Part shown: positions 1 to 35,952 of the stretch, one piece after another
How the letters are laid out: every line of letters begins with the position of its first letter
Numbering within the stretch: position 1 is the stretch's first letter
Source: Candidatus Methanomethylophilaceae archaeon
GTDB taxonomy: Archaea; Thermoplasmatota; Thermoplasmata; Methanomassiliicoccales; Methanomethylophilaceae
Assembly (NCBI GenBank): GCA_017524805.1
Contig: JAFXUX010000025.1
Location: 1-35,952 of the forward strand
DNA length: 35,952 nucleotides
Direction of reading: 5' to 3'
The notes under the pieces: generated by a model
Told to the model about the DNA's origin: nothing
The model's database searches: none
The model's input: the letters and a program-made list of their open reading frames with translations, nothing else
Translations under genes and position numbers: made by a program

Positions 1-92
1 GAGACGGCGGCCAGGGCGGCGAACGCTACCAGGGCGATCGCGGCCGCAGCGGCCCACCGGCGGCCGGAAACTTCGGATGTGAATGTCCACAT
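1..92 (-). CDS. N-terminal fragment of a membrane or secreted protein
   Basis: Reading leftward from an ATG at 92 the frame stays open to the window edge, so only about 30 residues are visible. They begin MWTFTSEVSGRRW and continue into an Ala/Val/Leu-rich hydrophobic run preceded by two arginines. That is the pattern of a signal peptide or first transmembrane helix with a positive cytoplasmic side. A TATA-like element (ATTAAAAG on the minus strand, about 115-123) sits about 25 nt upstream of the ATG, which fits a leaderless archaeal transcript. The rest of the protein lies outside the window, so no function can be given. Confidence 0.55.
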   Translation of the reverse strand, partial: MWTFTSEVSGRRWAAAAAIALVAFAALAAV

Positions 93-186
93 GGGAATCA
101 ACACGCCTCGCGCGCTTTTAATGGTAGCGCACGCGCCCCCGGGCGTCCCCGAACCCGTAAGATGCCGTCCCGCCCCCGCCCCCCGC

Positions 187-303
187 ATGGAATGCCCCGC
201 GTGCGGCCGCGACACCGGTCTGAACCCCTTCTCCATATGCCAGCTCTGCGGGAACGCCCTCCGGCGGCCCGAAGGATCAGGGAGAGGTCAGAACCAAGGA
301 TAG
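187..303 (+). CDS. Small zinc-ribbon protein (38 aa), tentative
   Basis: The frame from ATG 187 encodes a 38-residue peptide with CPACG near the N-terminus and CQLCG 13 residues later, a four-cysteine zinc-ribbon (rubredoxin-knuckle) pattern followed by a basic, glycine-rich tail. An upstream in-frame ATG at 79 would add 36 residues that do not look coding, so 187 is preferred. No clear ribosome binding site is visible. The stop is TAG, unlike every confidently called gene here. If that TAG were read as pyrrolysine, the frame would run to a second TAG at 607-609 and overlap the next gene, so termination is more likely. The product could equally be the remnant of a longer zinc-ribbon protein. 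Confidence 0.4.
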   Translation: MECPACGRDTGLNPFSICQLCGNALRRPEGSGRGQNQG

Positions 304-475
304 GCGCTGCGAGAAACGATAAATAATCCCGGGATTGCAGAGCGCTTAAGAAGAACGCCCCTGCCTGAAAAACAATATGGCCATATTTCTGCCATTGATT
401 ATATCGGCGAAATGCATCCGGAAATCGATGGCGGAAAGAATTCATGCGGCAAGATTCGTGGCCAAAGGAGTGACG

Positions 476-1528
476 GTGAGAATCGTCCAATTCGATTCGG
501 GCGGTCTCAAATGCCCGATCCCAGATACGCCGAGAATCAAAGGGATGGCAGGCAGATGGGGGCCCACGGAACTTGGGGATTCCGACGTCACAATCAAAGC
601 TATCTATAGGCCGGCCAGAATCCGTTTCCTCCAATGCGATGGCTCGGAATCCGAAGCGAATGCAGGCGGCCCGTATCCAATACCTATGCCGATCCGCGGA
701 TTCGAGGGGAAATGGGAGCCATTCGCGGTAGGATACAAAGACGTAACAGTGCGTGCTATTTACAGAGGCCCAAGCCACACAATAGTTTTGTTTGCCGATG
801 GTAAGCGCTTCGCGACGGTGGGATGCCCTTCCGGAGAGTTTCCCAAGCTTCCCCAGCCACCCAGAAAGAAGGGATTCAAAGCAAGATGGCCGGCCTTCGA
901 TCCGACCCCTCGCAACATCAGGATTGAGGCCGTTTACGAGCCTATCTCTATCGTATGCCACACCGGCATAGGAAAAAGCATCGCAATAAAGTATGACCAA
1001 AATGGCTTCAGCCTTCCGCCAGTCCCCAAGAAACCCGGTTTCACAGGAAAATGGGAGGATTATTATCTCGGGACGTCAGACATCGACCTGAAACCGGTCT
1101 ATATAAAAGCGGCTTCCAGCGTATCGGCACCGCAAGAATCGGCTGGAATAATCAGGGAGAACGTAAGGAAGGCGTTGGATGATCTCTATTTCGTATCCAA
1201 AATGTGGAGCTCCATTGAAGAGGAGCCGGCCGAAAAGGCGCCGAATCCCACATATGATATAAATTTGACGCACGATACGGAAGAAGAAACGGGTTGGGCC
1301 AGCTTCGCGGGAAAGCTGTCCCCGTTCCAGAAGGAATACCTGGCATCGCTGGCGGAAGGCTCCGATCCCAGCGCTGTGCTCAAAAAGCACGGGCAAATGA
1401 GGATGGCCGCGGAAGCCGAGCTGAACGCCCTGGCGGAATCGCTGCTGGGAGATCCGATAATAGACGGGGGAGAATTGGACCCGGACTATATCGGCGAGAT
1501 TCTGGAGGTTGTGAAGGATGGGAACTAA
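476..1528 (+). CDS. Beta-repeat protein with C-terminal TerB_C-like domain
   Basis: The protein has four units of about 55-60 residues, each ending in a pattern like GF.G.W......D(I/V).(L/I).(A/P)(I/V)Y. These resemble the InlB B-repeat / Listeria-Bacteroides beta-grasp repeats. A roughly 70-residue helical C-terminal segment follows, starting LSPFQKEYLASLAEG and containing LLGDPIIDGG.LDPDYI, which resembles TerB_C. The frame is open from ATG 377, but GTG 476 has AAAGGAG at 464-470, 5 nt upstream, and starts exactly at the first repeat. ATG 377 and ATG 428 have no comparable site. A TATA-like ATAAATAA near 319-326 fits a start near 345. The gene overlaps the next one by 11 bases, so they are translated together. 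TerB_C proteins are known to neighbour DUF2791 ATPases, which supports the assignment. Substrate and role are unknown. Confidence 0.7.
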   Translation: MRIVQFDSGGLKCPIPDTPRIKGMAGRWGPTELGDSDVTIKAIYRPARIRFLQCDGSESEANAGGPYPIPMPIRGFEGKWEPFAVGYKDVTVRAIYRGPSHTIVLFADGKRFATVGCPSGEFPKLPQPPRKKGFKARWPAFDPTPRNIRIEAVYEPISIVCHTGIGKSIAIKYDQNGFSLPPVPKKPGFTGKWEDYYLGTSDIDLKPVYIKAASSVSAPQESAGIIRENVRKALDDLYFVSKMWSSIEEEPAEKAPNPTYDINLTHDTEEETGWASFAGKLSPFQKEYLASLAEGSDPSAVLKKHGQMRMAAEAELNALAESLLGDPIIDGGELDPDYIGEILEVVKDGN

Positions 1529-2777
1529 AGTAGGGAAAAAATCAGCGACAACGATCGTCAAGGCCCTTTCATCCGGGGTGGTGCCGCCCAGAGGCGCCGA
1601 ACAGATTGCCGTCGGAAGGCGCAACGAAATATGCGCTTTTGACAGAGACCTTGAAGACGCCGCGGAAGGCATCGGCGCATTCAGATTCATAATAGGGGAA
1701 TACGGCTCCGGGAAGACCTTCTTGTCCCAGCTGATACGCACCCACTCGGCCGATATGGGCTTCATCGTCATGAACGCCGATCTGACCCCGTCCAGCAGAC
1801 TGAAGGGAAGCAACGGCGAAGGGATCATGCTCTATCGCAAGCTGATATCCAGCGCGACAATGAAAGGCATGATGGACGGAGGGGCGATAGAAGCTCTGAT
1901 TCAGACCTGGCTGTCCGGCGTCGAAACCAGAGCCTCGGAAAGGACCGGGATGCCTGTCCAAAATCTCCAGATAAGGGATGTGGAAACCCAGATCGGCTTG
2001 GAAACAGAGAAAATATCGATGCCGTTCTCCGCCGATTTCTTTAGAGTAATAATAAAGTATTATGTACGCAGCCGGGCGGATCGCGATGTGACGGATCAGC
2101 TCCGCTGGCTGGGCGGAGAATGCAATTCTCTCAAGGAATCCAAGGACAAGCTTGACATCGGATCCTGCGTCAAAGATGAGAACTGGTACATGTTCATCCG
2201 CCTATGGTCGGAATTCGCGGTGATGGCCGGATTCAAAGGCCTGGTTTTGATAATGGATCAGGCAGATGTGCTCTTGAAAACGGCGAATTCGGCCAGGAAC
2301 GCCAATTATGAAATGATATTGGCGATGTACAACGATATCGCACAGGGGTATTCGCGCCATATGGCGGCATATATGTGCGGAACGCCCGAATTCCTCGAGA
2401 ATCCGGTCACTGGGCTGTATAGCTATGGGGCGCTGAGAACCAGACTGGAGGAGAGCCGCTTCGAAAAGGGTCTGGACATCAATTCGGGGCCGGTGGTGAG
2501 GACAAAGCCGCTGACCGTCGAAGAACAGGAGGCGCTGCTTCTGAGAATACTGGAGCTGCATCAGATAGCGAACGAATATGAATCTGAGATCACACCGGAA
2601 ATGGTGGAGAGGTATATGCTGTCCGTCAGATCGAATTCTGAGTCGGTGAGCCCGAGAATCCTTTCCAGAGATTTCATCGCGCTGCTGAACGTCTTGCGCG
2701 CCTATCCCGACAAAAATTTCGATGGCCTCTTGGAAGGAAGATCCGTAGAGACGGACACCGGGCAAGAATTCATCTAA
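1518..2777 (+). CDS. BrxD/DUF2791-like P-loop ATPase
   Basis: This 419-residue protein has Walker A GEYGSGKT at residues 60-67. A Walker B-like strand LVLIMDQAD lies near 242-250, followed by CGTPEFLENP (about 287-296) and GLYSYGALRTRL (about 299-310). That series is typical of the BREX ATP-binding family DUF2791 (BrxD). Those relatives usually have Asp-Glu at Walker B, whereas here it is Asp247-Gln248, so hydrolysis may be slowed. The start has GGAGGT about 8 nt upstream and lies inside the previous gene. In bacteria such ATPases often travel with TerB-domain proteins and a helicase in defence-like or DNA-processing loci. No helicase, PglX or phosphatase partner follows here, so this is a two-gene or truncated version. 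The role is inferred from family and context only. Confidence 0.8.
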   Translation: MGTKVGKKSATTIVKALSSGVVPPRGAEQIAVGRRNEICAFDRDLEDAAEGIGAFRFIIGEYGSGKTFLSQLIRTHSADMGFIVMNADLTPSSRLKGSNGEGIMLYRKLISSATMKGMMDGGAIEALIQTWLSGVETRASERTGMPVQNLQIRDVETQIGLETEKISMPFSADFFRVIIKYYVRSRADRDVTDQLRWLGGECNSLKESKDKLDIGSCVKDENWYMFIRLWSEFAVMAGFKGLVLIMDQADVLLKTANSARNANYEMILAMYNDIAQGYSRHMAAYMCGTPEFLENPVTGLYSYGALRTRLEESRFEKGLDINSGPVVRTKPLTVEEQEALLLRILELHQIANEYESEITPEMVERYMLSVRSNSESVSPRILSRDFIALLNVLRAYPDKNFDGLLEGRSVETDTGQEFI

Positions 2778-2822
2778 GGTGTGATGCGGCCCGCCCGTGG
2801 CTTTGGGCCGCCCCATCACCTT
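2778..2822 (+). terminator. Hairpin terminator after the ATPase gene
   Basis: GGTGTGATGCGGCCC pairs imperfectly with GGGCCGCCCCATCACC around a short loop, directly after the TAA stop, and is followed by TTTCCT. It marks the end of the two-gene operon. Confidence 0.6.
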
Positions 2823-3477
2823 TCCTATCATCTGCCGGAATGGGCGCGCCGCCGGCATCCGTTTCCGGATGGATGTTCAAATGCATAGTTTTAAATAATA
2901 GTGATTTTGAAAGGGGTTGCCCGCAAAAGATTCAGAGCCCAAGGATCGCTCCATCCTTTCTTTGTTCGATTCGATAATTCTTCATTTAATGTTATTGTTC
3001 AACTATTTTTAATAATATTTTACCAGAATATCCATCTAATAAATGATAAGACTCGACCGTCTTCAAGCTGCAAAGAACCTGCATCATTCATAGCTCAGAT
3101 CTCGTTATTTCGGGATAAATATTGATGCGTCACTATAATCATATATCATATGGATTCTTTATTCCCTAAGACATTTATGCAATATTTAATTATTAATTTT
3201 AATAATAAATATCTGTTATTTATATAAAATTAATATTATTCTAAATTAAATAAAAATAAAATGATAAAATATTAAATATCCATTTCTAATGACTGTTTAA
3301 TAGTTATTATCTAAATAATATATTATGTAAAATATTCTAATCTAATCTTTATATTATTTAAAACAATACTATAATAGGTGAGATTAACCTACTATTTTAA
3401 ATATGATAAGATAACACGAAAAATCAAAAATGAGTATGATTAAATATGATATGATCGAACTATCGACCTTTATAGAA
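2823..3477. other. Long AT-rich intergenic region, no gene seen
   Basis: From about 2890 the sequence becomes strongly AT-rich with many TTAAT/ATTAA runs. A 74-codon open frame at 2901-3125 has no ribosome binding site or protein-like composition and is not called. I see no tRNA, CRISPR or recognisable structured RNA. Similar AT-rich stretches precede mtbC, the DMT gene and both APC permeases, so this probably serves as an extended promoter region for mtmCB. Confidence 0.6.
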
Positions 3478-3489
3478 ACTTATATATAC
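3478..3489 (+). promoter_or_regulatory. TATA-like box for mtmCB
   Basis: ACTTATATATAC lies about 90 nt before mtmC and predicts a transcript start near 3511, giving a leader of about 65 nt. The assignment rests on match and position only. Confidence 0.5.
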
Positions 3490-3510
3490 TGATGATGTGA
3501 TGTATAGTTC

Positions 3511-3575
3511 GCCGATGAGTCAAAGACTCGGAAGCACTCAACGCAAAGTGATTTGCGTATAGGGAGGAAACAAAA
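3511..3575 (+). promoter_or_regulatory. Structured 5' leader of mtmC
   Basis: The predicted leader holds two hairpins. GAGTC-AAA-GACTC spans 3517-3529. ACGCAAA pairs with TTTGCGT around a GTGA (GNRA-type) loop at 3541-3558. The ribosome binding site AGGGAGG at 3561-3567 follows the second hairpin by 3 nt, so folding could affect translation or message stability. I do not recognise a known riboswitch class. Confidence 0.45.
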
Positions 3576-4214
3576 ATGGCTAATGAAGAAATTATTGCGA
3601 ATCTTAGAAAGTCGGTAGAAACCTGGGACTTCAAGCTGGCCCAGTCTGCAACCCAAGAAGCGATCGACGCTGGAATGTCGGTCGGAGAGATCATCGGAGA
3701 AGGACTCGGAAAGGGAATGGAAACCATCGGAATCAGGTTCGACAAGGCGGAGATCTACCTCCCCCAGGTCGTCGCAGCTTCCAAGGCAATGGAGGCCGCA
3801 CTGAACGTCCTCAAGCCCCTCATGGAATCCGGATCCGGATCGCTCAAGGGAACCGTTGTTATGGGAACTGTCGAGGGAGACATCCACGAAATCGGAAAGA
3901 ACGTTTGCTGCGCTATGCTCAGAGGCGCGGGCTACAACGTCATCGACCTTGGACCTGATGTGTCCGCTATGGACTTCATGGACGCCGCAGAGGAGAACGA
4001 CGCTCAGGTTTGCGGAGGATCTGCCCTCATGACCACCACCCTCGAAGCTCAGAGAGAGCTCGTTGAGACCATCAAGGAAATGGACGCCCCCTACAAGGCA
4101 ATATTCGGAGGAGCACCCTGCAGCCAGGAATGGTGCGACCAGATAGGTGCCGACGGATATTCCGAAACTGCGAATGAAATAATTGGGCTCGTTGACAGAC
4201 TTACTGGAAACTGA
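3576..4214 (+). CDS. mtmC: Monomethylamine corrinoid protein MtmC
   Basis: This 212-residue protein carries methyl groups on a bound corrinoid between MtmB and the coenzyme M methyltransferase. It has the usual two-part build: an N-terminal helical cap (about residues 1-90), then a Rossmann-type B12 domain. The cobalt-binding motif is GDIHEIG with His104 as the lower axial ligand, followed by GGSALMTTT (about 147-155) and GGAP (about 178-181), which contact the nucleotide tail. The ribosome binding site is AGGGAGG 8 nt before the ATG. It is called MtmC rather than MtbC or MttC because mtmB follows 16 bases later in the same operon. The cytoplasmic location and role follow from the family. Confidence 0.93.
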   Translation: MANEEIIANLRKSVETWDFKLAQSATQEAIDAGMSVGEIIGEGLGKGMETIGIRFDKAEIYLPQVVAASKAMEAALNVLKPLMESGSGSLKGTVVMGTVEGDIHEIGKNVCCAMLRGAGYNVIDLGPDVSAMDFMDAAEENDAQVCGGSALMTTTLEAQRELVETIKEMDAPYKAIFGGAPCSQEWCDQIGADGYSETANEIIGLVDRLTGN

Positions 4215-4230
4215 TTCGAGGTGTGAAAAA

Positions 4231-5646
4231 ATGGCAGCAACAAGATTCCTCACCGTTACCGACGTTTACGAGAGATTCATCAAGGGAAAGAAGGTCCCCG
4301 AAGCAGATTGGGATTACAAGATCATTCCCGGAAACGCTACGGCTCTGAAAGAGAAGTACAACATCAAAATCGACACCTTCATTCCCGAAGACAAAGACCA
4401 GAAAGACGCTCTGTTCCAGGCAGGACTGGAGATGCTCGTCGAGACTGGTTACTACTGTCAGGATCTCGGCCGCGTCATGAAAGTGACGGAAGAAGAGGTC
4501 TTCGAAGGCATCAAGAGGGCTCCCAAGAAGCTCATACTCGGTGAGGGAAGGGACATCGCCAGGTTCTACCCCAGGCGCGGAAACTCACCTGTCAAACCGA
4601 TCATTCAGGGAGGACCTACCGGATCCCCTCTGTCCGAGGACTACTTCGTGAAGATCATGCAGTCCTACGCCCAGGAGGGTATCGTAGATGACTTGGTCAA
4701 CGGCGTCATGACTACCGTCGAAGGAAAACCCGCCAAGAGCAAGACCCCTTGGGAAATCCGTGCGACCATGCAAGAACTGAGAGCCACCAAAGAGGCAAGG
4801 ACCAGAGCTCAGAGACCTGGACTCGGCGTCTAGGGACCTGAGACGCCTCTGTCCGAGGCCGCTAGGCTGGTCGCGGACTGTCCTTCCGCAGGGCACAGGA
4901 TCACCGATGCCCACGAATGCTCCCAGCTGAATGAGCTCAAAATGGATATGACCGGGCTTAACATGCTCGCAGGATGGACCGTCTCCGGAGACACCATCAT
5001 GGTCGAGCAGATGCCTATCTTCGGCGGATATACCGGCGGAGTCGAAGAGACCGCGATCTGCGATGTCGCAACCACGCTCGCATCTTTCGCGCTGTTCTCC
5101 GGGAACTTCCACCTGGACGGCCCTATCCACATCAGGTGGGGAACGACCATGGCCAAAGAGACCTTGCAGGTCGCAGGATGGGCATGCGCCGCTGTCGACG
5201 CCAACACAGACCTCCTGCTTGCCAACCAATACTACCCGATAGCAGGACCCTGCACGGAGATGTGTCTCCTCGAGACTGCCGCCCAGGCCATCAACGACAC
5301 CGCCTCCGGAAGAGAGCTCCTCTCCGGATCTGCAGCAGCAAAAGGTGTCGTCCAAGACAAGACCACCGGAATGGAAGCCAGGATGATGGGTAACGCCGCA
5401 GCAGCCGCAGCCGGAATGAAAGTCTCTGAGGTCAACGAAATCCTCAGCAAGCTTGTTCCGCTCTACGAAGCCCACTACACCGATGCCCCAGCCGGAAAGA
5501 CCTTCCAGGAGTGCTACGACGTCACCACCGTAAGGCCCACCAAGGAGTACCTTGAGGTCTACGACAAAGCCGCCGCAACCCTTGAGGGACTTGGGCTTGA
5601 CCTCAGCAGATCCAACTGCTCTGGAATAAGGATCTGCAAAAACTGA
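4231..5646 (+). CDS. mtmB: Monomethylamine methyltransferase MtmB with in-frame amber (pyrrolysine)
   Basis: MtmB moves the methyl group of monomethylamine to the Co(I) corrinoid of MtmC. The frame is interrupted only by TAG at 4831-4833, codon 201, within a segment reading RPGLGV-TAG-GPETPLS. This is the conserved pyrrolysine context of MtmB. Readthrough gives 471 residues, close to the usual family length, and the reading continues in the same frame to a TGA stop. Conserved blocks on both sides include QGGPTGSP, EQMPIFGGYTGG, HLDGPIHIRWG and GPCTEMCLLE. The start ATG has GAGGTG about 7 nt upstream. A gene finder using the standard code would split this into two pieces (ending at 4833, restarting near 4942). 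It ends the mtmCB operon. Confidence 0.95.
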
Positions 5647-5690
5647 TTTTTAATAGCGTCCGGACATCCGGGCGCACTCTTCCTCCTTCA

Positions 5691-5715
5691 GGCTTTCGCT
5701 TCCTAGGCGAAAGCC
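5691..5715 (+). terminator. Hairpin terminator after mtmB
   Basis: GGCTTTCGC (5691-5699) pairs perfectly with GCGAAAGCC (5707-5715) around a 7-nt loop, followed by the T-rich GCTTATTTCTT. Confidence 0.65.
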
Positions 5716-5761
5716 GCTTATTTCTTCCGATTTGATATACTCGCAAACGCTTTCTCTTTTC

Positions 5762-6271
5762 ATGTTCGCCGATTTGATTGCGAAAAGATATTCTGTAAGA
5801 GAATACAGCGATAAACCCGTGGAAGATGAGAAACTCAGAGCCATCCTTCAGGCCGGACGTCTGGCTCCCACCGCGAAGAACGCCCAACCCCAACGTATCT
5901 ATGCCGTCAGAAGCGAGCGCATGCTCGGAAAGCTCCGCTCGGTATGCAGCATGACTTTCGGCGCTCCCGTCGTCATCATCATCTGCTCCGATCCCTCCGC
6001 CTCTTTTGTGAGCCCATTCTCCGAACGCAATTTCGGGGAGACCGATGCGGCCATCGTGACTGATCACATGATGCTGCAGGCCACGGAGCTCGGGCTCGGC
6101 ACATGCTGGGTCGGTTGGTTCGACCCCAAGGAGATCAAAGAAGCCTTGGGCATCCCGGACAACCTAGAAGTCATGAATCTCCTTCCCGTAGGCTATCCTT
6201 CAGAGAATTCGAAACCTTCCCCGCGGCACAATGACAGGAAACCGCTGGAAGAGACCGTGACTGAGCTCTGA
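5762..6271 (+). CDS. Nitroreductase-family FMN oxidoreductase
   Basis: This 169-residue protein matches the small nitroreductase fold. An N-terminal KRYSVREYSDKPV block binds the FMN phosphate, LAPTAKNAQP follows, and the C-terminal half has GLGTCWVGWFDP and NLLPVGYP. Such enzymes use NAD(P)H and FMN to reduce nitro, quinone or other acceptors; the substrate here is unknown. An ATG 10 codons upstream (5732) is open, but homology begins at 5762. A TATA-like TTTGATATAC at 5731-5740 lies about 25 nt before ATG 5762, so the message may be leaderless. It stands alone between the mtm terminator and a convergent flavoprotein gene. Confidence 0.88.
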   Translation: MFADLIAKRYSVREYSDKPVEDEKLRAILQAGRLAPTAKNAQPQRIYAVRSERMLGKLRSVCSMTFGAPVVIIICSDPSASFVSPFSERNFGETDAAIVTDHMMLQATELGLGTCWVGWFDPKEIKEALGIPDNLEVMNLLPVGYPSENSKPSPRHNDRKPLEETVTEL

Positions 6272-6300
6272 GCGCCTCCAGATAGGCCTCATAGACACCG

Positions 6301-6858
6301 TCACGATCGCATCTTTTTCCCGGCTTCATAAGCTTCCATCAGAGGCGATTCATCGATGAAATCGGAATCCGCGGGCATGAGATAGCTGAGATAGGTTATC
6401 CTGCCCACGGGCTCGAAAAGGAAATACTGATTCATCATCCTCTCGAACTCGGCGGATTCCTTCTCGACATTGGTCTCATCGGCGCCTGCCGTCAAGATGG
6501 TGATGAGCTTTTTTCCGCCATCCAAAACGGTGGATCTGTCGGTCATGAACGAATAGAAACGATCTGCGAAAGTCTTCAGAGCGCCATCGATCCTGGCGAA
6601 GCGTATCTGCCCTGATACTATCAGGCCATCTGATTGGCGTATTCTCTCCAAGATAGGGGATATATCATCCTTCATAACGCAATGGCCGTCGTTTCCCCTG
6701 CATGACTCGCAATTCTGGCATTGCCTGATGTTCAGATCGTTGAGACGGAAAATTTCCACCTCTTTCCCGGATTCGCGGGCGCCTTCGACCGCTCTCATGA
6801 ACAATCTCTCGCCGAATCCCCCTTTCCTGGGGCTTGAGATGACAGCTATGATAGACAC
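6301..6858 (-). CDS. Flavodoxin-fold iron-sulfur flavoprotein (NADPH-dependent FMN reductase family)
   Basis: The 185-residue protein starts with a beta strand and the FMN phosphate loop SSPRKGGFGERL. It then has CQNCESC...C, a compact cysteine cluster (CxxCxxC plus a fourth Cys about 7 residues on) as in archaeal iron-sulfur flavoproteins, which move electrons between ferredoxin and small acceptors. The start is GTG at 6858. A TATA-like GGTATATGG on the minus strand near 6876-6884 would give a nearly leaderless message. A similar protein lies at 11922-12521, so this locus has two. The partner and acceptor are unknown, and a link to corrinoid or oxidative-stress chemistry is only a guess. Confidence 0.82.
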   Translation of the reverse strand: MSIIAVISSPRKGGFGERLFMRAVEGARESGKEVEIFRLNDLNIRQCQNCESCRGNDGHCVMKDDISPILERIRQSDGLIVSGQIRFARIDGALKTFADRFYSFMTDRSTVLDGGKKLITILTAGADETNVEKESAEFERMMNQYFLFEPVGRITYLSYLMPADSDFIDESPLMEAYEAGKKMRS

Positions 6859-7091
6859 AAATAAGCATCTTGGATTCCATATACCTCAATTTCGATGGAG
6901 TTGGATTCGAAGCTGACCCATCGTTCGATGCCGTTAAATACAGAATAATCGATGACTGCACTATGTAGGCATAGACGAACAGAAGTATCTGCCCCAGCTG
7001 CGGCCGTTGCTGCCAGCTTGCGCTATGACTGTTCCGCCTAGTACAACTGCTCTCACAAAAACTATTTAAAGAAAGCGCTATATTTACGCAA
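6859..7091. other. Intergenic region before pylT
   Basis: No convincing gene is visible. A short frame from about 6953 to 7072 reads HYVGIDEQKYLPQLRPLL and ends at TAA; it has no start codon and could be the remnant of a transposase-like gene. The last 40 bases hold a second TATA-like CTATTTAAAG upstream of the box assigned to pylT. Confidence 0.35.
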
Positions 7092-7103
7092 TGCTTAAAT
7101 ATT
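7092..7103 (+). promoter_or_regulatory. TATA-like box for the pyl locus
   Basis: TGCTTAAATATT lies about 25-30 nt upstream of the first base of tRNA-Pyl, as expected for an archaeal promoter that starts at or near the tRNA. Confidence 0.55.
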
Positions 7104-7126
7104 TGTTAAACTTCTTAGACCGCAAC

Positions 7127-7197
7127 GGAGGGCGCTCCGGCGAGCAAACGGGTCTCTAAAACCTGTAAGCGGGGTTCGACCCCCCGGCCTTTCGCCA
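7127..7197 (+). tRNA. pylT: tRNA-Pyl (CUA anticodon), CCA encoded
   Basis: The fold can be drawn by hand. Acceptor strand GGAGGGC (7127-7133) pairs with GCCTTTC (7187-7193). A 4-bp D stem GCTC/GAGC closes a 4-nt loop with no base between acceptor and D stem. The anticodon stem is 6 bp (A48 and T66 of the 7100s close CGGGT/ACCTG). The loop is CTCTAAA with CTA at 7156-7158, the variable loop is only 3 nt, and T stem CGGGG/CCCCG closes TTCGACC. Discriminator G7194 is followed by an encoded CCA. The long anticodon stem, tiny D loop and short variable loop are the known oddities of tRNA-Pyl; the missing junction base fits Methanomassiliicoccales forms. It reads UAG in mtmB, mtbB and mttB. Confidence 0.97.
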
Positions 7198-7215
7198 TCT
7201 GTCATGGTCGATATT

Positions 7216-8037
7216 ATGGGCATCAAATTCACGGATCCTCAGATACAGCATTTGATGGAATACGGAGACGAAAACTGGGCCGACGCGGAGTTCGAAGACG
7301 CCGCCGCCAGGGACAAAGCATTCTCAGCCAAGATGTCTGCTCTGAAATCCGCGAACGACAAGGGCTTGAAGGGCGTCATCTCAAACCCTTCCAACAATCT
7401 CACCGATCTGGCGAACGCCATAAGATCCAAGCTCAAAGCCAGAGGTTTCATCGAAGTCCACACCCCCATATTCGTATCCAAAGCCGCTTTGGCCAAGATG
7501 ACCATCACCGCGGACCATCCCCTCTACAAGCAGGTCTTCTTCATCGACGACAAGAGGGCGCTGAGGCCTATGCACGCCATGAACCTGTACGCCGTCATGA
7601 GAAAGCTGAGAGACCACACCGACGGTCCGGTGAAGATATTCGAGATCGGCTCATGCTTCAGGAAGGAATCCAAGAGCTCCACCCATCTGGAGGAGTTCAC
7701 GATGCTCAACCTCGTGGAATTGGGTCCGGACGGGGATGCCATGGAGCATCTCAAGACTTATATCGGCGACATCATGGATGCCGTCGGATTGGAATACGAA
7801 ACGACCCGCGAAGAATCCGACGTTTATGTGGAGACCCTCGACGTGGAGATAAACGGGACCGAAGTCGCGTCGGGTGCCATCGGGCCCCACAAACTTGATC
7901 CGGCGCACGATATCCACGAGCCTTGGGCCGGGGTCGGCTTCGGACTTGAGCGCCTGCTCATGCTCAAAAATGGAAAAAGCAACGTGAGGAAGACCGGGAA
8001 GAGCACCACTTACGTCAACGGCTACAAGATGGACTGA
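7216..8037 (+). CDS. pylS: Pyrrolysyl-tRNA synthetase PylS, lacking the N-terminal tRNA-binding domain
   Basis: PylS charges tRNA-Pyl with pyrrolysine. The 273-residue protein is only the class II catalytic domain, with motif 2 FEIGSCFRKES, the amino-acid pocket EEFTMLNLVEL, and motif 3 GFGLERLLML near the C-terminus. Methanosarcina PylS has an extra N-terminal domain of more than 100 residues, and bacteria encode that domain separately as PylSn. Neither is present here, which is the short class known from Methanomassiliicoccales. ATG 7216 (MGIKFTDPQIQHL) matches the start of such short enzymes; ATG 7204 would add four residues. The gene begins 6-18 nt after the tRNA's CCA, so tRNA and mRNA share a primary transcript that must be cut. 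Confidence 0.95.
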   Translation: MGIKFTDPQIQHLMEYGDENWADAEFEDAAARDKAFSAKMSALKSANDKGLKGVISNPSNNLTDLANAIRSKLKARGFIEVHTPIFVSKAALAKMTITADHPLYKQVFFIDDKRALRPMHAMNLYAVMRKLRDHTDGPVKIFEIGSCFRKESKSSTHLEEFTMLNLVELGPDGDAMEHLKTYIGDIMDAVGLEYETTREESDVYVETLDVEINGTEVASGAIGPHKLDPAHDIHEPWAGVGFGLERLLMLKNGKSNVRKTGKSTTYVNGYKMD

Positions 8038-8046
8038 GGAATAGAC

Positions 8047-9105
8047 ATGATATCTGATATTTTAGCGAATGCGGAGAAGGGATACCCTCTCGGATCCCGC
8101 GACATCTTCGAGCTGATGTCAATAACCAAGGACAACGAATTGAGGGAACTTTTCGACGCCGCGAAAAGGGTCCGCGACAGAACTTTCGGAAAGAAAATTT
8201 ACACCTACGGATTCGTCTATTTCTCGACCTACTGCAAAAACAACTGCGCATTCTGCTACTACAGGACGACCAACAAGATCCAGGAGAGATACAGAAAGTC
8301 CAAGGAAGAGATCGTCGAACTCGCGGGATCCCTCCAAGACGCTGGCATCAATCTGGCCGATCTCACCATGGGCGAGGACCCGGAGATGTACGCCAACGGT
8401 TGCGAGCGTCTGCTGGACATCATCCACGCCGTCCACGAAGACGTCGGGATCAATATCATGGCCTCGCCAGGGGCGCTTCCTGAGCGCATGTTCCCCTTGG
8501 TCAGGGAGGCGGGCGCGGATTGGTACGCATGCTACCAGGAGACGTACAACAGAAAGCTCTTCGAATCCCTCAGGCTCAACCAAAGCTACGAAGACCGCCG
8601 CAACCAGAAGATCTGGGCCAGAAAGGCCGGGCTCCTCACCGAAGACGGGATGATGATCGGGCTCGGAGAGAGCGTCAAAGACCGCGCCAACACGATCCTC
8701 ACCATGAGCACCCTCGGATGCGACCAGGTCAGGGCGATGACTTTCGTCCCGCAGCTGGGCACCCCCATGGAAAACAATGAGCCTTACGGCCCGACGGAAG
8801 AGCTGAAGGCGATAGCCGTCATGAGGCTGATGAACCACGACAAACTCATCCCCTGCAGCCTTGACGTCGAGGGCATCTCAGGCCTCAAGACCAGGATAAA
8901 TGCGGGCGCCAATGTGGTCACATCCATTGTCCCTCCGAGCAAGAATCTGGCGGGAGTGGCGCAGCACGAACTGGACATCGAGAACGGGAACAGATCCGTA
9001 GAACATGTATTCGAGCTTCTCGAAGAGATGGGCCACAGGCATGCCACAAGCACCGAGTACAGAGCCTACCTGGATTCCCGCAGGGCAAGGATGGCTTCGA
9101 GATGA
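8047..9105 (+). CDS. pylB: PylB, lysine-to-3-methylornithine radical SAM mutase
   Basis: PylB rearranges lysine to (3R)-3-methyl-D-ornithine in the first step of pyrrolysine synthesis. The 352-residue protein has the radical SAM cluster motif CKNNCAFC with Cys63, Cys67 and Cys70. It has further typical BATS/radical-SAM barrel blocks such as DLTMGEDPE, MIGLGES and FVPQLGTPM. TGAGGA at 8034-8039 precedes the ATG. The gene follows pylS by 9 bases and overlaps pylC by 4 (ATGA), so the three are translated as a unit. Confidence 0.96.
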   Translation: MISDILANAEKGYPLGSRDIFELMSITKDNELRELFDAAKRVRDRTFGKKIYTYGFVYFSTYCKNNCAFCYYRTTNKIQERYRKSKEEIVELAGSLQDAGINLADLTMGEDPEMYANGCERLLDIIHAVHEDVGINIMASPGALPERMFPLVREAGADWYACYQETYNRKLFESLRLNQSYEDRRNQKIWARKAGLLTEDGMMIGLGESVKDRANTILTMSTLGCDQVRAMTFVPQLGTPMENNEPYGPTEELKAIAVMRLMNHDKLIPCSLDVEGISGLKTRINAGANVVTSIVPPSKNLAGVAQHELDIENGNRSVEHVFELLEEMGHRHATSTEYRAYLDSRRARMASR

Positions 9106-10259
9106 CCCGCATCGCCATAGTCGGCGGCGCCCTCCAGGGGATGGAGGCGGTCCTGCTCTCAAAAGCGGCCGGATTTGAGACGGCAGTCCTCGACAGGAAG
9201 GAGAACGCCCCGGCGATGTCGATCTGCGACGAACCCATCCATTTGGATCCCACGAAAGACCCCGAAGGCGCCAGAAAGGTGTTCGAAGGATGCGATGCGA
9301 TCATCCCTGCATGCGAGGAGATCGAACTCCTCAGATGCCTGGACTCGATGGTAACCGAAGTTCCGCTCCTTTTCGACCTCAAGTCCTATGAGATATCGAG
9401 CTCTAAGAACCGCTCCAACGAGATCATGGCGTCGGTTGGCGTCCCGCTTCCCAAGCCATGGCCGGAATGCGGATTCCCTGCGATCGTGAAGCCGTCGAGC
9501 CAAAGCGGAAGCATCGGGGTTGCCGTAGCCTGGAACGACGAGGACGTCAGGAAAGGGCTCGATTTCATAAAGAGCATCGGAGACGAGCCCGTGATGCAGG
9601 AATTCGTGCACGGAAAAAGCGTCTCCATCGAAGTCATAGGCAACGGCCAATCGGCCAGATCGTACGTCACAACCGAGGTCTGCCTAGACTCCAACTACGA
9701 TTGCAAGATGGTCAGATGCAACCCTAACATACTTTCCCCGGAAGAGGACAGGGAGTTCGCCGGCATCGGCAGGAGAGTGGCCGAAGCCATGGGGCTCAGC
9801 GCGCTCATGGACGTGGAAGCCATAGACACCCCCAAGGGCCTGCGCGTATTGGAGATCGACGCGAGAATCCCGAGCCAGACGCCCGCGGCCATCGAAGCGG
9901 CCACCGGAATCAATCTCCTAGAGGAGCTCTGCGCCACCGCCATAGGGAAACCCACCGGAAAGCAGCCGAAAGAAGGATGCTCGGTGTATCGCCACGTCGT
10001 CTTCAAGGACGGTGTGCTCAGATCCAGCGGAGAGAAAGAATTCGGCCACGTCTGCCGGCCAAGGTTCGCTCCCGGGCTATTCGGATGCGACAACTCCATA
10101 ACCGATTATGAGCCTGGGAAAAAAGAATGGAGAGCCACTCTGATATCCAAGGGCCGGACCGAAGCGGAAGCGGACGGAAAAGCCGCGTCATGCATAGAGA
10201 AAATAATCGACGCGTGCGGATGCTCCGGATTCCTGGACGGGACCCCGGAGGTGATCTGA
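9102..10259 (+). CDS. pylC: PylC, 3-methylornithine-lysine ligase (ATP-grasp)
   Basis: PylC uses ATP to join 3-methylornithine to the side-chain amine of a second lysine. The 385-residue protein has an N-terminal Rossmann-like segment (IAIVGGALQGMEAVLLSKAAG) followed by an ATP-grasp domain with PAIVKPSSQSGSIGV, EFVHGKSVSIEV and the metal-binding block VLEIDARIPSQTP. The start overlaps the pylB stop, and its own stop shares a base with the pylD start. The operon order and overlap leave little doubt about the role. Confidence 0.95.
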   Translation: MTRIAIVGGALQGMEAVLLSKAAGFETAVLDRKENAPAMSICDEPIHLDPTKDPEGARKVFEGCDAIIPACEEIELLRCLDSMVTEVPLLFDLKSYEISSSKNRSNEIMASVGVPLPKPWPECGFPAIVKPSSQSGSIGVAVAWNDEDVRKGLDFIKSIGDEPVMQEFVHGKSVSIEVIGNGQSARSYVTTEVCLDSNYDCKMVRCNPNILSPEEDREFAGIGRRVAEAMGLSALMDVEAIDTPKGLRVLEIDARIPSQTPAAIEAATGINLLEELCATAIGKPTGKQPKEGCSVYRHVVFKDGVLRSSGEKEFGHVCRPRFAPGLFGCDNSITDYEPGKKEWRATLISKGRTEAEADGKAASCIEKIIDACGCSGFLDGTPEVI

Positions 10260-11077
10260 TGACCAGGCTCACCCCCGACATGATCGCCGGCGTTCCGGAC
10301 GACAAGATCGATTTGGATTCCAAGCTCATCAGGATGTGCGGCACTACCGTGAAAGAGATGGCCATCCAGGCTGCCGGCCTCGAAGGAGACGTGGATCTCT
10401 CCGGATTCGATGTCGCAGTGGTTCCCATAACATCCGGGCTCGGTGTCATAGGAGGCTTCGCCAAATCCGTCGATGCCATAGTCAGAAGGCTCGGGATGGC
10501 GTCTCATGTGACCGATGGGACCGACGTCCAAGGTTTCTCGGAGGCCATAAGAGATGGCGCCGACCTCATAATGATGGCCGACGACACGATGTTCATCGCA
10601 TACAATGTCCGCGAAGGGAAGCAGACCAAAAATTCCTGGGGCACCGCGATGGGATATTCGGTATGCCTGAAGAACGCTGCCGGAGGAGATCTGAATGGGA
10701 AGGATGTCCTCGTGATCGGCGCAGGATTCGTCGGAACCGAAGCGGTGCAGATCCTGAAAGCCATGGGCGCCAACGTTTCAGTCACCGACATCCTGTTCGA
10801 GAAGGCTGAGAGGCTTGAATCCCTGTATGGCGTCACCGCCCTCAGGGACGTGGAATCCGCGATTTCGTCCCACAAATACATACTGAACGCCGCTCCGGCA
10901 TCCTTCCCGGGAAAAATCATGGCCGAAGGCTCCGTGATTTCCACGCCCGGAGTCCCGCACAATTTCGATGCCGAAGGAATGCGGAAAGCCAAAGCGATAA
11001 TCCATGACCCTCTCGAAATTGGGACTGCGGTCATGGCTGTCAACAGCGCCGCGTTCACCCTGAAGAAAAACCTCTGA
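10259..11077 (+). CDS. pylD: PylD, pyrrolysine-forming dehydrogenase
   Basis: PylD oxidises the PylC product with NAD+, and the aldehyde then closes to the pyrroline ring of pyrrolysine. The 272-residue protein has an N-terminal catalytic domain and an NAD-binding Rossmann domain with VLVIGAGFVGTEAVQIL. The ATG at 10259 overlaps the pylC stop (TGATG) and has GGAGGTGAT about 5 nt upstream, one of the strongest ribosome binding sites in the window. An open frame extends further back to 10127 but runs inside pylC without homology. This is the last gene of pylTSBCD. Confidence 0.95.
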   Translation: MTRLTPDMIAGVPDDKIDLDSKLIRMCGTTVKEMAIQAAGLEGDVDLSGFDVAVVPITSGLGVIGGFAKSVDAIVRRLGMASHVTDGTDVQGFSEAIRDGADLIMMADDTMFIAYNVREGKQTKNSWGTAMGYSVCLKNAAGGDLNGKDVLVIGAGFVGTEAVQILKAMGANVSVTDILFEKAERLESLYGVTALRDVESAISSHKYILNAAPASFPGKIMAEGSVISTPGVPHNFDAEGMRKAKAIIHDPLEIGTAVMAVNSAAFTLKKNL

Positions 11078-11079
11078 AA

Positions 11080-11110
11080 GCCGGGTTCCCGCCCGGCATC
11101 CCTTTTTTTT
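11080..11110 (+). terminator. Terminator of the pyl operon
   Basis: GCCGGG (11080-11085) pairs with CCCGGC (11092-11097), followed by eight T residues at 11103-11110. Confidence 0.8.
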
Positions 11111-11194
11111 CTGTCTCGCAGCACGTTCAATTGTTAAGACATAAGGGCCCCAAACATCAGAGAATGATAAATACGGATTTATGAATCGTCAGCC

Positions 11195-11536
11195 ATGATC
11201 AGCGCATCGCTGCTTTGGGTCATAGCCGGAGGGATTCTTGAGCCAGTATGGGTCGTCATGATGAAGAAGTACGACACCGCCAAGAATTACAGGTGGTTCT
11301 GGCTGGCCCTCACGGGGCTGTTCATGTATCTGAGTCCGATGTGCGTCGGAATGGCCATGAAAGACATGGACTTGGGGATAGCGTATTCGATGTGGACCGG
11401 CATGGGAGCGGTATTCACGATGATAGTCGGATATTTCCTCTACCATGAAAAGGTGGATCGCATTAAGATCGGGCTGGTATTCCTGATTCTCGTGGGCGTC
11501 GTCGGGCTCCATATATCATCCGGGGTGGCCGCATGA
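11195..11536 (+). CDS. SMR-family small membrane transporter, subunit A
   Basis: The 113-residue protein has four hydrophobic helices and the SMR signature GGILEPVW, with Glu16 in helix 1 as the proton/substrate site. MDLGIAYSMWTGMG follows in helix 3. SMR proteins work as dimers in the membrane and export small cations in exchange for protons. This gene overlaps the next SMR gene by 4 bases (ATGA), so the pair probably forms a heterodimer as in EbrAB or YkkCD. The location just after the pyrrolysine operon suggests a substrate such as a methylated amine or guanidinium-like cation, but the sequence does not prove it. Confidence 0.85.
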   Translation: MISASLLWVIAGGILEPVWVVMMKKYDTAKNYRWFWLALTGLFMYLSPMCVGMAMKDMDLGIAYSMWTGMGAVFTMIVGYFLYHEKVDRIKIGLVFLILVGVVGLHISSGVAA

Positions 11537-11871
11537 GCAAAGCATGGTTTTGGGTCCTCATCGGAGGCGTCTTCGAAACCTTGTGGGCGACCACGATGGA
11601 TCTGTCTGACGGATTCTCGGATTTGTTTTGGACGGTCGTGACCATTCTCATACTTCCGATAAGCGTCGTTTTCCTGAACAAAGGCATGAGCATGGGCTTG
11701 CCCACCGGCCCTTCCTACTCAGTATGGGTGGGAATAGGCGCTATAGGCTCAGTCATCGTAGGAATGATTCTTTTCGGCGAATTCCCAAGCATATCAGGAT
11801 ATTTCTTCTTGCTCCTGATCATCGCCGGAGTGATAGGGCTGAATATGGTGACCAAAAGCGCCGAGGATTGA
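11533..11871 (+). CDS. SMR-family small membrane transporter, subunit B
   Basis: This second 112-residue four-helix SMR protein has GGVFETLW (Glu15), GLPTGPSYSVWVGIGAIGS and a hydrophobic C-terminal helix. The key acidic residue is kept in both members of this pair, unlike the pair at 22156-22874. Translation is coupled to subunit A by a 4-base overlap. The helix-1 motif with DLSDGF resembles the Gdx/SugE and YkkC/D branch more than EmrE, but the substrate is not decided by this. Confidence 0.85.
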   Translation: MSKAWFWVLIGGVFETLWATTMDLSDGFSDLFWTVVTILILPISVVFLNKGMSMGLPTGPSYSVWVGIGAIGSVIVGMILFGEFPSISGYFFLLLIIAGVIGLNMVTKSAED

Positions 11872-11901
11872 AAAAAAAACTGCCCCGAAATCAATCGGGG
11901 C
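11871..11901 (-). terminator. Terminator of the minus-strand flavoprotein gene
   Basis: GCCCCGA (11882-11888) pairs with TCGGGGC (11895-11901). Read on the minus strand, the hairpin is followed by nine T residues (the A run at 11871-11879). It may also end the plus-strand SMR transcript, but there the following bases are A-rich. Confidence 0.75.
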
Positions 11902-11921
11902 AAAAATCATCCCCTAATGGA

Positions 11922-12521
11922 TCACTGCTTTGCGCCGTGGTAATGGGGATCATATTCGCGATAATTCGTCCTGAACGTTTTCCCCAATTCCTTAGCCTGC
12001 TCGATGACATCATCGCAGGAGGACGCGACTCTGGAACCGCCCTGATCCGAAAAGACTATGGTCCCGACGATTTCCGCGCCAAGCATCCTGAATGTGTTCG
12101 CGATGTGATCGCAGACCTTCTGGCCCGATTCCTTGGGACCGCCGCATGTGACGACTATGACGGTCTTCTTCCCCGGCGGCAACTTCACGGAACCATCGGG
12201 GGCCATGAAGGAAAACAGCCTGTCCTCGAACATTTTGTACTGAGAACAAGGGCCGTCGAAATAAACCGGCGCAGAAATGACCAATGCATCCGCATCTTTT
12301 ATGTCTTCTAAGACATCGGTCAGCTCATCTTCGATCACGCAATGGTTCTTGGATTTGCATGCCATGCAAGCGTTGCATCCATGAATGAGCATAGTGTGAA
12401 GGCTATGAAGAACAATCATATTGGTGGACAGCCCCATCGCTCCATCTATGACGCTGTTGACGATGGCCATCGAATTGCCTTTGGCTCTGGGGCTAGATAC
12501 TATCGCCACTACTTTGCCCAT
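11922..12521 (-). CDS. Flavodoxin-fold iron-sulfur flavoprotein, second copy
   Basis: The 199-residue protein starts MGKVVAIVSSPRAKGNSM, an FMN-binding loop, followed by CNACMACKSKNHC, a CxxCxxC plus Cys cluster like the one in the gene at 6301. Further on are ISAPVYFDGPCSQYKMFEDR and VVTCGGPKE, typical of NADPH-dependent FMN reductase / iron-sulfur flavoproteins. A TATA-like CTTTAAATATG on the minus strand (about 12541-12551) lies some 25 nt before the ATG, so the message is probably leaderless. It sits next to a MarR-type gene read in the same direction but has its own promoter. The electron acceptor is unknown. Confidence 0.83.
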   Translation of the reverse strand: MGKVVAIVSSPRAKGNSMAIVNSVIDGAMGLSTNMIVLHSLHTMLIHGCNACMACKSKNHCVIEDELTDVLEDIKDADALVISAPVYFDGPCSQYKMFEDRLFSFMAPDGSVKLPPGKKTVIVVTCGGPKESGQKVCDHIANTFRMLGAEIVGTIVFSDQGGSRVASSCDDVIEQAKELGKTFRTNYREYDPHYHGAKQ

Positions 12522-12604
12522 GGTTCAGACATGAACTCTGTCATATTTAAAGAATTCAAGATTGGATGGCGGCACGGCCCATTAAGCCACAGGTTCATCC
12601 CGAA

Positions 12605-13168
12605 TCATTTTTTGATTTTTCTGTTGTCCAAACGCTTCGGTTCCGTGGTGTAATCGTCATCGAGCGGAACGATGCTCAGATGAGTGTAGAACGGATCCTC
12701 ATATTTGGAACCCATATAGCTGTTGATATCCAGCTCCATGTTGTTTAGGATGCGGATAAGGGTATTGCGCAGATGAAGAACATCTTCGCGCGGAATATTC
12801 TCAAAATATCTGTTGTTCAGGTCTGTAACGCCATTCATGACGCGATCGGCAAGCATTCTCCCTTCATCCGTGAGATAAATAGAATACTTCTTGCTGCTCT
12901 CCGTTTTGCGGTCGTCGTATATCAGATTCTTCTCTCTCAGAACTTTGATGACTCTGTTGGTGTTGGCAGTATCAAGATCCAAGAAACGCGAGAGGCTGAC
13001 GAGAGTCTGACCATCCTGCAGCCTGAGGGCGATGAGATAAATCGCATGCGCACTTGTCAGTCCGTGATCTTTGACGAACTCAGTCATATTCTTGCGCATC
13101 TGGACGCTCATTCTATCGAAGAATGCTGGAAGAAAAGAATTCCAGTAGATGTCCTCTCCGCCACTCAT
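12605..13168 (-). CDS. MarR-type winged-helix regulator (copy 1)
   Basis: The 187-residue protein has a helical dimerisation start, then a winged-helix block with LSRFLDLDTANTNRVIKVLREKN and the wing DDRKTESSKKYSIYLTDEG, the usual MarR recognition helix and beta wing. It is clearly paralogous to the regulator at 30736 (shared patterns WN.FLPA..DR.S..MRKN.T and RFLD.D.ANT.RV.KVL). Its start is 12 nt from an ATTGA-N4-TCAAT-like palindrome that covers the predicted transcript start, so it probably controls itself. It is divergent from the mtb/mtt operon and may regulate methylamine genes. The ligand is unknown. Confidence 0.87.
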   Translation of the reverse strand: MSGGEDIYWNSFLPAFFDRMSVQMRKNMTEFVKDHGLTSAHAIYLIALRLQDGQTLVSLSRFLDLDTANTNRVIKVLREKNLIYDDRKTESSKKYSIYLTDEGRMLADRVMNGVTDLNNRYFENIPREDVLHLRNTLIRILNNMELDINSYMGSKYEDPFYTHLSIVPLDDDYTTEPKRLDNRKIKK

Positions 13169-13178
13169 AATAGATGTA

Positions 13179-13217
13179 ATGACTAATCAATATTAATGCG
13201 ATTCGATAACTATATAG
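13179..13217 (-). promoter_or_regulatory. Promoter and palindromic operator of MarR copy 1
   Basis: On the minus strand ACTATATAG (near 13209-13217) is a TATA-like box predicting a start near 13188. The near-palindrome AATGACTAATCAAT (13179-13192) covers that start. The same ATTGA-N4-TCAAY pattern occurs before the DMT transporter and APC permease genes. Confidence 0.5.
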
Positions 13218-13242
13218 TAACAATTGAAAACTGAACAAGCGC

Positions 13243-13360
13243 ACCTTTATATCCCATGTAAGGAGTGCGCCACCCAGCATCTAATTTTCCTCGGAGTATT
13301 ATGATGGATGAATCGATATATCCAGCCAACATGGCTGTTTTTAGTTAGCCTAAACAATAA
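13243..13360 (+). ncRNA. Candidate short transcript with leader peptide and competing hairpins
   Basis: CTTTATATC at about 13245-13253 is TATA-like and predicts a start near 13275. Downstream, CGGAG precedes an ATG at 13301 that begins a 15-codon frame ending in TAG (13346-13348); a TAA follows four codons later. The hairpin CAGCC-AACAT-GGCTG (13323-13337) is followed by five T residues. GGCT (13333-13336) can instead pair with AGCC (13347-13350), which overlaps the TAG. The two folds exclude each other, as in an attenuator. Whether it is transcribed is unknown; chance is possible in this sequence. Confidence 0.25.
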
Positions 13361-13621
13361 AAAACAGAATAAAACCTCTTTGAAACAAGGATAATGCCCC
13401 ATTTGAATGATTTTTTATGATTGAAATAGTGTTGAAATAATATATTTGTTTTAATAATAAAAATCGTATTAATTCTAAAATTAATGATAAATTTATTTTA
13501 ATTAATACTAAATAATAAACAATTACAATTTTGCGATGAGCATTGTATTTAAACTGGTCTCTACTTGGATATATTGGTTATAATATTACAGATTAATTAT
13601 ATGGCGGATAAAGACATAGCG
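13361..13621. other. AT-rich intergenic region upstream of mtbC
   Basis: This stretch is dominated by AT runs with no open frame, tRNA or repeat array that I can support. It resembles the AT-rich block upstream of mtmC. Confidence 0.5.
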
Positions 13622-13625
13622 TGAT

Positions 13626-13720
13626 TATTATATATCGAATCGTTGTTCCATTAATTGACGACTCAGCATTGTGAAAACAAAGCAGGTCGCTGGTACGCAT
13701 CGCGTATCTGAAGGAGGAAT
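13626..13720 (+). promoter_or_regulatory. Promoter and structured leader of mtbC
   Basis: ATTATTATATATC at about 13625-13636 is TATA-like and predicts a leader of about 67 nt, nearly the same length as for mtmC. The leader can form TTGT-GAAA-ACAA (13669-13680, GNRA-type loop) and TACGC-ATC-GCGTA (13694-13706) just before the ribosome binding site AAGGAGG at 13711-13717. The arrangement copies that of mtmC. Confidence 0.45.
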
Positions 13721-13723
13721 AAA

Positions 13724-14368
13724 ATGGCATTCGAAAATGAGACTCAGAAACTGCACGATGCACTTGTTTCGTGCAAAGTGCCCGACATTGCTAAAGCTGT
13801 TGATGAGGCCCACGCCGCAGGCATGCCCGCGACAGAGATCATCAACACCCTCGGAGGAACCATGTCCGAGGTTGGAGTTCTCTTCGAAAGAGGAAAGCTC
13901 TTCCTCCCGCACGTTCTGTCCGCCGCCGCAGGAATGAAGAAGGCAATGGAGACTCTCAACGACGAACTCTCTGCAGGCTCTGGCGGAAGCGACATCAAAG
14001 CGTCTGCTGTCATGGGAACTGTTGAAGGGGATGTTCACGACATCGGCAAATCGATCTGCTCCACTATGCTTCAGTGCGCCGGATTCGATGTGCACGATCT
14101 TGGAAGAGACGTTCCCCTCGGGAAATTCGTTGAGGAATGCAAAGCAGGATGCACATTCTGCGGAATGTCTGCTCTCATGACCACCACCATGGTCCAGATG
14201 AAGACCGTCATCGACAACCTCACCAACGAGGGAATCCGTGACAAAGTCACCGTCATGGTCGGAGGAGCCCCCATCACACAGGGATTCTGCGACAAAATCG
14301 GAGCGGACATCTACGGAGAATCTGCATCTGAGACTACGAGGAAAGCTCAAGAAGTCCTCGGAGCCTGA
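13724..14368 (+). CDS. mtbC: Dimethylamine corrinoid protein MtbC
   Basis: The 214-residue corrinoid protein accepts the methyl group from MtbB. It has the N-terminal helical cap and the B12 motif GDVHDIG with His105 as axial ligand, then GMSALMTTT and GGAPIT. The ATG has AAGGAGG 7 nt upstream. It is called MtbC because mtbB follows after 30 bases in the same direction. It is a paralog of MtmC (3576) and MttC (17464), and the three differ mainly in the helical cap and surface residues that would choose the partner methyltransferase. Confidence 0.92.
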   Translation: MAFENETQKLHDALVSCKVPDIAKAVDEAHAAGMPATEIINTLGGTMSEVGVLFERGKLFLPHVLSAAAGMKKAMETLNDELSAGSGGSDIKASAVMGTVEGDVHDIGKSICSTMLQCAGFDVHDLGRDVPLGKFVEECKAGCTFCGMSALMTTTMVQMKTVIDNLTNEGIRDKVTVMVGGAPITQGFCDKIGADIYGESASETTRKAQEVLGA

Positions 14369-14398
14369 AATCTTTTCCCGAAAAAAGAAGGAAACGAT

Positions 14399-15802
14399 AT
14401 GACTGAGTACTACACAAGAATGGGAGACGGCCGCAGGGTCACCATGACCAAAGAGCAAATCATGACTGACATCCAAGCCGGGTCCGCTGACGCAGCCGAT
14501 ATGGCAAGTATCCCTGCGCTGGATGCCAACGACATGGAGCACATGTGCGAGATCATCATGGATCAGTGCAGGGTCGTTGGAGTAGAACCTGGACACGAAG
14601 TCGTCATGACCTACGATATCGGTCAGCTTGACTTCACTGGAGACAATGGGAACTCCGGAAACGGCGTCGACATGGGAAGGCTGGAAGCTGCTCTCCTGCA
14701 CGAGAGGGCACTCGGAGCAGATACCTTCGAACTGGCCCACTCCGACTACTCAATCAAACCTGTAAAACCTGTGATTTCCATGGAAATGCAGACCATGGAA
14801 GAGATCCAGCAGGAAATCATCGCCCCCTACTTCTACGGTGCGATGCCCAACATGGGACTTTACTACGCTCCCGATGGACCTTACGGAAACCCCGCCGACC
14901 TCATGAGGGAATTCAAGATCGAAGAGTCCATGGCTTCCTCCGAAGCCGCTGCGGAGCACCTCGCCAGAGACATCGAATTCGTCACCACCAGGCTTCAGGC
15001 CGCTGGTTCCGATGGATTCAACTTCGACACCACCGGTTCCGCCGGTGACGCAGACTTCTGCGGAACTCTGAACGGAGTCAAGATCCTCAGGGAGAAATGC
15101 CCCGAGGCCTACATCAACGTCGGTGCCGCTGGAGAGTCTGTCATGGGAATCCACGGAATGATGGAGTTCGATGGCCAGATTGCCGCAGGAATGTACCCCC
15201 ACCAGCAGGCAAAACTGATCGCCAAAGCCGGAGCCAACGTCTTCGGAGCTGTGTGCAACACCAACACCTCCAGATCCCTCGCTTGGAACCTCGGAAGGGC
15301 CGTCACCTTCATCAAGAAAGCCGTCGAAGACTCCCCCATACCCGTCCACGTGGACATGGGAATGGGTGTCGGAGGAATCCCCATGTTTGAGACCCCTCCG
15401 CTCGATGCCGTTGCCAGATGCAACAAAGCAATGGTCGAGATCGCCAAAGTCGATGGAGTTTAGGTCGGAGTCGGAGACCCCATGGGTATGGATATCCCCC
15501 ACCTCGTCGCTTCCGGAATGGGAGGGATCAGGTCCGCCGGTGACCTCGTCGCCAGGATGATGTACACCAAGAGCATGAAACTCGATGATTGCAAAGAGTA
15601 TGTCGCCAAGAAGCTCGGCGTCACTCCGATGGATCTCGGAGACGAATGCATCATGAGAGACCTCCGCGAAGAGCTCAAGCTCGGAAGCGTCACTGGAATA
15701 CCCGGAGCCCCCCGTGGAATCGCCGCTAAGATGAACATCGAGAGCCTTCTCGACATCAAGATCAACAGCTGCGAGAAATTCCGCGAAAAGCTCAAAAGAT
15801 GA
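14399..15802 (+). CDS. mtbB: Dimethylamine methyltransferase MtbB with in-frame amber (pyrrolysine)
   Basis: MtbB demethylates dimethylamine and methylates MtbC. The frame holds one TAG at 15461-15463, codon 355, in the conserved setting [18 protein letters not shown]. Readthrough gives 467 residues to a TGA stop, the expected family size. Conserved blocks include [43 protein letters not shown], and after the [12 protein letters not shown]-like [29 protein letters not shown] precedes the ATG. Under the standard code this appears as two fragments (14399-15463 and about 15482-15802). Confidence 0.95.
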
Positions 15803-15811
15803 ACTCCGAAC

Positions 15812-15829
15812 GAGGGGATTCGTCCCCTC
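15812..15829 (+). promoter_or_regulatory. UUCG-loop hairpin between mtbB and mttB
   Basis: GAGGGGA-TTCG-TCCCCTC is a perfect 7-bp stem with a TTCG tetraloop, 10 nt after the mtbB stop. No T run follows, so it is more likely an RNA stability or processing element than a full terminator. Confidence 0.5.
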
Positions 15830-15863
15830 AATCGGATGCATTGGACAATAACAAACAAAAGTA

Positions 15864-15877
15864 TTTGTTTAAACAAA
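15864..15877. promoter_or_regulatory. 14-bp perfect palindrome upstream of mttB
   Basis: TTTGTTTAAACAAA lies 65 nt before the mttB start in an AT-rich gap and is flanked by further CAAAC repeats. It could be an operator, or part of a TATA region for an internal mttBC promoter. Confidence 0.4.
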
Positions 15878-15942
15878 CAGATTACTCATCCAAACCGATT
15901 ATGGCCCTCAATCTATTTGGGCCAAGACTAGGAGGAACAAAA

Positions 15943-17427
15943 ATGAAAGCAGTTCAGTACCCTGGAAAAATCAAAGCGGCCGGATTGAAACTCACCATGT
16001 TCACTCAGGACGACCTTGAGTCCATCGACAAAGCCACCAGGGACGTTCTCTGGAACTACGGAGTCCAGGTTTCCGACGACGAAGCCAGGCACATCTTCGA
16101 GGACAACGGTTGCATCGTGGACTACCAGACCAACATGGTCAGGATCCCCGACTTCCTGCTCAACAGGGCTCTCGCCAGCGCTCCCAAGACCTTCTACCTC
16201 TACGGAAGAGACGACGAGCACACCGTCGAGCAGACCTGGAAAGGACGCGTCCACTTCACCAACTTCGGAACCGGAATCCAGATGTGCGACTATCTCGGCG
16301 ACAACAAATACGAGACCCGCGACTCCAACGACGCGGACCTCGCCAAGACCGCCATCCTGTGCGACTGGGCAGAGGGAATCAGCTACTTCTCCCTCTCAGT
16401 TTCCGCAAGGGACTGGGCAGGAGTCGGAGCCGAAGACGTCCACGAGCTGTACACCTCGATCGCCAACACCGTGAAGCACTTCCATCACATCGATCCCGTG
16501 GCCGACCACGTCAAATACTACTGGGAGATCCTCAAAGCGTATTACGGAGGAGACGAGAAGAAAGCCCGCGACAGGCCTCTCATGTCCATGCTCGTGTGCC
16601 CCACCTCCCCTCTAGAGCTCAGCTACAACGCATGCCAGGTCATCATCCAGGGTGCCAGATACGGAATCCCCGTGAACGTCCTGTCCATGGCCATGGCCGG
16701 AGCGTCTTCGTCCATCCACCTTGCGGGAACCCTCGTCACCCACAACGCCGAGATTCTTTCCGGTATCATCCTCGCTGAGCTGGCGAAACCCGGTGCGGCC
16801 GTCTTCTACGGATCTTCCACCACCTGTTTCGACCTCATGCATGGAACCGCCCCCGTCGGAGCCCCCGAACTCGGAATGATCTCCGCTGGTGTGGCCAAAC
16901 TCGGACAGTACTACGGACTGCCCGTGTTCGTCGCCGGAAACTAGACCGACGCCAAAGTCCCCGACTCTCAGGCCGCCCACGAGAAGACCATCACCTCGTT
17001 CCTGCCCCACATGGCCGGTGCCAACTCCATCTACGGAAGCGGAATGCTCGAGCTCGGACAGACTTTCTCCCTTGAGCAGCTCGTCATAGACAACGACATC
17101 ATCAACATGGAGAGGAGAGCCCTCGAGGGAATCCCCGTCACCGATGAGACCCTTGCCGTCGACGTCATCAAGGAAGTCGGAGTCGGAAACGACTTCATCG
17201 GACACCCCACCACCATGGAGAACATGGAGATGCCTTCCAACCCCCTCGTCTTCAACAGAGACATGCTCGGTGACTGGAAGTCCCAGGGATCCAAATCCTG
17301 CGTGGAAGTCGCCCACGAAGTTGTTCTGGACGTCATGAAGAACCACATCGTCCCCAAGATCGACCCTGAAATCGACGCGAAGATCAGGGCTATCGTCAAG
17401 GAAGCAGACGACTCAATGAAATTCTGA
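15943..17427 (+). CDS. mttB: Trimethylamine methyltransferase MttB with in-frame amber (pyrrolysine)
   Basis: MttB moves a methyl group from trimethylamine to MttC. One TAG at 16942-16944, codon 334, lies in [21 protein letters not shown], the known pyrrolysine context of true trimethylamine MttB. Non-Pyl relatives such as the glycine betaine enzyme MtgB lack it. Readthrough gives 494 residues, the usual size. The frame is open back to 15799, overlapping the mtbB stop, but those 48 residues carry no family pattern. ATG 15943 has GGAGGA about 6 nt upstream, so it is chosen. The gene is followed after 36 bases by mttC. Confidence 0.95.
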
Positions 17428-17463
17428 TTTAATAAACGACTTAATTTGAAGGAGGAAACAAAC

Positions 17464-18111
17464 ATGTCACTTTGCGACGACGCAAAAGCAGCAGTAATGA
17501 CTTACAACAACAAGAAGGCCGTCGAGGTCGCCAAACAGGCTATCGCCGAGGATTTCGACATCGTCGAGCTCATCGAGAAGGGATTCTCCCTCGGAATGAC
17601 CGAGGTCGGAGCCCTCTTCGAGCAGAAGAAAGTTTACCTGCCCCACGTTATGGCCGCCGCGGCCGCCATGAACGCAGCTATGGACGTCCTCAACCCCGAG
17701 CTCGAGAAGCGCGGAGGAGAGGTCTCCTCTGGGCTCGGAACCGTCGTTATCTGCTCCATAGAGGGAGACATCCACTCCATCGGAAAAGACATCGTGGCCA
17801 TCATGCTGAAAGTCGCAGGATTCAAAGTCGAGAACATCGGAAGGGACGTTCCCCTCGATCAGATCGTCGAAGCCTGCAAGAAGTACCAGCCTGTCGCTGT
17901 CGGTACCTCTGCCCTCATGACCTCTACCATGGTCCACCAGAAGACCCTGGAAGAGAAGCTCAAGGCAGCCGGCGTCAGGGACTCCCTCCTGACCAACGTC
18001 GGCGGAGCACCTGTCACCCAGCAGTGGGCCGACGAAATCGGAGCCGACCTCTACACCGAGAACGCCTCCGATGCCGCCGCTAAGTTCAGCGCTGCATTCG
18101 AGAAAGAGTGA
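17464..18111 (+). CDS. mttC: Trimethylamine corrinoid protein MttC
   Basis: The 215-residue corrinoid protein is the partner of MttB. It has the helical cap, GDIHSIGKDI with His104 as axial cobalt ligand, GTSALMTSTM and GGAPVTQQW. AAGGAGGA lies about 8 nt before the ATG; the frame is open six codons further back, but those overlap the ribosome binding site. It is the last gene of mtbC-mtbB-mttB-mttC, whose order (C-B-B-C) pairs each corrinoid gene with its own methyltransferase. Confidence 0.92.
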   Translation: MSLCDDAKAAVMTYNNKKAVEVAKQAIAEDFDIVELIEKGFSLGMTEVGALFEQKKVYLPHVMAAAAAMNAAMDVLNPELEKRGGEVSSGLGTVVICSIEGDIHSIGKDIVAIMLKVAGFKVENIGRDVPLDQIVEACKKYQPVAVGTSALMTSTMVHQKTLEEKLKAAGVRDSLLTNVGGAPVTQQWADEIGADLYTENASDAAAKFSAAFEKE

Positions 18112-18132
18112 ACCTAAACCTCAATCGAAACA

Positions 18133-18160
18133 GAGGGGGCTAACCCCTCGCCTTTCTTTT
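18133..18160 (+). terminator. Terminator after mttC
   Basis: GAGGGG (18133-18138) pairs with CCCCTC (18144-18149), followed by CCTTTCTTTTT. Confidence 0.7.
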
Positions 18161-18176
18161 TCACCCGATAATAGCC

Positions 18177-18273
18177 GATCTGATTCCCATCAGATCAGTT
18201 TGCAACGAATGCGATGCGGCCGACCATTCGTTAAGTACGGGATTTTGGCGGCTGGAACGGAGCGCAGACTCCG
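18177..18273. ncRNA. Candidate structured RNA between mttC and ramA
   Basis: Three hairpins lie in a row in a fairly GC-rich, non-coding block. GATCTGAT-TCCC-ATCAGATC spans 18177-18196. AACGAATG pairs with CATTCGTT around a 13-nt loop (18204-18232). CGGAG pairs with CTCCG around 6 nt (18258-18273). The block lies after the mttC terminator and about 120 nt before the TATA-like GTTAAATATC (about 18394-18403) assigned to ramA, so it could be an independent small RNA on either strand. I recognise no known family. The rest of the 18112-18455 gap holds nothing else I can support. Confidence 0.35.
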
Positions 18274-18455
18274 AACAGATCGAATCGACGGCGGGGAGAT
18301 GCCATAGAGACGCTCAAAAGATGGCTTCAACATTTTTTTCGAGTTATATTCGATTGTTTTTGGATGCCGACGCCATTTATCATTGCAAGTCATCGTTAAA
18401 TATCGCGGAACAATACCTTTAATAATATTCTCAACGAGAAGTTTGGACTGATAAA

Positions 18456-20081
18456 ATGGCCAACTACGGAATCGCACTGGACATCGGAACTAGCGGAATG
18501 AGGTGCCAGGCCTTGGATTTGGATACGGGCGAAACTCTGGGAACCGCTATCACCCAACGCCATCCCATACCTGGGATGAATGTTATCGACCACGTGAATT
18601 TTGCGATCCAATCGGGCGAAGACATCGCCCACGGCCTGATCGTAAATGCCGCCAACAACCTCTTCGCATCGTTAGGAATCGATCTCACCCAAGTCAAAAG
18701 GATAGGGGTCTGCGGGAACACATTCCAGATGTCGCTGTTCGAGAACATCGAGATAAGGGATCTGGCATACGCAGGCAAAAATGCGCTGAAGAATATGGGC
18801 GTGATTCCTCCGGAAAGGAATGGGACAATAAGGAAAGCCGAAGAGCTCGGTCTCATCGGCCTCCCCAACGCGGAAGTCATAATACCGCCCGCTGTCACCC
18901 ACGAAATAGGCGCGGACGCGATTGCGATGCTGAAGATGACCAACATCCTCGAAGAGAAAGAGCCTGTCATCGTGGTCGACTACGGAACCAACGCCGAGAT
19001 GGCCCTCATCGTCGACGGAAAAATCTACACCGGATCCGCTGCCGCCGGGCCTGCTCTGGAAGGGCAGGAGATAGAGCGCGGGATGCTTGCCGCCCCTGGA
19101 GCGATCTCTGATGTGGATGCGGTCGAAGGCGGCTGGGAGTGCACGGTCCTCAACGATGCCATCAGGGATGTCATCGCCGACGTGGTCGATCCGACCACCG
19201 GAAAATCGGTGATCACCAGAGACCAAAGGGCGATTGGAGTCACAGGAACCGGCGTCGTCGCCGCTTTGTACTGCGGTATGTACGGAGGCCTCATCAATAC
19301 ACCCCAGATCCTGACTCCGGATGAGAAAATACATCTTCAGGATGGAGTATGCATCAGCTCCCATGACGTCGAGGAGGCTGGAAAAGCTATAGGCGCCCTC
19401 CGCGCCGGTTTCCTGACGCTCCTTCTCGAAGCTGGCCTTTGGACCGGAGACGTCAAGAAAGCATATATGTCCGGCGCCTCAGGATTGTATGTAGATGCGA
19501 TCAAAGCGTTGGGAATAGGGATGGTCTGCCCGGGCGCGACGCACCTCATACAGTTCGGGAACACTTCCATCGAGATGGCCAGGAAGGTCGCGCTAGGCCA
19601 GGTCGATCTGCTCAGACTCCGCGAATTCGCCAAGGAGCTCAGAGCCACCCATGTGATGTTCGCAACTTCGGACAATTTCAAGAACATCTATTCGATAGAA
19701 TACTCCCTCTGGTGCACCGGCATGCCTGCCGACCAGTACAACCCGATGCTAGAAATCTATGGGTATAAGCCTCTGACCGAGCCCGCCAAAGACGTAAAGG
19801 TCGAAAGGCTCGCGAAGACCGATCTCCCTGACGTCGAGAAGAGAGGGGTCATAATACTGGAGGAATCGAAGACCGTCCTCACAGGCAAGGTAGATGGATG
19901 CATCGAATGCAAGAAATGCATGAAGGCATGCCCGGAGAAAGCCATCTCCATCGTAAGGGAAAGCGACGGCGTCCACGCTTACGTAAAATCGGACAGATGT
20001 GCGGGCACCGCTTGCAGACGCTGCGAGCATGCGTGCGATGGAAGCCATCTCTCACTCAGAGAATTCCAGATCGTTCAATGA
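18456..20081 (+). CDS. ramA: RamA, ATP-dependent reductive activator of corrinoid proteins
   Basis: RamA uses ATP and low-potential electrons to reduce inactive Co(II) corrinoid back to Co(I) so MtmC, MtbC and MttC can work. The 541-residue protein has an ASKHA-type ATPase body (DIGTSGMRCQALD at the start, VVDYGTNAEMALIVDGK and SGASGLYVDAIKALG further on). A C-terminal two-cluster ferredoxin segment follows: Cys482-x2-Cys485-x2-Cys488-x3-Cys492, then Cys515-x4-Cys520-x2-Cys523-x3-Cys527. The second cluster's CxxxxCxxC spacing is non-standard but occurs in this family. It lies downstream of mttC behind a terminator and appears to have its own promoter. A weak GGGGC/GCCCC hairpin (20083-20097) follows the stop. 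Confidence 0.93.
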   Translation: MANYGIALDIGTSGMRCQALDLDTGETLGTAITQRHPIPGMNVIDHVNFAIQSGEDIAHGLIVNAANNLFASLGIDLTQVKRIGVCGNTFQMSLFENIEIRDLAYAGKNALKNMGVIPPERNGTIRKAEELGLIGLPNAEVIIPPAVTHEIGADAIAMLKMTNILEEKEPVIVVDYGTNAEMALIVDGKIYTGSAAAGPALEGQEIERGMLAAPGAISDVDAVEGGWECTVLNDAIRDVIADVVDPTTGKSVITRDQRAIGVTGTGVVAALYCGMYGGLINTPQILTPDEKIHLQDGVCISSHDVEEAGKAIGALRAGFLTLLLEAGLWTGDVKKAYMSGASGLYVDAIKALGIGMVCPGATHLIQFGNTSIEMARKVALGQVDLLRLREFAKELRATHVMFATSDNFKNIYSIEYSLWCTGMPADQYNPMLEIYGYKPLTEPAKDVKVERLAKTDLPDVEKRGVIILEESKTVLTGKVDGCIECKKCMKACPEKAISIVRESDGVHAYVKSDRCAGTACRRCEHACDGSHLSLREFQIVQ

Positions 20082-20229
20082 TGGGGCTTAATGCCCCGCA
20101 AACCCTTTCCGACATTATTATGGCCGCGCATATCGCGGATAAGCGACCACAAGCCTATTGCAGCGATTCATACCGAATTGTTGTTTATCATTAGCAATAC
20201 ATTAATATATTACTGGCCACGCTTTTATT

Positions 20230-20288
20230 TATTGAGTAATCAACATAAAGATACTTTATATATTAAAAAAATTTATTGATTAATCAAT
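20230..20288. promoter_or_regulatory. Two palindromic operator-like sites upstream of the DMT transporter
   Basis: ATTGAGTAATCAAC (20231-20244) and the perfect palindrome ATTGATTAATCAAT (20275-20288) lie with centres 44 bp apart, about four helical turns. Both lie upstream of a TATA-like AATTTTATATATTC (20336-20349), a position more typical of activation than repression. The rest of the 20098-20407 gap is AT-rich with no gene seen. Confidence 0.5.
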
Positions 20289-20407
20289 ATAATAAATACT
20301 GGATGATATTATTTAACTCTTTTTGAGGAAAACATAATTTTATATATTCTTCCAACATCTTTTAAACTTATCATCTTTACAACCAGGCTACAACTGGAGG
20401 AAATAAA

Positions 20408-21502
20408 ATGGATGTTAATGAAAAAAAGCAGCTGGACCATAAGAAGAAAGTCCGCATCGGACTTCTGATGGGTATCCTGTGTGCCCTTTATTGGGGAATA
20501 TGGTATGTTCCCGGGAATTCCGCATGGAACCTAGACATACTTCTGGAATTGCAGGATAACCTCGCAGAAACTTCCCTGAGCGGGGACATGCAGACTATCG
20601 CTGCGTGCATATTCATCACAGGTTTCAATGCGATCTTCTGTGCGCTCGTGCTATTCATCTGGAATGGCGGCCTCAAAAAACTCCCCGAATTCAAGAGGGA
20701 ACTGGTTGAGGTCAGAGGAGCCAGCAAATACTTCATGATGGCAGGTATCTGCGGAGCCTGCGCAGTTTCTGGAACTTACCTCGCGGCTTTCAACCTCAGC
20801 TCCGGGTTCGCCGCCATCGCCGGACTTTTGTATCCGATCATCGGAACCATCATGTCTGTTCTGTATCTCAAGCAGAAAGTCTCCAAGAGAGGATACCTCG
20901 CAATCATTGTCCTTCTCATCGGAGGAATCACGCTGTACGCCGGATCCATCGCTACCGGAGGAGTCACCGGCGGCGAAGGCACCAACCCCACCATCGGACT
21001 CATCGGCGGAGTCATGGCCGCAGTCGGATGGGGATTCGAAGGAGTCTGCGCAGGAAAGGCGCTTGACTTCTGCGAGCCCGATGTCGGTCTCCACCTGAGA
21101 TTCGTCTTCGAAGCCATATTCTGGGCCATTGTCATGTGCGTGCTGGCTGTCTGCGGTGTCCCCATATTCAGCACCGTCGGCGAATTCCTTGACCCCGCTA
21201 CCTTCTTCATCTTCATCCTGCTCGGACTGTCTTTCGCTTGGTGCTATGTCACCTGGTACAAGTCGTTCCCGCTGCTGGGAGTTGCTCGCGGACAGGCTGT
21301 CGGAAGCCTTTACGCCGCTTGCGCGGTCTTGTTCCTTTGCCTCTTCTGCGGGCCTCAGAGCGCGCTCGGATACACCGATGAGACGATGGCAATCATCGTC
21401 GGATCTACCATCGCAGGACTCATCATATGTCTTATCGGAAGCTTCCTGCTGGCATCGGAAGACACTGAAGGTCTCGTCTCGCTGAGAGAAAGGGGTGATT
21501 GA
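20408..21502 (+). CDS. DMT/EamA-like transporter, candidate methylamine permease
   Basis: The 364-residue protein has about ten hydrophobic helices in two similar halves, the build of the drug/metabolite transporter superfamily. The first helix has GLLMGILCALYWGIWYVPGNS. Acidic and glycine-rich stretches lie between helices, and a short charged tail ends the protein. GGAGG lies about 8 nt before the ATG. Two very small genes follow at once: a winged-helix-like protein and a one-helix peptide. Its place beside ramA and the methylamine genes, and the operator shared with the MarR-type regulator, suggest uptake of a methylated amine (an MttP-like role). The sequence alone does not identify the substrate. 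Confidence 0.75.
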   Translation: MDVNEKKQLDHKKKVRIGLLMGILCALYWGIWYVPGNSAWNLDILLELQDNLAETSLSGDMQTIAACIFITGFNAIFCALVLFIWNGGLKKLPEFKRELVEVRGASKYFMMAGICGACAVSGTYLAAFNLSSGFAAIAGLLYPIIGTIMSVLYLKQKVSKRGYLAIIVLLIGGITLYAGSIATGGVTGGEGTNPTIGLIGGVMAAVGWGFEGVCAGKALDFCEPDVGLHLRFVFEAIFWAIVMCVLAVCGVPIFSTVGEFLDPATFFIFILLGLSFAWCYVTWYKSFPLLGVARGQAVGSLYAACAVLFLCLFCGPQSALGYTDETMAIIVGSTIAGLIICLIGSFLLASEDTEGLVSLRERGD

Positions 21503-21504
21503 AT

Positions 21505-21801
21505 ATGATGGAAGGAGAACCCATCAAATTCCGCATCCTGGAACTGTTCAATGATAAGGAATGGTGGCTTCAGGACATCGTCCCCGTAATCCAGAAGGAA
21601 TACAACATGGCAGGGGACTATGGCAGAGGAGTCGTGACATACGATATCATCGAGCTTGTCTCGGCAGGATTCCTTTCCGAAGAAGAAACAAAGATCGACA
21701 CGGAAGGCACATTCTGGAAGGACCACCTCATCCACCGCTACAAAATCACGGGTTTGGGGAAGGACATGTTCCAGGAAATCGTCCACAGAGTATCAAAGTG
21801 A
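21505..21801 (+). CDS. Small winged-helix-like protein (98 aa)
   Basis: The 98-residue protein starts MMEGEPIKFRILELFNDKEWW after its first Met. It has a predicted helix-turn-helix then wing pattern (FRILELF..., LQDIVPVIQKEY, VVTYDIIELVSAGFLSEEE, HRYKITGLGKDMF) reminiscent of PadR-like or archaeal winged-helix proteins. GGGGTGATT lies 6-8 nt before ATG 21505; the TTG at 21499 is too close to that site. It sits between a transporter and a one-helix peptide, so it may regulate or bind the transporter. Function is not recognised. Confidence 0.7.
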   Translation: MMEGEPIKFRILELFNDKEWWLQDIVPVIQKEYNMAGDYGRGVVTYDIIELVSAGFLSEEETKIDTEGTFWKDHLIHRYKITGLGKDMFQEIVHRVSK

Positions 21802-21810
21802 GGTGAAAGA

Positions 21811-21954
21811 ATGGGCAACTGGGAGCAATACGTAGACACATTCTCCGAAAGCATACTTGGAGGCGATGCATCCGCCATAGTGAGCTCGATATTCATCATA
21901 GCTCTCTGTGCTTTCGGTCTCTGGAAAGCGTACAAAATTTTCAAAGAAATATGA
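21811..21954 (+). CDS. One-helix membrane peptide (47 aa)
   Basis: ATG 21811 follows GAGGTGA by 6 nt and starts a 47-codon frame ending in TGA at 21952-21954. Residues about 23-39 form a single hydrophobic helix (IVSSIFIIALCAFGLW), followed by a basic end KAYKIFKEI, so it should insert with its C-terminus inside. The strong ribosome binding site and 9-base gap from the previous stop make it a real third gene of the transporter operon. It may be a small accessory subunit of the DMT transporter; that is inference. Confidence 0.7.
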   Translation: MGNWEQYVDTFSESILGGDASAIVSSIFIIALCAFGLWKAYKIFKEI

Positions 21955-21959
21955 AAACT

Positions 21960-21980
21960 GGGGGGTTCATCCCCCCTTCT
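21960..21980 (+). terminator. Terminator of the DMT micro-operon
   Basis: Six G residues (21960-21965) pair with six C residues (21971-21976) around TTCAT, followed by TTCTTC. Confidence 0.65.
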
Positions 21981-22155
21981 TCAAGATTGAGTTTTATCTC
22001 CCGGTATTTGCGCACAGGTTCGCTTTGTCATTCGGGCGGGCGATAAAAAGGCAGTACATTGATTTGACAATAAAAATCATTAATTCATATGCATTTTTAA
22101 TTATTGAACAACCATAATCAGCAACAATTATATCGTATCCCGTCAAATTAGAATT

Positions 22156-22491
22156 ATGGAAATGATTTGGGCTTGGATCATCCTTCTGGTGGCCAGTATC
22201 ATCGAGCCGATATGGGTCACCTGCCTGGACAAATCCGAGAATTTCAAAAAGATAGGGTGGGGCATCGCCGCCGTCGTTCTGGTGCTGCTGTGCTTATACC
22301 TTCTCTCGATACCCTCTAACCCAGAGAACATCGGGCCGGGAGTCTCTTACTCCATCCTGGCGGGTATCGGAGCCGCAGGAATCGTGATCATAGGAAGGGC
22401 TCTCTACAAAGAGAAGCTCACCGCCAGGAAGATGCTGTTCATCTGCATGATCGTGGTCGGGATAATAGGTGTAAGACTGATTTCGGGGTGA
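22156..22491 (+). CDS. SMR-family small membrane transporter, second pair, subunit A
   Basis: The 111-residue four-helix SMR protein has the helix-1 motif VASIIEPIW with the key Glu17, GPGVSYSILAGIGAAG in helix 3, and a basic loop KEKLTARK before helix 4. It follows an AT-rich gap with TATA-like TTTTTAATTA near 22094-22103. The next SMR gene begins 5 bases after its stop, so the two likely make one heterodimer. It is distantly similar to the pair at 11195-11871. Confidence 0.83.
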   Translation: MEMIWAWIILLVASIIEPIWVTCLDKSENFKKIGWGIAAVVLVLLCLYLLSIPSNPENIGPGVSYSILAGIGAAGIVIIGRALYKEKLTARKMLFICMIVVGIIGVRLISG

Positions 22492-22496
22492 ATTGA

Positions 22497-22874
22497 ATGG
22501 AGATGAAAAACAAAACTGCGCTCGCATGGATACTCATCATATTGGGGGGATTCCTTCAGCTGGGATGGTCCATCGGGCTCGCATACACCGACAATTTCAC
22601 CAACATCATGTGGGACGCCATAACCATAATATTCCTTTTCCTGAGCATGATCTGTCTGGAATACCCCATGAGATTGGGCGTGCCGTTCACGACGGCCTAT
22701 GCCGTATGGATAGGCATCGGAGTGCTATTCACGGTCATCGTATCGTATGTCTTGGGCTTGGAGGACACACCCTTCAGCTTAGGCATGGGGATATGCTTGG
22801 CGCTCATCATCGGCGGGGTTGTGGGCCTCAAACTCACCCCCGTGGAATACATCGGCGACGAAAGCGGAAAATAA
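22497..22874 (+). CDS. SMR-family small membrane transporter, second pair, subunit B with Glu-to-Gln change
   Basis: The 125-residue SMR protein has four hydrophobic helices. Helix 1 reads IILGGFLQLGW, so the almost invariant proton-binding Glu of the family is Gln21 here. Its partner at 22156 keeps the Glu. In heterodimeric SMR pairs one Glu can be enough, so this subunit may be structural or set stoichiometry. GGGGTGA lies just before the ATG. A charged tail (EYIGDESGK) extends past helix 4. Substrate unknown. Confidence 0.82.
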   Translation: MEMKNKTALAWILIILGGFLQLGWSIGLAYTDNFTNIMWDAITIIFLFLSMICLEYPMRLGVPFTTAYAVWIGIGVLFTVIVSYVLGLEDTPFSLGMGICLALIIGGVVGLKLTPVEYIGDESGK

Positions 22875-22876
22875 TC

Positions 22877-22908
22877 GGGGAGGGGAAAATCCCCCGCCCC
22901 TCATTTTT
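22877..22908. terminator. Bidirectional terminator between convergent genes
   Basis: GGGGAGGGG (22877-22885) pairs with CCCCGCCCC (22892-22900) with one mismatch, followed by TCATTTTT on the plus strand and ATTATTTT on the minus strand. It serves the SMR pair and the chelatase operon. Confidence 0.7.
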
Positions 22909-24859
22909 GGATGCGCTGCTTGGCAGTGCGGACCAGATTGATCTCTTCGTGTGTGACGACTTTGAGATCGTCCAAGGTATAGTACGTGGCTCTGAGAGCG
23001 TCGGCGAACTCTTTGGCATGATGGACGGTGTCATACCTTTTCTCCGAATCGATGACGATCCACTTCACGCCGGGGATGTTCATCCTGCGGGCGATGCCCA
23101 ATGCCTCCTCTATGGGATCGGTGGTCTTGTCATCAGGATCCAAGCATATATTTGCGCCCCCATCGGTCACCAGAACGACGTAGCAATCGTCATCGGGACG
23201 CTTTTTCGTGTACATGGACATATAATCGTTGAGGTACTGAAGAGCCGCCGACATCGGCGTCCTCTTTCCGATAGCCAATTCGTCCAGCAGCTTGTAGATG
23301 GTCTCGACCTCTCTGGAGGGCTGCATCAGAATCTGGATCGCGCTCTCGTTGAATGTCATGAACCCTACGCGATCCTTCTTCACATAATGCTGCTTCAGGA
23401 GAGACAATATCGCCCCTTTGACTGCCACCATCCTGTTCCTGATAATGAGCGACCCGCTGGTATCGACGGCGAACAGGAAGGTGGAGGAGGACCTCGTCTC
23501 CCTGATCTTCTCCCTCATATCCTGTTTCTCGATGATGACGGCCAAATCGGTGTCCTTCTCGCTGTGGCGCTTGATCTGATACGGAGCCGCCGCGCGGACC
23601 GTCGCATCGAATGCCAGATCGGGATTCTTCTCTTCTGTCATACGGGAGCCGACATATCTGCCCGAACGGGTGGCGGTCCTTTTCATGACCCTTTTCCCTT
23701 TCGTGCTGGATACCCCGCGGGCCTTTGCCGCGCCTTCCTGCTCGAAGAGGTCTATGGTCTCGAAGGTCTCCCCGATCTTGGTGATGATGTCTTCTGCCTC
23801 GCTGCCTTTGAACTTATGCGTATCGTCGGCGACGGCGACCGGATCCGCCTCGTAAGGAGTGTCATCTTCCTCCTGATCGGAGCCCACCCCATGATTGGGA
23901 TCCCTGGTCGGATGGACCGCTTTGAAAATCGCCCTGGATTCGGTGTTGAACCCGACGCTGGAATGGACTACCTTCTCCATCTTGTCGACGCGTCTTCCCT
24001 TGACGACCTTGCGCCTGTGGGAGAGGCACAGGATCGTGGCTTCTTCCAGATCGTCGTCGGAGATATTGGACCTTCCATCGAGAGCAGCCAGAGCTATGGC
24101 GACGTTGGCCGTGGAAAGATCTCCTCTGGCGCCGTCTATGCCCATATTCCCGCTGACGGTGGCTATTGTGCGCGCGATATTCTCTGGGACTACCGCGCCT
24201 TCAGTAATTTTCCTCGCCTCTGCTATCTTCTTGGCGATGGCCCTTTCCTCCTCGACATACATGGAGGCGAACGCATCGGGATCCTCGTCGAAAGCCAGGC
24301 TGCGCCTGAGTATCTCCGTCCTGCCGGCTTCATCATCGGGATAATCGGCATCGACGCAGATATCGAAATGGTCCAGGATCACAGGGCTGAGATACGAATC
24401 ATGGATGTTCATCGTGGCCACGAGGATCGTATCCACTTCGTACATCGTGGATATGTTCTCCCTCTCGATCTTAACCCTTCCTGAAAGGACGGCTTCCATC
24501 ACGCCGTTGGTCATCCTTTGCTCGAACAGATTCACGTCATCCATGTAGAGGATGTTGCCGTCCGCGCGCTGGAGAAGGCCCTCTTGGAGCTCGATTTTCC
24601 CCTCCTTGATAGCGGATTCCAGATCCAGGCATCCGAACAGCTGCTCATCGGTGACGTTCAGAGGGACATTGACTATCGTCTTTCCGGATATCTCTCCGAG
24701 CGAGCGCGCGACCAGGGTCTTTCCCGTCCCCGAAGCGCCTTTGATGAGTACCGTTTTGATCTTAGGGTTGGCTATAGCGCACATCAGCGCCTTTTTGACC
24801 TGCTCCATCCCATATACGGCGGGGAAAGGATAGTGTGCGACCGTCATATGCCCAGGCAT
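22901..24859 (-). CDS. Mg/Co-chelatase family D subunit (AAA+ plus VWA)
   Basis: The 652-residue protein has an N-terminal AAA+ ATPase (Walker A GASGTGKT, Walker B ILYMDDVNLFEQ), an acidic linker, and a C-terminal von Willebrand A domain with the MIDAS motif DTSGS and VLVTDGGAN. This is the build of ChlD/BchD, which with the I subunit drives metal insertion by a large chelatase subunit. In methanogens the pair is usually linked to CobN-type cobaltochelatase for corrinoids, which would fit a corrinoid-dependent lifestyle; CobN is not in this window. AAGGAG lies 8 nt before ATG 24859, so that start is preferred over ATG 24847. The gene overlaps the I gene by 16 bases. Confidence 0.87.
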   Translation of the reverse strand: MPGHMTVAHYPFPAVYGMEQVKKALMCAIANPKIKTVLIKGASGTGKTLVARSLGEISGKTIVNVPLNVTDEQLFGCLDLESAIKEGKIELQEGLLQRADGNILYMDDVNLFEQRMTNGVMEAVLSGRVKIERENISTMYEVDTILVATMNIHDSYLSPVILDHFDICVDADYPDDEAGRTEILRRSLAFDEDPDAFASMYVEEERAIAKKIAEARKITEGAVVPENIARTIATVSGNMGIDGARGDLSTANVAIALAALDGRSNISDDDLEEATILCLSHRRKVVKGRRVDKMEKVVHSSVGFNTESRAIFKAVHPTRDPNHGVGSDQEEDDTPYEADPVAVADDTHKFKGSEAEDIITKIGETFETIDLFEQEGAAKARGVSSTKGKRVMKRTATRSGRYVGSRMTEEKNPDLAFDATVRAAAPYQIKRHSEKDTDLAVIIEKQDMREKIRETRSSSTFLFAVDTSGSLIIRNRMVAVKGAILSLLKQHYVKKDRVGFMTFNESAIQILMQPSREVETIYKLLDELAIGKRTPMSAALQYLNDYMSMYTKKRPDDDCYVVLVTDGGANICLDPDDKTTDPIEEALGIARRMNIPGVKWIVIDSEKRYDTVHHAKEFADALRATYYTLDDLKVVTHEEINLVRTAKQRIQK

Positions 24860-25890
24860 ATGTCCAGCTCCTTCATGTCGAAGGTGACCTCCTCGAACGC
24901 GCGCTTCTTGAGACGGTGCCCGAGGACGAGGGGAGCGACGGTGCGAAGGTCTTCTTTGGTGACTTCCGCCCTGCCCTCCAATGCCGCATTGGCTTTGGAT
25001 GCCCTCATCATGGTGATGTCAGCCCTGTGGCCTTCCATCTTGAAATGGATGCAGACGTGAACGATATCGTGGAGTATCTTATCGTTGAGGACGACTTTGG
25101 GAAGAAGAGCGCGGGCGTCCTCGATCTTCTTCCTCAGGGCGTCGGTCTCGCTCTGGAACGAGGCGAGGTATCCCTCGGGATCGGCGTCGAATTGCATCCT
25201 GCGCCTGATGACTTCCATCCTGGTGCTCACATCCTTCTCGCCTTCGACATCGACACAAAGACCGAATCTGTCCAGAAGCTGAGGCCTAAGGCTTCCCTCC
25301 TCGGGGTTCATGCTTCCCACAAGAACGAATTTGGCGGGGTGCGAGAATGAAACACCTTCCCTTTCGATGTAGTTGACGCCCATCGCAGCGGAATCCAGCA
25401 GAAGGTCGATGATGTGGTCGTCGAGAAGATTGACCTCATCCACGTAGAGGATGTTTCCGTTGGCCTGCGCCAGGACTCCCGGTTCGAATTTCTTCTGTCC
25501 GGTTTTGAGGACGTGCTCCAGATCGAGAGTACCGGATACGCGGTCCTCGGTAGCGCTTAGCGGGAGCTCCACAACGGATGTGGGAACTTCCTCGGTTTTC
25601 AGCGTGTTGGATGCGAGTTTCTCGCGGCAATCGGCGCACATCCTTTTTGGGAATCTGGGGTCGCAATGGTAAGGGCACCCTACCACAGACTGCCTCGGAG
25701 GAAGGATCTGCGCCAAAGATCTGACGGAAGTTGATTTGGCGGTCCCTTTCTCCCCTTTGATGAGAACCCCTCCGATTGCAGGGTCCACTATATTCAGCAG
25801 AAGCCCTTTCTTCATCTTGTCCTGCCCTACTACGCGAACGAATGGGAATATGATAGTCTCGTTAGCCATTGGATCAACATCCGTGCCCAT
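24844..25890 (-). CDS. Mg/Co-chelatase family I subunit (AAA+)
   Basis: The 348-residue AAA+ ATPase has IFPFVRVVGQDKMKKGLLLN at the start, Walker A GEKGTAKST, a cysteine-rich insert (CPYHCDPRFP...CADC), Walker B ILYVDEVNLLDD, and VGSMNPEEGSLRPQLLDRFG (sensor region), as in ChlI/BchI. The four-cysteine insert could bind zinc. ATG 25890 and ATG 25869 are both possible; the family match begins just after the second. TATA-like TTTAATTATAG (about 25907-25917 on the minus strand) lies upstream. It is translated together with the D gene. Confidence 0.87.
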   Translation of the reverse strand: MGTDVDPMANETIIFPFVRVVGQDKMKKGLLLNIVDPAIGGVLIKGEKGTAKSTSVRSLAQILPPRQSVVGCPYHCDPRFPKRMCADCREKLASNTLKTEEVPTSVVELPLSATEDRVSGTLDLEHVLKTGQKKFEPGVLAQANGNILYVDEVNLLDDHIIDLLLDSAAMGVNYIEREGVSFSHPAKFVLVGSMNPEEGSLRPQLLDRFGLCVDVEGEKDVSTRMEVIRRRMQFDADPEGYLASFQSETDALRKKIEDARALLPKVVLNDKILHDIVHVCIHFKMEGHRADITMMRASKANAALEGRAEVTKEDLRTVAPLVLGHRLKKRAFEEVTFDMKELDICLGI

Positions 25891-25997
25891 CTATGGGTTT
25901 TCGGTCGTCTATAATTAAAGGTTAATAAAGAATGTCGGTATTAACCAAGAAATTAAAAGGTGTGAAATCGGCAGCCGGCTGCCGGCCGCCATAGGTT

Positions 25998-26744
25998 TCA
26001 TTGGATTTCGTCTTCGTCGTCCATCTGAAGCGAACGCATTATGGACTCGACCATATCTTTTAGATCGTTGATGTCTCCCCGTACCATGGATATCTGGGAC
26101 CTCAAACCGCGGACGTCGGCCTCCAGGGATTCTATCCTTTCAACGTATCCATCATTGACGGCCTTCTGCTGGGGGACTTCCAGATTCTTGATCTTCATTA
26201 TGGTCTTCTCGCGCTGGATGCGAAGGTCGCGGGATTCCTTCTCCAGTTTGTTTTTTCTGTCGAAATCGTCTGCAATCGCAGCCTCGACGATGGCTTCGTC
26301 CAACTCGGAAATGCGGACCTGCATTCTCTTCAGGTCTTCCTTTAAGACTGCAGGATCGTCCGAATCGGATGGCCCATAGTTCTCCTGCGATGATGGCTGG
26401 GGCTTGGAGCTGCCCATCCTGGACGTCGCCTCATCCTCTATCCTCATCCTGTAATCCCTTCCCACAGGCTCGAATGACGGCCCAACGGGATTGACAGTGG
26501 CATTGAGATCCCTCGAGACCAAAGGCACTTCAAGCCCGCATTCGACGAAGGAATCCTCGATCTCCTTCCTTCTGGCAGTGTATTGGTTCACCAGCGCATC
26601 TATCTTCTCGATGCATTCTTTGTTCTCTCTCTTCTGAGCTTCATCCATCGGTTTGATCTTTTCCAGATCCGTTCTCTATGCGCTCAGCCTCTCAGTTTCT
26701 TTCGCGAGGAAACGGATTTCCCTGTCATATTTGCTTCCTGGCAT
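25998..26744 (-). CDS. Coiled-coil protein with in-frame amber codon, candidate pyrrolysine protein
   Basis: Reading from ATG 26744 gives 248 codons with one TAG at codon 23 (26678-26676). Upstream residues MPGSKYDREIRFLAKETER and LSA meet the TAG, and RTDLEKIKPM follows. Leu13, Leu20 and Leu27 keep a perfect seven-residue spacing across it, so both sides look like one coiled coil. A TATA-like GTTAAATACAAT (about 26772-26783) predicts a start near 26753, only about 10 nt before ATG 26744. The alternative start ATG 26648 (216 residues) has a poor ribosome binding site and would leave a 105-nt leader. The remainder is charged, with a Ser/Pro-rich linker (about residues 95-125) and two more coiled-coil stretches, ending DDEDEIQ. 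Function is unknown. The TAG could instead be a recent nonsense mutation with restart at 26648. Confidence 0.7.
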
Positions 26745-26771
26745 TACAATCGGCACCCATATTATTGTATT

Positions 26772-26783
26772 TAACACACAGTT
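26772..26783 (-). promoter_or_regulatory. TATA-like box of the coiled-coil gene
   Basis: GTTAAATACAAT on the minus strand lies about 30 nt before ATG 26744. It supports the longer, amber-containing reading over the short one. Confidence 0.5.
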
Positions 26784-26785
26784 CG

Positions 26786-26809
26786 TGAGCGAGGCGTACG
26801 CCTCGCTCA
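26786..26809. repeat. 24-bp perfect palindrome at the left side of the IS
   Basis: The centre is GAGGCGTACGCCTC and the arms extend to TGAGC/GCTCA. It may be an IS end, an insulating hairpin against outside transcription, or the terminator of an earlier gene. Confidence 0.7.
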
Positions 26810-26846
26810 ACAAAACGAAGCGCCTTGCTCAAAGGCTCTAAAAAGA

Positions 26847-26891
26847 GGGACTTCGTGACGATAGTTGGTGAAACAAACGAAACAAAGTCCC
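26847..26891 (+). promoter_or_regulatory. Inverted repeat enclosing the transposase start
   Basis: GGGACTT (26847-26853) pairs with AAGTCCC (26885-26891), placing the TTG start at 26865 inside the loop. Many insertion sequences limit translation by folding over the start of read-through transcripts; this looks like such a structure. Confidence 0.4.
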
Positions 26892-27938
26892 GGTATCAGC
26901 GATGCATTAGCTTGTCAAATACTTAACGAAAGGTTCTCAGAATATATGGGGTCGGCATGGGACTTCAAACTCATCGGAGGCAACGACATCCCGCTTGTAA
27001 CCTTGCGTTACAACGTCGCGGTCGTGGCAGTCGAGGACGGGTGGACATACAAGGAGATACGCAAGAAGTTCAATGTCTCCGACGGCTTCATCAGGAAGTG
27101 GAGCAGGCTTTATGCCGCCCACAAGTCATACGCAGCCAGCCATCCGTCTGCGAACACTCAGATCAAGACCAGATTCCAATCCGTCTCCAACCGTCCCAAG
27201 AGTTGCGAGTCCCCCGTGAGGGACGAGCACAGGAGCCAGATTTTGAAAAGGCAGTCTAAATACGGCTTCGAAGGTGCGCTGCGCATCAAGCATGCGCTGA
27301 ATCTGCCGCTGTCTCCCACAACCATAACGAAGATTCTCAGGGAGGAGGGACGCATCGGAGCGCCGAAGAAGCGCCACACCAACCTGGCGAGGGGCAGCTA
27401 CGAGCGTCCACTCCCGAATGACCTGTGGCACACGGATTTCAAGCAATGGAACTTCGAATGGGGCCGCGTCGAATCCATCTGGATCGTGGATGACAGATCC
27501 AGGTTCATCACGGGGTTCCACATAGACGACCACTCGTCGGCGGACATTGTGATCGACATGTTCGAGAAGGCCATGGCCATGTTCGGGAGGCCCAGGCAGG
27601 TCATAACCGACCACGGGTCGGAGTTCTATTCCATGCTCGGTGGCCCTGGCCGGTCCAAATTCGACAGGTGGTGCGCGAAGAACGGCATAAAGCACATCAA
27701 ATCCCGCGTGAGGCACCCCCAGACCAACGGAAAGATGGAGCGCACCCACAGATCGGCCCTTGAGGAGACTCCCTATTTCGGCGACATGAAGTCCTTGGCC
27801 GAAGCCAGGGAGGTTTTCTCGAGGTGGATAGAGTACCGCAACACGGACTGCCCCCATTCCGCCCTGGGTTACGGGCTCACAGTCTACGAGTACCTGTCGT
27901 CCAACTACATTTACAAGAACCTGGCGGACATGGCCTGA
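26865..27938 (+). CDS. DDE integrase-core transposase (IS481/IS3-like)
   Basis: The 357-residue protein has an N-terminal helix-turn-helix (GWTYKEIRKKFNVSDGFIRKW), an HTH_21-like linker, and an RNase H-fold integrase core. The catalytic residues appear as Asp in DLWHTDFKQW, Asp in VITDHGSEF, and Glu in PQTNGKMERTHR. The C-terminal WIEYRNTDCPHSALGYG is typical of IS3/IS481 enzymes. The start is TTG 26865 (or the next codon GTG) with no strong ribosome binding site. The frame is intact, so the element may still be active. Function is cut-and-paste or copy-type movement of the element. Confidence 0.88.
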   Translation: MVKQTKQSPGISDALACQILNERFSEYMGSAWDFKLIGGNDIPLVTLRYNVAVVAVEDGWTYKEIRKKFNVSDGFIRKWSRLYAAHKSYAASHPSANTQIKTRFQSVSNRPKSCESPVRDEHRSQILKRQSKYGFEGALRIKHALNLPLSPTTITKILREEGRIGAPKKRHTNLARGSYERPLPNDLWHTDFKQWNFEWGRVESIWIVDDRSRFITGFHIDDHSSADIVIDMFEKAMAMFGRPRQVITDHGSEFYSMLGGPGRSKFDRWCAKNGIKHIKSRVRHPQTNGKMERTHRSALEETPYFGDMKSLAEAREVFSRWIEYRNTDCPHSALGYGLTVYEYLSSNYIYKNLADMA

Positions 27939-27942
27939 CGCA

Positions 27943-27997
27943 TACGCCTGCGCATGCGCTATGGGTACTACGTACCCTCCGCTTCTGCGCAGGCGTA
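27943..27997. repeat. Nested hairpins at the right side of the IS
   Basis: TACGCCTGCGCA (27943-27954) pairs perfectly with TGCGCAGGCGTA (27986-27997), and inside it GGGTAC-TAC-GTACCC (27963-27977) forms a second hairpin. It starts 5 bases after the transposase stop and may be the IS end, a terminator, or both. Confidence 0.6.
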
Positions 27998-28176
27998 CAG
28001 ACAGTTTTATCTTCGATTGATAATCAGTGTCCTGTCACTCACGAAGTCTGTGTTTAGCATAATTATGATAATGCTCTTATAATGGATTGTATCAGCAGAT
28101 ACAATCTCAGTGGACTTCCAAAATCAATAGTTTTGTCTAGACAATATTATTTAAATTTTGTTTCGAATACATTGTT

Positions 28177-28192
28177 TATTGAATTATCAACA
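28177..28192. promoter_or_regulatory. ATTGA-N4-TCAAC site upstream of APC permease 1
   Basis: ATTGAATTATCAAC (28178-28191) matches the pattern seen before the DMT transporter and MarR copy 1. It lies about 280 nt before the permease start, in an AT-rich gap (27998-28467) with no other gene, several TATA-like runs and no recognisable RNA. Confidence 0.35.
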
Positions 28193-28467
28193 AAAAATTC
28201 CTAAATATGTTGTTTATGAATCTGTTATTATAACACAATTAGGAAATTTAATGATTAATTATCCTTATAGCAATTAAAAAATGGGATGAATCTATAACAA
28301 AATTTAAATATTGAATTTATTGAAATATTGTAGTCATCAATGAATTTTATAAAACATATATTTTAATTTTTTCTTCAATAAATAAAAAAGATTAAATATG
28401 GTTTAATGAAATTTTATTAAACAGTTGGATACAATCGGCAAGAAATGTATCCAAGGGAGGAATCAAC

Positions 28468-29985
28468 TTGAGCAATAACGTCGAGGTCTACTCGGACGGA
28501 AAATCGGGATCGGAATCGTCCATGACGAATTCTCAGTCCGACAGCGGCCTCGTAAAGTCCATCGATTGGAAGCAGGGAGTGATCATCGCCATGGGCGTTC
28601 CCATTCTCATCCTTCCAGGTATCTACGACATAGCAGGTACCGCATGGGGACTTAGCATAATGATCTGGACCGTCTCGGTCTTGCAAGGGTTCTGCCAGAA
28701 TTTCGCCATCGGAGAGATGGCGGCCGCTCTGGAAGCGCCTGGAATAGGCGGGTGCGCGCAGAAGGTATTCACAAGCCCCAACCCTAAAAAATTCGATCTG
28801 GGAAAGTTCGCAGGCGCGTTCACAGCATGGGCCTATTGGTTCACGTGGACGCCTGTCATTCCGATTTTCACTTGCACAGCATGCGATTACATAACCAAAT
28901 ACATGGAAATTGGATTGGGAATATCGCTTCCTTTCGATATTCTTTATATGCAACTCGCTCTCGGCGTCGTTATCTTCAGCATAATCGTGTTCGTCGGGTC
29001 CAAGGGATTGTCTGGAGGAGCCAAACTCGGCCTTGTCCTCGCTCTGATAGCTATCGTGCCCATGCTTGTGGTCATCGCCATACCGTTCACCGGATTCTCC
29101 ACTACCGGCCATGCGTTCGATTTCGGCATGATAGTCGATAACCTCACCCCGACGGGATGGGATTGGTCTGCCGGCGACTTCCTGATGATCTTCGGAATGT
29201 TTGCCTATGCCCAGTGGTGCGCTTGCGCATGGGAATCTACCGCAACCTACGGATCGGAATACAAGAACCCCGGAAGCGATCTGCCTAAGGCGATGATCTC
29301 AGCGGGTCTGATCTGTCTCGCCATGTATTTCATCGTGCCCTTCTGCGTTTACGGAATGCTCACCCCCGAGCAGATCGATGAGTGGGGCATCGCGACGCTT
29401 TACCCCATTGCCCTGTCCGACTTCGGAGAGATAGGCCTCATTGTCGCTTTGGTGCTGCTGGTAGCCGGAATGGTCATGCTGATCCAGACCGCTTTCCTCG
29501 GATCTTCCAGGACACTGTACTTCATGGGCCACGAAGGGAACATGCCCGGATTCTTCACCAAGACCAATAAGAACGGCGCGCCTATCGCTGCGATGCTGTT
29601 CCAGTTCGCGATGGGCATAATATTCATCCTGATCATCCATTTCGGATCCGTAGGAATGATTCTTGCGGCATCCTCCTTCGGATTCTGCTTGGCGCTCGGG
29701 ATGGGTATGCTGGCATTCGTCGTGTACAGAAGATCGGAGAGATTCAAGGATCTGCCCAGACCATGGACCGCCCCCCGCGGATGGTTCTATGTGGCATGCT
29801 TCCTGATGATCTATCAGTTCTTCATACTGATACCTTGCCTCGCCTATTGGTGCATCAACGGAGGAATCGAAAACGGAACGTTCTCGGTCATAATAGGGGC
29901 GATCATCTTGCTTCTGTACATTCCGGTCTGGTTCGTTCTTCAGAGCAGGAACGCTAAAATGAAGGGTGGAGCAAAGAATAGTTAA
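28468..29985 (+). CDS. APC-superfamily permease 1
   Basis: The 505-residue protein has about twelve hydrophobic helices and the APC-type helix-1 region WKQGVIIAMGVPILILPGIYD (an unwound glycine/proline stretch). It is clearly paralogous to the gene at 31560 (shared MARSV/LVKS-WKQG, WTVSVLQGF.QN, GEM, CAWE..A.YG.EYK.PG.D.PKA). The start is TTG with GGGAGG 8 nt upstream. A Ser/Asp-rich N-terminal tail of about 30 residues precedes helix 1. APC permeases take up amino acids and amines; a methylamine role (as proposed for MtmP) fits the setting but is not shown. A GU-containing hairpin (30009-30027) with T5 follows. Confidence 0.83.
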   Translation: MSNNVEVYSDGKSGSESSMTNSQSDSGLVKSIDWKQGVIIAMGVPILILPGIYDIAGTAWGLSIMIWTVSVLQGFCQNFAIGEMAAALEAPGIGGCAQKVFTSPNPKKFDLGKFAGAFTAWAYWFTWTPVIPIFTCTACDYITKYMEIGLGISLPFDILYMQLALGVVIFSIIVFVGSKGLSGGAKLGLVLALIAIVPMLVVIAIPFTGFSTTGHAFDFGMIVDNLTPTGWDWSAGDFLMIFGMFAYAQWCACAWESTATYGSEYKNPGSDLPKAMISAGLICLAMYFIVPFCVYGMLTPEQIDEWGIATLYPIALSDFGEIGLIVALVLLVAGMVMLIQTAFLGSSRTLYFMGHEGNMPGFFTKTNKNGAPIAAMLFQFAMGIIFILIIHFGSVGMILAASSFGFCLALGMGMLAFVVYRRSERFKDLPRPWTAPRGWFYVACFLMIYQFFILIPCLAYWCINGGIENGTFSVIIGAIILLLYIPVWFVLQSRNAKMKGGAKNS

Positions 29986-30008
29986 CCTTATCCGAAAGAA
30001 CCGATCGA

Positions 30009-30040
30009 GGGTCGGACATTCCGGCCCCCGGCCCCTTTTT
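30009..30040 (+). terminator. Probable terminator after APC permease 1
   Basis: GGGTCGG (30009-30015) pairs with CCGGCCC (30021-30027) with one G-U pair; CCGGCCCC and TTTTT (30036-30040) follow. Confidence 0.5.
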
Positions 30041-30076
30041 GCCCATATTTCGGCATCGATGAGGGAGGCGCAGGAC

Positions 30077-30724
30077 ATGTTCGCGAAAATAAACGGCATC
30101 GATATCCATTACGAGATCGAGGGAGAAGGCCGTCCCATAATACTGCTCCATGGGAACGGCGAAGACATGTCAATCTTCGACGTCGCAGTCGAAGAGCTCA
30201 GAGATTTTTTCACCGTAGTCAGAGTGGATTCCAGAGGCCACGGGCTGAGCTCCCCCGCAGATGCTCTGCATTACAAGGACATGGCCGAAGACATCCATTG
30301 CCTCATCAAGGAACTGGATCTTGAGAATCCTGTACTTTATGGATACAGCGATGGCGGTATAATAGGGCTGATCCTCGCTTCCGAGCACCCCGATGATCTG
30401 CTGAGGCTGGCGGTGAGCGGCGCCAATTCCGATCCCTCTACCGTAGAGTGGACGGAGGAAGAGCTGGACTCGTTGGACAAGACCGACCCCAAAATCCGCC
30501 TGATGCTGGAGGAACCCCATATTTCGGAATTCGATTTGGCTTCCATAAAGGTCCCGACCCTGGTGATCGCAGGGGAATTCGACTCCATAAAGAGGTCGGA
30601 CACCGAATTCATATCCGCTGAAATCCCCTATGGGCACATGTATATCGTTCCGGATGCGGACCATGGGAGTTATGTGGTCAATTCGCCCATACTTCCCCGC
30701 ATCCTCAAGGATTGGATTCTTTGA
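30077..30724 (+). CDS. Alpha/beta hydrolase
   Basis: The 215-residue protein matches the alpha/beta hydrolase fold. DIHYEIEGEGRPIILLHGNG carries the oxyanion-hole HGNG, VVRVDSRGHGLS follows, the nucleophile elbow reads LYGYSDGG (Ser in G-Y-S-D-G), the acid region is VLVIAGEFD-like, and HGSY carries the catalytic His. ATG 30077 has GGGAGG 8 nt upstream and begins at the fold's first strand. An open frame from 29966 overlaps the permease end without homology. The MarR-type regulator starts 11 bases later, so they form an operon. The substrate is unknown; an ester or amide is likely. Confidence 0.85.
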   Translation: MFAKINGIDIHYEIEGEGRPIILLHGNGEDMSIFDVAVEELRDFFTVVRVDSRGHGLSSPADALHYKDMAEDIHCLIKELDLENPVLYGYSDGGIIGLILASEHPDDLLRLAVSGANSDPSTVEWTEEELDSLDKTDPKIRLMLEEPHISEFDLASIKVPTLVIAGEFDSIKRSDTEFISAEIPYGHMYIVPDADHGSYVVNSPILPRILKDWIL

Positions 30725-30735
30725 GGAGGGATAAG

Positions 30736-31251
30736 ATGGCTGAGACACCGTATTGGAACGCATTCCTGCCGGCTCTGCTGGACAGGCTGAGCTTCCATAT
30801 GCGCAAGAATCTGACGAAAACAGTGGAACCCTACGGCCTCAACAGCTCCCATGCGATTTACATCCTTGCACTGAGAGTCCAAAACGGGCAGACTACCGCC
30901 GGGCTGTCACGCTTTCTCGACATCGACAACGCCAATACGCACAGAGTTCTGAAGGTCCTCAAAGAAAAGGGCATAGTCTATGACGATCGCATCGACCCCC
31001 GGAGCAAAAAATACCACGTTTACCTCACAGACTACGGAAAGGAACTCGCCGACATGATATCCGATCTGGTTGAGGGCATAGATATGGCATATTCGGCAGG
31101 GCTGACGCCGGAAGAGATCAGCGTCACGCGGAATGCCGTCCTGAAGATCATGGGCAACGCTTTGTACTCCGAGACAGATTCGAAGGATCTTAAGTTTGAC
31201 AAGCCATACTACTCGTATTTAGCTGAGCTTGCAGCCAAAAACGACGGATAA
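30736..31251 (+). CDS. MarR-type winged-helix regulator (copy 2)
   Basis: The 171-residue protein is a paralog of the regulator at 12605. It has the same start pattern (YWNAFLPALLDRLSFHMRKN), recognition helix LSRFLDIDNANTHRVLKVLKEKG and wing DDRIDPRSKKYHVYLTDYG. The C-terminal part differs and is shorter. GGAGGGAT lies about 6 nt before ATG 30736; an open frame nine codons further back lacks a site. It is coupled to the hydrolase and stands between two APC permeases. It probably senses a small amine-like ligand and binds a TTGA/TCAA-type site, by analogy with copy 1. Confidence 0.87.
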   Translation: MAETPYWNAFLPALLDRLSFHMRKNLTKTVEPYGLNSSHAIYILALRVQNGQTTAGLSRFLDIDNANTHRVLKVLKEKGIVYDDRIDPRSKKYHVYLTDYGKELADMISDLVEGIDMAYSAGLTPEEISVTRNAVLKIMGNALYSETDSKDLKFDKPYYSYLAELAAKNDG

Positions 31252-31375
31252 TTTGGCTGCGAGAACTTAGTCCTATTTTATTTTTGAAGTAATTAATATT
31301 AATATTTATCTATATATTTTAAATATTATAGTACATTGATTATTTGTTTAAAATTTACACTTTATAAATTTTTTT

Positions 31376-31495
31376 ATTGACACATCACCTATTTATATTG
31401 CATAAACAATTGACGGCTAAACTAACGATGCATGCTGCCATTTTTTTTATTGACTATATCAATACTTTTGTTTTCTTCAATTAATTTTATATAGT
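31376..31495 (+). promoter_or_regulatory. Promoter region of APC permease 2 with TTGA/TCAA sites
   Basis: ATTGACTATATCAAT (31449-31463, arms identical to the consensus but with a 5-nt spacer) and a half-matching ATTGACACATCA (31376-31387) lie upstream of a TATA-like AATTTTATATAG (31483-31494). The rest of 31252-31559 is AT-rich with no gene. Confidence 0.4.
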
Positions 31496-31559
31496 GAAGA
31501 CAATATTTTTTGTTAACACATCGACAAATAACATGGATGTTTGATTGGAGGAAAAATAA

Positions 31560-33074
31560 ATGTCAGATGATAGCGCGTCGATGGCTAGATCTGTGAGCTG
31601 GAAACAGGGGATGTTCATTGCCCTAGGCGTTCCGCTCCTGATTTTGCCATCGTTAGGCGACGTATCTTCACTCGTATGGGGATGTTGCATATTCGTATGG
31701 ACTGTGTCAGTACTGCAGGGATTCGTCCAGAATCTCGCTTATGGCGAAATGGTGACGATTCTGCCTAATGCTACTGGGCTCCCTGGCTGCGCTCAGGCCG
31801 TATTCAAATCAGAAAACAAAACAAACGGCGTAGACAAAGGCAAGCTATTGGGAGCCTTCAGCGCTTGGTGCTATTGGTTCGCTTGGTGCCCCGTGGTCGT
31901 CATTTTCACGATGATGATCGGAGACTACCTCGTCCAAATGTTCGATCTCGCTTTCGAGGGATGGGTGGCAGTCGGATTTTACATGGTCGTCGGGATCGTA
32001 ATCGTTTCCCTTATGCTAGTGTTGGGATTGCGCGGCCTCGAAGGCGGAGCCAAAGTCAGCACAATTCTGGCATTGCTTTCGCTCATACCTATAGTCGTCA
32101 TTCTTCTCGGAGCTCTCGCCAAGGGAATGTTCAGCTTCGATGTCATCACGACGGAATGGACCCGCCCCGGATTCAGCTGGTCCACCCAAGATGTCGTGCT
32201 CATCCTCGGATGCTTCGCGCTCGGACAATGGAGCGCCTGCGCTTGGGAGACGGCGGCCGTTTACGGACCGGAATACAAAGAACCCGGAAAGGATGTGCCT
32301 AAAGCGCTCTTCGGATGCGGAATCATCTGTCTCATAATGTACTTCTTCGTTTCCACTGTCGTATACGGATCCCTCGGACACGACGCAATCGTGGATGCGG
32401 GCACCGCTACGCTCAAGCCCATCGCAGGATTCGTCTTCGGAGACTTGGGATCGTACATCGCCTTGTTCTTCCTTATAGTCGCGATGGTTCTGATCATTCA
32501 GACCGGATTCCTTGGATCCTCGAGATCCCTCAACTCAATAGCGGAAGAAGGGAACCTCCCCGCATGGTTCGCCGTCAAGAACAAACACGGCATGCCCATA
32601 AATGCGATGATTTTCGTGAGCGCCTTCAACCTTGTGCTTCTCGTCGTGCTTGAGGCCAGCTCGTGGGTGTTCGCGCTTTCCACCACTTCCATGACAGTTC
32701 TCACGGCTTCCGCCATCGGATACTGCATCGCAAACGGGATCGCTCTCGCCGCATACGTGAAGACCAAGAGAGACCCCAGATTCGCAAGCATAGAGAGGCC
32801 TTTCAAAGCACCCAGAGGCTGGACCGGCGTCATCTCGGCGATGGTCGTAGTTCAGTTCTGCGTATGGCTCCCGAGCCTCGTCTATTGGAGCTACTACCTG
32901 AGCTCCGATGGCGGATTGGAAACTGGGATAACGGCATATATAGCCATAATCATAGCCGCAGTCATACTATCGGCTTATGTGCCCATCTGGTACTTGGTCC
33001 AGAAGAGGAATTCTAATTCCGAAGCCGTCGATCAGAGGCAGATAAGCCGCCTGGGAAACGAGGAAGGACACTGA
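31560..33074 (+). CDS. APC-superfamily permease 2
   Basis: The 504-residue paralog of permease 1 has about twelve helices, WKQGMFIALGVPLLILPSLGD in helix 1, CAWETAAVYGPEYKEPGKD mid-protein, and QTGFLGSSRSLNSIAEEGN in the second half. GGAGG precedes the ATG by about 9 nt. The two permeases differ mainly in loops, which suggests related but distinct substrates, such as different methylamines or amino acids. A strong terminator follows. Regulation by a MarR-type protein is suggested by the upstream sites. Confidence 0.83.
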   Translation: MSDDSASMARSVSWKQGMFIALGVPLLILPSLGDVSSLVWGCCIFVWTVSVLQGFVQNLAYGEMVTILPNATGLPGCAQAVFKSENKTNGVDKGKLLGAFSAWCYWFAWCPVVVIFTMMIGDYLVQMFDLAFEGWVAVGFYMVVGIVIVSLMLVLGLRGLEGGAKVSTILALLSLIPIVVILLGALAKGMFSFDVITTEWTRPGFSWSTQDVVLILGCFALGQWSACAWETAAVYGPEYKEPGKDVPKALFGCGIICLIMYFFVSTVVYGSLGHDAIVDAGTATLKPIAGFVFGDLGSYIALFFLIVAMVLIIQTGFLGSSRSLNSIAEEGNLPAWFAVKNKHGMPINAMIFVSAFNLVLLVVLEASSWVFALSTTSMTVLTASAIGYCIANGIALAAYVKTKRDPRFASIERPFKAPRGWTGVISAMVVVQFCVWLPSLVYWSYYLSSDGGLETGITAYIAIIIAAVILSAYVPIWYLVQKRNSNSEAVDQRQISRLGNEEGH

Positions 33075-33116
33075 GCCGAGTGACGATAAGTCTCTGAAAA
33101 AACTTCTTAAACATCT

Positions 33117-33143
33117 GGGAGGGGCGCCAGCCTCCCCCTTTTT
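33117..33143 (+). terminator. Terminator after APC permease 2
   Basis: GGGAGG (33117-33122) pairs with CCTCCC (33131-33136), followed by CCCTTTTT that runs into the stop of the opposing gene. Confidence 0.7.
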
Positions 33144-33507
33144 ACGATTGCTCTTCCATCAGCTTTTGGACGTCCGATTCTAGGTCGCGCCTTTCCGGAT
33201 CTCCTATCTTATAATACGCCCATCTTCCATCCTCACCCAGAACATAAGCGTATTCGGCAGACTCTTTGGCGCACAGATCTTCCCCCGGGGAGTATGTCCT
33301 TGGATTCCCGCCGCAGAAAGATGTATTGTTCAGCGCTGTTCCCAAAGAACTCATGTCACCTTTGTCGATAAGCATCCCAAGAAGGCTCCTATCAGAAAAA
33401 GCTGACAGAAGAGTCATTCCGGCGCTGCCGATATATCCGTCATAGCTGCAGGAAACCCCTCTGATGGAGTCCCCATATTCCATTGATATGAAGCATTTAG
33501 TGCCCAT
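33142..33507 (-). CDS. Hypothetical protein, MGT-start small globular family
   Basis: The 121-residue protein begins MGTKCFISMEYGDSIRGVSC and continues with SYDGYIGSAGMTLLSAF and LLGMLIDKGDMSSLG, then a Tyr/Glu-rich end. I recall a family of short proteins of unknown role with the pattern MGTRS.I.IE...G.IR.IYCH.DGYPS.VG..L and GD.SSLG, common in phages and gut microbes, and this fits it. No catalytic motif is visible. The next gene to the right reads the other way. Possibly phage-derived. Confidence 0.65.
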   Translation of the reverse strand: MGTKCFISMEYGDSIRGVSCSYDGYIGSAGMTLLSAFSDRSLLGMLIDKGDMSSLGTALNNTSFCGGNPRTYSPGEDLCAKESAEYAYVLGEDGRWAYYKIGDPERRDLESDVQKLMEEQS

Positions 33508-33651
33508 GGCCGACGATTCTCGGATGCGCTAATAATACATGCCCGTACGCGCACATCACGTTTGATTATGGAGCCATGAATCTACGAAGAAGAATGAAGG
33601 ATCCAACATGGCCTTTATAGCATAGGACTGAGTGCGTTGAATGCCGATAAT

Positions 33652-35130
33652 ATGAACGAAATATCCAGGACCAGAAAAGCATGGGATGCCGCCGCCAAAG
33701 AATACAGAAAGATAGTGGAAAGCCAGCTCTCATCGTCGGATAAAGACGAATGGATGAGAATGGTATACGAGAACGCCCCCAAAAAAGAAAAGCTCAGAGT
33801 TCTGGACATAGGCACCGGACCGGGATTCTTCTCCATTGCCATGTCCTTGGATGGACACGATGTCACGGGAGTGGACCTCAGCGAAGGCATGCTGGAGGTC
33901 GCCAGAATGAATGCGGAGGAATTCGGCGCGAAATGCGACTTCCTCCAGATGAACGCCGACAGGCTGTATTTCGAATCCAACACATTCGATCTCATTCTGA
34001 GCCGCAACGTGACATGGACAATCCCCGACATGGAGGAATGCTACAGAGAATGGAGGAGAGCCCTCGCGCCTGATGGCCGCATAATCGTATTCGATTCCAA
34101 TTTCAACTGGAATTTCTTCGACGCTGAGCATGACAGAATGTTCAGGGACCTCATCAGGGAGATGAAGATATCAGGCCGGGATTCGGGGACCGTGAATACA
34201 GGGTTCATGTTCCGCGGCGAATACATGGAGACCCGCCCTATGCTTGGGACGCAGCGCCCCCAATGGGATCGGAACGTGCTGATCAAACTTCGCTTCATGG
34301 ACATCGTCGCTGAGGAGAACGTTCTCGTCGGAGGCCCTCTTGACCGGATGCCCAACCCCGAAGCGCCAGCCCCTTTGTTCCTGATCAGCGCCAGAAAGCC
34401 TTCCCCAGAAGAGGAGGAAAAATTCCTGGTGGAAGAATACTGGGGAGGCGTGGCGCCATTCGACAGCGGAACTTGCCACAGGATATGCGCAGATGGGAGG
34501 GGGATGGAATACCTCAAATTGTTGGGCAATAGAATCCCGGAGAAAGCTAAGCTTCTGGATCTTGCATGCGGAGCCGGTTTCTTGGCCATTGCCGCCTCGC
34601 TCTCGGGCCACGAATCCGTCGGCATAGATTCGTCCAGACATATGATCGAAGAGGCAAAGAGATGCGCCAAAGAGGTTGGTTCCGATGCGGAATTCGTTGT
34701 CGCCGATGTATGCAACCTTCCATTCGATGATTGCACCTTTGATTCTGTTGTGATCCGCAACAGCTTGTGGTCATTTTTCAATCCGGAAAAAGCGCTCTCG
34801 GAGGCATGCCGCGTACTCAAACCAGGCAAAAATCTGATCATCATAGACGCCAATTGGATCGGCTCGCTGGATTCCAATCTGCCGAAAACAAACGATGACG
34901 GAGTCAGAATAAGGAGCGGAGAGACAGGATTCGGCGGCACCGGCATCATAGACCCGATATTCCGCAGACTCCCTCTTTCGGGAGAAGAAAGGCCTTCCTG
35001 GGACTTGCGCGAGCTCGGCCGCCTTGACATGAATATCTTGGAGAATGAAGTATTTGAAGATGCTTTGGTCGAGGAATGCATACGCAACGTTTCGGATCGC
35101 CAATTCATTGTGGTTGCTAAAAAAGGATAA
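33652..35130 (+). CDS. Tandem class I SAM methyltransferase (internal duplication)
   Basis: The 492-residue protein contains two complete class I methyltransferase units. The first has motif I VLDIGTGPGFFSIA and GVDLSEGMLEVAR. The second has motif I LLDLACGAGFLAIA and GIDSSRHMIEEAKRC. Each unit also has an acidic motif II, a post-motif II (RNVTWTIPD / RNSLWSFFN) and a shared RP.WD block in its C-terminal half, so the gene arose by internal duplication. TATA-like CCTTTATAGC (about 33611-33620) supports ATG 33652 over TTG 33637. The target is unknown; cobalamin, tetrapyrrole or lipid methylation are all possible. Confidence 0.82.
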   Translation: MNEISRTRKAWDAAAKEYRKIVESQLSSSDKDEWMRMVYENAPKKEKLRVLDIGTGPGFFSIAMSLDGHDVTGVDLSEGMLEVARMNAEEFGAKCDFLQMNADRLYFESNTFDLILSRNVTWTIPDMEECYREWRRALAPDGRIIVFDSNFNWNFFDAEHDRMFRDLIREMKISGRDSGTVNTGFMFRGEYMETRPMLGTQRPQWDRNVLIKLRFMDIVAEENVLVGGPLDRMPNPEAPAPLFLISARKPSPEEEEKFLVEEYWGGVAPFDSGTCHRICADGRGMEYLKLLGNRIPEKAKLLDLACGAGFLAIAASLSGHESVGIDSSRHMIEEAKRCAKEVGSDAEFVVADVCNLPFDDCTFDSVVIRNSLWSFFNPEKALSEACRVLKPGKNLIIIDANWIGSLDSNLPKTNDDGVRIRSGETGFGGTGIIDPIFRRLPLSGEERPSWDLRELGRLDMNILENEVFEDALVEECIRNVSDRQFIVVAKKG

Positions 35131-35295
35131 AATGCTCAATGCATCGCGAAAATTGACTATATACACCATTATTGTATGATTACTATGTTTATTAATAAAT
35201 AAAATGTATGATGATCAATAGTTGTCAATATTCGCCATCTATTAAATATTAAAAAAACAGTCGTCAAAATTGGAACTATAATCCAAGGTGTTATT

Positions 35296-35952
35296 TTGGC
35301 AAACAACAAAATGCTGATTGCAATAGCTGCGATTGCTATCGTAGCCATCGCCATCGCCGCTGCTTTCCTGCTGATGAACAACAATGGCGGGAACAACGGC
35401 AATAACAATACCGACACGTCGGACTATCTGACCGAAGATTCCGGAAAAGCCACTGTCGGTTCGATCGACACCAAACTCTTGGTGTTCGGGAACGCTAACA
35501 ACGACGTCTATCTCAACAATGACGATGTAACTTTCATCCAGAACATAGTCGATGGCAAATCGACTTGGAACAAGGCCAAGAATCCTCTGGCCGATACGAA
35601 CGCTGACGGCAAAATAACGAAAGAGGACGTCGGCCTTCTGAAATGCTTTATCGAGCGCAAAACCGCTCCGATGTTCTACGTCAACGATCTCCTCGAGACC
35701 GTTAAGATCACATTCCCGCTCACCGGCAAGATCGCCATCGGCGGATCGATGGATGCGGACCTCCTGAAGATCATCGGGAAATACGACCTCATCACAGCCA
35801 CCATGGACGCAGATTACGACGAGTCCGTCTATCCCGGCGCGTCCAAGTGGACCAGGCTCGGCAGCTACCCCTTCGATTACGAGAAGGTCGTCAGCTCCGG
35901 CGCGACCGTCGTCATGGGGCAGGGAGGCTACGTCTACGACAGCACCTTCGAC
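35296..35952 (+). CDS. BtuF-like substrate-binding protein with dockerin-like motif, 3' partial
   Basis: The frame runs from TTG 35296 (AGGTG 5 nt upstream) off the window end after 219 codons. The ATG at 35311 is possible, but its spacing is too long. A hydrophobic anchor (about residues 6-26) is followed by an Asn/Gly linker. A dockerin-like segment follows, with calcium-loop pattern LADTNADGKITKEDVGLLK and a partial first repeat (NNDVYLNNDDVTFIQ). The start of a periplasmic-binding fold (FPLTGKIAIGGSMDADLL, KWTRLGSYPFDYEKVV) then appears, resembling corrinoid or siderophore ABC binding proteins. TATA-like CTATTAAATATT at about 35239-35250 precedes it. It is probably a surface-anchored receptor; the ligand is not decided. 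Confidence 0.75.
   Translation, partial: MANNKMLIAIAAIAIVAIAIAAAFLLMNNNGGNNGNNNTDTSDYLTEDSGKATVGSIDTKLLVFGNANNDVYLNNDDVTFIQNIVDGKSTWNKAKNPLADTNADGKITKEDVGLLKCFIERKTAPMFYVNDLLETVKITFPLTGKIAIGGSMDADLLKIIGKYDLITATMDADYDESVYPGASKWTRLGSYPFDYEKVVSSGATVVMGQGGYVYDSTFD

Follow-up and report, generated by a model that had tools for sequence, protein, structure and literature searches.

The window, by which we mean the whole stretch of 35,952 nucleotides analysed here, contains a minus-strand gene for a predicted coiled-coil protein (hereafter the coil gene) with an amber codon near its start, along with genes for the synthesis and decoding of pyrrolysine (Pyl) and for methylamine methyltransferases, as listed below.

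4183-5646, plus strand: mtmB with an in-frame TAG, a positive control for Pyl decoding
7127-7197, plus strand: pylT, tRNA-Pyl with a CTA anticodon
7204-11077, plus strand: pylS, pylB, pylC and pylD
14399-17427, plus strand: mtbB (14399-15802) and mttB (15799-17427), with one in-frame TAG each
22901-24859, minus strand: ChlD-like AAA and VWA protein, overlapping the ChlI-like gene
24844-25890, minus strand: ChlI-like AAA ATPase of the cobaltochelatase/Mg-chelatase I type, the next gene downstream of the coil gene
25998-26744, minus strand: coil gene, 248 residues when TAG is read as Pyl at residue 23
26613-26615, minus strand: Cys44 codon (TGC), covarying with the TAG in the homolog comparison
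26676-26678, minus strand: in-frame TAG at codon 23, the putative Pyl site conserved in the homolog comparison
26761-26774, minus strand: TATA-like stretch TTAAATACAATAAT, 17-30 nt upstream of the ATG, weak and judged by eye

The coil gene opens at ATG 26744, meets its lone in-frame TAG at codon 23 and continues through 225 sense codons to a TGA at 26000-25998, as the initial annotation had it, and Leu13, Leu20 and Leu27 do keep a seven-residue spacing across the TAG. The proposed TATA-like stretch is likewise present upstream of the ATG, and clade-B relatives of the gene carry clearer TATA-like boxes, TTCTATATATAG. The pylTSBCD set that had been ascribed to this genome is complete, with pylT, pylS, pylB, pylC and pylD all inside the window, and because these genes are accompanied by TAG-bearing mtmB, mtbB and mttB, the window can be regarded as a methylamine/Pyl island. 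Comparison of the coil protein with Pfam produced no match over the cut-off, and hence no MtmB, MtbB (Dimeth_Pyl) or MttB domain; a search against PDB sequences produced weak coiled-coil matches only (best E 0.0015), and the protein was placed in no named coiled-coil family.

The ChlI/ChlD pair is cobaltochelatase-like according to NCBIfam, with a match below the family cut-off. Directly upstream of the coil gene, in divergent orientation, lies an integrase-core (IS-type) gene (26865-27938, plus strand), which the clade-A relatives examined lack at this position. A hydrolase gene beside the coil gene is flanked by two permease genes (28468-29985 and 31560-33074, plus strand), which match trimethylamine N-oxide permease below the cut-off; clade A keeps this arrangement. 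Elsewhere in the window, the protein encoded at 1518-2777 (plus strand) has a sub-cut-off match to the BREX BrxD ATP-binding protein.

The use of TAG in the genus was assessed in the complete genome of the rumen isolate ISO4-G1 (G007), where TAG terminates only 39 of 1297 high-scoring ORFs, and in about 31 of those the coding sequence runs on past it. Because so few ORFs end in TAG, and most of those code onward, TAG appears to be a sense codon almost everywhere in this genome. Dozens of genes with an in-frame TAG were returned by the screen. Nine methyltransferase genes and the gene of a 5,216-residue peptide synthase were among them, and both are also found in the published analysis of ISO4-G1 (PMC4824259), where non-methyltransferase genes with TAG number 25. 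The sense reading of TAG is in line with the figures reported for related methanogens, namely 46 TAG genes in ISO4-H5 (PMC5011839) and, in Ca. M. alvus, 1.6% TAG stops and 16 non-methyltransferase Pyl proteins (PMC4153887). The TAG of the coil gene is very probably read as pyrrolysine, and we infer the incorporation of Pyl into the protein from the conservation of the codon and of the protein on both sides of it.

Of the 30 other genomes of the genus that were searched, 25 contain a full or partial match to the window protein; no match was found in the other genera searched. The long relatives form three groups, namely A (G000, G026, G027, G001 and G018), B (G009, G003, G007, G030, G019, G025, G012 and G013) and C, with the members of A and B being 38-83% identical to the window protein. 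Codon 23 is TAG in 11 of the 13 full-length A/B homologs (5/5 in A, 6/8 in B); G012 and G013 of group B have GAG in its place, and group C has sense codons at this site, mostly for Gln or Glu. A family of short paralogs, about 140 residues long and with six members, carries TAG at the aligned codon in 6/6, and in both the long and the short family the TAG lies at codon 21-23. The homolog alignment at position 23, which had been recommended as a check, thus favours Pyl, and the presence of this residue in a coiled-coil protein that is not a methyltransferase, as the initial annotation suggested, is backed by the conservation of the TAG. In an order-wide search, the short family was found in the host's genus only; its PDB fold search returned no match at E <= 0.001, and searches of viral contigs with both families yielded no relatives. 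The short paralog may be one of the unnamed hypothetical proteins in the published lists of Pyl proteins, perhaps AGI85290.1 (148 aa).

Gene order differs between the groups. The long genes of group A adjoin the ChlI-ChlD pair, as do those short genes of group B that could be examined (G007 and G019), and the long genes of group B adjoin ramA and mtmB, and also the pyl genes if the contig extends that far. Pyl-bearing coil genes are always located in methylamine/Pyl or ChlI/ChlD neighbourhoods; six group C loci were examined, with no pyl, methyltransferase, RamA or ChlI/ChlD genes nearby. This gene order suggests, as the most likely setting, that the coil protein is an accessory factor serving the ChlI/ChlD (cobaltochelatase-like) pair and the corrinoid/methylamine machinery. 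A joint tree places the short family with clade A (98/96) and joins a third paralog, which lacks Pyl and is present in clade-B genomes, to group C. The gene order agrees with this tree, so the Pyl site is probably older than the duplication of these lineages. Downstream of this site, identity between clades A and B at fourfold-degenerate positions is just about 19-44%; synonymous sites are thus saturated between the two clades, and a TAG without effect would be unlikely to last in 11 genomes. Pyl in the coil protein is probably kept by selection.

A cysteine occupies the position of window residue 44 in every Pyl protein of the family, long or short. Where TAG has given way to GAG (Glu), in G012 and G013, Cys44 (TGC/TGT) is replaced by Arg (CGC, CGT). 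These two losses are independent on a tree built without columns 23 and 44, which pairs G012 with the TAG-bearing G003 (83/92) and G013 with the TAG-bearing G025 (100/99). Among 56 columns that are invariant in ten aligned Pyl-bearing long proteins, two are changed in G012 and three in G013, and columns 23 and 44 are the only ones changed in both; column 44 was picked as the partner after the fact, and the tree offers three independent Pyl/Cys contrasts, too few for significance in a sign test. Because the Pyl codon covaries with Cys44, Pyl being paired with Cys and, twice independently, Glu with Arg, residue 23 itself appears to matter, and the double exchange of Pyl-Cys for Glu-Arg is what one expects of two touching residues. 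Structure prediction with AlphaFold2 gives a hairpin for the window protein, with helices at residues 5-29 and 35-68 (pLDDT about 82-92 over residues 11-60), and helices at 13-28 and 34-61 for the short protein. Pyl lies late in the first predicted helix and Cys in the second, on neighbouring antiparallel helices, with the two sites offset by about three residues in the predicted model, where the 23-44 distance is estimated from the helix boundaries. Covariation and the predicted fold taken together, Pyl23 and Cys44 probably make contact across the facing helices.

Two other accounts of the early TAG concern the way in which the gene is expressed. According to the main alternative of the initial annotation, the TAG is a recent nonsense mutation and translation restarts at Met33, where an ATG does open a 216-codon frame in the window that would yield a 216-residue product. 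This is highly improbable, given that the same TAG is common to 11 genomes, that Met33 is missing already from the nearest relative (G026), and that every long homolog, those of the TAG-less groups included, keeps an N-terminus of the type M-x-x-(S/T)-K-Y-(D/E)-R-E-(I/L)-R-F ahead of the site. Homologs therefore do not start at the second Met, and the coil gene lacks the marks of a pseudogene, its stop being shared by orthologs and the N-terminus before the stop being conserved. It was also suggested that the TAG ties the level of the protein to the Pyl supply, such that full-length product would depend on charged tRNA-Pyl, and thus on growth on methylamine, with the residue itself being unimportant. 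The position of the codon, at 21-23 in both families and near pyl and methylamine genes, is compatible with such a gate; however, a gate gives no reason for a partner at Cys44 or for the replacement of this Cys by Arg when TAG becomes Glu, and the nearby methyltransferases have their TAG far inside the gene. We consider it improbable as the main reason for conservation, since the covariation with Cys44 indicates that the residue matters; an effect of supply may arise incidentally from the early TAG.

The strongest alternative is neutral: the TAG would have arisen in the family ancestor and Pyl would have been tolerated as a long lysine-like residue, as has been proposed for most non-methyltransferase Pyl proteins. 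Stable incidental TAGs have been argued for in Ca. M. alvus by Borrel et al. (PMC4153887), and the general use of TAG as a sense codon, with so many in-frame TAG genes in ISO4-G1, fits this account. In a search for conserved TAG sites, 22 TAG windows of ISO4-G1, joined as two chimeric queries, were run against 31 genomes; among the matches listed, relatives carry a sense codon at most of the sites, as drift predicts. The coil TAG, by contrast, is the only tested non-methyltransferase TAG among these matches that is common to clades A and B. Furthermore, it has outlasted the saturation of synonymous sites in the 11 genomes and persists in a paralog family, and both of its losses were accompanied by the same change at Cys44. 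Neutral retention is accordingly unlikely, if less so than the other two accounts, and a Pyl that is selected together with its partner cysteine is the reading we prefer.

A few TAG sites besides that of the coil gene are likewise shared among clade-B genomes. A further widely conserved TAG site was found in a gene of ISO4-G1 (1123787-1125550, minus strand); judging by sequence alone, we take its product to be a phosphate symporter of the NptA type that includes a PhoU domain. The motif (F/L)C(N/D/Q)NEOEL, in which O denotes Pyl, is shared by nine genomes. A Cys stands four residues before the site in 9/9 proteins with TAG and in 0/10 with a sense codon, a pattern that amounts to about one event, with 7 of 74 columns separating the two sets as cleanly. 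In ISO4-G1, Cys at this offset accompanies 4 of 35 non-methyltransferase TAG sites, the NptA site included (p 0.003, or about 0.05 when 16 offsets are allowed for), and a hand count of TAG sites in other loci, sorted by eye, gave 3/11 (p 0.0008). An over-representation of Cys four residues before in-frame TAG codons is suggestive only. In clade B, the family of another ISO4-G1 gene (778778-779536, plus strand) has TAG at two places. One, RCxAMO, occurs in G007, G013 and G009, and the Cys four residues ahead of its TAG is there whether or not the protein has Pyl; the other, (S/G)P(H/Q)xxOLP, occurs in G025, G013, G009, G019 and G030. A TAG that seemed to be shared in DNA ligase was rejected, as it lay outside the matched coding part; when the coding window was used by itself, the TAG was present in ISO4-G1 only.

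Our preferred reading is that the coil family consists of helical-hairpin/coiled-coil proteins in which TAG encodes Pyl and a Pyl23-Cys44 contact is under selection, and that it is likely to put Pyl to a conserved, functional use beyond the methylamine methyltransferases. In Pyl the imine carbon is electrophilic. Pyl23, in the first helix, would touch Cys44 in the second, and the thiol of Cys44, facing Pyl, could add reversibly to the imine carbon and so lock the hairpin; methylamine, ammonia, other free amines or a redox change may then open the bond. In the methyltransferases, this carbon is presumably where substrate amines add, sulfite addition has been seen in crystals, and nucleophile addition to the imine is established for MtmB and MttB (PMC9842639). 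That the coil protein forms a covalent Pyl-Cys bond or switch is a tentative proposal, and it is just as speculative that a reversible imine-thiol staple or switch operates in at least two unrelated helical proteins of gut methanogens, the coil family and the NptA/PhoU symporter.

To our knowledge, Pyl has an essential chemical role in three methylamine methyltransferase families only, and other Pyl proteins are mostly seen as chance products of a code in which TAG is read. A coil family in which Pyl is kept with a partner Cys makes the recruitment of Pyl as a working amino acid elsewhere directly testable. If the pair does react, it would provide an oxygen-independent protein cross-link and possibly an amine sensor, with uses in protein engineering, given that E. 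coli can already be made to encode Pyl. If the staple is real, Pyl would be a general reactive amino acid of these archaea, beyond the methyltransferases.

Several known systems invite comparison. Kivenson et al. reportedly described in Science in 2025 an archaeal code in which all TAG codons specify Pyl; like our reading of ISO4-G1, this is a genome-wide assignment, but it treats the code as a whole. MtmB, MtbB and MttB resemble the coil gene in having a TAG at a fixed site, in the same genomic island, with Pyl under selection; they have no relation to the coil protein in sequence or fold, and their Pyl lies in the active site of a TIM barrel, whereas that of the coil protein would lie in a predicted helical hairpin beside a partner Cys. 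The incidental Pyl proteins (PMC4153887, Table 7; PMC5011839; PMC4824259) are also products of non-methyltransferase genes with an in-frame TAG in the same archaeal order, but those lists report neither site conservation nor a partner residue, whereas the coil site has been kept in different species and in paralogs, and it covaries with a Cys. The nearest described link is the lysine-cysteine NOS bridge, in which a lysine-type side chain near a Cys can act as a reversible covalent switch, as Pyl would in the coil protein (PMC8964421); it needs oxidation and an oxygen atom, which the imine-thiol adduct proposed here would not. Set beside these systems, the sequence comparisons point to a coil protein of gut and rumen methanogens whose Pyl site has been gained and lost together with Cys44, and to a role for Pyl outside the methyltransferases.
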